IMG/VR virus record: IMGVR_UViG_3300046500_000071
Span: 1 to 37,501 of that record
Direction: 5' to 3' (one strand)
Source: a virus
Length of the DNA: 37,501 nucleotides
Shown: positions 1 through 37,501 of the stretch, one piece after another
How the letters are laid out: every line of letters starts with the position of its first letter
How positions within the stretch are numbered: the stretch's first letter is position 1
Position numbers and translations under genes: made by a program
Notes under the pieces: generated by a model
Database searches by the model: none
What the model was told of the DNA's origin: nothing
The model's input: only the letters and a program-made list of their open reading frames with translations

Positions 1-127
1 ACGTTTCCTGTACTGACGGAATAGATCGTCGATCCGACCACCTCGTACCGATTGCCGTTACTCGCCGTGTAGATCCCGCGCGACTCGCCAGCGACAGGAG
101 GCGTAGAGACAAGCGTCAGGCCCGGCG
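1..127. repeat. Terminal direct repeat, left copy (circular closure)
   Basis: Identical base for base to 37375-37501. The repeat lies inside one reading frame that continues correctly across the joined ends, so it is an overlap of the two contig ends and not a gene duplication. A length of exactly 127 is the largest k-mer commonly used by de Bruijn assemblers, which is the likely source. The unique genome is therefore 37,374 bp and circular, or circularly permuted. Confidence 0.95.
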
Positions 128-254
128 TTGGGTAATAGGTAAACGGACAGGGCGCGTCCTGCGGGTTCGCCTCGGCATACAGATTCACGCAGCGCTGCGC
201 CTCGGCTATGACGCTGCGCGTCTGGTAAGCGCCGGTTGTGAGCGGGACTCGCAT
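1..254 (-). CDS. P22 gp10-like packaged-DNA stabilization (tail hub) protein, N-terminal part
   Basis: This is the first part of a gene that continues at 37374 and ends at 36204. The ATG at 254-252 overlaps the stop of the upstream gp4-like gene as TGATG. The protein starts MRVPLTTGAYQTRSVIAEAQ and continues with RCVNLYAEANPQ and YYPTPGLTL, the opening typical of the P22 gp10 family. Joined across the circle the gene is 1,425 bp and encodes 474 aa, close to P22 gp10 (about 470 aa). In P22, gp10 binds below the gp4 ring and helps to seal packaged DNA in the head. Read as a linear contig the gene looks truncated, but it is intact. Confidence 0.85.
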   Translation of the reverse strand, partial: MRVPLTTGAYQTRSVIAEAQRCVNLYAEANPQDAPCPFTYYPTPGLTLVSTPPVAGESRGIYTASNGNRYEVVGSTIYSVSTGN

Positions 255-973
255 CAGTTGCTCGAGTTATCGCTGTAGATGTTGTAGCGCGATTTCGTCA
301 TCAGACCGCGCGGCATCGTCAAAGACGGAATCTGTGTGTTCATGCGCCTGATCACCCGTTTTGCGTTCATCGCGAGGCGCACCAGAGAGGGCGGCGGCTC
401 AAGCTGATAGGACGGACACAGGTAGATCGCCAGGTTGTAGCGCAGCGCCGCGAGGTAAGGCGGCGGCAGGTTGACGACAGTCGCAGCCGTGGCAAGCTGC
501 GGCAACGTCTCCATGGTCACGATATGCAGCTCATAGCTGCTGTTCGGCACCGGATAGAGAAACAGATTGCCCAGCGGATACGCCGAGTCGTAGAACGCAT
601 ACTCAGGGAATGACGACAGCGTCTTGAGCGAGATACGCGAATAGTCCTCGCGCGCGTCGATCATGGTGATGCGGTAATCAACCGCACTCCCCGCGCCACT
701 GCTTTGCAGGCGCGCATAGGCCGCGTTGATCTTGATCGGCCGCGTGACATTGAAGTCGCCGCCGATGCCGACGGTATAGGAAACCGACCCGTTCGCCTGA
801 TGCGCGGTGTCGACCAGGTGATAGACGCTCAACCGGTCCACATCCCATTGGCCGAGCATCATGTTCAGCGTCGCCAGCGCGTCGGCTGTATCTTCGGCAG
901 ACACGGACTGGCCGATACCGAGCGCGCCGATATCCTTCAGCGCCAGCGTGATCAGGTCGGTTCCGGTCGTCAT
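254..973 (-). CDS. P22 gp4-like head-completion / tail accessory protein
   Basis: 239 aa, starting MTTGTDLITLALKDIGALGI with the following SAEDTADALATLNMMLGQWD. This helical opening is typical of phage gp4-type adaptor proteins, which assemble as a ring under the portal and form the first tail layer after DNA packaging. It is longer than P22 gp4 (166 aa). The extra C-terminal part is basic and ends in KSRYNIYSDNSSN. The start overlaps the stop of the upstream gene by 4 bases (ATGA), and its own stop overlaps the gp10-like start. The order coat, small protein, gp4-like, gp10-like matches the P22 head-to-tail order. P22 gp4 also has muramidase activity; I see no motif that would show that here. 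Confidence 0.8.
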   Translation of the reverse strand: MTTGTDLITLALKDIGALGIGQSVSAEDTADALATLNMMLGQWDVDRLSVYHLVDTAHQANGSVSYTVGIGGDFNVTRPIKINAAYARLQSSGAGSAVDYRITMIDAREDYSRISLKTLSSFPEYAFYDSAYPLGNLFLYPVPNSSYELHIVTMETLPQLATAATVVNLPPPYLAALRYNLAIYLCPSYQLEPPPSLVRLAMNAKRVIRRMNTQIPSLTMPRGLMTKSRYNIYSDNSSN

Positions 974-1317
974 GCCGTCACCAGCGCCGCGCGAATCTTG
1001 TCATTCGACCAGCGCTTGTCGATCTTCACGCCGCGCTCGTCGGCGATCTTGATCAGCGCCTCGCGCTCGTCGTTCTGTTCCGGCTCGGGCTCAGCGGGCG
1101 CCAGCGCGGCCTCTTCCTCAGCGCTGTTCACGAGTTTGCCGCCGACCCACTTCGGGTAATGCCGGAACGTTTCGGAATCGACATGCACTTTGGGCGGGAC
1201 ATGCTTATAGTCCGACCAGCCTTCGCCGAGCGCTTCGAGTTCCTCACGCGAATGCACAAGGCGCTCTTCCTTGCCTTTGCGCGTCCACTTCGGGAACTCC
1301 TGATATTCGTAGGGCAT
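970..1317 (-). CDS. Small virion-cluster protein with C-terminal HeH/SAP-like segment
   Basis: 115 aa. The chosen start (MPYEYQEFPKW) has GGAG about 9 bases upstream. An ATG 45 bases further upstream lies inside a stem-loop and has no ribosome binding site. The middle repeats a pattern of aromatic and lysine residues (FPKW, YPKWVGGKLVNS), and the region around residues 75-87 is acidic and alanine-rich. The last 30 residues (ALIKIADERGVKIDKRWSNDKIRAAL) resemble the short HeH/SAP-like helix-extension-helix often found at the C-terminus of small phage head proteins. It lies between coat and gp4-like genes, so a role in head completion or decoration is likely but unproven. Its stop overlaps the next start by 4 bases. 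Confidence 0.7.
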   Translation of the reverse strand: MPYEYQEFPKWTRKGKEERLVHSREELEALGEGWSDYKHVPPKVHVDSETFRHYPKWVGGKLVNSAEEEAALAPAEPEPEQNDEREALIKIADERGVKIDKRWSNDKIRAALVTA

Positions 1318-1338
1318 GAGCCACTCCAGAAGGATGCA

Positions 1339-1371
1339 GGGGCCGCATGTTGATCCGAACATGACGGCCCC
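1339..1371 (-). other. Stem-loop just after the coat gene
   Basis: GGGGCCG (1339-1345) pairs with CGGCCCC (1365-1371), and inside it CATGTT (1346-1351) pairs with AACATG (1358-1363). One base is bulged and the loop is 6 nt. The hairpin starts 8 bases past the coat stop. No run of T follows on the minus strand, so it is not a standard terminator. It could protect the 3' end of the abundant coat mRNA or lower downstream expression. Confidence 0.55.
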
Positions 1372-1378
1372 CGATCAA

Positions 1379-2581
1379 TTAGCCGGCGATGCGGCAGGCG
1401 AGTTCCTGGTAAATCGGGCGCCAGCCGTACAGCACATCGATACGGCACGGGAACGTATCCGTACCGATCGCGTACTGGCGAACGATCCGCATGGAGATGC
1501 CCTTGTGGTTGCGGCGACCGGCGAAGTCCACGCCTTCCGGCATCTGCAGGTCAGCCGTCGCGAGCGTGAAGGCGTTCTTGTGGTACGCCAGGTTCACGGT
1601 GTACTGCGTTCCCGCGGCAACGTCCCACGTGACGACAGCAGCGTTCGCCGGGCCGGCCGATACCGTCTGGTACTGCTGGTTCGACGCCGCGGTATTGATC
1701 GCCGGGAAGATCGACAGCGTTGCATTGCCCGAACCGTCAGCCGTCGCCGGAGCGGTCACGGTGAACTGGCGCAGCACGCGCGTGGACTGGCGCGATTGCG
1801 GGTTGACTGCGAACACACCAACGATGGTGAACGTATCGCCCGCGGCGACGGTGCCGCCTGCGCCCAGGCCGGTCACGAGCAGCGTGCTACCCGTTTGACC
1901 TGCGCCCGATACCGTGCCGTTGGTGCGCGTGCCTGCCGTCGCCTGACGGATGTTCTGGTCCATGCCGATGTCGAAGCCCAGCGCCGGAACGAAGATGCCG
2001 CTTTCGTACTGGTCGCTGATCGGGCGCGGCGCGTTGAACAGGCCGGCAGCGGCCTTGACCATCGAACCATTCGCAGCCGGGTCCCACACGACCGTGCGCT
2101 GACCGTCGCGCGGCGTGGCTTCCTGATCCAGGCGCGTGCCAGCAGCGAGCAGCGTGGCGATGTCGCTCGGCGTGGTGCCGGCGGTGCCGACCTGATTGGC
2201 GACCGACGTGTACAGGCCGAGGCCGTCGAAGTCGATCTTGTTGGCGATGGTCGCCATTGCCGGCTTCAGGTAACGGTCCGCGAAGTCGTCGATGTTCAAC
2301 GTCAGTTCCTGCGACGAGAACGTGAAGTCGACGTGGAACTGCGTGTCGAGCGTGACCGGCACGACGGTTTCAACCACGTTCTCGATATTCAGCGCGGGGC
2401 CGGTCGTACCGACGAAGCGCACCGGCTTGCGCACGTTCACGGTCGAACCGACCTTCGCGCCCTTGACGGCGAACTCGTCGCTGTATTCCTTGTTGACCCG
2501 GCCCGAGAATGCCAGGTTGTTTTCCAAGATCATCAGCGACTTGTCGAGGATCTTGCTGGTATTAAGAAGAGTGTTTGCCAT
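1379..2581 (-). CDS. Major capsid protein, P22 coat protein (gp5) family
   Basis: 400 aa, close to P22 gp5 (430 aa). It begins MANTLLNTSKILDKSLMILE and has the family signature of an N-terminal helix followed by LAFSGRVNKEYSDEFAVKGAKVGSTVNVRKP. Later FSSQELTLNIDDFADRYLKPAM belongs to the HK97-fold core. The segment around residues 195-300, rich in T, G and A, is in the place of the inserted I-domain of P22-type coat proteins. GAGG lies 9 bases before the ATG. It forms the icosahedral head shell, assembling on the scaffold encoded immediately upstream. Confidence 0.9.
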   Translation of the reverse strand: MANTLLNTSKILDKSLMILENNLAFSGRVNKEYSDEFAVKGAKVGSTVNVRKPVRFVGTTGPALNIENVVETVVPVTLDTQFHVDFTFSSQELTLNIDDFADRYLKPAMATIANKIDFDGLGLYTSVANQVGTAGTTPSDIATLLAAGTRLDQEATPRDGQRTVVWDPAANGSMVKAAAGLFNAPRPISDQYESGIFVPALGFDIGMDQNIRQATAGTRTNGTVSGAGQTGSTLLVTGLGAGGTVAAGDTFTIVGVFAVNPQSRQSTRVLRQFTVTAPATADGSGNATLSIFPAINTAASNQQYQTVSAGPANAAVVTWDVAAGTQYTVNLAYHKNAFTLATADLQMPEGVDFAGRRNHKGISMRIVRQYAIGTDTFPCRIDVLYGWRPIYQELACRIAG

Positions 2582-2590
2582 TTTTCAGCC

Positions 2591-3322
2591 TCATTTAGAG
2601 CCGTGTTTCTTCCACCACGCGATCTGCTCTGCGGCCGAGGCGAATTCCTCTGGCTCGACAGGCGACGACCGTCCGCCAATCGGATTGATCGGTGCGGGGG
2701 CGTTGGAAACGGGTTTGGGTTTCGCCTGACCGACCGTCGTTTCGAGACGGGCCAGTTCAAGCGCCATGCGCAACGGAGGAAGGGACAGCAGGCGTTCAGC
2801 GACTTCCGGGTTCTGGCCCAGGTGGTGCAGCACCTTGTGGCCGGCATCCATCGCCGTGACGGCTTCGAGAAACTCAGGCGATGCGCCGCCGAGCATCTGG
2901 AACGTGCGCAGCGACGAATCCCACTCGTTGCCGAACTCGCCCTTGCCGGCGTCGAACACCTTGTTGCAGGCCTCGTCGAACTTTTCCTGCTGGATGAGGC
3001 GCCTGGCTTCGGCCCGAATCTCGTCAGCGGTCATCTGCTTCGGTTGAGACTGGGTTTCTGCCGGCTGCTGGTACTGCCGCAACTGAGCTTCAAGCGCTTC
3101 ACGCTGCCGCTTTTCCTCGTGTTTCTCCCGCGTGAGCTGGTCGATGCGGCGTTGAACCCAATCGTTCTTCGGCTTTTCCTGCTGCGCCTGCTGCTCGATC
3201 TGCTCTGCGGTTTGCCCGGCGCCCGGTTCCGTGCTGACTTCAGCGGGCTGTTGCGCCTGTTCCGTGGAGGCCGTAGGCGTGACGTTCTCTACTTCGGTTG
3301 AAGCGTTCTCTTCGGTTTGCAT
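2591..3322 (-). CDS. Scaffolding protein (P22 gp8 role)
   Basis: 243 aa from MQTEENASTEVENVTPTAST. A longer frame extends to 3388 but would start inside a transcription terminator, so the start at 3322 is preferred. The first 50 residues are acidic and rich in Q, T and E. The middle is highly charged and helical (QRRIDQLTREKHEEKRQREA and a coiled-coil-like stretch), and the C-terminus is basic (WWKKHGSK). A disordered N-terminus, long helices and a basic tail are typical of phage scaffolds, whose basic C-terminus docks on coat subunits. The position directly before coat, in the order portal, scaffold, coat, supports the assignment. Sequence similarity to P22 gp8 itself is not evident. Confidence 0.75.
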   Translation of the reverse strand: MQTEENASTEVENVTPTASTEQAQQPAEVSTEPGAGQTAEQIEQQAQQEKPKNDWVQRRIDQLTREKHEEKRQREALEAQLRQYQQPAETQSQPKQMTADEIRAEARRLIQQEKFDEACNKVFDAGKGEFGNEWDSSLRTFQMLGGASPEFLEAVTAMDAGHKVLHHLGQNPEVAERLLSLPPLRMALELARLETTVGQAKPKPVSNAPAPINPIGGRSSPVEPEEFASAAEQIAWWKKHGSK

Positions 3323-3372
3323 GGACGTGTCCAAGGATTGAGCCCGGTGATGCCGCACCGGTACGGAATGCA

Positions 3373-3407
3373 AAAAGGCCCGCTCCATTGCTGGAAACGG
3401 GCCTTTT
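3373..3407 (-). terminator. Rho-independent terminator inside the late operon
   Basis: A 10-bp stem, AAAAGGCCCG (3373-3382) with CGGGCCTTTT (3398-3407), and a 15-nt loop. Read on the minus strand it ends in five Ts. It lies between the 102-aa virion gene and scaffold. An internal terminator here would lower scaffold and coat transcription unless late polymerase is antiterminated. The stem is AT-flanked and could also work on the plus strand. Confidence 0.75.
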
Positions 3408-3428
3408 GGAAAGCTGTGCTGCTGGGTC

Positions 3429-3737
3429 TTAGCGCTGACCGCCGATGATGTACTGCTCGCTCGTCGGCACGATTGCGCCGCCGGTCGTGTTCACGAACTG
3501 GATCGCCAGCGTGTTCGCCGCGGAGACGCGCACATTGCCAATCGACAAGCCGACCTGATGCGACGCCTTGTTCACGTCGATGGAGTCGCCGACTTGCAGG
3601 CCAGGAACGGTGAACGTCTGCTCAGCGCTCGTGTTGGCCGCGACGGATGCCGGTGTGAGCGTTTGAGCGATGCGGTACAGACCAACGATCGGCGTCGTGC
3701 TGCCGAGGTCTTGGAGAATTCCTGTGTAACCGGCCAT
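3429..3737 (-). CDS. Small beta-rich virion protein
   Basis: 102 aa, starting MAGYTGILQDLGSTTPIVGL. Its start lies 1 base from the portal stop and its AGGGGG ribosome site lies within the end of the portal gene. The composition is rich in T, V, A and G with alternating hydrophobic residues and no charged helices, which suggests a small beta-sandwich. A protein of this size and place between portal and scaffold is often a head decoration or minor structural protein. I do not recognise the family. Its general composition resembles the 110-aa protein at 35368-35700, but I cannot align them with confidence. Confidence 0.7.
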   Translation of the reverse strand: MAGYTGILQDLGSTTPIVGLYRIAQTLTPASVAANTSAEQTFTVPGLQVGDSIDVNKASHQVGLSIGNVRVSAANTLAIQFVNTTGGAIVPTSEQYIIGGQR

Positions 3738-5921
3738 TTAGGCCCCCTGTTGAGGTTGAGCGGGCAAAGAAAAACCCGCGCTCGGCGGGTTCGGTTGGGA
3801 CTGCTGTTGCTGCTGCGACGGATCGGGCGGCGCACCGCTCGGCATCGGCTGAATCTGGCTCGGGTCACCGGTGCGCAGCGTCTCTGCCACCAGGTGCGCG
3901 GCGATTGCTGCGATGAGTTCCGGCGCCATGTCGGGTGCGATGGCCTTCAGGCGGTCCGTCTCGGCCTTGTAGGCGTCGATATTCAGATGCGCCTCTTCAT
4001 GGCCCTGCGTGCTGCGCGCGTCCTGCAGCGCCTGCGACAGATGGTTGATCATCTGCTCCATCTGCTGCATTTTCTGGTGCATATCCGCTTCGGCCGGCGT
4101 CGGGCCTTCGCCAAGGATCTGCGGCGGGATCGTGCGGTGCAGACGCTCTGCGACCTCATCGGCCATCGGGAAGTCCGCGGCCTTGAACAGCAGATCGCCC
4201 GCAACCTTCATCAGGTCCTGATCCTGCGACATGATCTGCGTGAGCGCGTGGAACGCTTCCTGACGGCGCGTCTCGTAGTTCGGGCCGACCTCTACCGTCA
4301 CGTCGTAGCGGCCAATGCCGGGGTTGTAGATCAGTTGCGCGGCCTGTTCTGCGCTCAGCTTCGAGTTATCGGCCGGCGCCTGCTGCGCGTTGCCCTGCGC
4401 ATCGCCAACGGCGTGCGGCTGCTGCGGATTGATCTGTGCGAAGTCCTCGCTGCCGTCCTCGCCGACAATGCGCACCACGCGCTCCGTGTCGTACACCTTC
4501 GGGATCAGGTCGACCATGATGCGGCCGGTATAGCGGATTGCGCGCGCCACGTTGTCGATAAAGTGATACGTGGCCTTGTCGCCCTGACGCTGACGCGCTG
4601 CAATGGCGACGCCAGCATCAGCGTTCGACGGCGCGCCAAACTGCTCCTGATACTGGCCCGAGGTCATCATGAGTTCCTGCTGTGCCGTTTGCATGGCTTG
4701 CAGGTACGCAGAAGCGCCTACAGGAGGCTGCTCGCGTTGCGGACGCGGAATCTCCCGACCTTCAGCATCAACGCTGTTGTACGGCAGATACGCCTTGTTG
4801 TCCTTGTTCGCGTTCGCCCACTCGTCCTCGTAGCCTTCGATGGCTTCGACAGGTGCTACATACGGCGTCTTGGTCTGCAGCGCGATGTATTCGACGTTGG
4901 CCGAGGTCATGTAGTTGTACATGCGCTGGCCGTCTTTCATGTTGCGCGTGTGGCCCTTGCGCTCGACTTTGCCGTTGATGACGATTTCCTCGCCCACCAC
5001 GCGCACGATCGGCAGATAGCGGCCCGGCCATTCCTTGCGGTCGATGATCTTGTCGCCGGCAATCTTGCACCACTTGAAATGCGGCTCGCTGACCTCGCGT
5101 TTCTTCACGCTTTCGTCTTCGAGCAGCGCCTTGCGTTCTTTCTCGTCTTCCACTTCGGACAGCTTCATCGGGCCTTTGACCGGATGATTAACCAGCATGT
5201 CCTTCTTCTCGGCGCGGTAGAAGTATTCGCACACGCGCACGTGATTCTTGTCGAGCCACGGATCGCCGGTCGCTTCCATCGGGAACGTGACGCTCGCCGG
5301 ATCCTCTTCGGGATACATTGCCTCGTATTCTTCCTTCGGCACGTCCTCAAACACGAAACCGAACTTGGCGTCAGCGCCATCAGCCGACTGAATGTCGGGG
5401 TCGAGGTACACGCTCAGCGGGTCTTTCACGCGCCGGATGAAGATTTCCTGCTCGAACGAGCCGTCGTGCGCATAGTCGGTGATGACGCGCCAGTAGCCGA
5501 GGCCGCCCTGCACCGCAAACTCCGTCGCCGTGTCATAGGCAATTTCAGCGTGCGAGTTGTACTCGATGTGCCGCATGATGCCGTCGAGAATCTTGGCGAT
5601 CTGCACATCAGCCTGGCCGTCAATCGGCAGCGTCTTGATGCTCGGCTTGTTCTGCTTCGCGTCGTTGATGATCTGGAGATTGTGCTGACGCACCTTGTTG
5701 ATCGTCAGGCACGGGCGATTGTCGCCGTCGCGCGACTGGCGGATCTGGTCGGGCCACTGCCAGTTGTTATCCGGGTCGCCGTTGGCAAACTTCATGTCCT
5801 CGACGAACAGCTTGCGGAAAGACGACTCGGCATCTTCGCAACGGGCGAAACGCTCCTTGGCTTCCTTGACGATCGGGTCAAGGCCCGATGATTCAGCGTC
5901 GAGTTTGCGTTTGCGTGCCAT
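3738..5921 (-). CDS. Portal protein, P22 gp1 family
   Basis: 727 aa, almost exactly the length of the P22 portal (725 aa). It opens with a charged helical region (MARKRKLDAESSGLDPIVKE) and has family segments such as NNWQWPDQIRQSRDGDNRPCLTINKVRQH, followed by PSIKTLP and a region describing the wing and stem. The C-terminal part, from about residue 610, is a long helix rich in Q and M (HQKMQQMEQMINHLSQALQD), as expected for the P22 portal barrel, then a Q/P-rich tail. Twelve copies form the ring through which DNA is packaged and ejected. It follows terL after a 3-base gap. Confidence 0.9.
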   Translation of the reverse strand: MARKRKLDAESSGLDPIVKEAKERFARCEDAESSFRKLFVEDMKFANGDPDNNWQWPDQIRQSRDGDNRPCLTINKVRQHNLQIINDAKQNKPSIKTLPIDGQADVQIAKILDGIMRHIEYNSHAEIAYDTATEFAVQGGLGYWRVITDYAHDGSFEQEIFIRRVKDPLSVYLDPDIQSADGADAKFGFVFEDVPKEEYEAMYPEEDPASVTFPMEATGDPWLDKNHVRVCEYFYRAEKKDMLVNHPVKGPMKLSEVEDEKERKALLEDESVKKREVSEPHFKWCKIAGDKIIDRKEWPGRYLPIVRVVGEEIVINGKVERKGHTRNMKDGQRMYNYMTSANVEYIALQTKTPYVAPVEAIEGYEDEWANANKDNKAYLPYNSVDAEGREIPRPQREQPPVGASAYLQAMQTAQQELMMTSGQYQEQFGAPSNADAGVAIAARQRQGDKATYHFIDNVARAIRYTGRIMVDLIPKVYDTERVVRIVGEDGSEDFAQINPQQPHAVGDAQGNAQQAPADNSKLSAEQAAQLIYNPGIGRYDVTVEVGPNYETRRQEAFHALTQIMSQDQDLMKVAGDLLFKAADFPMADEVAERLHRTIPPQILGEGPTPAEADMHQKMQQMEQMINHLSQALQDARSTQGHEEAHLNIDAYKAETDRLKAIAPDMAPELIAAIAAHLVAETLRTGDPSQIQPMPSGAPPDPSQQQQQSQPNPPSAGFSLPAQPQQGA

Positions 5922-5924
5922 TGA

Positions 5925-7160
5925 TCAGCCCATCCAGGCGCCAGCACCATGCACGGTGCGGCGGATTACAGGTTTGCTCGGCTTCGGAGCCTTCCCAGCA
6001 CGTCGGGCGCCCTCGCAGGCATAGCGCAGCGCGTCGATCACGTGGTTGTCCTTGTCTTCGAGAATCGGCAGGATCGCCCCGGTAAGCGGGTCTTCCTTGT
6101 ATTTGTAGAGCGTGAGTTCGTCGATCAGGTGCTTGCAGCGCGGATGCACGACGATATCGAACGACTTCAGGAACTCGACGCCCTCTTCTAGGGACTTCGC
6201 GCCCTTGATAGCCGGGCGGATCTTCGGGAAGCCGTTCTTCTGCATGTGGCTGATCGTCTCGGGCCGCGCAGAGTCAGCCGTGATCGGCCACTTCTCGGCA
6301 TCCGGCACGCTCATGAACAGCTCGGGCAGGTTCACGATCTCGCATCCGACCATGTACGCCTCGTAATCGACGTACAGGCGGTTGCCTTCAATGTCGCAGC
6401 GGATCAGCACGGACGGATCGACCGAGAATCCCCAGTCGGCGCCCAGGCGGTGAATCGTGCCGGCCGGCCGCTCGAATTCTTCGACGCTCCAATTGCGGAA
6501 CACGCGCGCTTCACTGTTCTGCCGGTATTTGCCCAGCCACACATGCGCGTATTTGTCCGGATCGCGGCGCTTGTCGAACTCCATTTCCGCACGCAACTCA
6601 TCGGGCAACCATGGGTTGTCCATGTAATTCGCCTCGATCACGGCAGCATCTGGCGGGAGTTCTTCACCGCGCAGCAGCATGTCGATTGGATCGGTCGGAG
6701 AGTCCGGATTCCAGTCGAACCACAGTTGCGAACCGGGCTTGCGAATCGTTGGGCGCAGCAGCGTGAGGCTCTTTTCGCTGGCCTTCTGAGCCTCGGCGAA
6801 CCACGACCGATCAAAGCCCTCAAGCGACTTGATGGAGTCGGCCGTGTGGTTCTGCATGCCCTCGAAGATCGTCACGCCACCATGCCGCGTGAGGATGCGG
6901 CGGTCCTGAACATCGAAGTAATAGCCGGCGTTGTAGGTCTGGATCTTCGACTCAAGCAGCTTCTTCACCGAGAACTCAAGCGACTTGAGCGTTTCCCGGA
7001 TGCAGACGAAATCGAGCTTTTCGCTCACGCTTTCTTCAAGCCACAGCTCGGCGAAGAAGTTGGACTTGCCGGAACCTCGACCGCCGTGCGCCCCCTTGTA
7101 TCGCGCCGGCTTCAGAAGCGGCAGGAAAGCGCGCGGCGTCTCGATTACGAGGTCGCTCAT
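5925..7160 (-). CDS. terL: Terminase large subunit (PBSX/Terminase_3 type)
   Basis: 411 aa. The N-terminal ATPase has a Walker A, GGRGSGKS, at residues 26-33 and a Walker B-like SWFAEAQ at 119-125 (E123). The C-terminal RNase H-like nuclease shows the expected acidic residues: D242 in GADWG, D296 in TADSA and D376 in DNHVIDALRY. It packages DNA into the prohead through the portal and cuts the concatemer. The start overlaps the terS stop by 4 bases (ATGA). It is shorter than P22 gp2 (499 aa) and looks more like the PBSX branch, so packaging and virion modules may have different histories. Confidence 0.92.
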   Translation of the reverse strand: MSDLVIETPRAFLPLLKPARYKGAHGGRGSGKSNFFAELWLEESVSEKLDFVCIRETLKSLEFSVKKLLESKIQTYNAGYYFDVQDRRILTRHGGVTIFEGMQNHTADSIKSLEGFDRSWFAEAQKASEKSLTLLRPTIRKPGSQLWFDWNPDSPTDPIDMLLRGEELPPDAAVIEANYMDNPWLPDELRAEMEFDKRRDPDKYAHVWLGKYRQNSEARVFRNWSVEEFERPAGTIHRLGADWGFSVDPSVLIRCDIEGNRLYVDYEAYMVGCEIVNLPELFMSVPDAEKWPITADSARPETISHMQKNGFPKIRPAIKGAKSLEEGVEFLKSFDIVVHPRCKHLIDELTLYKYKEDPLTGAILPILEDKDNHVIDALRYACEGARRAGKAPKPSKPVIRRTVHGAGAWMG

Positions 7161-7552
7161 TGCAGCTTCGGTTCTGACTCACCCGGATCGCGCGGGTCGA
7201 TCACCTTGCGCGTCACGCTCTGGAACTGGACAGGACCGCCGTCAGGACCGGTGAGCGAGTGATCCACCTTATCCCGCCAGTCCTCTTTCCGGCGGTTCTT
7301 CAGCCAGAAGATCTGTGCGGTGACGTTGCCGCCGGTCGCGTTCTTGTAGAGCGCGCCGACGACCTTCGCGTCTGCCTTGTCCTTGCCGGTGCTCATCGCC
7401 TCGGCGAAGTCCTCGTGGGCGAGCTTCCAGTCTCCGACTGTCCGCAGGCCAACACCGAGGAAAGCAGCGACTTCCGCGTCCGTCGCCCCGAGCAGGCAAT
7501 AGTTCATCGCCAGTTCGGCGTACTCGGGCTTGTACTTCGACGGACGGGCCAT
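7157..7552 (-). CDS. terS: Terminase small subunit
   Basis: 131 aa, starting MARPSKYKPEYAELAMNYCL. Residues 20-45 form a helix-turn-helix (ATDAEVAAFLGVGLRTVGDWKL), followed by a helical oligomerisation region with KADAKVVGALYKNATGGNVT and IFWLKNRRKEDWRDK, a motif repeated in many small terminases of temperate phages. The C-terminus is proline- and acid-rich. It recognises the packaging start site and loads the large subunit, encoded next with a 4-base overlap. In P22 the pac site lies inside the corresponding gene; no pac site can be located here from sequence alone. Confidence 0.88.
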   Translation of the reverse strand: MARPSKYKPEYAELAMNYCLLGATDAEVAAFLGVGLRTVGDWKLAHEDFAEAMSTGKDKADAKVVGALYKNATGGNVTAQIFWLKNRRKEDWRDKVDHSLTGPDGGPVQFQSVTRKVIDPRDPGESEPKLQ

Positions 7553-7555
7553 GGC

Positions 7556-7948
7556 TTAGATCACCGCCTTGATGTGCACGTAGATCGCTTCGAGCTCGTC
7601 GACGGACACGCGCTCTGCATTGCGAAGCTTGGCGAGCGCGTTGGCGAACTTCGCTTCGAGCAGCATCAGGTGCGACTCGCGCGGGAGCTCAGCAGCGGCA
7701 TCGACCGTGGGCGTCGGTGAAGAGTCCACAGGCGCTGCAGAGTCGGCACCAGTATTCGATGGCTCCCCCGTTGCGGCCGTGCCAGCCTCCAAGACGGGCG
7801 CATCAACCACCGAAGCGGCGTTCACCAGCACGTTACCAGTGACGGTCGGAACGGGTTGCTCTGCGACAGCCTGCGTCATGACAGGCTCCGTGCTGCTCGG
7901 CGCTGCGTCGCTCATCTGTGCTGCTGCTTCTGCAATCGGATCGCTCAT
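7556..7948 (-). CDS. Hypothetical protein, first gene of the late operon
   Basis: 130 aa, starting MSDPIAEAAAQMSDAAPSST with GGAG 8 bases upstream. Residues 1-90 are low-complexity, rich in A, P, T, S and V and acidic, so probably disordered. The last 40 residues (ESHLMLLEAKFANALAKLRN, then ERVSVDELEAIYVHIKAVI) look like two or three amphipathic helices. It lies 3 bases before terS and is likely co-transcribed with it. I do not recognise it. A packaging accessory role is possible from position only. Confidence 0.65.
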   Translation of the reverse strand: MSDPIAEAAAQMSDAAPSSTEPVMTQAVAEQPVPTVTGNVLVNAASVVDAPVLEAGTAATGEPSNTGADSAAPVDSSPTPTVDAAAELPRESHLMLLEAKFANALAKLRNAERVSVDELEAIYVHIKAVI

Positions 7949-8297
7949 GATTCACTCCAATGGTTGAGGGTGCTATGGCCCGCGTCGTGCAGAGTTCCGG
8001 CGTGCCGGCGGAGACCCACGACTTCCAGAACGTCCGATAGCTGCCGCGGTTATCTCACTCACGGCTTGAGGAAGAAGGCGACCGTCTTTCCGATCTGTCA
8101 TTGCGATCCTGCCGATGCTCAGTTACATCGACGCTCGCTCTTACGCATGGCGATTGCCCGTACATGTAGTCACGCGGCTTCACGCGCGCCTTATAAGTGT
8201 CCGCACTCTGTCAGCTACACTCGTAGACACTCGCCATGCGTAAGAGGCCAGCCCGGTTGTGCTCCGCGGCGCCGACCGCCGCGTGACTGGCAGAAAC
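7949..8297 (-). promoter_or_regulatory. Non-coding late-promoter region
   Basis: About 350 bases with no convincing gene lie between the leftward early terminator and the first late gene. The late promoter should be here, by analogy with lambda pR' and P22 late transcription, because all genes from 7948 around the circle to 24510 run on the minus strand. I cannot point to a clean -35/-10 pair. The best AT-rich minus-strand hexamer is TATAAG near 8192, without a good -35. The region also holds the perfect inverted repeat at 8138-8246. Confidence 0.45.
8138..8246. repeat. Perfect 16-bp inverted repeat enclosing 77 nt
   Basis: CTCTTACGCATGGCGA at 8138-8153 and its exact reverse complement TCGCCATGCGTAAGAG at 8231-8246. 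The enclosed 77 nt contain smaller hairpins on the minus strand: CTAC-GAGT-GTAG, GTGTC with GACAC, and a CGCG/CGCG pair. The element could be a folded RNA of about 109 nt, or a DNA site bound by the packaging or late regulatory machinery. No T-run follows, so it is not a simple terminator. It does not fit a canonical tRNA. Confidence 0.8.
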
Positions 8298-8333
8298 GAA
8301 AAAGCCCCGCTCGGCGTGAACCAGCGGGGCTTT
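8298..8333 (-). terminator. Terminator of the leftward early operon
   Basis: An 11-bp stem, AAAGCCCCGCT (8301-8311) with AGCGGGGCTTT (8323-8333), and an 11-nt loop. On the minus strand it is followed by a run of five Ts. It lies 33 bases beyond the stop of the candidate late regulator at 8367 and separates early from late transcription. Confidence 0.85.
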
Positions 8334-8366
8334 GATTTTCTGTGGACGAACGGAACGTGCCACGGA

Positions 8367-8774
8367 TCAGGAAGTTACAACATCTTCACGCGGTTTACAA
8401 GCAGATTTTTCGAGCAATCCTGCAACTACCATCTGCGGACAGAGAATCGCCTTCGCACGCTCGTAGTCCTCGTCCTGTGTCTCGGCGTGCCGCGGGTTGA
8501 CCCAGACCGATGCGCCGGCGCCGAAATTACGCATCGCCGTGTTGATCGCAAGACGGCTGCGCATGTCGAGCTTGAGGATCATCGGCTCAATCACCTTGCC
8601 GACCGACGCGCGCAGGTTCATTTCGACTTCGGCGTCGAGGTCGTCGTAATCCATCCATTGACGACTGATGCGGAAGTCGCGGCAGGCCGGGTCAGCGCCC
8701 CCATGGCCGAGGTTCGGCGTATAGCCTGCCTGCCACTCGTACCAGTCCAACAGCAGTTCGTCGATTCGATCCAT
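8367..8774 (-). CDS. Candidate late-gene regulator (Q position), conserved phage protein
   Basis: 135 aa, starting MDRIDELLLDWYEWQAGYTP. The N-terminus is rich in W, Y and acidic residues. It continues with ACRDFRISRQWMDYDD and ends with NPRHAETQDEDYERAKAILC and KSACKPREDVVTS. I associate this pattern of LLLDWYEWQxGY and SRQW with small proteins near the end of early operons in beta-proteobacterial phages, but I cannot name a characterised member. The C..C spacing is not a clear zinc finger. Its place, last early gene before a strong terminator and the late region, is that of lambda Q. Late antiterminator or activator is therefore an inference from position. GGGGAT precedes the ATG. Confidence 0.6.
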   Translation of the reverse strand: MDRIDELLLDWYEWQAGYTPNLGHGGADPACRDFRISRQWMDYDDLDAEVEMNLRASVGKVIEPMILKLDMRSRLAINTAMRNFGAGASVWVNPRHAETQDEDYERAKAILCPQMVVAGLLEKSACKPREDVVTS

Positions 8775-8786
8775 GTCAATCCCCGT

Positions 8787-8987
8787 TCAATCCGCCTTGG
8801 CTGGCGTCCATCGAAATGTCATCCGCGTGTGAAGCTGCACTTCATCCCATATCGCCTCGATCTGGTTCGCGTCGAGCTTCTTCAGGCCACCGCGCGTGCC
8901 GCTGACCGACTGCGCTTCGGGTGTCTCGCAGTTCAGGCGCAGGCGATCTGGGCGCCCGTTCATGGGTTTGAATGTTGGCAGTGGCAT
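8787..8987 (-). CDS. Small hypothetical protein
   Basis: 66 aa, starting MPLPTFKPMNGRPDRLRLNC. Its ATG overlaps the stop of the upstream 81-aa gene as TAATG, so the two are translationally coupled. A longer frame upstream is rejected because it lies out of frame across that neighbour and has an implausible R/P-rich translation. The C-terminal half, KKLDANQIEAIWDEVQLHTR, is probably a helix. The function is unknown. It lies in the early operon between the resolvase and the candidate late regulator. Confidence 0.6.
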   Translation of the reverse strand: MPLPTFKPMNGRPDRLRLNCETPEAQSVSGTRGGLKKLDANQIEAIWDEVQLHTRMTFRWTPAKAD

Positions 8988-9232
8988 TAGGCCGCCTCCA
9001 TCTGCTGTTCCCGCCAAGCCACAAACGGCCGGCGCAGTAACTGATGAAACCGCGCCTCTGCGGCCTTGTCGGTCGCAAGCGCGCGGCGCGATGTGATCTG
9101 GCAGACGACGCGGATGAACTCCGCTGCTTCGTCGACCGTGAGCGGCTCGACCTCGGCGTGCAAGGCGGCCCATTCGCGGAACTGAGGGTCGCGGGGGAGC
9201 ATGCCGGCGAGCTGGAGGATTGAGGCCATCAT
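8987..9232 (-). CDS. Small hypothetical helical protein
   Basis: 81 aa, starting MMASILQLAGMLPRDPQFRE. It is helical throughout, with PRDPQFREWAALHAE near the N-terminus and VDEAAEFIRVVCQITSRRAL in the middle. The C-terminus HQLLRRPFVAWREQQMEAA is a typical phage early-operon ending. The start overlaps the preceding stop by 4 bases. The segment DPQFREW occurs in small proteins found between replication and late-regulator genes in many temperate phages, but no function is established. Confidence 0.65.
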   Translation of the reverse strand: MMASILQLAGMLPRDPQFREWAALHAEVEPLTVDEAAEFIRVVCQITSRRALATDKAAEARFHQLLRRPFVAWREQQMEAA

Positions 9233-9423
9233 ACGAACCCTGGGAAAAGGTCATCACCCTTAAATTCGAGGACCAAGTTGCTGACCTCGAAGGTCTTAAT
9301 CTCGCCGGGATGCATCATGTACATGCCTATGTTGGCTTTTCCCCACGCGTGCAAGGCAAAGGCCTCAAGAGGCGTCTCCGGGATGATGGAGAGAACGCCC
9401 CGCGCATTAATTTCGGCTTTCAT
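9229..9423 (-). CDS. Small hypothetical protein
   Basis: 64 aa, starting MKAEINARGVLSIIPETPLE. It alternates short beta-like stretches with AFALHAWGKANIGMYMMHPG and ends in LEFKGDDLFPGFV. It overlaps the resolvase stop (ATGA) on one side and the 81-aa gene start on the other, so it is locked into the early operon. I do not recognise it. The overlaps and normal codon use support it as a real gene. Confidence 0.65.
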   Translation of the reverse strand: MKAEINARGVLSIIPETPLEAFALHAWGKANIGMYMMHPGEIKTFEVSNLVLEFKGDDLFPGFV

Positions 9424-9908
9424 ACGAAGTGCCTCTGCCCATAGCGCCCGATCAGCAGCGCATCAGCCCGGCCGCTGGTCTTGGTCAGCTTCAGATGCGG
9501 ATAAAGCTCACGCGCAATGCGCAGGCTCTGGTCCTTCGTGTCCTCGCGCTCGGTCTTGCGGATGCCAAACAGGCCTTGCCACTCCCGCGGCGTGACGTAG
9601 GCAATGTCGAGCCCCGTTAGCTCGCATACGGCTGCAATCACCGCCTTGGTGGCCGCGAGCGATGCCTGCGACGCCATGGAACCGACGCGCTTGCCGCTGC
9701 CCATGAACGCGTGCGAGCTTTCCATGACCACCAGACCTTTCTCGTCGGCTGGCACGTAGTTGCGCAGCATCTGCTGCAACACGCGAGGATCGACCTCGTT
9801 GCTTCCGTCTTGCTTTTTTCGGACGGGAACATCGAGCACAGCCTGCCGGCCGTCGTCGTAGAAGAACGCCAAGGCGCCCTTGATGCCAGGGTCAATGCCG
9901 ATCAGCAT
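9420..9908 (-). CDS. RuvC-like Holliday-junction resolvase
   Basis: 162 aa with the RNase H-like fold of RuvC: MLIGIDPGIKGALAFF carries the first acid (D6), VVMESS the second (E63) and SGRADALLIG the third (D149). The length is close to bacterial RuvC (about 170 aa). It would resolve branched replication and recombination intermediates before packaging, a role done by RuvC-like, Rap or RusA enzymes in other phages. AAGGAG lies 7 bases before the ATG. The gene follows the helicase after 52 bases. Confidence 0.85.
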   Translation of the reverse strand: MLIGIDPGIKGALAFFYDDGRQAVLDVPVRKKQDGSNEVDPRVLQQMLRNYVPADEKGLVVMESSHAFMGSGKRVGSMASQASLAATKAVIAAVCELTGLDIAYVTPREWQGLFGIRKTEREDTKDQSLRIARELYPHLKLTKTSGRADALLIGRYGQRHFV

Positions 9909-9960
9909 GCTTGCTCCTTAGGGCCTGCGGAAACCTCGCGCGCGGGCGTAGTGGTGGCGG

Positions 9961-10917
9961 TCAACGGCTCCATACCGCTCTCCACTGATTTTTCTCGAGA
10001 TCGAGATGCAGCAATGAATCGCGCTGATCCGTGAATTGCAGGCTTCCCCTGTCGAACCATAGCTTCACCTTCCCTTCCCAAGTGTGATGACGCTGTTTCG
10101 CGCAGATCAGCAGCGTGTCGGATTGGGCTTCGAACTTCTCGCGCTCGCCCGGCTTCAGATCGGCGGCCAACGCTTCTTCCTTTCGCTTGTTGCGGTGCAC
10201 GATCAGAACGTTGTCCACCAGATCGGTGATTTCCCCGGCACCCTTGATATCGAACTTGTCGGGTGCGTTGGTTTCCTTCTCGCCTTTGCGGATGTGGTGC
10301 ACCAGGTGAATGTGCAGACCAGTATCTCGAGCGAGCGAGCACAGCGAATCTACGAAGGCCTTCTGGCCGGCATAATCGTCTGGCGCGATGCCGCACTTCA
10401 TGAGGCTGTCGATCACTATGTGACCGACCTTCAATTCCTGGTTGCAATAGCGGGATACAGACATCATTCGATCGCGCTGCACCGTGCCAATGTGGTTGTA
10501 GATCCACAGGCGGTCATCGGTCCACACTGCAAACGAGTCGAGGTATTGCATTCCCGGTCGAGCATGCCCGGCTGCTTGACTTGACATCCGCTTCAGCGTT
10601 TTGTCCGCCGGCATTTCCATCGAAGCAACGCATACGCGATCGCCTTGAGCCATAAATCCGAGCACCACCTGACCGAGCACGCCGGACTTCCCATGTCCAT
10701 TCACGCCGGCCCACAGCGTTACTTCGCCGGGTCGGAACCTGATGTCATCGCCAACGCTTGGCCACGGCGTCGTAAGCCCAGTCACGGATTCCTCGCCTCC
10801 GTGGAATGCGGCCTTCACCTTGTCGAAGAACTCGGAGGCCTTGCGCACATCGGCGCGGCCGTCGTTCTCATCCTTGGCGTATTCGGCCCAGTTGATGTTG
10901 TCTGGGATCACCCGCAT
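9961..10917 (-). CDS. Replicative helicase, DnaB/RecA-fold ATPase domain only
   Basis: 318 aa from MRVIPDNINWAEYA, preceded by a strong AAGGAGA. A longer frame to 11001 lacks such a site. Walker A is GVNGHGKSG at residues 71-79, Walker B HIVIDSL at 166-172 (D170), and a sensor-like HLVHH lies at 204-208. The first 45 residues are too short for a DnaB N-terminal domain, so this is a minimal helicase like those of other temperate phages that act with a separate initiator. It overlaps the stop of the upstream gene by 10 bases. It probably unwinds the phage origin together with the DUF1376 protein. Confidence 0.85.
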   Translation of the reverse strand: MRVIPDNINWAEYAKDENDGRADVRKASEFFDKVKAAFHGGEESVTGLTTPWPSVGDDIRFRPGEVTLWAGVNGHGKSGVLGQVVLGFMAQGDRVCVASMEMPADKTLKRMSSQAAGHARPGMQYLDSFAVWTDDRLWIYNHIGTVQRDRMMSVSRYCNQELKVGHIVIDSLMKCGIAPDDYAGQKAFVDSLCSLARDTGLHIHLVHHIRKGEKETNAPDKFDIKGAGEITDLVDNVLIVHRNKRKEEALAADLKPGEREKFEAQSDTLLICAKQRHHTWEGKVKLWFDRGSLQFTDQRDSLLHLDLEKNQWRAVWSR

Positions 10918-11423
10918 TGCTGATTCTCCTTTGCGATCTGGACAACCAGATCCATTGCGTTGTCGTAGGGAATGGGAATGCTTTTCCCGAGTTCGGCCCA
11001 TAATTTCCGCTCGAGCGCTTTCCCGTCGTTCCAGGCCTTGATGTGGCGTTCAGGTGCAGCACGCACCGGCATGACGACCATCGGAAACCAGTCGAACAAT
11101 GCGAAATCGGTGATGGTGCGCATTTCTCCGCAGTCGATACGCGGTCCTTCGATAAACGTCAGGATCAGGCGCTTGGGCACCGCGGCAGCGACGTCCACCA
11201 GGACCTCAATCAGTTGGCGAAAGGGTGTTGCAACCGAAGCAAACACTTCGAGATCCAAAGCCGATACCGCGCGCCATTCGTACCGCGTGCCCGCATTTGC
11301 CAGCAGCGTGAGATTCGTGAACTCCAGCGGCCCGACAAGTGAGATCAGCACCGGAAGCGCAGGAACGCTCTTGGCTTTACGCATGGCAATGAGCTGCTCG
11401 CAGTTGCGGGGGATCGGAGTCAT
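10908..11423 (-). CDS. Hypothetical replication-operon protein
   Basis: 171 aa, starting MTPIPRNCEQLIAMRKAKSV. It contains several hydrophobic beta-like segments (ALPVLISLVGPLEF, KRLILTFIEG, FPMVVMPVRAAPE) separated by helices, which suggests an alpha/beta fold, and ends with NAMDLVVQIAKENQQCG. No catalytic motif is evident. It lies between the initiator and the helicase, overlapping the helicase start by 10 bases, where helicase loaders are found in some phages. It has no Walker motif, so a DnaC-type loader is unlikely. The start has no clear Shine-Dalgarno and may depend on coupling to the upstream gene. Confidence 0.7.
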   Translation of the reverse strand: MTPIPRNCEQLIAMRKAKSVPALPVLISLVGPLEFTNLTLLANAGTRYEWRAVSALDLEVFASVATPFRQLIEVLVDVAAAVPKRLILTFIEGPRIDCGEMRTITDFALFDWFPMVVMPVRAAPERHIKAWNDGKALERKLWAELGKSIPIPYDNAMDLVVQIAKENQQCG

Positions 11424-11427
11424 GGCG

Positions 11428-12150
11428 TCATGCGAACGGATTGTTGTCGGAGTGGCCGTTCATACGACCTACCGGACGCTCGAGCCACTCAGCTTTGAAA
11501 CCGGCCCAACCGCGCGTGCAACAGGTACGGATGACGTCATTCATGTCGAGGCCGGCCTTGTCTGCCTCAGCCTTTACACCGTCGAATGCAGTCTCAGTCG
11601 GGGTAAGCCGCTTGCCCTTCCGGAGCGCAAGCCAGTCTCGAGCAACAACCGACTCGACACCCATCGATTCAAGATGCGCTTGCGCATCGAAGCGCGGTAC
11701 GCGCGTAGTGTTTTTATGGAGTCTGGAGTCTGGAGTCTGGCTAAGGTTTTTTTCGCTTAGCGAATCAGAACCCAATGGGTTTCCGTTCGGTTTTGATTCG
11801 GTTTCAACTTCGGTTTCGTTCGGGTTTTCATTTTTCTTAGGGCGACCACCCTTTTTCCCGTTCTCCCGGTTTGCCTTCGCTTGTGCGGATGCGTCTTCGA
11901 TTTCACGTTCGCAGCGGTGCTGTACCCACACACCTTCGTAAAGCTCGAAAAATTCGCCAAGCACCACCTTCAGCGCTGCGCATTCGTCCTTGTTACGGGC
12001 TCCGATCAGGCGTGCTGCCTGCGCGTCAGGGATGCCAGACTCACGCGTGTAATAGACATCGAGAAGGCGCGTGTATACGCCGTGCTCGAGCAGCGACAGG
12101 TGCGCTGTGTCCTTCAGGTAGTCGCCGATGTGGCGCTTGTAGAAGTTCAT
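11428..12150 (-). CDS. DUF1376 replication-initiator-like protein
   Basis: 240 aa. Residues 1-90 match the DUF1376 pattern (MNFYKRHIGDYLKDTAHLSL, LLDVYYTRE, GIPDAQAARLIGA, VWVQHRCEREI), a winged-helix-like domain common in phage replication initiators. A basic segment GKKGGRPKKN follows near residue 100, then a low-complexity linker at about 106-146. The C-terminus (about 150-240) holds WLALRKGKRLTPT and CCTRGWAGFKAEWL, typical of the helicase-interacting part of lambda O-type proteins. GGAGAAA lies before the ATG. The linker is encoded by the repeat cluster described as candidate origin, as in lambda O. Confidence 0.8.
   Translation of the reverse strand: MNFYKRHIGDYLKDTAHLSLLEHGVYTRLLDVYYTRESGIPDAQAARLIGARNKDECAALKVVLGEFFELYEGVWVQHRCEREIEDASAQAKANRENGKKGGRPKKNENPNETEVETESKPNGNPLGSDSLSEKNLSQTPDSRLHKNTTRVPRFDAQAHLESMGVESVVARDWLALRKGKRLTPTETAFDGVKAEADKAGLDMNDVIRTCCTRGWAGFKAEWLERPVGRMNGHSDNNPFA
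11718..11838 (-). other. Candidate replication origin (iterons inside the initiator gene)
   Basis: Three tandem copies of GGAGTCT (11718-11738) are followed by an AT-rich stretch, a palindrome TTCGCT-T-AGCGAA (11752-11764), three TTCGGTTT units starting at 11786, 11797 and 11809, one TTCGGGTTT at 11819, and a T-rich tract to about 11838. The last four repeats are 10-12 bp apart, about one helical turn. All lie in the part of the gene encoding the linker between the initiator's two domains. This matches the design of the lambda origin inside O. Function is inferred. Confidence 0.5.
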
Positions 12151-12153
12151 GGC

Positions 12154-12597
12154 CTATTTCTCCGCCATGCCGTCGATGCGATTCGATAAACCGAACAGCT
12201 TGCCCAGGTGCTTCCAGATGACGTCGCGCACGCGGCGGGCTTCGTGGGAATCAACGCGGCCATCTGCAAACGTGTCCGTGATTGCCGCGCCTATGTCGCC
12301 GAAGGTCTTCATCGACTCGGACATCATTTCGATGACCTCGCCGTCGGCGCAGTTTTCGGCGGCCGGCACTTCCATGCAGACGAGCCCGAGTTCGCGCGCG
12401 AAGGCTTCAGCAATGCGGCGGTCGCCGGTTATCTCCGACATGCGCAGCGCTTCAGCAAGCGTCAGATGGTGCGTGGTGTTGTTCGGGTTGACCTTGTTGC
12501 GCAGAACTGCGCCGGACATTCCGAGCCGCGGCGCCAGCGACTCGGTGCCTCCCGGATAGTCGTGCGCAACTGCGTAGGCTGCGTCGGTGATGTTCAC
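12154..12597 (-). CDS. CII-like phage regulatory protein (CP76 family)
   Basis: 147 aa from the GTG at 12597 (VNITDAAYAVAHDYPGGTES). AGGA lies about 9 bases upstream, and an ATG at 12630 gives an alternative 158-aa form. The N-terminal half has the helix-turn-helix arrangement of the phage CP76/CII-type regulators: DAAYAVAHDYPGG, ESLAPRLGMSGAVLRNKVNP, HHLTLAEALRMSEITGD. The C-terminal half is helical and acidic (GEVIEMMSESMKTFGDIGAA). These proteins activate lysogeny promoters in related phages. It lies second in the leftward operon, after the Cro-like gene, exactly where lambda cII lies. Confidence 0.75.
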   Translation of the reverse strand: MNITDAAYAVAHDYPGGTESLAPRLGMSGAVLRNKVNPNNTTHHLTLAEALRMSEITGDRRIAEAFARELGLVCMEVPAAENCADGEVIEMMSESMKTFGDIGAAITDTFADGRVDSHEARRVRDVIWKHLGKLFGLSNRIDGMAEK

Positions 12598-12672
12598 GTG
12601 TGGTCCTGTTGAACGTTGTGCAGTGCGCAACTAAAGGTTGTAATTAGTTCCACAGTCGCGGCCTGCGGGGAT

Positions 12673-12876
12673 TCAGGCTGCGGCTGGCTGTTCAGTCTTC
12701 GCTTGATCGAGGCCTTCAAAAGCCTTCGGATAGGCAACGCGAAGAAACTGAAGGCGCGGCTTCGGGATTCCGTCCGTGCGCCATTGATGGACCGAAGGCG
12801 GCTTGCACTCGCAGATCTTTGCGACAGCAGTCGTTCCGCCCAATCGGTCGATGACGGTATTTGCGAATTTGTCCAT
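12673..12876 (-). CDS. Cro-like DNA-binding protein (YdaS type)
   Basis: 67 aa, starting MDKFANTVIDRLGGTTAVAK, then ICECKPPSVHQWRTDGIPKP: the helix-turn-helix arrangement of Cro/YdaS-type proteins, in which the recognition helix follows GGTTAVAKxCxxKPPSVxxW. It is the first gene of the leftward early operon. AGAGG lies about 7 bases before the ATG. It should bind the palindromic operators between it and the divergent repressor gene and promote lytic growth. The stretch 12598-12672 between this gene and the CII-like gene holds a small imperfect hairpin (GTTGCGC/GCACAAC on the minus strand) that could be a nut-like or termination signal; this is unproven. Confidence 0.8.
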   Translation of the reverse strand: MDKFANTVIDRLGGTTAVAKICECKPPSVHQWRTDGIPKPRLQFLRVAYPKAFEGLDQAKTEQPAAA

Positions 12877-12906
12877 TGCAATGCCTCTGTTGGTTACGCC
12901 GGCTTC

Positions 12907-12935
12907 ATTTTAGGCCGGCCTAAACGCTATTGCAA
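12907..12935 (-). promoter_or_regulatory. Leftward early promoter with operator in the spacer
   Basis: On the minus strand TTGCAA (12935-12930) and TAAAAT (12912-12907) are separated by 17 bases. These match the sigma-70 hexamers at 4/6 and 5/6 positions. The perfect palindrome at 12909-12924 fills the spacer and overlaps the -10, so repressor binding would block transcription. Transcription would begin near 12900 and run into the Cro-like gene. Confidence 0.7.
12909..12924. promoter_or_regulatory. Operator, perfect 16-bp palindrome
   Basis: TTTAGGCCGGCCTAAA is fully self-complementary. Near-identical sites occur at 13700-13715 and 13734-13749, and a weaker one (12 of 16 bases) at 12957-12972 overlaps the repressor start codon. 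Repeated at both early promoters and nowhere else that I noticed, it is the expected target of the repressor and the Cro-like protein. Confidence 0.8.
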
Positions 12936-12970
12936 GCCACACCTAAAAAAAACTCGTTTAGGCTTAACTA

Positions 12971-13351
12971 ATGGACACTTGGAACTCTCGGCTCGCTGCA
13001 GCCCTCAAGGAAAGCGAATACAACGCTCATCAGCTCGCCCAGGCCATGGGCCTCAAGGCGCCCTCCGTATCGGCTTGGATAGGCGCTGGAACCATTCAGC
13101 CAGCCAAGAACATCACCGGGGAAAACCTGCTGCGCGTGTGCCAGCTGTTGAACGTGCGACCCGAGTGGGTGATGTTCAAGGAAGGGCCAATGCGGCCCCC
13201 GTCGAAGTCATCGCTTTCTAACGAAATGCTTTCGGTAATTGCTGCGCTGGAGGAAATTGACAGGAGTGGTGGAACTGAACGAGAAGATGCCCTCTATTTC
13301 ATCAATCGCTTGCTGCGCAAGGATGCTAGCGAAGTAAGGAAGGCCGGTTAA
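12971..13351 (+). CDS. Phage repressor (CI role), HTH-XRE, without peptidase domain
   Basis: 126 aa. The N-terminal XRE helix-turn-helix is clear: WNSRLAAALKESEYNAHQLA, QAMGLKAPSVSAWIGAG and ENLLRVCQLLNVRPEWVMFK. Residues 80-126 form a short helical region (NEMLSVIAALEEIDRSGG, YFINRLLRKDA), probably for dimerisation. The S24/LexA-type peptidase domain of lambda CI is absent, so RecA-driven self-cleavage is not expected. The gene is divergent from the Cro-like gene, with operators between. Only AGG precedes the ATG at a usable distance, so translation may be weak. A degenerate operator overlaps the start, which suggests autoregulation. Confidence 0.8.
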   Translation: MDTWNSRLAAALKESEYNAHQLAQAMGLKAPSVSAWIGAGTIQPAKNITGENLLRVCQLLNVRPEWVMFKEGPMRPPSKSSLSNEMLSVIAALEEIDRSGGTEREDALYFINRLLRKDASEVRKAG

Positions 13352-13366
13352 TTGTTAAAAACTGGT

Positions 13367-13386
13367 GTTTACCCTCATTAGTAAAC
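13367..13386 (+). other. Inverted repeat after the repressor gene
   Basis: GTTTAC (13367-13372) and GTAAAC (13381-13386) with an 8-nt loop. The stretch 13352-13473 holds no gene. This hairpin is AT-rich and weak and has no T-run directly after it, so it may be a protein-binding site or a poor terminator. Confidence 0.35.
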
Positions 13387-13473
13387 GTTTCCGAAAGACC
13401 CACTATTGACCGACACATTTGGCTAACCACAGCGGAATGTGTAATCCCTACTCAAGGAGAAACGGGGGCATAT

Positions 13474-13656
13474 GTGGGCAATAAGACCGAGTGTGAAGCA
13501 GTCGTGATCCCGATAGAAGTTGGTCGGGCGCTTAAGGTGCAGCGTCAAAACACCAGAGAGAAACCACGACGGGACGAAGCGCCAGCTTTGCGACGACTAG
13601 TTCAATGCGTCGAGATGCTGGCGGAGCTGACACGGGAAGTCGCGCTGAACCAGTAA
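13474..13656 (+). CDS. Small basic protein next to the repressor
   Basis: 60 aa, GTG start (VGNKTECEAVVIPIEVGRAL); GGGGG lies 5 bases before it and AAGGAG further upstream. An overlapping ATG at 13472 in another frame ends after a few codons. The middle is rich in R, K and E and the C-terminus is helical (LVQCVEMLAELTREVALNQ). I do not recognise it. It follows the repressor on the same strand and ends just before a terminator, so it is probably expressed in the lysogen. In lambda the genes in this place (rexAB) give superinfection exclusion; that is only a positional hint. Confidence 0.55.
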   Translation: MGNKTECEAVVIPIEVGRALKVQRQNTREKPRRDEAPALRRLVQCVEMLAELTREVALNQ

Positions 13657-13663
13657 TCATCGA

Positions 13664-13689
13664 AGGCCCGCCTTGCGCGGGCTTTTCTT
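13664..13689 (+). terminator. Terminator of the repressor transcript
   Basis: GCCCGC (13666-13671) pairs with GCGGGC (13677-13682) around a 5-nt loop, followed by TTTTCTT. It lies 10 bases past the stop of the 60-aa gene. It isolates the lysogenic transcript from the rightward early promoter. Confidence 0.85.
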
Positions 13690-13699
13690 CGTCTGCGAT

Positions 13700-13715
13700 T
13701 TAAGGCCGACCTAAA
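13700..13715. promoter_or_regulatory. Operator upstream of the rightward promoter
   Basis: TTAAGGCCGACCTAAA is the reverse complement of the operator at 13734-13749 apart from one mismatch and a variable end base. The two sites are inverted relative to each other and their starts are 34 bp apart, a spacing that would allow cooperative binding on about the same face of the helix. Confidence 0.7.
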
Positions 13716-13722
13716 ATAATTC

Positions 13723-13751
13723 TTGACCTGTTCTTTAGGTCGGCCTAAGAT
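13723..13751 (+). promoter_or_regulatory. Rightward early promoter with operator in the spacer
   Basis: TTGACC (13723-13728), a 17-base spacer and TAAGAT (13746-13751). The operator TTTAGGTCGGCCTAAG (13734-13749) fills the spacer and overlaps the -10, the same design as the leftward promoter. Transcription should start near 13758 and cover the recombination operon. From 13657 to 13786 there is no gene; the stretch holds the terminator, both operators and this promoter. Confidence 0.75.
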
Positions 13752-13786
13752 TCACCTCACAGCAACACCACACATGAGGTGACCAG

Positions 13787-13915
13787 ATGCAAACCCACAG
13801 CTACGTAAATCTGCGCCACGGCGTTCTGCACAGCTCTGACTACCGGTGCCGCAACGGTCACCTGGTGCACTGCTACTTCACGACGATTTTCTACGACGAC
13901 ATCTGCTGGGGCTGA
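13787..13915 (+). CDS. 42-aa protein, first gene of the rightward operon
   Basis: Starts MQTHSYVNLRHGVLHSSDYR and ends FYDDICWG. GAGGTGA lies 5 bases before the ATG, a good ribosome site, and the next gene starts 3 bases after the stop. It contains three cysteines and five histidines, but not in a recognised zinc-binding pattern. As the first gene under the repressed early promoter it would be made immediately after infection, where small anti-host or antitermination proteins are often found. It is not arginine-rich like lambda N. The function is unknown. Confidence 0.6.
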   Translation: MQTHSYVNLRHGVLHSSDYRCRNGHLVHCYFTTIFYDDICWG

Positions 13916-13918
13916 GCC

Positions 13919-14284
13919 ATGAACATGATCGATAGCAAGCAGGTTATGGCCATGGCCGAGTACGAGACAAGCCGTGCCAAGGCGAAGCTCGACGACGCGA
14001 TTGACGCCGAAGAGACGCGCGATGAGCTGATTGCGGCCCGCACGGAAGAGCTGGTTGTTAAGCGCATGGCTGAGATGTCCCTTGACGACATCACTGCAGC
14101 AATGCATCGCGTAGGCGATGACACGGCAAGACTGCTTCGCGCACACATCCTCGGCAGCCAGCCAGAACTGCTCGCGCCGATCCTGCGCGGAATGGTTCGC
14201 GCGTTCGTCGAGTTCGACTCAGAAGTCATGGCGCAAGACTGGATGGATCGGATCGACGCAGAAGCTTCTGCTTGGGAGCACTGA
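13919..14284 (+). CDS. Hypothetical helical protein
   Basis: 121 aa, starting MNMIDSKQVMAMAEYETSRA. It is almost entirely helical and charged (KLDDAIDAEETRDELIAART, LVVKRMAEMSLDDITAAMHR) and ends EFDSEVMAQDWMDRIDAEAS. There are no cysteines and no membrane segment. It lies second in the rightward operon. I do not recognise the family. Dense spacing with its neighbours and normal codon use support it. Confidence 0.7.
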   Translation: MNMIDSKQVMAMAEYETSRAKAKLDDAIDAEETRDELIAARTEELVVKRMAEMSLDDITAAMHRVGDDTARLLRAHILGSQPELLAPILRGMVRAFVEFDSEVMAQDWMDRIDAEASAWEH

Positions 14285-14285
14285 C

Positions 14286-14363
14286 ATGATCGCCTTCGGA
14301 ATCGTGGTCGCGGTCCTATGGTTCGCGTGCTGGGCCATCTGCGCGGTTGGAGGACAGGGATGA
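14286..14363 (+). CDS. 25-aa membrane micro-protein
   Basis: MIAFGIVVAVLWFACWAICA followed by VGGQG. The whole peptide is one hydrophobic segment of about 20 residues. It begins 1 base after the preceding stop, and its own stop overlaps the next start (ATGA), so its place between two genes is fixed. No strong ribosome site is visible, and translation probably depends on coupling. It could be a structural leader for the next gene and not a functional product. Confidence 0.45.
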   Translation: MIAFGIVVAVLWFACWAICAVGGQG

Positions 14364-14554
14364 ACTACCTCCTTCACCGCCTCGCCGGCCGCATTCTGCG
14401 CCGCGTGGTGGGCATCCAGCGCGAGCCGGTGCGTCAACTGACCGAGTCCGACTATCGCGCGATCGACATGGGTTATGGGTTCGTCGCTGGCCTGGCTGCG
14501 ATGGGCGTCGTGACGATTGTTCTGCTGCTCCTGATGGGGAGACCGACATGCTGA
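14360..14554 (+). CDS. 64-aa single-pass membrane protein
   Basis: Starts MNYLLHRLAGRILRRVVGIQ, with GGAGGACAGGG just before it. The basic N-terminal 25 residues would stay in the cytoplasm. A membrane segment covers about residues 40-60 (YGFVAGLAAMGVVTIVLLLL), followed by MGRPTC. It overlaps its upstream neighbour by 4 bases and the next by 7. Function unknown; small early membrane proteins of phages sometimes act in exclusion. Confidence 0.65.
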   Translation: MNYLLHRLAGRILRRVVGIQREPVRQLTESDYRAIDMGYGFVAGLAAMGVVTIVLLLLMGRPTC

Positions 14555-14739
14555 AAGACCGAGTTCTTGATCTGAAGTACGAAATGCTGTGCGAGCGCAC
14601 AAAGCGCCGTCAGGAGGCTGCAAAGGCTGCTCTGGTTCGTCGCGGCGTGGAGCCGCGGGTGCGGATCGGCGCGCTGTTCGTGCCGAGCTACATCGCGAAG
14701 CACTTCCACCATTGCCCGACGGTTGGTGGTGTGCGGTGA
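14548..14739 (+). CDS. 63-aa basic protein
   Basis: Starts MLKDRVLDLKYEMLCERTKR, continues RQEAAKAALVRRGVEPRVRI and ends HFHHCPTVGGVR. The N-terminal two thirds form a strongly basic helix, and the C-terminus has HFHHC. It overlaps the neighbours on both sides. A nucleic-acid-binding role fits the charge but is not shown. I do not recognise the family. Confidence 0.6.
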   Translation: MLKDRVLDLKYEMLCERTKRRQEAAKAALVRRGVEPRVRIGALFVPSYIAKHFHHCPTVGGVR

Positions 14740-15230
14740 AAAGCCTCGCTCATTTCACTAGCCGCCGCGCGAAGTTCGAAACGTTCCTGACCGAGCGCGG
14801 CGCGCAGATATTGCAGCCCACTAACGAGTGGGAAGTGCTGCGGTTCAAGACGTCGCGCGGGACTTCGGTCGTCTACTGCAATGCCAAAGGCGGTATCACT
14901 CCGACCGGCGAATCCGATAAAGCGTGGGCCGCGTTCGAAAAGAATGGTGCATGGCGGGGCGCACCGGCGCCCAAGAAGCGCCAAACAGGTCGAGAGAAGA
15001 CGTTGCCGCTGTTCAACGCTCTGCTCAAGCGCGACGGCGCAGGCTGCTTCTATTGCGGCGGTGATACCAGCGAAGAAGATCGCAGCCTAGAGCATCTGGT
15101 GCCGATCGCGCATGGCGGCCCGAATCACCTGAGCAACCTTGTGTTAGCGCATCGCAAATGCAACAGCGACGCGGGACATTTGCCTGTCATGGCGAAGATT
15201 CGCATCCGCGAGAACCGGAGCTCGCAATGA
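14736..15230 (+). CDS. HNH endonuclease
   Basis: 164 aa from the GTG at 14736 (VKSLAHFTSRRAKFETFLTE), which overlaps the preceding stop as GTGA. The N-terminal 80 residues are unrelated to the nuclease and end in a basic linker (KKRQTGREKT). The HNH domain is in the C-terminal half: CFYCGGD, LEHLVPIAHGGPNHLSNLVL and AHRKCNSDAGH give the CxxC zinc ligands, the EH..P catalytic start, the N and the final C. It could be a free-standing homing nuclease or could act in recombination or packaging. It lies in the recombination operon and not beside terminase, which argues against the packaging role of some phage HNH proteins. Confidence 0.85.
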   Translation: MKSLAHFTSRRAKFETFLTERGAQILQPTNEWEVLRFKTSRGTSVVYCNAKGGITPTGESDKAWAAFEKNGAWRGAPAPKKRQTGREKTLPLFNALLKRDGAGCFYCGGDTSEEDRSLEHLVPIAHGGPNHLSNLVLAHRKCNSDAGHLPVMAKIRIRENRSSQ

Positions 15231-15334
15231 TCCGCCGCTTCTCAGCCTACCTCGACGCACGCCCTGTCCTCGCCGTGATTCTCGGGACGCTCGCCGCGTT
15301 CGTGATTCTTGCGGCTCAACGGAGTTTGATGTGA
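15227..15334 (+). CDS. 35-aa membrane micro-protein
   Basis: MIRRFSAYLDARPVLAVILG followed by TLAAFVILAAQRSLM. There is a basic N-terminus and one hydrophobic segment of about 18 residues. The start overlaps the HNH stop by 4 bases, and the stop overlaps the next GTG start. Seated between two nuclease genes, it may have moved with them or may be a small membrane protein of its own. Function unknown. Confidence 0.5.
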   Translation: MIRRFSAYLDARPVLAVILGTLAAFVILAAQRSLM

Positions 15335-15855
15335 TCCACACCGAATACGGACTTGATGCACATATCTTGCGCAGCCTTCTGGACTACGACCCGGTCACCG
15401 GATTATTCACGTGGAAGAACGATCGGAGCAATGTTAAAGCTGGCGAGATTGCTGGCTGTCCTGATGCACACGGGTACTGGCAGATAACGGTGATGAACAG
15501 GACTCGCAAAGCGCATCGATTGGCGTGGCTCTACATGACTGGGAAGTGGCCTCACCGTCACGTTGACCACGACAACGAGAAGAAAGACGACAACCGTTGG
15601 GGAAATCTTCGCCTCGCAACCGATGCACAAAACAATGCGAACCGCCGAGTCAGGCGGGATAGCCGAAGCGGCCTGAAAGGCGTGATCTGGATTGCTGAAA
15701 AACGGAAATGGCGCGCACAAATCAAGCACGCCGGCCAATCTCGTCACCTTGGGTACTTCGAATCAGCGAATCTGGCGCACGAGTTCTGGTGCCTTGCGTC
15801 CGACATGTTGCATGGGGAGTTCTCAAATCATGGAGCGACACATGAACGCTCTTGA
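15331..15855 (+). CDS. HNH endonuclease with C-terminal AP2 domain
   Basis: 174 aa, GTG start (VIHTEYGLDAHILRSLLDYD). The HNH_3-type core is seen in YDPVTGLFTWK, GYWQITVMNRTRKAHRLAWL and HVDHDNEKKDDNRWGNLRLA, with NNANRR after it. Residues 115-155 form an AP2 DNA-binding domain (GLKGVIWIAEKRKWRAQIKH, then LGYFESANLAHEFW). This HNH-AP2 combination is the standard design of mobile homing endonucleases in phages. It is a free-standing gene; I see no intron interrupting a neighbour. Codon use is less GC-biased than in nearby genes, consistent with recent arrival. Confidence 0.88.
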   Translation: MIHTEYGLDAHILRSLLDYDPVTGLFTWKNDRSNVKAGEIAGCPDAHGYWQITVMNRTRKAHRLAWLYMTGKWPHRHVDHDNEKKDDNRWGNLRLATDAQNNANRRVRRDSRSGLKGVIWIAEKRKWRAQIKHAGQSRHLGYFESANLAHEFWCLASDMLHGEFSNHGATHERS

Positions 15856-16660
15856 GTTCGGACTGGACATTGAGGCGTATCACCGCATGCCGCAAGTGTC
15901 CAAATCTCAACTGGACACACTGGATCTTTCGCCGCAGATATTTTTTGCTCGTCATAGAGCATCGAACCGACCTGAGCCAGTGACGAAGGCGGGGCAGTTG
16001 GAAGGCGCATTGGCGCACTGCGCCGTGCTGGAGCCGGATGAATTCGAGTCGCGCTACGTCATCGGGCCGAGCGTCAACCGCAATACGAAGGTCTGGAAAG
16101 AGTTCGTCGAAGCGAATCCGAACCGCGTGGCGATCCAGAACGATCAGTACGAGGCGGCAATTCGCCAGGCGGTATCGGTGCGCGCGCTGCCGGAGATCGG
16201 CGAAGCGCTGGCTAACGGAAAGGCTGAAGTGTCGGCTTTCTGGACTGACGAAGAAACGGGCGTCAAGTGCCGCTGCCGGCCTGACTGGGTGAACGACTGC
16301 GGCGACGCGGGTGTGATCCTGCTTGACCTGAAGACGTACAGCAGCGCGAGCCCGCATGAGTTCCGGAAGCAGGTTGCGCGCAAGTTTTACGACAAGCAAG
16401 CAGCGTTCTACAGCGACGGATATTCAGCTGCGAGCGGCCGGCGCGTGCTCGGCTTCGTATTCGTCGCTGTGGAAACCGAATACCCCTACGCCGCCAACGC
16501 TTTCATGCTCGACGACGAGAGCCTTGAAGCCGGCCGCCAGAAGTACCGCAAGAACCTGCGCACGTATGCCGAGTGCGAACGCACCAACACGTGGCCTGGG
16601 TATTCGACGGGCATCGACATTATCCGCTTGCCCTCTTGGGCGCTTATCACTGAGGAATGA
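15842..16660 (+). CDS. RecE-like exonuclease (PD-(D/E)XK)
   Basis: 272 aa from MNALEFGLDIEAYHRMPQVS; an in-frame ATG at 15830 is an alternative start. The nuclease motifs are ALAHCAVLEP (H59), RCRPDWV (D148), LLDLKTY (D162 and K164) and DKQAAFYSDGY (Q186), the arrangement of the exodeoxyribonuclease VIII C-terminal domain. It would degrade one strand of linear double-stranded DNA to give 3' tails for the annealing protein encoded next. The stop overlaps the RecT start (ATGA). Full-length RecE is much longer, but phage homologues of this size are common. Confidence 0.88.
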   Translation: MNALEFGLDIEAYHRMPQVSKSQLDTLDLSPQIFFARHRASNRPEPVTKAGQLEGALAHCAVLEPDEFESRYVIGPSVNRNTKVWKEFVEANPNRVAIQNDQYEAAIRQAVSVRALPEIGEALANGKAEVSAFWTDEETGVKCRCRPDWVNDCGDAGVILLDLKTYSSASPHEFRKQVARKFYDKQAAFYSDGYSAASGRRVLGFVFVAVETEYPYAANAFMLDDESLEAGRQKYRKNLRTYAECERTNTWPGYSTGIDIIRLPSWALITEE

Positions 16661-17721
16661 CCGTGGCACAACAAACAACCAACCTCGCGAACCTGAAGCA
16701 AGCATCGAAGATGGTCGCGCGCGAAGCCGGAATCGGCACCGTCAAGACGTTCTTCGAATCGCAGAAAGCAACGCTTGCCGCGGTATTACCGAAGCACGTC
16801 AGCCCGGATCGCATGCTCAAGATCGCGCTCGGCGCGCTGCGCACGACGCCGAAGTTGATGGAGTGCACCGTTGAGTCACTGATGGGCGCCGTCGTCCAGT
16901 GCTCACAGCTGGGCCTTGAGCCGAATACTCCGCTCGGGCATGCATACCTGATCCCTTTCGAGAAGAAGCGCAAGGACGGCAATCAGTGGGTGACCGATAA
17001 GGTCGAAACGCAGATCGTCATCGGTTACAAAGGTCTGATCGACCTCGCGCGCCGCTCGGGCCAGGTGATCAGCATTTCGGCGCACGCTGTGCACGCCAAC
17101 GATCATTTCGATTATGCGTTCGGCCTCGACGAAAAGCTTGAGCATCGGCCGGCGCGTTCGAATCGCGGGCCAGTGACCGAGTTCTATGCCGTTGCGAAGC
17201 TAGTCGGCGGCGGCCATGCGTTCGATGTCATGAGCGCTGAAGACGTGAACGAAATCCGCGACGCGAGCCAGAACTACAAATTCGCGCGTGACAAATCGAA
17301 GACCGTCTGGGGTCAGCATTATGAAGAAATGGGCCGCAAGACCGTGCTTCGCCGCCTGTTCAAGTATCTGCCGGTGAGTATCGAACTGGCATCTGCTGCG
17401 GTACTCGATGACGTAAGCGCATCCGGCCGCTCGCAAGCGCTCGACACGGTGCTCGACGGCGACTACATCACGCCGAGCGAAACGGATGACGACTACAGCG
17501 ATTCCGTCGACCAGTCCACCGGCGAAATCACGGATCAGCGCCAGCAACAGGCGGATGCGATTGTCCCGGCTTACGGCGACCTGCTCGCGCAGATGCAGAA
17601 GGCCGATGACGTCGACACGCTGTCGATGGTGCTCGACAGCGGGCGCGATCTTCCGCAGGCCGAGCTCGTGAAGTTGCAGCAGGCCTACGACGACCGTCGC
17701 GAAATCCTGCTAGGCGCATAA
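16657..17721 (+). CDS. recT: RecT single-strand annealing protein
   Basis: 354 aa. The RecT core is clear: PKHVSPDRMLKIALGALRTT, LMGAVVQCSQLGLEPNTPLG, HAYLIPFEKK, TQIVIGYKGLIDLARRSGQV and VWGQHYEEMGRKTVLRRLFK. The C-terminal 100 residues are acidic and glutamine-rich (ITPSETDDDYSDSVDQSTGE), as is common for the variable tail that contacts host SSB. It anneals the tails made by the RecE-like exonuclease, for recombination and concatemer formation. The start overlaps the exonuclease stop by 4 bases. It is longer than E. coli RecT (269 aa) because of the C-terminal tail. Confidence 0.93.
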   Translation: MTVAQQTTNLANLKQASKMVAREAGIGTVKTFFESQKATLAAVLPKHVSPDRMLKIALGALRTTPKLMECTVESLMGAVVQCSQLGLEPNTPLGHAYLIPFEKKRKDGNQWVTDKVETQIVIGYKGLIDLARRSGQVISISAHAVHANDHFDYAFGLDEKLEHRPARSNRGPVTEFYAVAKLVGGGHAFDVMSAEDVNEIRDASQNYKFARDKSKTVWGQHYEEMGRKTVLRRLFKYLPVSIELASAAVLDDVSASGRSQALDTVLDGDYITPSETDDDYSDSVDQSTGEITDQRQQQADAIVPAYGDLLAQMQKADDVDTLSMVLDSGRDLPQAELVKLQQAYDDRREILLGA

Positions 17722-17744
17722 CCCTTCCTCACCCCGGAGAAACC

Positions 17745-18263
17745 ATGTTCACCCTCTTCCAGGCAAAGACAAAAATTATCGCCGTTACGGTCGTATCCGA
17801 ACTGTGCGGGAAAGAACGCAAGCACGGCTGCAGCATCAAGTTCGAGATGAAGACGAACAACTGGATTCTCAGCGAGTTCGAGTCGCAGTTGCGCCACGCT
17901 CTCTACGAGCGCGACGACGATCCGAAACAGCCGAATCTCGAAGGCGTCGAAGACGACATGCTCGGCCTGACGCGGCTGAAGTTCCCCAGGCTCGGCATGC
18001 CGCTGAAGCACGATTGGGAAGGCGCCGGATACGAACTGTATCTGCACGTCGGCGCGAGCGGGCGTGATGACATCGTGCTAGACGGCGTCGGCTTGAGCGA
18101 TTTCCAGTTTGACTGCAAGGACGGCGGCAACGTGATTACGACGTTCAAGGCGTTGTGCCATCCGAACGCGCATCAGCAGGGCCGAATCGATCACATGCTC
18201 CAGCTCGAAACGGAATTAAGTCTTAAGCCGCCGAGCGAGAAGCAGCGTTCGCTTGCAGCGTAA
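17745..18263 (+). CDS. Hypothetical recombination-operon protein
   Basis: 172 aa, starting MFTLFQAKTKIIAVTVVSEL with GGAG before it. The N-terminal part looks like a beta-sheet (KHGCSIKFEMKTNNWILSEF), followed by DDDPKQPNLEGVEDDMLGLT, beta strands (AGYELYLHVGASGRDDIVLD) and KLHPN-like FKALCHPNAHQQG. Genes of this size directly after recT are common in temperate phages and may be accessory recombination proteins. I cannot assign a domain. After it the operon has its only sizeable gap. Confidence 0.7.
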   Translation: MFTLFQAKTKIIAVTVVSELCGKERKHGCSIKFEMKTNNWILSEFESQLRHALYERDDDPKQPNLEGVEDDMLGLTRLKFPRLGMPLKHDWEGAGYELYLHVGASGRDDIVLDGVGLSDFQFDCKDGGNVITTFKALCHPNAHQQGRIDHMLQLETELSLKPPSEKQRSLAA

Positions 18264-18265
18264 AT

Positions 18266-18355
18266 AAGCATCCAGTAACCCCCGAACCGCGCAGACAGCG
18301 CGGCGTGCTTAGGGCGGCTCGTAACTAGCGCCCCTTTTTTCGGTAGTTCGCCGCC
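18266..18355 (+). ncRNA. Structured intergenic element, candidate RNA
   Basis: The 116-base gap between two genes of a tightly packed operon holds two nested hairpins. First, AAGCA/TGCTT (18266-18270 and 18306-18310) encloses CCGCGC-AGACA-GCGCGG (18287-18303). Second, GGCGGC/GCCGCC (18313-18318 and 18350-18355) with AACTA/TAGTT inside (18323-18327 and 18344-18348) has a loop containing CCCCTTTTTTCGG. Alternatively GGGCG/CGCCC followed by six Ts (18312-18340) could act as a terminator. The two folds of the second element exclude each other, as in an attenuator. Confidence 0.5.
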
Positions 18356-18379
18356 TGACCCACCCGCAAGGAACCCGAC

Positions 18380-19210
18380 ATGAATACCACCACTACCAAG
18401 ATCGCCGGAGAGGCTATGCAAATCACCAACGAGCAGATCGACGCGATAGCAGAGCAGACGTTTGCAAAGCATGCAGGCCGAGTGTTTGGAACTCAGTGGT
18501 GCCGCGACTTCGCCCGCGACCTCCTTGCAAGCAGGCCTGCCGAGAATTCAGACGAACTGAAGGTGTGCCTTGGCTGCAATAGCAACTGGCCGCTGCACGA
18601 CTTGGATTGCCCTGTGGCCGTAGAGGCGCTATCTGCCCCCACCGCTCCCGCGCAATCGTGCGGTGACGCCGAGCAAGCAGACGCTCCGCAAGCCACCTTT
18701 ACTCGGCCCGAAGCGGAAGACCCGATGCGCTTCGGAGATAGGAGCATAGATGCTTCAGTGAAACGCCTGACGGAAGCGTATTGCGTGCAGCAGCCGTTGC
18801 CTGTACCGGATCAGATGGCGCTCGTCTGGCGCTTCGATATTGGCCTGCTACGCAATGACTGGCTTCGGTTGCGCACCCTGACGGATTCGCGCGCCAGCGA
18901 GCAAGCAGACGAGGCGGTGACGGATGCCGCTTCCGATCTGGCGTTTTCGGTATTCAGCGGTATCGATGCACTTCGGTGGCTGTTGAACATTACAACCGAA
19001 TTCGACCGGAAGGACGTGCGCACGCGTCAGGCGGCTCGCCTGCTAGATGACTATACGGACAGCTTCGGGAAGACGAATCGCCAGCGACTCGAAGACCTGT
19101 GGAAAAAACTCAACGACAAGCTGCCGGACGATGGCCGCATAAACGAATACCTGCGCGCTCACGATTCGGCCAGCCGCGAACTCAAAGCCCGCGCCAAGGA
19201 CAGCAAATGA
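18380..19210 (+). CDS. Hypothetical mosaic early protein
   Basis: 276 aa from the ATG at 18380 (AAGGA upstream). An alternative start at 18416 (MQITNEQIDAIAEQTFAKHA) has an even better site, GGAGAGG, and matches where related phage proteins seem to begin. The N-terminal 45 residues form a helical module ending in FARDLLASRP. CLGCNSNWPLHDLDC (near residue 65) has the cysteine spacing of a zinc-binding turn. A variable linker follows, then a helical C-terminal region (YLRAHDSASRELKARAKDSK). It looks like a fusion of short interchangeable modules typical of early accessory genes. Function unknown. Confidence 0.65.
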   Translation: MNTTTTKIAGEAMQITNEQIDAIAEQTFAKHAGRVFGTQWCRDFARDLLASRPAENSDELKVCLGCNSNWPLHDLDCPVAVEALSAPTAPAQSCGDAEQADAPQATFTRPEAEDPMRFGDRSIDASVKRLTEAYCVQQPLPVPDQMALVWRFDIGLLRNDWLRLRTLTDSRASEQADEAVTDAASDLAFSVFSGIDALRWLLNITTEFDRKDVRTRQAARLLDDYTDSFGKTNRQRLEDLWKKLNDKLPDDGRINEYLRAHDSASRELKARAKDSK

Positions 19211-19419
19211 CCACGACATCAGACGAGATCAAGATCGCGCGCCGGTTCAGCCGGGACACGGACGGTGAATGGATCATCAAGTGCGGCCACTGCAAGCGAA
19301 TCATGGGCGTCGAGGCAGGCGACGACGACGGGACGCCGCGCGGTGAGCAGTATCAGGACCGTCAATGCAGCGGTTGGACGGAAGTCGATTTCGATGCAAG
19401 TTTCGTGAGGACGCTATGA
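19207..19419 (+). CDS. Small cysteine-containing protein
   Basis: 70 aa, starting MTTTSDEIKIARRFSRDTDG, overlapping the previous stop by 4 bases. It contains EWIIKCGHCKRIMGVEAG and DRQCSGWTEVDFD: one CxxC pair plus a third cysteine about 30 residues later, a partial zinc-ribbon pattern missing one cysteine (a histidine might replace it). Function unknown. Confidence 0.6.
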   Translation: MTTTSDEIKIARRFSRDTDGEWIIKCGHCKRIMGVEAGDDDGTPRGEQYQDRQCSGWTEVDFDASFVRTL

Positions 19420-20072
19420 GCACAAATCACACTTCGCCGAGCGGTGAGGACGCCGCAAATGGGGCAACCGGGAAGCCTGCTGGACAGTCGCGTGGCTACA
19501 CGGCGCAGCTTGAAAGACGGGTCCAAGAATTGGAGGCTCAACTGGCCGCCAATGGGGCGATTGGGGAGCGGGAAGCGTTTGAGGCGTGGTGGAAGAAATA
19601 TGGGTGCGTCGCTATTGGCAAGGTATGGACGGAAGACGCATGCCGTCTAGCATGGGATGCCGTCCGCGCCGCACTCACCGCCGAAAAGGTGGCAGCGGAG
19701 CCGGTGGCGCAAATTCTTGCCGATGAGTCAGACGGGGCATGGGCCGCATTCGAAAAGTCTCCGAATGCCGATATGAGCAACCGGGATGACCTTTGGCCCG
19801 TGTGGCAAGAGGCATGGGAGACGGCTCGCGCGCAACCAGCACAGACACAGGTGGCGCTGACTGATGATGCGCGCGAATGCCTTGCCGATGTCGTGAGCCA
19901 CTATCGCGCTCTGTACGCGGGCCTTGCGTTCCAACTGAACGAAGCAACCGTCACCGAGAACGCAGACGACATGGCGTACTGGAAGCATGAAATCAAGACT
20001 CTCGAACGCATGTATGCACAGGCAGAGCGCGCCCTTCTCGCCGTGCAACCTGTGAGCGGGGGGAAATCGTGA
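19416..20072 (+). CDS. Hypothetical protein with coiled coil and early-phage repeat module
   Basis: 218 aa, starting MSTNHTSPSGEDAANGATGK. A short coiled coil lies at about residues 30-48 (TAQLERRVQELEAQLAANGA). Then comes the module EREAFEAWWKKYG...DACRLAWDAVRAAL, found widely in accessory early proteins of Burkholderiales and enterobacterial phages. A second, partial copy of the pattern, WAAFEKSP...LWPVWQEAWETARA, follows, so the protein contains an internal duplication. The C-terminus is helical. Function unknown. Confidence 0.65.
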   Translation: MSTNHTSPSGEDAANGATGKPAGQSRGYTAQLERRVQELEAQLAANGAIGEREAFEAWWKKYGCVAIGKVWTEDACRLAWDAVRAALTAEKVAAEPVAQILADESDGAWAAFEKSPNADMSNRDDLWPVWQEAWETARAQPAQTQVALTDDARECLADVVSHYRALYAGLAFQLNEATVTENADDMAYWKHEIKTLERMYAQAERALLAVQPVSGGKS

Positions 20073-20272
20073 GCGACGACCGGAAACCGCTTCAGGGCTG
20101 GCGGACTTGGGGCGGCGACAGATGCGACCACTGCTGCAACGGGGATCGATGCGACGACCGAACTCACTTGCCTCGTGCTAGTTGCGGATATTGCCTCGGC
20201 ACTGGCGACGCGCTCTGGCTCAAATACCGAGAGGACGCTGACGCCCTCGCCAAGGAGACAAATAATGGTTGA
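20069..20272 (+). CDS. Cysteine-rich small protein
   Basis: 67 aa, GTG start overlapping the previous stop (GTGA), beginning VSDDRKPLQGWRTWGGDRCD. It contains CDHCCNGDRCDD and SCGYCLGTGDALW: two CxxC pairs, the second followed by xGTG as in DnaJ-type zinc fingers. It probably binds one or two zinc ions. Its end overlaps the next gene by 8 bases. Function unknown. Confidence 0.6.
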   Translation: MSDDRKPLQGWRTWGGDRCDHCCNGDRCDDRTHLPRASCGYCLGTGDALWLKYREDADALAKETNNG

Positions 20273-20891
20273 AGACCTGATTAAGCGAATCCGGCGCGAC
20301 GTGGCGGTATGGGAAGCCGGCGACGATCTTCAAAGCTCTCAGCCGATGATCGATGCCGCAAACCTCATCGAGCACCAGGGTGCCCGCCTCACCGCCCTTG
20401 AGTCCGAGCGCGACGCTCTACTCGCGGCAGCAGGGAAAGAGGCGGTGCCGGCAGTGACGACAAACGGGAAACCTGCGTCGCAATATTTCCGCGCCGGGCG
20501 GGGCCAAGGGCTGCAAGAAGCGATGCTTGCCTGCAAGCGCGAGCATCTGGAGGAGCCAGCCGCAACAGCCGATGACATCGCCTATACCGCGGCTGTCGAT
20601 GACTGCATCAAGGCGATCAGCCGACTTATCGGCACCGCTCCCACCGCCGCTCTTGAGAATGGAGGCGGGCGGGATGCGTGGCAGCCGATCGACACGGCGC
20701 CGAAGGATGGGACCGAAGTTCTGCTGATCGCAACGCGTCATTCGATGCTTATGCCGCACCCTGAAATGATCGTTGGGGCGTATCGGCAAGGATGGTGGAG
20801 CGGCCCGTCTACGCTTTCACACGTCACCCACTGGCAGCCACTACCAGCACCGCCGACCGCCCTGTCTCAGAAAGCGGGAGAGCAGCAATGA
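20265..20891 (+). CDS. Protein with C-terminal DUF551 domain
   Basis: 208 aa, starting MVEDLIKRIRRDVAVWEAGD, with AAGGAG upstream. The N-terminal region is helical (ANLIEHQGARLTALESERDA). The C-terminal 60 residues carry the DUF551 signature: WQPIDTAPKDGTEVLLI ... YRQGWW ... VTHWQPLPAPP. DUF551 is widespread at the end of early phage proteins with differing N-termini, and its function is not known. The fused layout is typical of modular exchange. Confidence 0.75.
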   Translation: MVEDLIKRIRRDVAVWEAGDDLQSSQPMIDAANLIEHQGARLTALESERDALLAAAGKEAVPAVTTNGKPASQYFRAGRGQGLQEAMLACKREHLEEPAATADDIAYTAAVDDCIKAISRLIGTAPTAALENGGGRDAWQPIDTAPKDGTEVLLIATRHSMLMPHPEMIVGAYRQGWWSGPSTLSHVTHWQPLPAPPTALSQKAGEQQ

Positions 20892-21310
20892 GCAAACCCC
20901 GCGCAGAAAACATCGCCCACGTCAGCGCCGTAATAAAACGGCGCGCAATGACCATCCCGGAGATATCCGTCGCTTCAGGCATATCCCAGCCATGCGTCAG
21001 GGACGTGCTAGACGTGCTGCAGACTGGCGGCAATGTGCACATCAAGGGATGGAAGCTGGAGGGTCGGAGCTATCGGTATGTTGCTCGGTTCATTTTTGGG
21101 CCCGGCACCGATGCGCCCAAGCCGCCTAATCAGACCGCCGAGGAACGGCGAGCTAAGAACCGCGCATACAAGGCGCGGCACGCCAAGACGAAGTTGGAAA
21201 AAGCAGACGCTGAACGGCGCGAGCGGATCAGGAAAGAACTGGCACGGCCGGCGTTTCGTGACCCACTGGTCGCGGCGCTGTTTGGAGAATATGAGCGGAG
21301 AGCAGCATGA
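20888..21310 (+). CDS. Winged-helix DNA-binding-like protein
   Basis: 140 aa, starting MSKPRAENIAHVSAVIKRRA. Residues 5-65 look like a winged helix: VSAVIKRRAMTIPEISVASG, ISQPCVRDVLDVLQTGGNVH and a beta wing KGWKLEGRSYRYVARF. A basic helical tail follows (RRAKNRAYKARHAKTKLEKA). It overlaps DUF551 and excisionase-like genes by 4 bases each. A regulatory role is likely, perhaps in the integration/excision region, but the target is unknown. Confidence 0.65.
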   Translation: MSKPRAENIAHVSAVIKRRAMTIPEISVASGISQPCVRDVLDVLQTGGNVHIKGWKLEGRSYRYVARFIFGPGTDAPKPPNQTAEERRAKNRAYKARHAKTKLEKADAERRERIRKELARPAFRDPLVAALFGEYERRAA

Positions 21311-21516
21311 GCGAAATCGAACTGTTGGAGCGGGCAATCCAACGATATGCCGAGCGTCACCCCAGGCCGCCGCACGTCAACCAGAAGCAGGCAGCCGACA
21401 TGCTGGGGGTTAGCGCGCGCACGATCCACAACATGATCAAGGCTGGCACGCTGAAGCTCAATCGCTGCGGGCTGATCCCGATCGAGCAGATCGACGCCGC
21501 GCTGCGGCCTCACTAG
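21307..21516 (+). CDS. Excisionase-like HTH protein
   Basis: 69 aa, starting MSEIELLERAIQRYAERHPR. The C-terminal 45 residues are a MerR/AlpA-like helix-turn-helix: NQKQAADMLGVSARTIHNMI, KAGTLKLNRCGLIPIEQIDA. Such small proteins direct excision or regulate integrase. It ends exactly at the integrase stop; the two convergent genes share the palindrome CTAG (21513-21516). The place beside int on the lytic transcript supports excisionase, though a transcription regulator of the same fold is possible. Confidence 0.7.
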   Translation: MSEIELLERAIQRYAERHPRPPHVNQKQAADMLGVSARTIHNMIKAGTLKLNRCGLIPIEQIDAALRPH

Positions 21517-22511
21517 ATGCGCGCCGCAATGTCCTCAGCCGACTCTCTGTAATAAACCGAACTGAGCATGCGCAGATCGGTGTGACCGCTGATTTTCGAA
21601 AGCGTCAGCACGTCCACCTTTCGCGCAAGCCGAGTCAAAGCTTCGGCCCGGCTATCGTGAAAATGCAGGCCATCAATCTTCAGTCTCAGCTTTGCCCGCC
21701 GGAACAGCGTCTCCAGAGTCCCGGAATCGACCGTAAAGAATCGGTCCCGATCTGAAACAGGCGCCAGCAGCCGTACCGCATGGCGTGTCATCGGGATCAG
21801 CCGCGGTCGACCGGTCACATGCTGCATCTTGTGCCTGACCGTCGCAACGCGCTTTTTCAGGTCGCAGTTGTCCTTTCCTAGCTGCAGCAACTCGCCAGCA
21901 CGCATGGCCGTTCTGAGAGCCAACAGAAACGCCAGGGCAACCTCCTGGCTCTTCGTCACAGGTGCATGCCCCGTCCGATACCCGAGCGCCCTGCAGATGG
22001 GCCTGACCTCTTTCCAAGGATCGACGCGGCGGTCTCGCGGCGCCCCTTCCTGCGGAATCTTGAAGCCAGCGAACGGGTTATGCGTCAGCCAGTGCCATTC
22101 ATCGCGCGCGGTGTAGAACACATTGCGGATCAGGTTGATGTCGCGGACCACTGAGCCCGGTTTTACCTTCTTTAGCCTGGCATCGCGCCACTCGGCCAGT
22201 TGAGGCGTCTTGAATTCCGCCAACTTGAGGGAGGCCAGATGCGGGAAGTCGCGTTCGAATGCCTGCAGTCTCAAAGCCTCTTTCTGTTCGCCCTGTTTGG
22301 TGCTCGACACATCTCGTATGTATCGCTTGAAAGCGTCGGACACAGTATGCAGTTCCCCGGGCTCCATATCCTTCTGAGCGCGTATCTCCGACTCGCGCGC
22401 CGCAGCCCAAGCCTTGGCCTCTCGTTGGGTGCGGAACGTCCCCGAATCGCGTACGGAACCGATCTTGATCTGAGCTCGATATCCGGCTTTGCATGGGGTG
22501 ATTGATGCCAC
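21513..22511 (-). CDS. int: Tyrosine-recombinase integrase
   Basis: 332 aa from the GTG at 22511 (VASITPCKAGYRAQIKIGSV), with GGCGAGG upstream; an ATG at 22598 would add 29 residues of poor quality. An N-terminal arm-binding segment (1-45) is followed by a core-binding SAM-like domain. The catalytic residues are R204 (ALRTAMRAGELL), H285 and R288 (HFHDSRAE), H310 (SGHTDLRML) and Y320 or Y321 (SVYYRES). It integrates the phage at a tRNA gene. The attP core lies about 145 bases upstream of this start, and after integration int reads in the same direction as the restored tRNA. Confidence 0.92.
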   Translation of the reverse strand: MASITPCKAGYRAQIKIGSVRDSGTFRTQREAKAWAAARESEIRAQKDMEPGELHTVSDAFKRYIRDVSSTKQGEQKEALRLQAFERDFPHLASLKLAEFKTPQLAEWRDARLKKVKPGSVVRDINLIRNVFYTARDEWHWLTHNPFAGFKIPQEGAPRDRRVDPWKEVRPICRALGYRTGHAPVTKSQEVALAFLLALRTAMRAGELLQLGKDNCDLKKRVATVRHKMQHVTGRPRLIPMTRHAVRLLAPVSDRDRFFTVDSGTLETLFRRAKLRLKIDGLHFHDSRAEALTRLARKVDVLTLSKISGHTDLRMLSSVYYRESAEDIAARI

Positions 22512-22654
22512 TGTGGGGCCTCGCCTGGGGCTGCGTTGGGGCCGCCAGTGTATAAAGATCCATTCAAATAGGCAAACAGCGGAAATACACCTGCGCACAA
22601 GACCCTTGATTTCCTTGATTTTCTGTATAAAGTGGAATGGACAGGAAACGGTCG

Positions 22655-22679
22655 TGGTGCCGGGGACCGGACTTGAACC
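22655..22679 (-). other. attP: attP core: 3' end of a tRNA-Leu-type gene
   Basis: On the minus strand this reads as a tRNA T-loop (GGTTCAAGTCC), T-stem and acceptor strand (CCCCGGC) with ACCA encoded. The upstream half of the T-stem and the rest of a tRNA are missing, so the identity ends at the T-loop. The CCGG-TTCAAGT-type arm and GCCGGGG acceptor pairing are typical of tRNA-Leu in beta-proteobacteria. The surrounding non-coding stretch 22512-22742 also holds short repeats, TTGATTT/TTGATTTT near 22605-22620 and TCTTTATT at 22679-22686 and 22711-22718, that could be integrase arm sites. Confidence 0.8.
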
Positions 22680-22742
22680 TCTTTATTTTACGGGCCTCAT
22701 AGCAGTGTATGCGTCTTTATTGGGTAGCCAGAACAGGGATCG

Positions 22743-22973
22743 TCAAGCATTGTTCTTCTCGCCCGGCTCCCTCGCCTCGTCGCCTGTGAACTGGCGGCTG
22801 TGGTACCGGTAGTTCAGCGCGGTCGGCTCCTTCACCCCAGTACGCTGACAGAATCGCCAGGTCGCCACGACAGCGTAGAACTCGGCTTCGTACCGTCTGA
22901 GGCCGCCGTCAATCTCCATGATCGCGGCCCGCTCTCGCATGTATTCGGTGGCGTTTTCAGCATCGTCGTCCAT
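22743..22973 (-). CDS. Small conserved protein with RAAIMEIDGG motif
   Basis: 76 aa, starting MDDDAENATEYMRERAAIME. The stretch RERAAIMEIDGGLRRYEAE is a motif I associate with small phage and plasmid proteins from proteobacteria, usually near DNA-metabolism or integration genes. The rest includes WRFCQRTGVKEPTALNYRYH and ends EPGEKNNA. Third codon positions are strongly G/C, supporting a real gene, but no ribosome site is visible. It lies between attP and the divergent membrane gene, so in the prophage it is next to the host junction. Function unknown. Confidence 0.6.
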   Translation of the reverse strand: MDDDAENATEYMRERAAIMEIDGGLRRYEAEFYAVVATWRFCQRTGVKEPTALNYRYHSRQFTGDEAREPGEKNNA

Positions 22974-23053
22974 GCGGGCATTCTAGACGCTGTCCTGAGA
23001 CCTAGGCCGTCAACGCTGATATCATCCCGGCAAAATCATATTACGAGAGCAGC

Positions 23054-24391
23054 ATGAAGCGATTGTCCCCCGCCGCACTGACCTTTTTCACGATCATCAT
23101 CCTCGGCAGCATCTTTTCCGCCCTGATCCCGCCGATGCAGTCGCCGGATGAAAACGACCACATCAAGCGCGCATACCTGCTGTCGGTCCTGTCGCCTACC
23201 GTCACCGAGCCGGGAAAATCCACTGGCGGCTATTTTGATGACGCGTTACAGCAGTATCAGGTACTGAATTTCCAGGCCCTGTCGATCAAGCCTAAGGCGC
23301 GCTTCGATGCCCAGATTGCCCATGCCGGTGCAGCAATTCGATGGAGTGGCAAGGAAAGCTACGTGGATATGGCTGGCGCGGCGCCCTATTTCCCACTCGG
23401 CTATCTCCCGCAGGCTATCGGGCTCAGGATCGGCGAGTCGATGAAACTCGGTGTCGGGGCATCTTACCGGCTGGCGCGCGCCGCTACACTGGTTACCGTC
23501 GCTGCGATCATCGCCTATGCGTTCACGATATTCCCTCCGAACGCCATGGTGATCTGCCTGCTCGCGCTGCCGATGACGATGTTCCAGTTATCGAGCGCCT
23601 CAGCGGACGGCATGTCGTTCGCATGGACCGTGCTGGCTGCGAGCCTGTTCCGCCGCGGCCTGGAGCGAGAGCAGCCGTTCCCGCTTCTGTGGTCCGTGCT
23701 GCTGATCATCGCACCGTTCATGATTGCCACGAGCCGGCCGCAACTTATCGTGGTCCTGATTCTGGCGCCAGTGGTTTTCTTCATCCGCAAAGACCGCCGC
23801 GCGCTGGTGGGATCGGTCATCGCAGCGTTGCTCGCTGTGGGGTGGGTGATGTATGGCGCATCGCACACCGTTGATCTGCGCTGGACTCGCTCGATTACGA
23901 CCGGTCAGGCCGTCTATTTTTATCTGCACCATCCGGTCGAACTGGCTAAAGTCCTTTGGCGAACGCTATCGAACCCGGCTATTCTAAAGGCTTACTGGTG
24001 TCAGTTCGTCGGCGTGCTCGGCTGGCTGGATCGTCCAATGCAGCCGGCAACCTATGTTATCGCTGCGGCTGGCCTGATCGCTGCGTTGGCGCTGTCCCTA
24101 TCCCGGCGGGTAGGAGCAGTAGCGCGCTCGGTGCCGCTTCTCGTTGCCGCGTCGGCAGTCGGGCTAACGCTCGTCGCGTTGCTCGTGACGTGGACGGATT
24201 TGCACGCGCAGTTTGTGATTGGCGTTCAGGGGCGGTATTTCACCGCGCCGGCGATCCTCGCGGCCTATGCCCTGAGCAGCGCAACGGTTAGCGAACGACG
24301 CTCAATCGCTGCCGCAGTTTTATGCGGAGCATTCGTCGTGTTCTCGGCATCGATGACCGTATCGACGCTGATCTGGAAATACTACCTGTGA
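23054..24391 (+). CDS. DUF2142-type multi-pass membrane protein (probable lysogenic conversion)
   Basis: 445 aa, starting MKRLSPAALTFFTIIILGSI, then FSALIPPMQSPDENDHIKRA: an N-terminal membrane helix followed by the PPxxSPDExxHxxRA motif of DUF2142, related in layout to GT-C glycosyltransferases. About ten further hydrophobic segments follow (AATLVTVAAIIAYAFTIFPP, FMIATSRPQLIVVLILAPVV, and others to the C-terminus). DUF2142 proteins are often found in polysaccharide gene clusters. It is on the opposite strand to its late-operon neighbours and beside attP, a usual place for O-antigen or surface-modifying genes that alter the lysogen. The partner flippase and bactoprenol transferase of gtr clusters are absent. 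Confidence 0.8.
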   Translation: MKRLSPAALTFFTIIILGSIFSALIPPMQSPDENDHIKRAYLLSVLSPTVTEPGKSTGGYFDDALQQYQVLNFQALSIKPKARFDAQIAHAGAAIRWSGKESYVDMAGAAPYFPLGYLPQAIGLRIGESMKLGVGASYRLARAATLVTVAAIIAYAFTIFPPNAMVICLLALPMTMFQLSSASADGMSFAWTVLAASLFRRGLEREQPFPLLWSVLLIIAPFMIATSRPQLIVVLILAPVVFFIRKDRRALVGSVIAALLAVGWVMYGASHTVDLRWTRSITTGQAVYFYLHHPVELAKVLWRTLSNPAILKAYWCQFVGVLGWLDRPMQPATYVIAAAGLIAALALSLSRRVGAVARSVPLLVAASAVGLTLVALLVTWTDLHAQFVIGVQGRYFTAPAILAAYALSSATVSERRSIAAAVLCGAFVVFSASMTVSTLIWKYYL

Positions 24392-24398
24392 GAAGAGT

Positions 24399-24503
24399 AT
24401 GCGAGACGACAGGATCTGGCGCGTTCTGACAGCAGTTGTGCTGATAGCCGCTGCGGTAGCCGGCTTTGCATTTATTTCGCTCGTGCCGAACGCGCCGGTA
24501 TAG
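24399..24503 (+). CDS. 34-aa single-pass membrane protein
   Basis: MRDDRIWRVLTAVVLIAAAV followed by AGFAFISLVPNAPV. A charged N-terminus precedes one membrane segment. It starts 7 bases after the DUF2142 stop with AGAAGAG in front, so the two are probably co-expressed and the peptide may assist the larger protein. The stop lies 7 bases from the convergent stop of the fibre-like gene, with no visible terminator between. Confidence 0.55.
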   Translation: MRDDRIWRVLTAVVLIAAAVAGFAFISLVPNAPV

Positions 24504-24509
24504 AGCCCT

Positions 24510-25535
24510 CTATCGGCGCCGCGCCGAAATGTCGCCGACGACCGCCATGGTACTGGTGCCGAAAACGGCGACCGTCACAAGATAGACAGTGGTCGGAGAT
24601 GACACGTTTATTCTGACAGGCGCGATGCCGGTCGCTACGGTCGTGGTCGTTGATCCGCCCGGGAAAGATCCCAGAAATCCTTTCGTGTAATCGTTGGTCG
24701 CGCTAGTGGTGCTGATGCTTCCGCCGATAAAACTAACCGTTGTCGTACCGCCAAGAATATAGGCGACATGGGCGGAGACATCCCAGTCGCCAGCAGTAAG
24801 AGAGATACTTGCGATATTGATCGTCGTTCCGCTGGTTAGTGAAATTGGCGTAGAAACGTTGGATGCACATCCAGTCGGTGATCCACCATTGGTGACCTGT
24901 GCGCAGATATATTCGCCGACACTCCCCGCTGTGACGTTCGCACCTGTTTTGTTCCCCACCACACCAGCCGGATATGACGGCGTGATGGCTCCGGTAACGG
25001 TGAGCCCGGTAGACGTGAACTGGCTCACGATCGCGCCATTGTTGAGCACATTAACGGTGTTGCCATGCGTCGAGTCAAACAGGGAAATTGCGCCGCCGTT
25101 CGACGTTCCGGTTACCGTCCCGATCGTATAACCCGCGCCCCCTCCTAGTATGCTTCCTGTGGTCGTCAGCGTTGTTGCTGTGACAGGGCCTGTAAAGGTG
25201 GCACCCGTCAGCGACGCGGAGTTCGCGTAACACGTCCATCCGGTGACTGGCGTGTACTGGAGCGCGCTCGTGCTGGTGTTGCATGTTGGCATCGCAACGG
25301 CAGTCGGCGAAGCGCTTGATGCGGTGATGTTCGCAACCACCGTATTCGCAGCTTGGGCGGCCAGCGCTGTAGCCGTTACATTGCCCCACGCCGGCGCGCT
25401 GGACGCCCCGGTAGAAACGATGGCCTGACCGGCTGTCGAGCCGGCTGGATTGAGAAGTTGCACAGGGTTCAGCGTTGCGCCGAAAGAGGTAGCCGCGGCG
25501 CACGTCAGTGCGATGAGGGTTAAAAGTCGCTTCAT
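24510..25535 (-). CDS. Fibre-like protein with an apparent signal peptide
   Basis: 341 aa. The first 20 residues, MKRLLTLIALTCAAATSFGA, form a typical Sec signal peptide with a likely cut after FGA. Then TLNPVQLLNPAGSTAGQAIV and a long region rich in T, A, S, G and V with repeated GATFTGPVTATTLTTTGSIL-type units resemble phage tail-fibre shafts. The last 120 residues (SLTAGDWDVSAHVAYILGGT ... VAVFGTSTMAVVGDISARRR) look like the beta-sandwich head found at the end of many tail fibres. It is last in the late operon after the lysis genes. A fibre part with an export signal is unusual: it may be secreted to the periplasm or medium. Confidence 0.7.
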   Translation of the reverse strand: MKRLLTLIALTCAAATSFGATLNPVQLLNPAGSTAGQAIVSTGASSAPAWGNVTATALAAQAANTVVANITASSASPTAVAMPTCNTSTSALQYTPVTGWTCYANSASLTGATFTGPVTATTLTTTGSILGGGAGYTIGTVTGTSNGGAISLFDSTHGNTVNVLNNGAIVSQFTSTGLTVTGAITPSYPAGVVGNKTGANVTAGSVGEYICAQVTNGGSPTGCASNVSTPISLTSGTTINIASISLTAGDWDVSAHVAYILGGTTTVSFIGGSISTTSATNDYTKGFLGSFPGGSTTTTVATGIAPVRINVSSPTTVYLVTVAVFGTSTMAVVGDISARRR

Positions 25536-25538
25536 GGT

Positions 25539-25778
25539 TTATTTCCCGTCAGGAATCACGGCGTCATCGCCGATGGTGGATTTAAGAGCCGTGTCGCAGT
25601 GGCCACGATTGACCCAATTGAGCGCCGCGCAGAGAACGCATCCCCACTTGCGCCCAGCATTGCGAGCCTTTGCGGCGCGTTCGCTGATCGTTTCGTTCGG
25701 ACTGCCGGCAGCCAGCGTGTTGAGAGCCTGATCAAGCAGGATCAGCCAGTTCATGAGATAGCGAAGAATCAGGTTCAT
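25539..25778 (-). CDS. Small conserved lysis-cluster protein
   Basis: 79 aa, starting MNLILRYLMNWLILLDQALN, then TLAAGSPNETISERAAKARN and KWGCVLCAALNWVNRGHCDT. This layout (hydrophobic N-terminal helix LRYLxNWLIxLDQxxNTL, then ETISxRAxxA and a C-terminal CxxL..W...HC) is common in small proteins near the lysis genes of proteobacterial phages, with no assigned function. It overlaps the holin stop by 4 bases. It has no cleavable lipoprotein signal, so it does not look like a spanin. Confidence 0.7.
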   Translation of the reverse strand: MNLILRYLMNWLILLDQALNTLAAGSPNETISERAAKARNAGRKWGCVLCAALNWVNRGHCDTALKSTIGDDAVIPDGK

Positions 25779-26338
25779 TGGGGTGCCCCCGGAGTTGATT
25801 GAGCAAGCAGCTCGGTTTTCCTGTCGCTCGATTGGCTACTGCCGAAGTAGTAGGCGACGACGGCCGACCACGATGCGCCGAGCGCGCCAAGCATCAGCAT
25901 TAGCGCGTCGTGCGCCTCCTTCTGGATCGGATAAAACATCATCAGACCGAGGCAACCGAAGAAGCCGAGCGTCACGAAGACCGCCAGAAACGGCGCTGTG
26001 ATGCTCTTGGTGCTGATCTGCATGGCGCGGGCGCTGGCGCGATCCTGAACGGCGAGGCCTGCGAGTGTCTCGGTGTTCTTGAAACCGGCCTGTGCCATCG
26101 CGAGCGCGTAGTCCTGATCTGCCTTCCTCATGGCTGCGAGTTGCTCGGGCGTCGCGCCACTGATCGCTGCCGCGATAGTTGCCTGCCGGTCGTCAGTCGA
26201 TGCATCTGGCTTTGGCGTAATGCCGAACACGCTTTCGAGTGCCATCACAGCGCCGCCGGCGAGCGGCCCCCCTAACGCAGTCGCGATAGTCGGCGCCAGT
26301 GTCTTGACGACGTTCAATGCTGAATCCCATGCGCTCAT
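25775..26338 (-). CDS. Holin-like membrane protein (3TM gene-transfer-release type)
   Basis: 187 aa, starting MSAWDSALNVVKTLAPTIAT. The N-terminal hydrophobic stretch ATALGGPLAGGAVMAL is followed by a soluble helix (SGATPEQLAAMRKADQDYAL), then two strong membrane segments, TAPFLAVFVTLGFFGCLGLM and LMLMLGALGASWSAVVAYYF, and a charged tail FGSSQSSDRKTELL. This is the pattern of the 3TM holin family first described for gene-transfer agents. It overlaps the endolysin stop (ATGA). With the 59-aa holin on the other side of the endolysin, one may be the holin and the other an antiholin or a pinholin-type helper. Confidence 0.75.
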   Translation of the reverse strand: MSAWDSALNVVKTLAPTIATALGGPLAGGAVMALESVFGITPKPDASTDDRQATIAAAISGATPEQLAAMRKADQDYALAMAQAGFKNTETLAGLAVQDRASARAMQISTKSITAPFLAVFVTLGFFGCLGLMMFYPIQKEAHDALMLMLGALGASWSAVVAYYFGSSQSSDRKTELLAQSTPGAPQ

Positions 26339-26817
26339 GACGCACCTCGAATCAGGTTGTTAGCGATGCGGTTAGCCCAGCCATGGCCGAACGTGGGCCA
26401 CGTGCCGAGGTTGCCGAGATACTGAAGTCGGTACGCAGAGAAACGCATGATGAGTTTCATCGGATCGGCCGCACGCACGGCGGCAATCGTGATCGCACCG
26501 ATAACACCGTCCGCAGTCACGCCGGCCGCCTGCTGAAGCCATTGCGCGGGGCGACCACCGTTATAGGCTGCGTCGAACACCTGAAACGCGACGCGCGGAT
26601 CGAATTCGTCGAGGTGCAGCGGATCCCAATAGAATTTCTTCGCGATCGCCTTGGCAGTGTCGCGCGGCATATCCTTCATGGCGCCCGTATAGCCATAGGC
26701 GCGCGCGACGCGCTCGGTAACGCCCCACATCGTTTCTCCGCCCGGATCTGCAGGATTGAATGAATAGCCGCCCTCGTTTCCGATCAATGCCGTGAATGCT
26801 TCATCGAAGGCGCTCAC
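26335..26817 (-). CDS. Endolysin, glycoside hydrolase 108 family
   Basis: 160 aa from the GTG at 26817 (VSAFDEAFTALIGNEGGYSF), chosen because GGAGG lies 6 bases upstream and the GTG overlaps the small holin stop. A longer frame to 26943 would overlap the holin gene. The catalytic EGGY motif (E15) and NPADPGGETMWGVT belong to GH108, and QQAAGVTADGVIGAITIAAV fits the C-terminal peptidoglycan-binding part. It cleaves the glycan strands of the host wall. It has no signal peptide, so it needs a holin to reach the wall. Confidence 0.9.
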   Translation of the reverse strand: MSAFDEAFTALIGNEGGYSFNPADPGGETMWGVTERVARAYGYTGAMKDMPRDTAKAIAKKFYWDPLHLDEFDPRVAFQVFDAAYNGGRPAQWLQQAAGVTADGVIGAITIAAVRAADPMKLIMRFSAYRLQYLGNLGTWPTFGHGWANRIANNLIRGAS

Positions 26818-26993
26818 TTTCCCCTCCGGTATCTTTGGATCGAGATATAGGTCTGGACGATGCTGTAAACCGTCGCGGCAAACGCCGCGAGGCCGGATAT
26901 CGTCAGGTTTTCGGCAGCGTGCGTGATATAGACCCCGAACCACGCGGGCGAGGCTTTGGCCGCGGCGATAGCGGCTTCCTTGTAATGGTCCAT
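26814..26993 (-). CDS. 59-aa holin (HP1-like)
   Basis: MDHYKEAAIAAAKASPAWFG, then VYITHAAENLTISGLAAFAA, ending in the basic QRYRRGK. The pattern of MExYxExAIxAxxKAxP, a first hydrophobic segment, NLTI and a second hydrophobic segment resembles the HP1 class of small holins. GGGGA lies before the ATG, and the stop overlaps the endolysin GTG by 4 bases. It makes holes in the inner membrane that release the endolysin. It is easily missed because it is short. Confidence 0.75.
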   Translation of the reverse strand: MDHYKEAAIAAAKASPAWFGVYITHAAENLTISGLAAFAATVYSIVQTYISIQRYRRGK

Positions 26994-27014
26994 ATGATTC
27001 CCCGTAGCCAGTTG

Positions 27015-29117
27015 TTATTGCGAGCCGCCGCCGACCGTATTACCGGTCCCGCTATTCACGACATTCGCGCCATTCGAGAAGTAGCAATTCGATTGGACAT
27101 TCACCGATTTCGATGCGCCGCCCAAGGTGATGCCTGCCACTGTCATCTGCTGGATGCCATTGCCAGTGATTACGCCAGCAGACGAGGCCCACGTATCGAC
27201 AGATATCCCGATAGTCCCGGTCGGAGACCCAAGCGCAGGATTGAACGTATTTGCCATGATGCTGAACAGGCTGTAGTTCTGAAGCGTGATGCCTGCGCTG
27301 TTGTTCTGCACGAGGAAGAAGTTGCCGACGATCATGATGGCGCCGACATTCGACTGACAGAGAATACCGTTCTGATACGTGTTGAACTGGCAGTTCGTGA
27401 CGTTCAGTTGGTCGAGGCCGGGTTGCCCTCCGGGAACAACAATCCCGTTGTTGTCACCCGTGAAGTTGCACTGATTGACCGTGACGCCCTGAACATAGGC
27501 GGTGTAGTAGATGCCGATGCCAAGGTAATTGAACGTGCAGCCCTGGAAGTTATGGACGCACGCTAGAGCATTTGCCGATCCTGTGATCTGGATACCGGTG
27601 CTCGTGAACGACGGACCAACGCCCATTACATTCGTATAGTTGACATTCGATACGCTCTGAACGTTGATGCAGAACCCCCATCCGAACGTTTGAACATATC
27701 CGTCTGCCCCGCGGAACACGACGTTGGTGATATCAGACAAAGCGGAGTTTGCGGGATTGCTGACGGTGTTCTGCAGCTGTCCGACGAAGAGGCCCGTATT
27801 GCCCGGCGCATTCAGCGATGCGACGGTCATATCACGGATATGAAACGACGTGAACGCGCCGTTGCACTGAATCGTGATGCCGTTAGCTCCCGGCTTCGAG
27901 AACTTCAGCGTCGTCAGATCAGCGCCTGCCCCGAGCAGCGATATGGACGCGATTGACGTGCTCGCGAACGAATAGAAAAGCGTGTCATTGAACAGGTAGT
28001 TTCCAGGCGGGAAATAGACGCATACCCGGTTTGAATATGAGCCGGTAATCGCAGTGCTGACAACCGTCTGCGAGGCGCTCACTACATATGTGCCGATGCC
28101 GCCGGTTCCGCTGATCAGCGCCGTAATGGTTGTGCCGGCCGTAACTCCCGATCCTGAGATTGCCTGACCAACGGTAATGGCTCCTGGCGCGTTCATCTGC
28201 GTAACCGTGAGCGTGGTCCCGCTGATCGATCCGGTGAACTGCGAAAAGACCGAGCATGCGGCTACGGCTGCGTTAAATGCAGCAGTGTTATCTTTGACAC
28301 CGCTGGAGTCGCCACCATACGAAAGAATGTTCGCGCAGCATCCAATGGACTGCTCAGGCAGCGCCGTGCGCAACGCACCGTACACATCCATGCTCTGGAC
28401 GGGGAACGGGCCTGGCCCATTCGGCGAAATGCCGGCAGCGTTGACCCATTTTGCCGGAGACAGCGCCGCAGCAGCGACCTCATACCCCAGCGTGGTATCG
28501 AAATAGTTCTGGCCGATGAACACTGGCGCAGGACGCGAAATAGTCGGACCCGACTGCACCCACGACAGTTGATTAGGGCCGACAGTGCCGTCACCAGGAA
28601 CGCCGATCGCAACTGTGGTCCCGAACTTAACCGTCACTTCCTGCACGCCAACAGGAATCGGGCTCTTGAATGTAAGAGTCGCCGCGCTTAGGGATGCAAT
28701 CTGATCGTCGGCCTGATAAAAGCCGTCGAAGAAAATCCACGTATTCGTGATCGAGCCGGGGTTGGCGGTCAACGTGAGTACCGTCGTTGTGCCAGGCGTG
28801 AAGTCCGTTCCCGAGATAAACACGTTGTCAGAGATATTGCCGATCAGATTTGCATTCGCATCCTCGGTTATCTGGTCCCAGATCGTGACGCCCGATGCAT
28901 CCTTGACGATCTGTCGATAGACGCCGGAGCCCCATATCAATGCCTGGCCGCGGCTGTCTAGCGTCACCGGATTCGTATTCGCGATGGTGCCGGCCGCATC
29001 CTGATACGTGGGCTTCGGATTCAGCGTGCCGGGAAAATAGAAGCCGACTGTGCCGCTGGCGAGGGGAAGCCCGTTCTGGTCTATGAACTGCTGCTTCGCA
29101 TTTGGAATTAGCTGCAT
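27015..29117 (-). CDS. Tailspike with pectate-lyase-like beta-helix
   Basis: 700 aa. Residues 1-95 ([52 protein letters not shown]) form the particle-binding head common to podovirus spikes. Residues 97-165 are a second adaptor domain shared with the protein at 35704-36207. At about 264-285, [20 protein letters not shown] opens the pectate-lyase superfamily beta-helix, which continues at 366 ([12 protein letters not shown]) after an inserted module at about 291-361. The remainder consists of repeated strands ([41 protein letters not shown]). It should bind and possibly cut host surface polysaccharide. GAGG lies before the ATG. Confidence 0.88.
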
Positions 29118-29135
29118 GTGGGCCTCAAAAGCAAA

Positions 29136-29155
29136 AGGCCGCTCATCGGCGGCCT
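29136..29155 (-). terminator. Hairpin terminator between ejection and tailspike genes (first)
   Basis: AGGCCGC (29136-29142) pairs with GCGGCCT (29149-29155) around a 6-nt loop. On the minus strand four Ts follow. It lies just upstream of the tailspike start. With the second hairpin at 29165-29185 it would lower transcription into tailspike and lysis unless polymerase is antiterminated. Confidence 0.65.
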
Positions 29156-29160
29156 ATAAT
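29155..29160 (+). promoter_or_regulatory. Possible -10 element for the plus-strand small gene
   Basis: A perfect TATAAT lies between the two hairpins, 35 bases before the ATG of the plus-strand gene at 29196. The hexamer 17 bases upstream (CAAAAG) is a poor -35, so this may be a weak or activator-dependent promoter, or chance. Confidence 0.35.
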
Positions 29161-29164
29161 GAAA

Positions 29165-29185
29165 AAGCCCTCACAGGGAGGGCTT
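29165..29185 (-). terminator. Hairpin terminator between ejection and tailspike genes (second)
   Basis: AAGCCCTC (29165-29172) pairs with GAGGGCTT (29178-29185) around a 5-nt loop, and five Ts follow on the minus strand. It is the stronger of the two tandem hairpins. The plus-strand small gene starts 11 bases to its right, with its ribosome site directly after the stem. Confidence 0.75.
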
Positions 29186-29195
29186 GGGGAACTAC

Positions 29196-29393
29196 ATGTT
29201 CGAAGTGCTAGATATTCACGGCCGGGTTATCGCCGTGTTCGGCAGAAAGCGCGGCACTCGTTTCGAAATCGACGAGAAGAAGCTGAAAACCGTGCCCGTG
29301 TGGCAGCCGCGCCATCAACCGCACTGGCTGATCCGGTTCGTGTTCCCATTACTTCGGCCAGTCGACGCGTGGGTTGGACAGCGATTCCGCTAG
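29196..29393 (+). CDS. 65-aa opposite-strand protein in the late region
   Basis: Starts MFEVLDIHGRVIAVFGRKRG and continues RFEIDEKKLKTVPVWQPRHQ, then PHWLIRFVFPLLRPVDAWVG. GGGGA lies 5 bases before the ATG. The N-terminal 35 residues look like a small beta-strand/helix unit, and the C-terminal part is basic and aromatic. The last 45 bases overlap, antisense, the end of the transglycosylase-bearing ejection gene. Codon use is normal for this genome. A single gene against the direction of the late operon, with possible own promoter, has the layout of a moron. It could be a chance frame; I give it even odds or slightly better. Confidence 0.5.
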   Translation: MFEVLDIHGRVIAVFGRKRGTRFEIDEKKLKTVPVWQPRHQPHWLIRFVFPLLRPVDAWVGQRFR

Positions 29394-32072
29394 CTTGTTG
29401 GCCGCGCGCCGGTTGACAAACTCGGTCGCTTTCCTCGTCAGGACGGTGCCGGCGGGCCCCGCTGCCGCAGCACCGAGCGGGCCGAACAGCGCCGACATGG
29501 CGCCCGCAGTCGCTGCCGCTGGCCCGAGAATGACCGCCTTCTGAAGCAGGTTGTGCCCCTGCACCGCGGCGCCCGGATAGGCGGTAGGCTTCTGCAACAC
29601 GTGGCCGGCATCGTTCAGGGTGCGAAACCGGCTCATTTCCGCGTCGTCAAACAGCAGGCCCATGCGCGAGCGCTGCGCGTTAAGCTGCTTCGTGACCTTG
29701 GCCGCGTTCCATTCCGCACCCTGGCCGGCATTGCTGACGGCATCCGCGAAGATGCCCTTCATTTCTGCCAGCGCCTGCTGCGCGCCCGGCTGCAAAGGTT
29801 CCGGTACGTTCTTCAGCGTCTCGACGATATGCCGGAGCTGGCCGACCGGCATCGAGGTTAGTTTCTGCCCGATCTTCTCGTCGGGGACGGCCTGATTGAT
29901 GCCGTTCGGCCCTTCCTCGTTGAGCAATGAGGAAATTCCTTTCGGGTTGTCGAGCACGTTCTTACGCTCCGCGTGCAGCGCGCGCGCCTGTGCGTAGATG
30001 TCATCGCCCGCGGACTTCGCGACATCGGTATCGAGCGACTCCTTGATCTTGCCGATGAGCCCGGAGTTCTGCGGCGACCACTGGCTGTTGATGTACTGGC
30101 GCACACCTTCGGCCTGCTTCGCCGTCATCGGGTTGAACGTGCCATCTGCGTTGCGGATGCCCTGCTCTTTCAGGTACGCATTGATGCCACGCCCGAGCGC
30201 GCCGTTTTCCGACTTGCCAGCGAAGTTCGATTTCGTATCCATCATGGACTTGAACGAATCCGCATCGACCCCGGCAATGCCTCCCGCGCGCTGGTCTGCC
30301 GCCTGATAGACGCTGCTCACCGCGTTGTCGTAGTAGTCGCTCAGGTCGCGCAGCGGCTGCCGGACGATCTGGCCGACCTCTTCAGGCGACGCGCCGCGCG
30401 CGCCGGTATCCTGCGCGATCTGCTGCGAGTAGTTCTGGAGCGCGGTCCGTTCCTTGTCGAACTGCGCGCGCAGCACTTCCCCCTGCGGCGTGTCGCTCTT
30501 GGCAAGCTGGTACTCGTTGCCGGCCGAGAACTTGTCGCCAGAGATCGCGCTTGGGCGCGTCTCGGTCAACCCGACTTCGCGCATCAGATCGAGATTCTTC
30601 TGTTGCTGGTCGGGCGCGAGCGATGCCTTGACCGTCGACGGCGCGGAATCGTCGAACTTCGGCACTTCGGCAGGAACAGGAGCGGCTTGCGCAGCCGGCG
30701 CAGCCTTGCTTGCGTCATTTGCCGCAGCGCCGGCGGGTACGATCTGCGTCGACGGTGCCTGCGGGAGATCTGGCCGGCCGCCGCTCGCGTCATTGATCGC
30801 CGCACGGTTGATCCCGACAGCATCATTCGCCGCAGGCGCGCGCGCGATTGAGGCGGCTGGCTGAGGTGCGACGGCTGGCTGCTCCGTCTTGAGAATCGCC
30901 GACAGATCGTTGGCGGCCGGAGCGACAGGTATCTGCCCTACCGGCGCCGGCTGAAGTCCCTGCGGAACAGGACCAACGCCGCGGTTCGCAAGCTCGACAC
31001 TGCCCGGCGTCGGCGCCGGAACATCGGCGCGACCGATAGACTTGACGAGCCCATTCACACGGCCGGCGAGTTCGGGCGCGACGATCTGCGCAGTTGCGCC
31101 GGGGATCACAGCATTGATCGTCCCCATGAGCGGCGACTGGTTCTGGACGAAGTTCTGCTGATAGCCGCTCGTCAGCGCCTGGACCGGAGCGCTGTTGGCA
31201 ATCGGGCTGAGCGCGTTGCTTGCGACCCGCGCGATGTCTGCGTTCGCCTGCTGGCCGCCGGCCGTCTGCGGGTGATAGGTCAGCGCATCCCGAACACTCT
31301 CACCGATCTGCTTCGCGCGGTCGAACGAGACGCCCGGCAGGGCCGCAGCACCGACACGCGCAATGGTGCTGACAGGTGCAGCGATAGCGCCCGTTGCAGC
31401 CGTCGCAAGCGGCTCTAGCGCCGCGCCCAATACATTGCCTACCGTGACGGGGGCAGAGCCTTGTGCGGGGCTTGTGGGTTGCGCTGCTGCCTTCGCAGGT
31501 TCCGCCGCCTTTGCCATCAGTGCGGCGAACGGATCGCCGCCGGCGGCCGGCGCTGTTCCCTGACCGGGCGCGGAAGTCGGGCCGGCCTTCGCGAGCAATG
31601 CTGAAAACGGATCGCCACCAGCGGTGGGGGCATCCGAGGCAGTCGGCGGCAGGCCTGGCAGTTGTTGCGGCATGTTCTGACCTTGTGACTGTGGTTGCGC
31701 CTGATACGCGGCGGCCACCTTCTTTACATACGCCTGAGTCTCAGGAAAAGGAGGAATGCCGCCGTACTTGTCGACGTTGCCCGGCCCGGCGTTATAGGCA
31801 GCCAGCGCGAGTGCCGGGTCTTTGTACTTGTCAAGCTGCTGCGCCAGATAGCGCGCACCGCCGAAGATGCTCTGCTGCTGGTTGGTCGGATCAGTGACGC
31901 CCATTTCCTTTGCGGTGGCCGGCATCAGTTGCATGAGGCCGGTCGCGCCCTTGGGCGAAACAGCGTTCGGATTGCCCGAGCTTTCCGGTGTCATCACCGC
32001 GCGCAGCAGACGCGGATCGACGTTGAACTGCTTGCCGGCTGCTTCGAAGAGGTCGCTGTAATCAGCCATCAT
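29349..32072 (-). CDS. Ejection protein with N-terminal lytic transglycosylase (P22 gp16 position)
   Basis: 907 aa, starting MMADYSDLFEAAGKQFNVDP. Residues 15-125 are a soluble lytic transglycosylase domain: LLRAVMTPESSGNPNAVSPK with catalytic E30, GATGLMQLMPATA, GGARYLAQQL and AALAYNAG-type LALAAYNAGPGNVDKYG. A long A/P/Q-rich linker follows (about 130-470), then a helical region (MREVGLTETRPSAISGDKFS, YLKEQGIRNADGTFNPMTAK). A hydrophobic C-terminal segment rich in A and G (GPAAATAGAMSALFGPLGAA) could enter the membrane. It is probably ejected with the DNA to open the cell wall locally. It overlaps the previous stop by 4 bases. Confidence 0.85.
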   Translation of the reverse strand: MMADYSDLFEAAGKQFNVDPRLLRAVMTPESSGNPNAVSPKGATGLMQLMPATAKEMGVTDPTNQQQSIFGGARYLAQQLDKYKDPALALAAYNAGPGNVDKYGGIPPFPETQAYVKKVAAAYQAQPQSQGQNMPQQLPGLPPTASDAPTAGGDPFSALLAKAGPTSAPGQGTAPAAGGDPFAALMAKAAEPAKAAAQPTSPAQGSAPVTVGNVLGAALEPLATAATGAIAAPVSTIARVGAAALPGVSFDRAKQIGESVRDALTYHPQTAGGQQANADIARVASNALSPIANSAPVQALTSGYQQNFVQNQSPLMGTINAVIPGATAQIVAPELAGRVNGLVKSIGRADVPAPTPGSVELANRGVGPVPQGLQPAPVGQIPVAPAANDLSAILKTEQPAVAPQPAASIARAPAANDAVGINRAAINDASGGRPDLPQAPSTQIVPAGAAANDASKAAPAAQAAPVPAEVPKFDDSAPSTVKASLAPDQQQKNLDLMREVGLTETRPSAISGDKFSAGNEYQLAKSDTPQGEVLRAQFDKERTALQNYSQQIAQDTGARGASPEEVGQIVRQPLRDLSDYYDNAVSSVYQAADQRAGGIAGVDADSFKSMMDTKSNFAGKSENGALGRGINAYLKEQGIRNADGTFNPMTAKQAEGVRQYINSQWSPQNSGLIGKIKESLDTDVAKSAGDDIYAQARALHAERKNVLDNPKGISSLLNEEGPNGINQAVPDEKIGQKLTSMPVGQLRHIVETLKNVPEPLQPGAQQALAEMKGIFADAVSNAGQGAEWNAAKVTKQLNAQRSRMGLLFDDAEMSRFRTLNDAGHVLQKPTAYPGAAVQGHNLLQKAVILGPAAATAGAMSALFGPLGAAAAGPAGTVLTRKATEFVNRRAANKLAESLSNPRVDWPK

Positions 32073-33562
32073 TGCGGCCCTGTCACGTAGCCCTTCTGGA
32101 CCGCCCAGTTATATTGCGTGCGGAACTGCGCCTGCTGGTTCGGCGGCATCTTGTCGTACATCGACTTGACCTTCGCCGGGTCCATCTGGTCGGCAACGAA
32201 CACGCGAGGATCGATCGTCGACCCGAACTGCGATTTCCACTTGGCATAGTCAGAAGGCGGAAGGCCGGAATTCTGCCAGGCCTGCATGCGGGCCTGCTCC
32301 ATGCGCTCAAGCCCGATATTGACCTTCACTACGTCCTGAGCCGCCAGATTCGAGATATGCGTATTGCCGTTGCCCGAGATCGCCGCGGACAGTTGCGCAT
32401 CGGTTCCGCTACCGAGGCCGGCCGCTTTCTGCTGCGCATACTGTGTGAGGTACTTGTTTGCCTCGTCGAAGTTCTTGACGCTATCGACGGTCGCTTGCGG
32501 TGCAATGCCAGCAGTCACGAGCAGGCTCTTGATCGCGTTGAGCTTGTCTGCGCCGTTGCCGGTGGTCGAATTGGCGAGCGCCTGCTGTGCGCTCTGTAGC
32601 ATGTTGATGCGCGTTCCAGACTGTGAATTCGATTGCTGGTCTGCCGCGAGCATGTCACCGCCGGCCGCATTTGCCTTCTGGGTCGCGTCGACCACGCCAG
32701 CGGCAGGGCCGGTTGCGACGACGCCATTATTCGACGAGCCATATCGGCCTGTGCCAATGCCGCTTCCCTGTGCTCCGGGTGGAAGCAGACCGCCTAGCCC
32801 CTGCTCCTGAAGCACGCTTGCCTTGCTGCGCATGCCGGGCGTGCCGTCTGCATTGACGACTGGAACTTGCGCGGCGGCTTCAGTCGGCGACAGCCCGTTG
32901 TTCACCGTGTAGCCGACCGTGCCGACGCCACCGCTCAATGCGAGGGGGTTCTGGTTGACTGCGACCGTCGCCGGGCCGGTGTTGATCTGCGCGTATTGCG
33001 GCAGCATCGCGTGTAGCTGAGTCTCGCCCGAAAGCGCGGACATGTAATGTTGGGACACCCACTGGCGAAGCTGCTGCGGGTCTTGCGGCATCGACTGCAT
33101 TTCAGCCTGATAGACCTGAGGCGTGATCGCGCCGGCCTGCAATTGCGTCGTCGCGAATCCCTGCACGTCCTGCGGCGACAGGTCCTGTTTAGACAGCAGA
33201 CTGCCGAGACCTTGGCGGAGGCTGCTTTGCGCCTTGATTGACTGATCGAGCTGGCCGGTTTGCAGAGTCTGTTGCTGCTGCTTTTGCGTGTTGATGCCCT
33301 GGATCACCTGCGGCAGGTTGTATGCGGCAGCGGGGTCCTGACTCAGGATGCCGACGAGCTTGTTATTGTCCACCTGTCCGGTCGTCGGATCGGTGGCCTG
33401 CTGATACGCAGCGGAGGTCGCGCGGTTGGCGTCGAGTTGCTGTTGCTGCGCGAGACCGCTTGCATTGAGCGCGCGGAACTGCGCAACGGATAACGCCTGC
33501 TGAAGCGGGTTGATAGGCTTCGGGGCGTTCGCGTTCAGGGCGATGGTCGGATCGATTGGCAT
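32069..33562 (-). CDS. Ejection protein, Q-rich (P22 gp20 position)
   Basis: 497 aa, starting MPIDPTIALNANAPKPINPL with AAGGAC before it. It is rich in Q, A and N, with long helices (QALSVAQFRALNASGLAQQQ, AAYNLPQVIQGINTQKQQQQ), a glycine-rich middle (around 240-275) and a helical C-terminus that ends FRTQYNWAVQKGYVTGPQ. This composition and the place between the small ejection protein and the transglycosylase protein fit the three ejection proteins of P22-like phages (gp7, gp20, gp16), which form the conduit through the cell envelope. The assignment rests on position and composition. Confidence 0.7.
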   Translation of the reverse strand: MPIDPTIALNANAPKPINPLQQALSVAQFRALNASGLAQQQQLDANRATSAAYQQATDPTTGQVDNNKLVGILSQDPAAAYNLPQVIQGINTQKQQQQTLQTGQLDQSIKAQSSLRQGLGSLLSKQDLSPQDVQGFATTQLQAGAITPQVYQAEMQSMPQDPQQLRQWVSQHYMSALSGETQLHAMLPQYAQINTGPATVAVNQNPLALSGGVGTVGYTVNNGLSPTEAAAQVPVVNADGTPGMRSKASVLQEQGLGGLLPPGAQGSGIGTGRYGSSNNGVVATGPAAGVVDATQKANAAGGDMLAADQQSNSQSGTRINMLQSAQQALANSTTGNGADKLNAIKSLLVTAGIAPQATVDSVKNFDEANKYLTQYAQQKAAGLGSGTDAQLSAAISGNGNTHISNLAAQDVVKVNIGLERMEQARMQAWQNSGLPPSDYAKWKSQFGSTIDPRVFVADQMDPAKVKSMYDKMPPNQQAQFRTQYNWAVQKGYVTGPQ

Positions 33563-33571
33563 TTTTGTCCT

Positions 33572-34327
33572 TTACACCGTGAAGCCATATCCATTGCTGC
33601 CAGCGGCCATTGACGCGCTAGACGGCGCCGCGGCCCCTGCATTGTTCGACAGCAGCGCATAACTCGTGGCGCCATTGGTGATGCCATTCAGGCCATTAGA
33701 CAGCGCGTTAGCTGCCCCAATGGTTCCGGCTGCTGATGCATTCGCGCCACTGGTCAGTGTGTTGCCGATATTCCCGACTGCCTGCGCGCCGAGAGAGCCA
33801 TTCGTGGCCGCCGCATTCTGGCCGCTGCCGACGATGCCCGCGAGTCGGTTCACGTTGTTGGCCGCGCTGCTGTAGTTGGTATTGAACGTCTGCAACGCCC
33901 GATTGAACACGTCGTTATAGGTCGAATCCGCGAGCCCCGTGGTATAGCTGGCTGCTCCCTTCAAGGCCGCACCGGACACGCCTAGCCCGCGCGCGGCGGC
34001 GCTGTTCTGAACCGACTTGAGCCCCTGATTGAGCGTGAACTGATAGCCCGGCGTTGCCTGTGCTTGCTGCTCAGTCGGCGCGCTGAACTGCTGCGTCAGC
34101 ATTGGATTGGAAAGCGCAGTCTTGAGCGGATTTATATAGCTCGCGCCTAGGTCCATGTACGGCTTCAGATTCTGCTGAGTCTGTTGCCATTGCTGATTCT
34201 GAAGCGCCGCGGAATTGTTTGCCGCATCGGCCTGTGTCTGCGCCGCGTCCTTCGATGCGCTTGAACTCATGGCGCTCGAAGCCACGCCCCCGACGACTGC
34301 CGCGCCGGCTACTGCTGCTGCGACCAT
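33572..34327 (-). CDS. Ejection / DNA transfer protein (P22 gp7 position)
   Basis: 251 aa, starting MVAAAVAGAAVVGGVASSAM, a hydrophobic A/G/V-rich N-terminus. Then QTQADAANNSAALQNQQWQQ, NLKPYMDLGASYINPLKTAL and TPGYQFTLNQGLKSVQNSAA, ARGLGVSGAALKGAASYTTG: a recurring pattern in phage DNA-transfer proteins. The C-terminal 90 residues are low-complexity A/N/G/S. AGGGGGA lies before the ATG. It is the first of three ejection-type genes in a row. Confidence 0.75.
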   Translation of the reverse strand: MVAAAVAGAAVVGGVASSAMSSSASKDAAQTQADAANNSAALQNQQWQQTQQNLKPYMDLGASYINPLKTALSNPMLTQQFSAPTEQQAQATPGYQFTLNQGLKSVQNSAAARGLGVSGAALKGAASYTTGLADSTYNDVFNRALQTFNTNYSSAANNVNRLAGIVGSGQNAAATNGSLGAQAVGNIGNTLTSGANASAAGTIGAANALSNGLNGITNGATSYALLSNNAGAAAPSSASMAAGSNGYGFTV

Positions 34328-34336
34328 GATTTCCCC

Positions 34337-34789
34337 CTAAAGCCACTTTTCGTAGGTCGTCTCGACAGGTTCGAAGTCGAGAAACTTGAACAACGCAGAT
34401 GCGTCGTGCTGAACCTTGCTGCCAACAGCCCACCGCCTGACACCGCGGCGCCGCAATTCCTTCTCGACGAAGCGGAACATGCGAACGCCGGCGAGCCCCG
34501 TCCGTTTGTCCTCGCGCACGAAAAAGATGTCCGGCGAGCACGTCAGACAGTCGCGGTAATGCAGGCCCGGCGCGATGAAGCAGACGAAGTAGGCGACGAT
34601 TTCGCCGCGCTCGCGGCCAATGACCATCAGCAGAGAGCCGTCGAGTTCACGCGCGCGATAGACCTCAACGACCGGATCGAGCGGCACACCGTGGTCCTTA
34701 TGCGTCGAAATTTCGCCGTAATGCTTGCGCAGCAGCGGCAGCAGCTCGGCATAGACGCCAGAGAACGGCTCAATGGTGAACGTGATCAT
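34337..34789 (-). CDS. GNAT-like acetyltransferase in the virion cluster
   Basis: 150 aa, starting MITFTIEPFSGVYAELLPLL. It fits the GNAT pattern: an N-terminal helix pair, central strands (GSLLMVIGRERGEIVAYFVC, CSPDIFFVREDKRTG), the acetyl-CoA loop around KRTGLAG followed by helix VRMFRFVEKELRRRG, and a final strand and helix (VGSKVQHDASALFKFLDFEP). It overlaps the oxygenase-like gene by 4 bases. GNAT-like domains are known in virion proteins of some podoviruses. The substrate is unknown. It could modify a virion protein, or it may be a structural protein that has kept the fold. Confidence 0.75.
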   Translation of the reverse strand: MITFTIEPFSGVYAELLPLLRKHYGEISTHKDHGVPLDPVVEVYRARELDGSLLMVIGRERGEIVAYFVCFIAPGLHYRDCLTCSPDIFFVREDKRTGLAGVRMFRFVEKELRRRGVRRWAVGSKVQHDASALFKFLDFEPVETTYEKWL

Positions 34790-35367
34790 CGCGATGTCCT
34801 GATATCGACGACCATCGACACGCGTTCGTCGGCGCTGTTGTTTTCCACCGAATGAACTTGGCTGTTATCGAACCAGAAGCATTCGCCGGTCAGCATATTG
34901 ATCTGCTCATCGCCAGCCTTCAGGACTGCGCCAGGAAGCCCATGCAGCACGATATGAAAGCGCGTGTAATAGCGCGTCTGTTCGGGTGTGTCGGCGTGTG
35001 CGAAGATCCGGCCTCCGGGCACCACCTTGTTGATCATCACCCGGCCGAGCCGCTCACCGCCGACGCGCGCCATCAGGTTCATGACCAGTGGGCGTGCTTC
35101 GTGCAGAGCCTTGTAGGCGGGATAGTCGATCGCTTCATACTGGTCATAGCCAGCAAGCTGGTTCTGCTTGTAGAGGTCGATCTGCTCTTCAGTGAGTCCT
35201 TCGACCTTCTCCGGGAAGCGCAGCATGATCGTTTCGGTTTCGCCGAACGGTCCTTGCGGGTAATGGCGAAGAAACGTGTCCTCTTTCCAGAGGTCAGGCC
35301 GGCGGCGGATCGCGAGCATCAGCGGATTGACATCAACGCCGTTTGCGAGGAAGTGGAAGTTTTTCAT
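34786..35367 (-). CDS. 2-oxoglutarate/Fe(II) oxygenase-like, aspartyl/asparaginyl beta-hydroxylase type
   Basis: 193 aa. The jelly-roll core has H124-x-D126 (FAHADTPEQ) and distal H172 (NSQVHSVENNS), the three iron ligands, and R182 in the place that binds 2-oxoglutarate. RFHIVLHGLPG and LTGECFWFDNSQVHSVEN are close to the aspartyl/asparaginyl hydroxylase signature. The first 100 residues are a helical, phage-specific extension. All predicted active-site residues are present, so an active enzyme is expected. It is set between tail-type virion genes and the GNAT-like gene with a 4-base overlap, so its target may be a virion protein or a host component at infection. Confidence 0.8.
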   Translation of the reverse strand: MKNFHFLANGVDVNPLMLAIRRRPDLWKEDTFLRHYPQGPFGETETIMLRFPEKVEGLTEEQIDLYKQNQLAGYDQYEAIDYPAYKALHEARPLVMNLMARVGGERLGRVMINKVVPGGRIFAHADTPEQTRYYTRFHIVLHGLPGAVLKAGDEQINMLTGECFWFDNSQVHSVENNSADERVSMVVDIRTSR

Positions 35368-35700
35368 TTAGCTCGGCAGGTATTCAACACCGCTGATATT
35401 CAGCGTGCAGGCGAGGCCATCGGCAAAAATCTGCGTGCCAGGCTCCAGTTTGTGATTAATGACTTCGGGAATCGCGATGGTTGCGCCAGCGCCGACCGCC
35501 TTACTCGCGATCTTCGTCGGCGAGCCCGCGGAGCCACCGGTCGGAACCTTGTAGATGTTCACTGTTACGACCGCTCCTGTCGGGTTGCAAACGCTCGCCG
35601 CGTGGATAGCGCCATAGGTCGATGTTGGCGCGGTGTAGTAGGACACAGCAGAGCCCGTCAGGGTCTGCCCTGCCACCATTTCGCGATATTTCGTCGTCAT
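35368..35700 (-). CDS. Small beta-rich virion protein
   Basis: 110 aa, starting MTTKYREMVAGQTLTGSAVS. The sequence YYTAPTSTYGAIHAASVCNP, then VVTVNIYKVPTGG and AGATIAIPEVINHKLEPGTQ suggests a single beta-sandwich domain. I have an impression of similar small proteins following tail genes in many podoviruses, of unknown function. It lies 3 bases after the tail-adaptor gene and directly abuts the oxygenase-like gene. Its place fits a minor tail or decoration protein. Confidence 0.7.
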   Translation of the reverse strand: MTTKYREMVAGQTLTGSAVSYYTAPTSTYGAIHAASVCNPTGAVVTVNIYKVPTGGSAGSPTKIASKAVGAGATIAIPEVINHKLEPGTQIFADGLACTLNISGVEYLPS

Positions 35701-35703
35701 GCT

Positions 35704-36207
35704 TTAGCCTCGCGCATAGACTTTGGACACGCCGACCGGAATAGCCGACGTGAAGGTGATCGTGTTGCCTGAGACGCTGTACTGGTCTGTCGCCTGAAAA
35801 CTGCCGTCGAAGTGCACAAGCACAGCTGCGGCCGACGTGTAGACCTTTGAAAGCGTCAGCGTCGTGGTTGTGCCTGGCGTGAAATTCGTTCCTGCCGTGA
35901 AAATGTCCTCGACCGGATCGACGGCGAATACCGGCACTGAGATCGGTTCTGGCGCGAGATCCACAAGAGAGGGCTGCCCAGCCACCGCGGCGGGCGCATC
36001 TTGCGACGGCGAGAACAGCGGATAAGGCGCCTGCGCATCAATCAGCGGCGTGTAATCGATCTGTATGTCCGAAGGCGGCGTCCCGGTTCCGCCTGTGCGC
36101 TGAAACATCGCCAAGAGGAATGCCCACCACACCTGACTGATGCGCCCCGACTGATCGAGGAACGGCACTCCCGGATTCGGTATATTGCTGTTCGTGGCGT
36201 TGCTCAC
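35704..36207 (-). CDS. Tail-adaptor protein sharing a domain with the tailspike
   Basis: 167 aa from the GTG at 36207, which overlaps the gp10-like stop (GTGA). Residues 1-45 (VSNATNSNIPNPGVPFLDQS, GRISQVWWAFLLAMFQRTGG) are a conserved start seen in phage tail proteins after gp10. A proline-rich linker follows. Residues 99-167 (DIFTAGTNFTPGTTTTLTLS ... ITFTSAIPVGVSKVYARG) align with tailspike residues 97-165. It may link the tail tip to the spikes or form the P22 gp26-like plug; it does not have the long coiled coil of gp26. Confidence 0.75.
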   Translation of the reverse strand: MSNATNSNIPNPGVPFLDQSGRISQVWWAFLLAMFQRTGGTGTPPSDIQIDYTPLIDAQAPYPLFSPSQDAPAAVAGQPSLVDLAPEPISVPVFAVDPVEDIFTAGTNFTPGTTTTLTLSKVYTSAAAVLVHFDGSFQATDQYSVSGNTITFTSAIPVGVSKVYARG

Positions 36208-37501
36208 GTGCGCGCCCTCGACACGTCCACCCATGCGCCATTCAACGCGGTCTTAACAGGCGCGGACCATGACAGTTCGAATACTCGGTCGCGCGCATAG
36301 CCGAGCCGCTGGAACTGGATGGAGGTCAGGTATTCCCCGACCTTGCCGAGGCTCCCTACGACCCAGTTTCCCCAGCTACGGCCCCGGTCATCTGACCAAC
36401 GCAGCCTGATTTCGGGCTCTGCGGAATCGTCAGGCAAGCCGTTGCCTACTTCCATGTCCGCAATAAACTGTCGGAACAGCACGCGATTGCCGTCGCCGCC
36501 TAGAATGTGCGGGAACGCGCGGATGTATTCCATCGTGACGCCATTGTCGGTATAGGCGTTCTGGTCGAGCATATAGACCTTGCCCGTCTGCCAGTCGCCG
36601 ACCAGATTGCGGCCATTGTTGAATGAATGACAGTTCATGCGGTGGCGGCTGAGCGTGCCATCGGCTTCCAGATACGCGCGCTGATGCCATTGCGCCGTCA
36701 CGACATCAAAGCACCATGTGGCGTTTGCGGTCGGGAACGTCAGCACATAGAAGGCGTGGCCGCCCTGCTGGTACGAAAAGCCGATCGCATCATCGACGCG
36801 CGAATACCCTGCCAGCGCCTGCTCGATCGAGTGCGTGGATATCCGCTCCGCCATGTAGTTGCGGCCAGCAAACACGACGTTCTGCCCTTGCAGATCGCGC
36901 CCTAGCCAGAACAGCGCCAGGTCGATCTTTGCGACCGAATGTTTTGCGGCGCAACCATGCTCGATGAACACTCCCGGCATGCGGCCGAACGTGAAGTCAG
37001 ATGCGCCGGTGTTGTACCAGACCTCGGTTGTCAGCTCCCCGAACAGCCATACCTCACGATGCATCACAGCCAGCGTGACCAGGTTGTCGGAATACGTCGA
37101 TTTGGATGCAATGTCGAGCGGATCGAACGCCACGCTATCGAATAGCGAGATATAAAACTGAGGCGTACCTGGACGGTTAAACAGGAAAAAGCCGTCCACC
37201 AGATCTACCTTGTCGGCTCCGTAGAAAGCAGGATCAGAGACAACGGTTATAACGTTCGTCGCAATATCTACTGTCAACCCGGTAGCCGTCCCGTCGACAA
37301 TGAACATGTCGGTCCCGTTATCTACCATCGAAACCGGGCCAGAATAAGACGACATGTTCCCGATAACCGTATATACGTTTCCTGTACTGACGGAATAGAT
37401 CGTCGATCCGACCACCTCGTACCGATTGCCGTTACTCGCCGTGTAGATCCCGCGCGACTCGCCAGCGACAGGAGGCGTAGAGACAAGCGTCAGGCCCGGC
37501 G
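36204..37501 (-). CDS. P22 gp10-like packaged-DNA stabilization protein, C-terminal part (continues at 254)
   Basis: This part covers most of the 474-aa protein that starts at 254 and crosses the contig ends (37375-37501 repeats 1-127). Visible family segments include YTVIGNMSSYSGPVSMVDNG, VDLVDGFFLFNRPGTPQFYI, LVTLAVMHREVWLFGELTTE and VWYNTGASDFTFGRMPGVFI, and near the end LRWSDDRGRSWGNWVVGSLG with YARDRVFELSWSAPVKTALN. These repeated strands fit the beta-propeller-like body of the gp10 family. The stop overlaps the next start. It joins the gp4-like ring to distal tail proteins. Confidence 0.88.
   Translation of the reverse strand, partial: PGLTLVSTPPVAGESRGIYTASNGNRYEVVGSTIYSVSTGNVYTVIGNMSSYSGPVSMVDNGTDMFIVDGTATGLTVDIATNVITVVSDPAFYGADKVDLVDGFFLFNRPGTPQFYISLFDSVAFDPLDIASKSTYSDNLVTLAVMHREVWLFGELTTEVWYNTGASDFTFGRMPGVFIEHGCAAKHSVAKIDLALFWLGRDLQGQNVVFAGRNYMAERISTHSIEQALAGYSRVDDAIGFSYQQGGHAFYVLTFPTANATWCFDVVTAQWHQRAYLEADGTLSRHRMNCHSFNNGRNLVGDWQTGKVYMLDQNAYTDNGVTMEYIRAFPHILGGDGNRVLFRQFIADMEVGNGLPDDSAEPEIRLRWSDDRGRSWGNWVVGSLGKVGEYLTSIQFQRLGYARDRVFELSWSAPVKTALNGAWVDVSRART
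37375..37501. repeat. Terminal direct repeat, right copy
   Basis: Exact copy of 1-127. Removing one copy closes the genome without a break in the gp10-like gene. See the left copy for interpretation. Confidence 0.95.

Follow-up and report, generated by a model that had tools for sequence, protein, structure and literature searches.

A structured RNA element with a conserved closing stem and an exchangeable interior in the late leader of a virus and of unrelated phages

The window analysed here, a 37,501-nt stretch of the IMG/VR virus record IMGVR_UViG_3300046500_000071, contains a long inverted repeat in a gene-free region next to its terminase genes. An earlier note, made from the sequence alone, had taken this repeat for a possible phage small RNA or late-leader regulatory structure, and had named the region as a likely place for a late promoter or a packaging signal. 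The locus raises the question of whether the repeat is an RNA structure or a DNA site, and what role such an element would have ahead of the late genes.

Inverted repeat and late control region

The arms at positions 8138–8153 and 8231–8246 form a perfect 16-bp inverted repeat with 77 nt between them, confirming the earlier description, and constitute the sole 16-mer inverted pair in the 37.5-kb window at any distance; within 300 nt, no other inverted pair of ≥14 nt occurs in the window. Two of the three further positions beyond the arms also match, extending the repeat to 19 nt (95%). The repeat is intergenic, flanked by two minus-strand ORFs (7556–7948 and 8367–8774, the latter of 135 aa). 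The minus-strand fold of the region (−61.6 kcal/mol, z = −5.1, equalled by 0 of 200 shuffles) is stronger than that of the plus strand (z = −3.3). No tRNA or tmRNA was detected in the window by ARAGORN or Rfam, none of the Rfam 15 families (covariance models, GOLLD and ROOL included) reached its gathering score in the window, and BLAST of the region against phage and plasmid records returned short terminator matches only.

The genes before the region encode a Holliday-junction resolvase, a DnaB-like helicase, and a primosomal protein, while the minus-strand genes past it encode the small (7157–7552) and large (5925–7160) terminase subunits, both identified with PHROGs, followed by portal, scaffold, and P22-type major head proteins. 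The terminase subunit genes (5925–7552) are the early genes of the late operon. Along the late transcript the order is promoter, terminator, a hairpin module (H), the repeat (hereafter element E), leader, and terminase genes, all on the minus strand. The putative late promoter, TTGTAA-17-TAACTT (8372–8400), overlaps the end of the 135-aa gene, and its pattern (TTG[TC]AA-N16-18-TANNNT) is present in 21 of 36 leader-bearing relatives compared to 0.7% of shuffled regions. A GC-rich terminator hairpin followed by a T run (8333–8299) lies ~30 nt past the expected transcript start, and a similar hairpin occurs in relatives. Module H (8247–8291), directly upstream of E, is paired in 100% of cells among 9 distinct relatives, and both partners have changed at 5 of its 13 pairs. 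Past E, a type-A hairpin (GACAGATCGGAAAGACGGTCGCC, 8077–8099) is followed by the conserved leader (7949–8076), in which 94.5% of cells are paired among 20 relatives and 13 of 22 pairs are changed on both sides. The leader possibly includes an H-type pseudoknot (CGCA/UGCG and GCCG/CGGC) in addition to a long covarying stem, with the second stem of the pseudoknot supported at one pair and containing unpaired cells at two others.

The suggested location in a late leader was thus borne out by the order of promoter, terminator, and leader among relatives, whereas a late promoter or packaging signal at the repeat itself was not supported, as promoter and terminator both lie upstream of it. Lambdoid late control has the same order (late regulator, pR', terminator, leader, late genes), and the window appears to be organized in this manner, with a candidate regulator in the position of Q. 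This candidate, the 135-aa protein (8367–8774), belongs to a family that is predicted to be mostly helical and is encoded immediately ahead of the RNA modules in several phages, with homologues preceding E, or the module B described below, elsewhere (for example in loci L074, L111, and L301). The protein has no family match in databases, and its AlphaFold model (mean pLDDT, 78.5) gave weak fold matches, none of them significant, so that ‘Q-like’ describes its position; it is a candidate new late regulator.

Element E as an RNA family

Exact E arms were searched in IMG/VR and bacterial genomes, and elements with like interiors were merged into 58 clusters, of which 51 were used for statistics. 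These 51 elements, from other phage contigs, have the consensus arms YACGCAUGGCGAUUG ... CAGUCGCCAGYCGUR around an interior of 28–82 nt that is mostly unrelated between clusters. As the search pattern fixed the inner 5' arm, conservation there arises by construction; the pattern placed no constraint on the six pairs beyond this arm or on much of the 3' arm. In the outer stem 96.8% of cells are paired, 13 of 18 pairs are changed on both sides, and the covariation score (0.324) exceeds that of shuffles (0.127 ± 0.010, 0 of 500 reaching it) and far exceeds slid controls too. Variants include U-A (n = 30) and A-U (n = 21) at one pair and C-G, U-A, or U-G at others. Because these outer pairs, free in the search, covary strongly, the closing arms can be assigned to an RNA stem. 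Compensatory changes in relatives, proposed earlier as a check, were therefore found, and the view of the repeat as an RNA structure read from the minus strand is supported. Within the fixed part, too, individual members carry compensated changes (in L100, GGCGAUU/AGUCGCC becomes GUUGAUU/AGUCAAC). A U.G wobble and a 2×2 internal loop (C.Y/A.G) are also conserved in E, which indicates an RNA rather than a DNA palindrome.

The window copy of E (8138–8246, minus strand; stem arms 8246–8231 and 8153–8138) has a perfect 16-bp stem around an interior of 71–77 nt. The 5' arm ACGCAUGGCGAUUG with a complementary 3' arm is matched in the window at 14 of 14 positions on the plus strand and 13 of 14 on the minus strand. 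A covariance model of the arms (R1, interiors trimmed to 4 + 4 nt) finds most elements and not the window copy. In a control with filters off the same model also misses a true element, and the miss looks like a length limit. Because the long loop is beyond the reach of a search with filters off, the window arms were scored directly, giving a pair-weight score of 37.5 bits on the late (minus) strand and 33.4 on the other, against a best of 4.3 among 20 length-matched random sequences. The score lies below the range of the training members (52.8–73.2), which marks the window copy as divergent within the family; this copy lacks the C.Y/A.G internal loop and has Watson-Crick C-G and A-U pairs instead. 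The late orientation of E is supported by the type-A hairpin on the same strand, and a like hairpin occurs just upstream of E in 28 of 51 elements (2.3 expected).

A small ORF starting from the conserved AUG in GCAUGGCGAUUG was considered and rejected, with frames open in 26, 24, and 16 of the 51 elements and a coding signal absent. Among named phages, E had a single doubtful match.

Genomic distribution and cassette exchange

E and a terminase could be located on the same coordinates in 50 records. In an unbiased subset (n = 21), which leaves out records found through the terminase and two weak terminase matches, E lies upstream of the terminase, on the same strand and within 4.5 kb, in 14 records (2.2 expected), and away from it in the other seven. 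Replication and NinG-type genes lie upstream of E, and terminases of several unrelated families downstream. Some E elements adjoin phage tRNA genes, and many are followed downstream by module B.

To compare the intergenic region, 80 loci encoding a related large terminase were retrieved. In the aligned regions, positions 7949–8076 are conserved and 8247–8332 largely conserved, while the 170 nt between them (8077–8246) are missing or replaced. Locus L038 has an identical 128-nt leader, a nearly identical module H, and two bases (AA) in place of the 170 nt; an empty site in a phage with an identical leader identifies E as an exchangeable cassette. The same locus, along with L036, L039, and L040, carries nearby a stem of the same kind with a different interior. 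As the close relatives L041, L009, and L058 lack E, the element is not essential. At the leader hot spot of L042 (4600–4845) a small ORF (MATMSTKKRDKLPAKAF...) stands instead of the RNA modules, and small ORFs likewise take their place in L032, L035, L025, and L031.

The alternative raised earlier, that the arms are a remnant of an inserted element, holds insofar as the 170 nt behave as a cassette, occurring in some loci and missing from others, but the interiors are unshared, no target duplication was found, and the conserved non-palindromic internal loop speaks against a transposon. More generally, an element acting at the DNA level (an integron attC-like site, a MITE, a REP element, or a cos/pac site) would account for presence or absence at one site with exchangeable contents. 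This explanation, already disfavoured, is very improbable given that the attC core boxes (R' GTTRRRY and R'' RYYYAAC) occur in 0 of 51 members, that the empty site shows no target duplication, that the interiors are unrelated, unlike those of a MITE, and that an asymmetric wobble and mismatches are conserved.

T-arm-like tRNA hairpins occur in three E interiors (0.06 expected) and four downstream stretches (0.27 expected). Together with the adjoining tRNA genes and the perfect 16-bp duplex in the window, these fit a reading in which E is solely a processing signal, a site for cleavage of the RNase III or RNase P type or an insulating hairpin, with an interior of neutral filler. We consider this improbable, as a cleavage stem would need neither the conserved GCAUGGCGAUUG nor a conserved internal loop across unrelated phages, nor the exact replacement of interiors. 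E interiors with a T-arm-like hairpin (for example GTGGGTTCGAATCCCAC) near the conserved stem lie at L089:402–493, L098:3004–3088, and L127:7755–7850.

Module B

Module B consists of an 8-bp stem enclosing a constant hairpin, a hypervariable arm, and a second constant hairpin that abuts the stem. The search pattern fixed the two constant hairpins (GCGC-AGGCUGAU-GCGC and GCCGG-AGAUCAGCR-CCGGC) and left stem and arm free; the stem covaries at 8 of 8 pairs. The loops of the two constant hairpins show complementarity over 6 nt, of which 97 of 98 distinct modules have 5 nt or more, and their pairing would form a tRNA-like elbow. The constant loops hardly vary, and covariation is consequently unable to confirm the elbow; one compensated loop change occurs, in L103. 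In L115 and L133 the flanks of B are 99% identical over 120 nt and the arms unrelated, indicating that the arm is swapped as a unit.

B is much commoner than E and very widespread among phages and prophages of Enterobacterales and Pseudomonas. Of 5,426 complete E. coli genomes, 1,254 were matched by a B query, as were 271 phage records, the weakest of these matches probably being due to chance. In HK620 (AF335538, 16095–16184) it lies between the annotated late promoter pR'/qut and the terminator tQ, and in HK633, HK629, PAJU2, and phiEt88 between Q and the lysis genes. A match in P1 adjoins tRNA-Asn and tRNA-Thr, and further copies occur at L125:3536–3626 and L111:3080–3160. Its presence in the classical lambdoid phages HK620 and HK629 makes B testable at once in standard laboratory systems.

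Strand sharing and possible action in cis

In 34 of 51 elements (8.8 expected), the strand on the 3' side of the outer E stem finds another exact complement, at least 6 nt long, within the next 150 nt, commonly the closing strand of B. The E stem and this alternative stem are mutually exclusive within one molecule, and the leader could switch between two folds in many relatives. No second partner of at least 6 nt was found, reading by eye, for the window copy.

The chief alternative to an action in trans is a role in cis, affecting antitermination or the fate of the mRNA. E, with H, the leader stem, and elsewhere B, would then act on the polymerase or on its own mRNA, whether by put-like processive antitermination, as a co-transcriptional switch, or as a 5' stabilizer of the late mRNA. 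The fixed position of E just past the leader terminator is consistent with such a role, as are the 34 strand-sharing elements and the adjoining leader, itself structured in every relative examined. However, a cis-acting RNA should conserve its interior, yet the interiors bear no relation to one another and entire arms are exchanged, the close relatives without E manage without it, and lambdoid phages carrying B already possess Q and qut. On this evidence we regard a cis role as rather unlikely.

Proposed role and relation to known RNAs

Constraint at the RNA level, cassette exchange, and the leader position of E are established by the sequence comparisons. With its closing stem kept and its inside differing between viruses, E looks like an exchangeable RNA device. 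We think it somewhat probable that E, a family of structured late-leader RNAs with a constant stem and a swappable hypervariable interior, is stable and that its variable arm confers specificity. E would be produced only upon read-through of the leader terminator by late transcription, would fold during its transcription, and would end as a stable RNA domain, like the tRNA genes at the same spot elsewhere. A host or phage factor may recognize or protect the conserved stem, which would serve as a scaffold; specificity may lie in the variable arm, as in decoys or sRNA-like molecules subject to diversifying selection. Wholesale replacement of the interior and the presence of tRNA genes at this place in other phages lead us to favour a stable late-leader RNA that would act in trans.

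Structured phage leaders include the put RNAs of HK022 and the 6S leader RNA of lambda, which E resembles in kind, but its interiors are hypervariable. The P4 CI and P1 C4 immunity RNAs are tRNA-like phage RNAs with specificity in their variable parts; unlike these, E showed no antisense target of its interior on the same contig beyond chance (9.23 versus 9.12 nt). The P22-like phage L carries tRNA genes in its late-operon leader, just downstream of the late start (PMC8022706), the same place as E, and the layout of B, with its pair of complementary loops, resembles that of a tRNA. The conserved loops of E and B nonetheless differ from those of tRNA, and in the loci scanned neither ARAGORN nor Rfam called either module as a tRNA. 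By context, the closest known kind are GOLLD and ROOL, large structured phage and prophage RNAs that are often near tRNA islands and whose function is poorly understood (PMC12286853). GOLLD and ROOL each have one long conserved fold, whereas E and B are short modules with interchangeable arms; neither matches Rfam 15, in which no family covers B, and the signature sequences of both were not found in the literature searched.

More tentatively, it is possible that E and B together constitute an undescribed class of late-leader RNAs, in which constant scaffolds (the signature stem and a tRNA-like fold with kissing loops) would hold a swappable arm in a strand-switching chain, forming a diversifying infection device with a decoy, anti-defence, or targeting role. 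Structured phage RNAs without a known function are few and intensively studied (GOLLD, ROOL), and here two modules fall outside Rfam 15. A constant frame around a swapped arm in unrelated phages is suggestive of an arms race or of a switch in specificity.

Elsewhere in the window, a predicted DUF2142 membrane protein is encoded on the plus strand (23054–24391), beside an integrase (21513–22598) and a possible tail-fibre gene (24510–25535), making the DUF2142 gene a candidate lysogenic-conversion gene.
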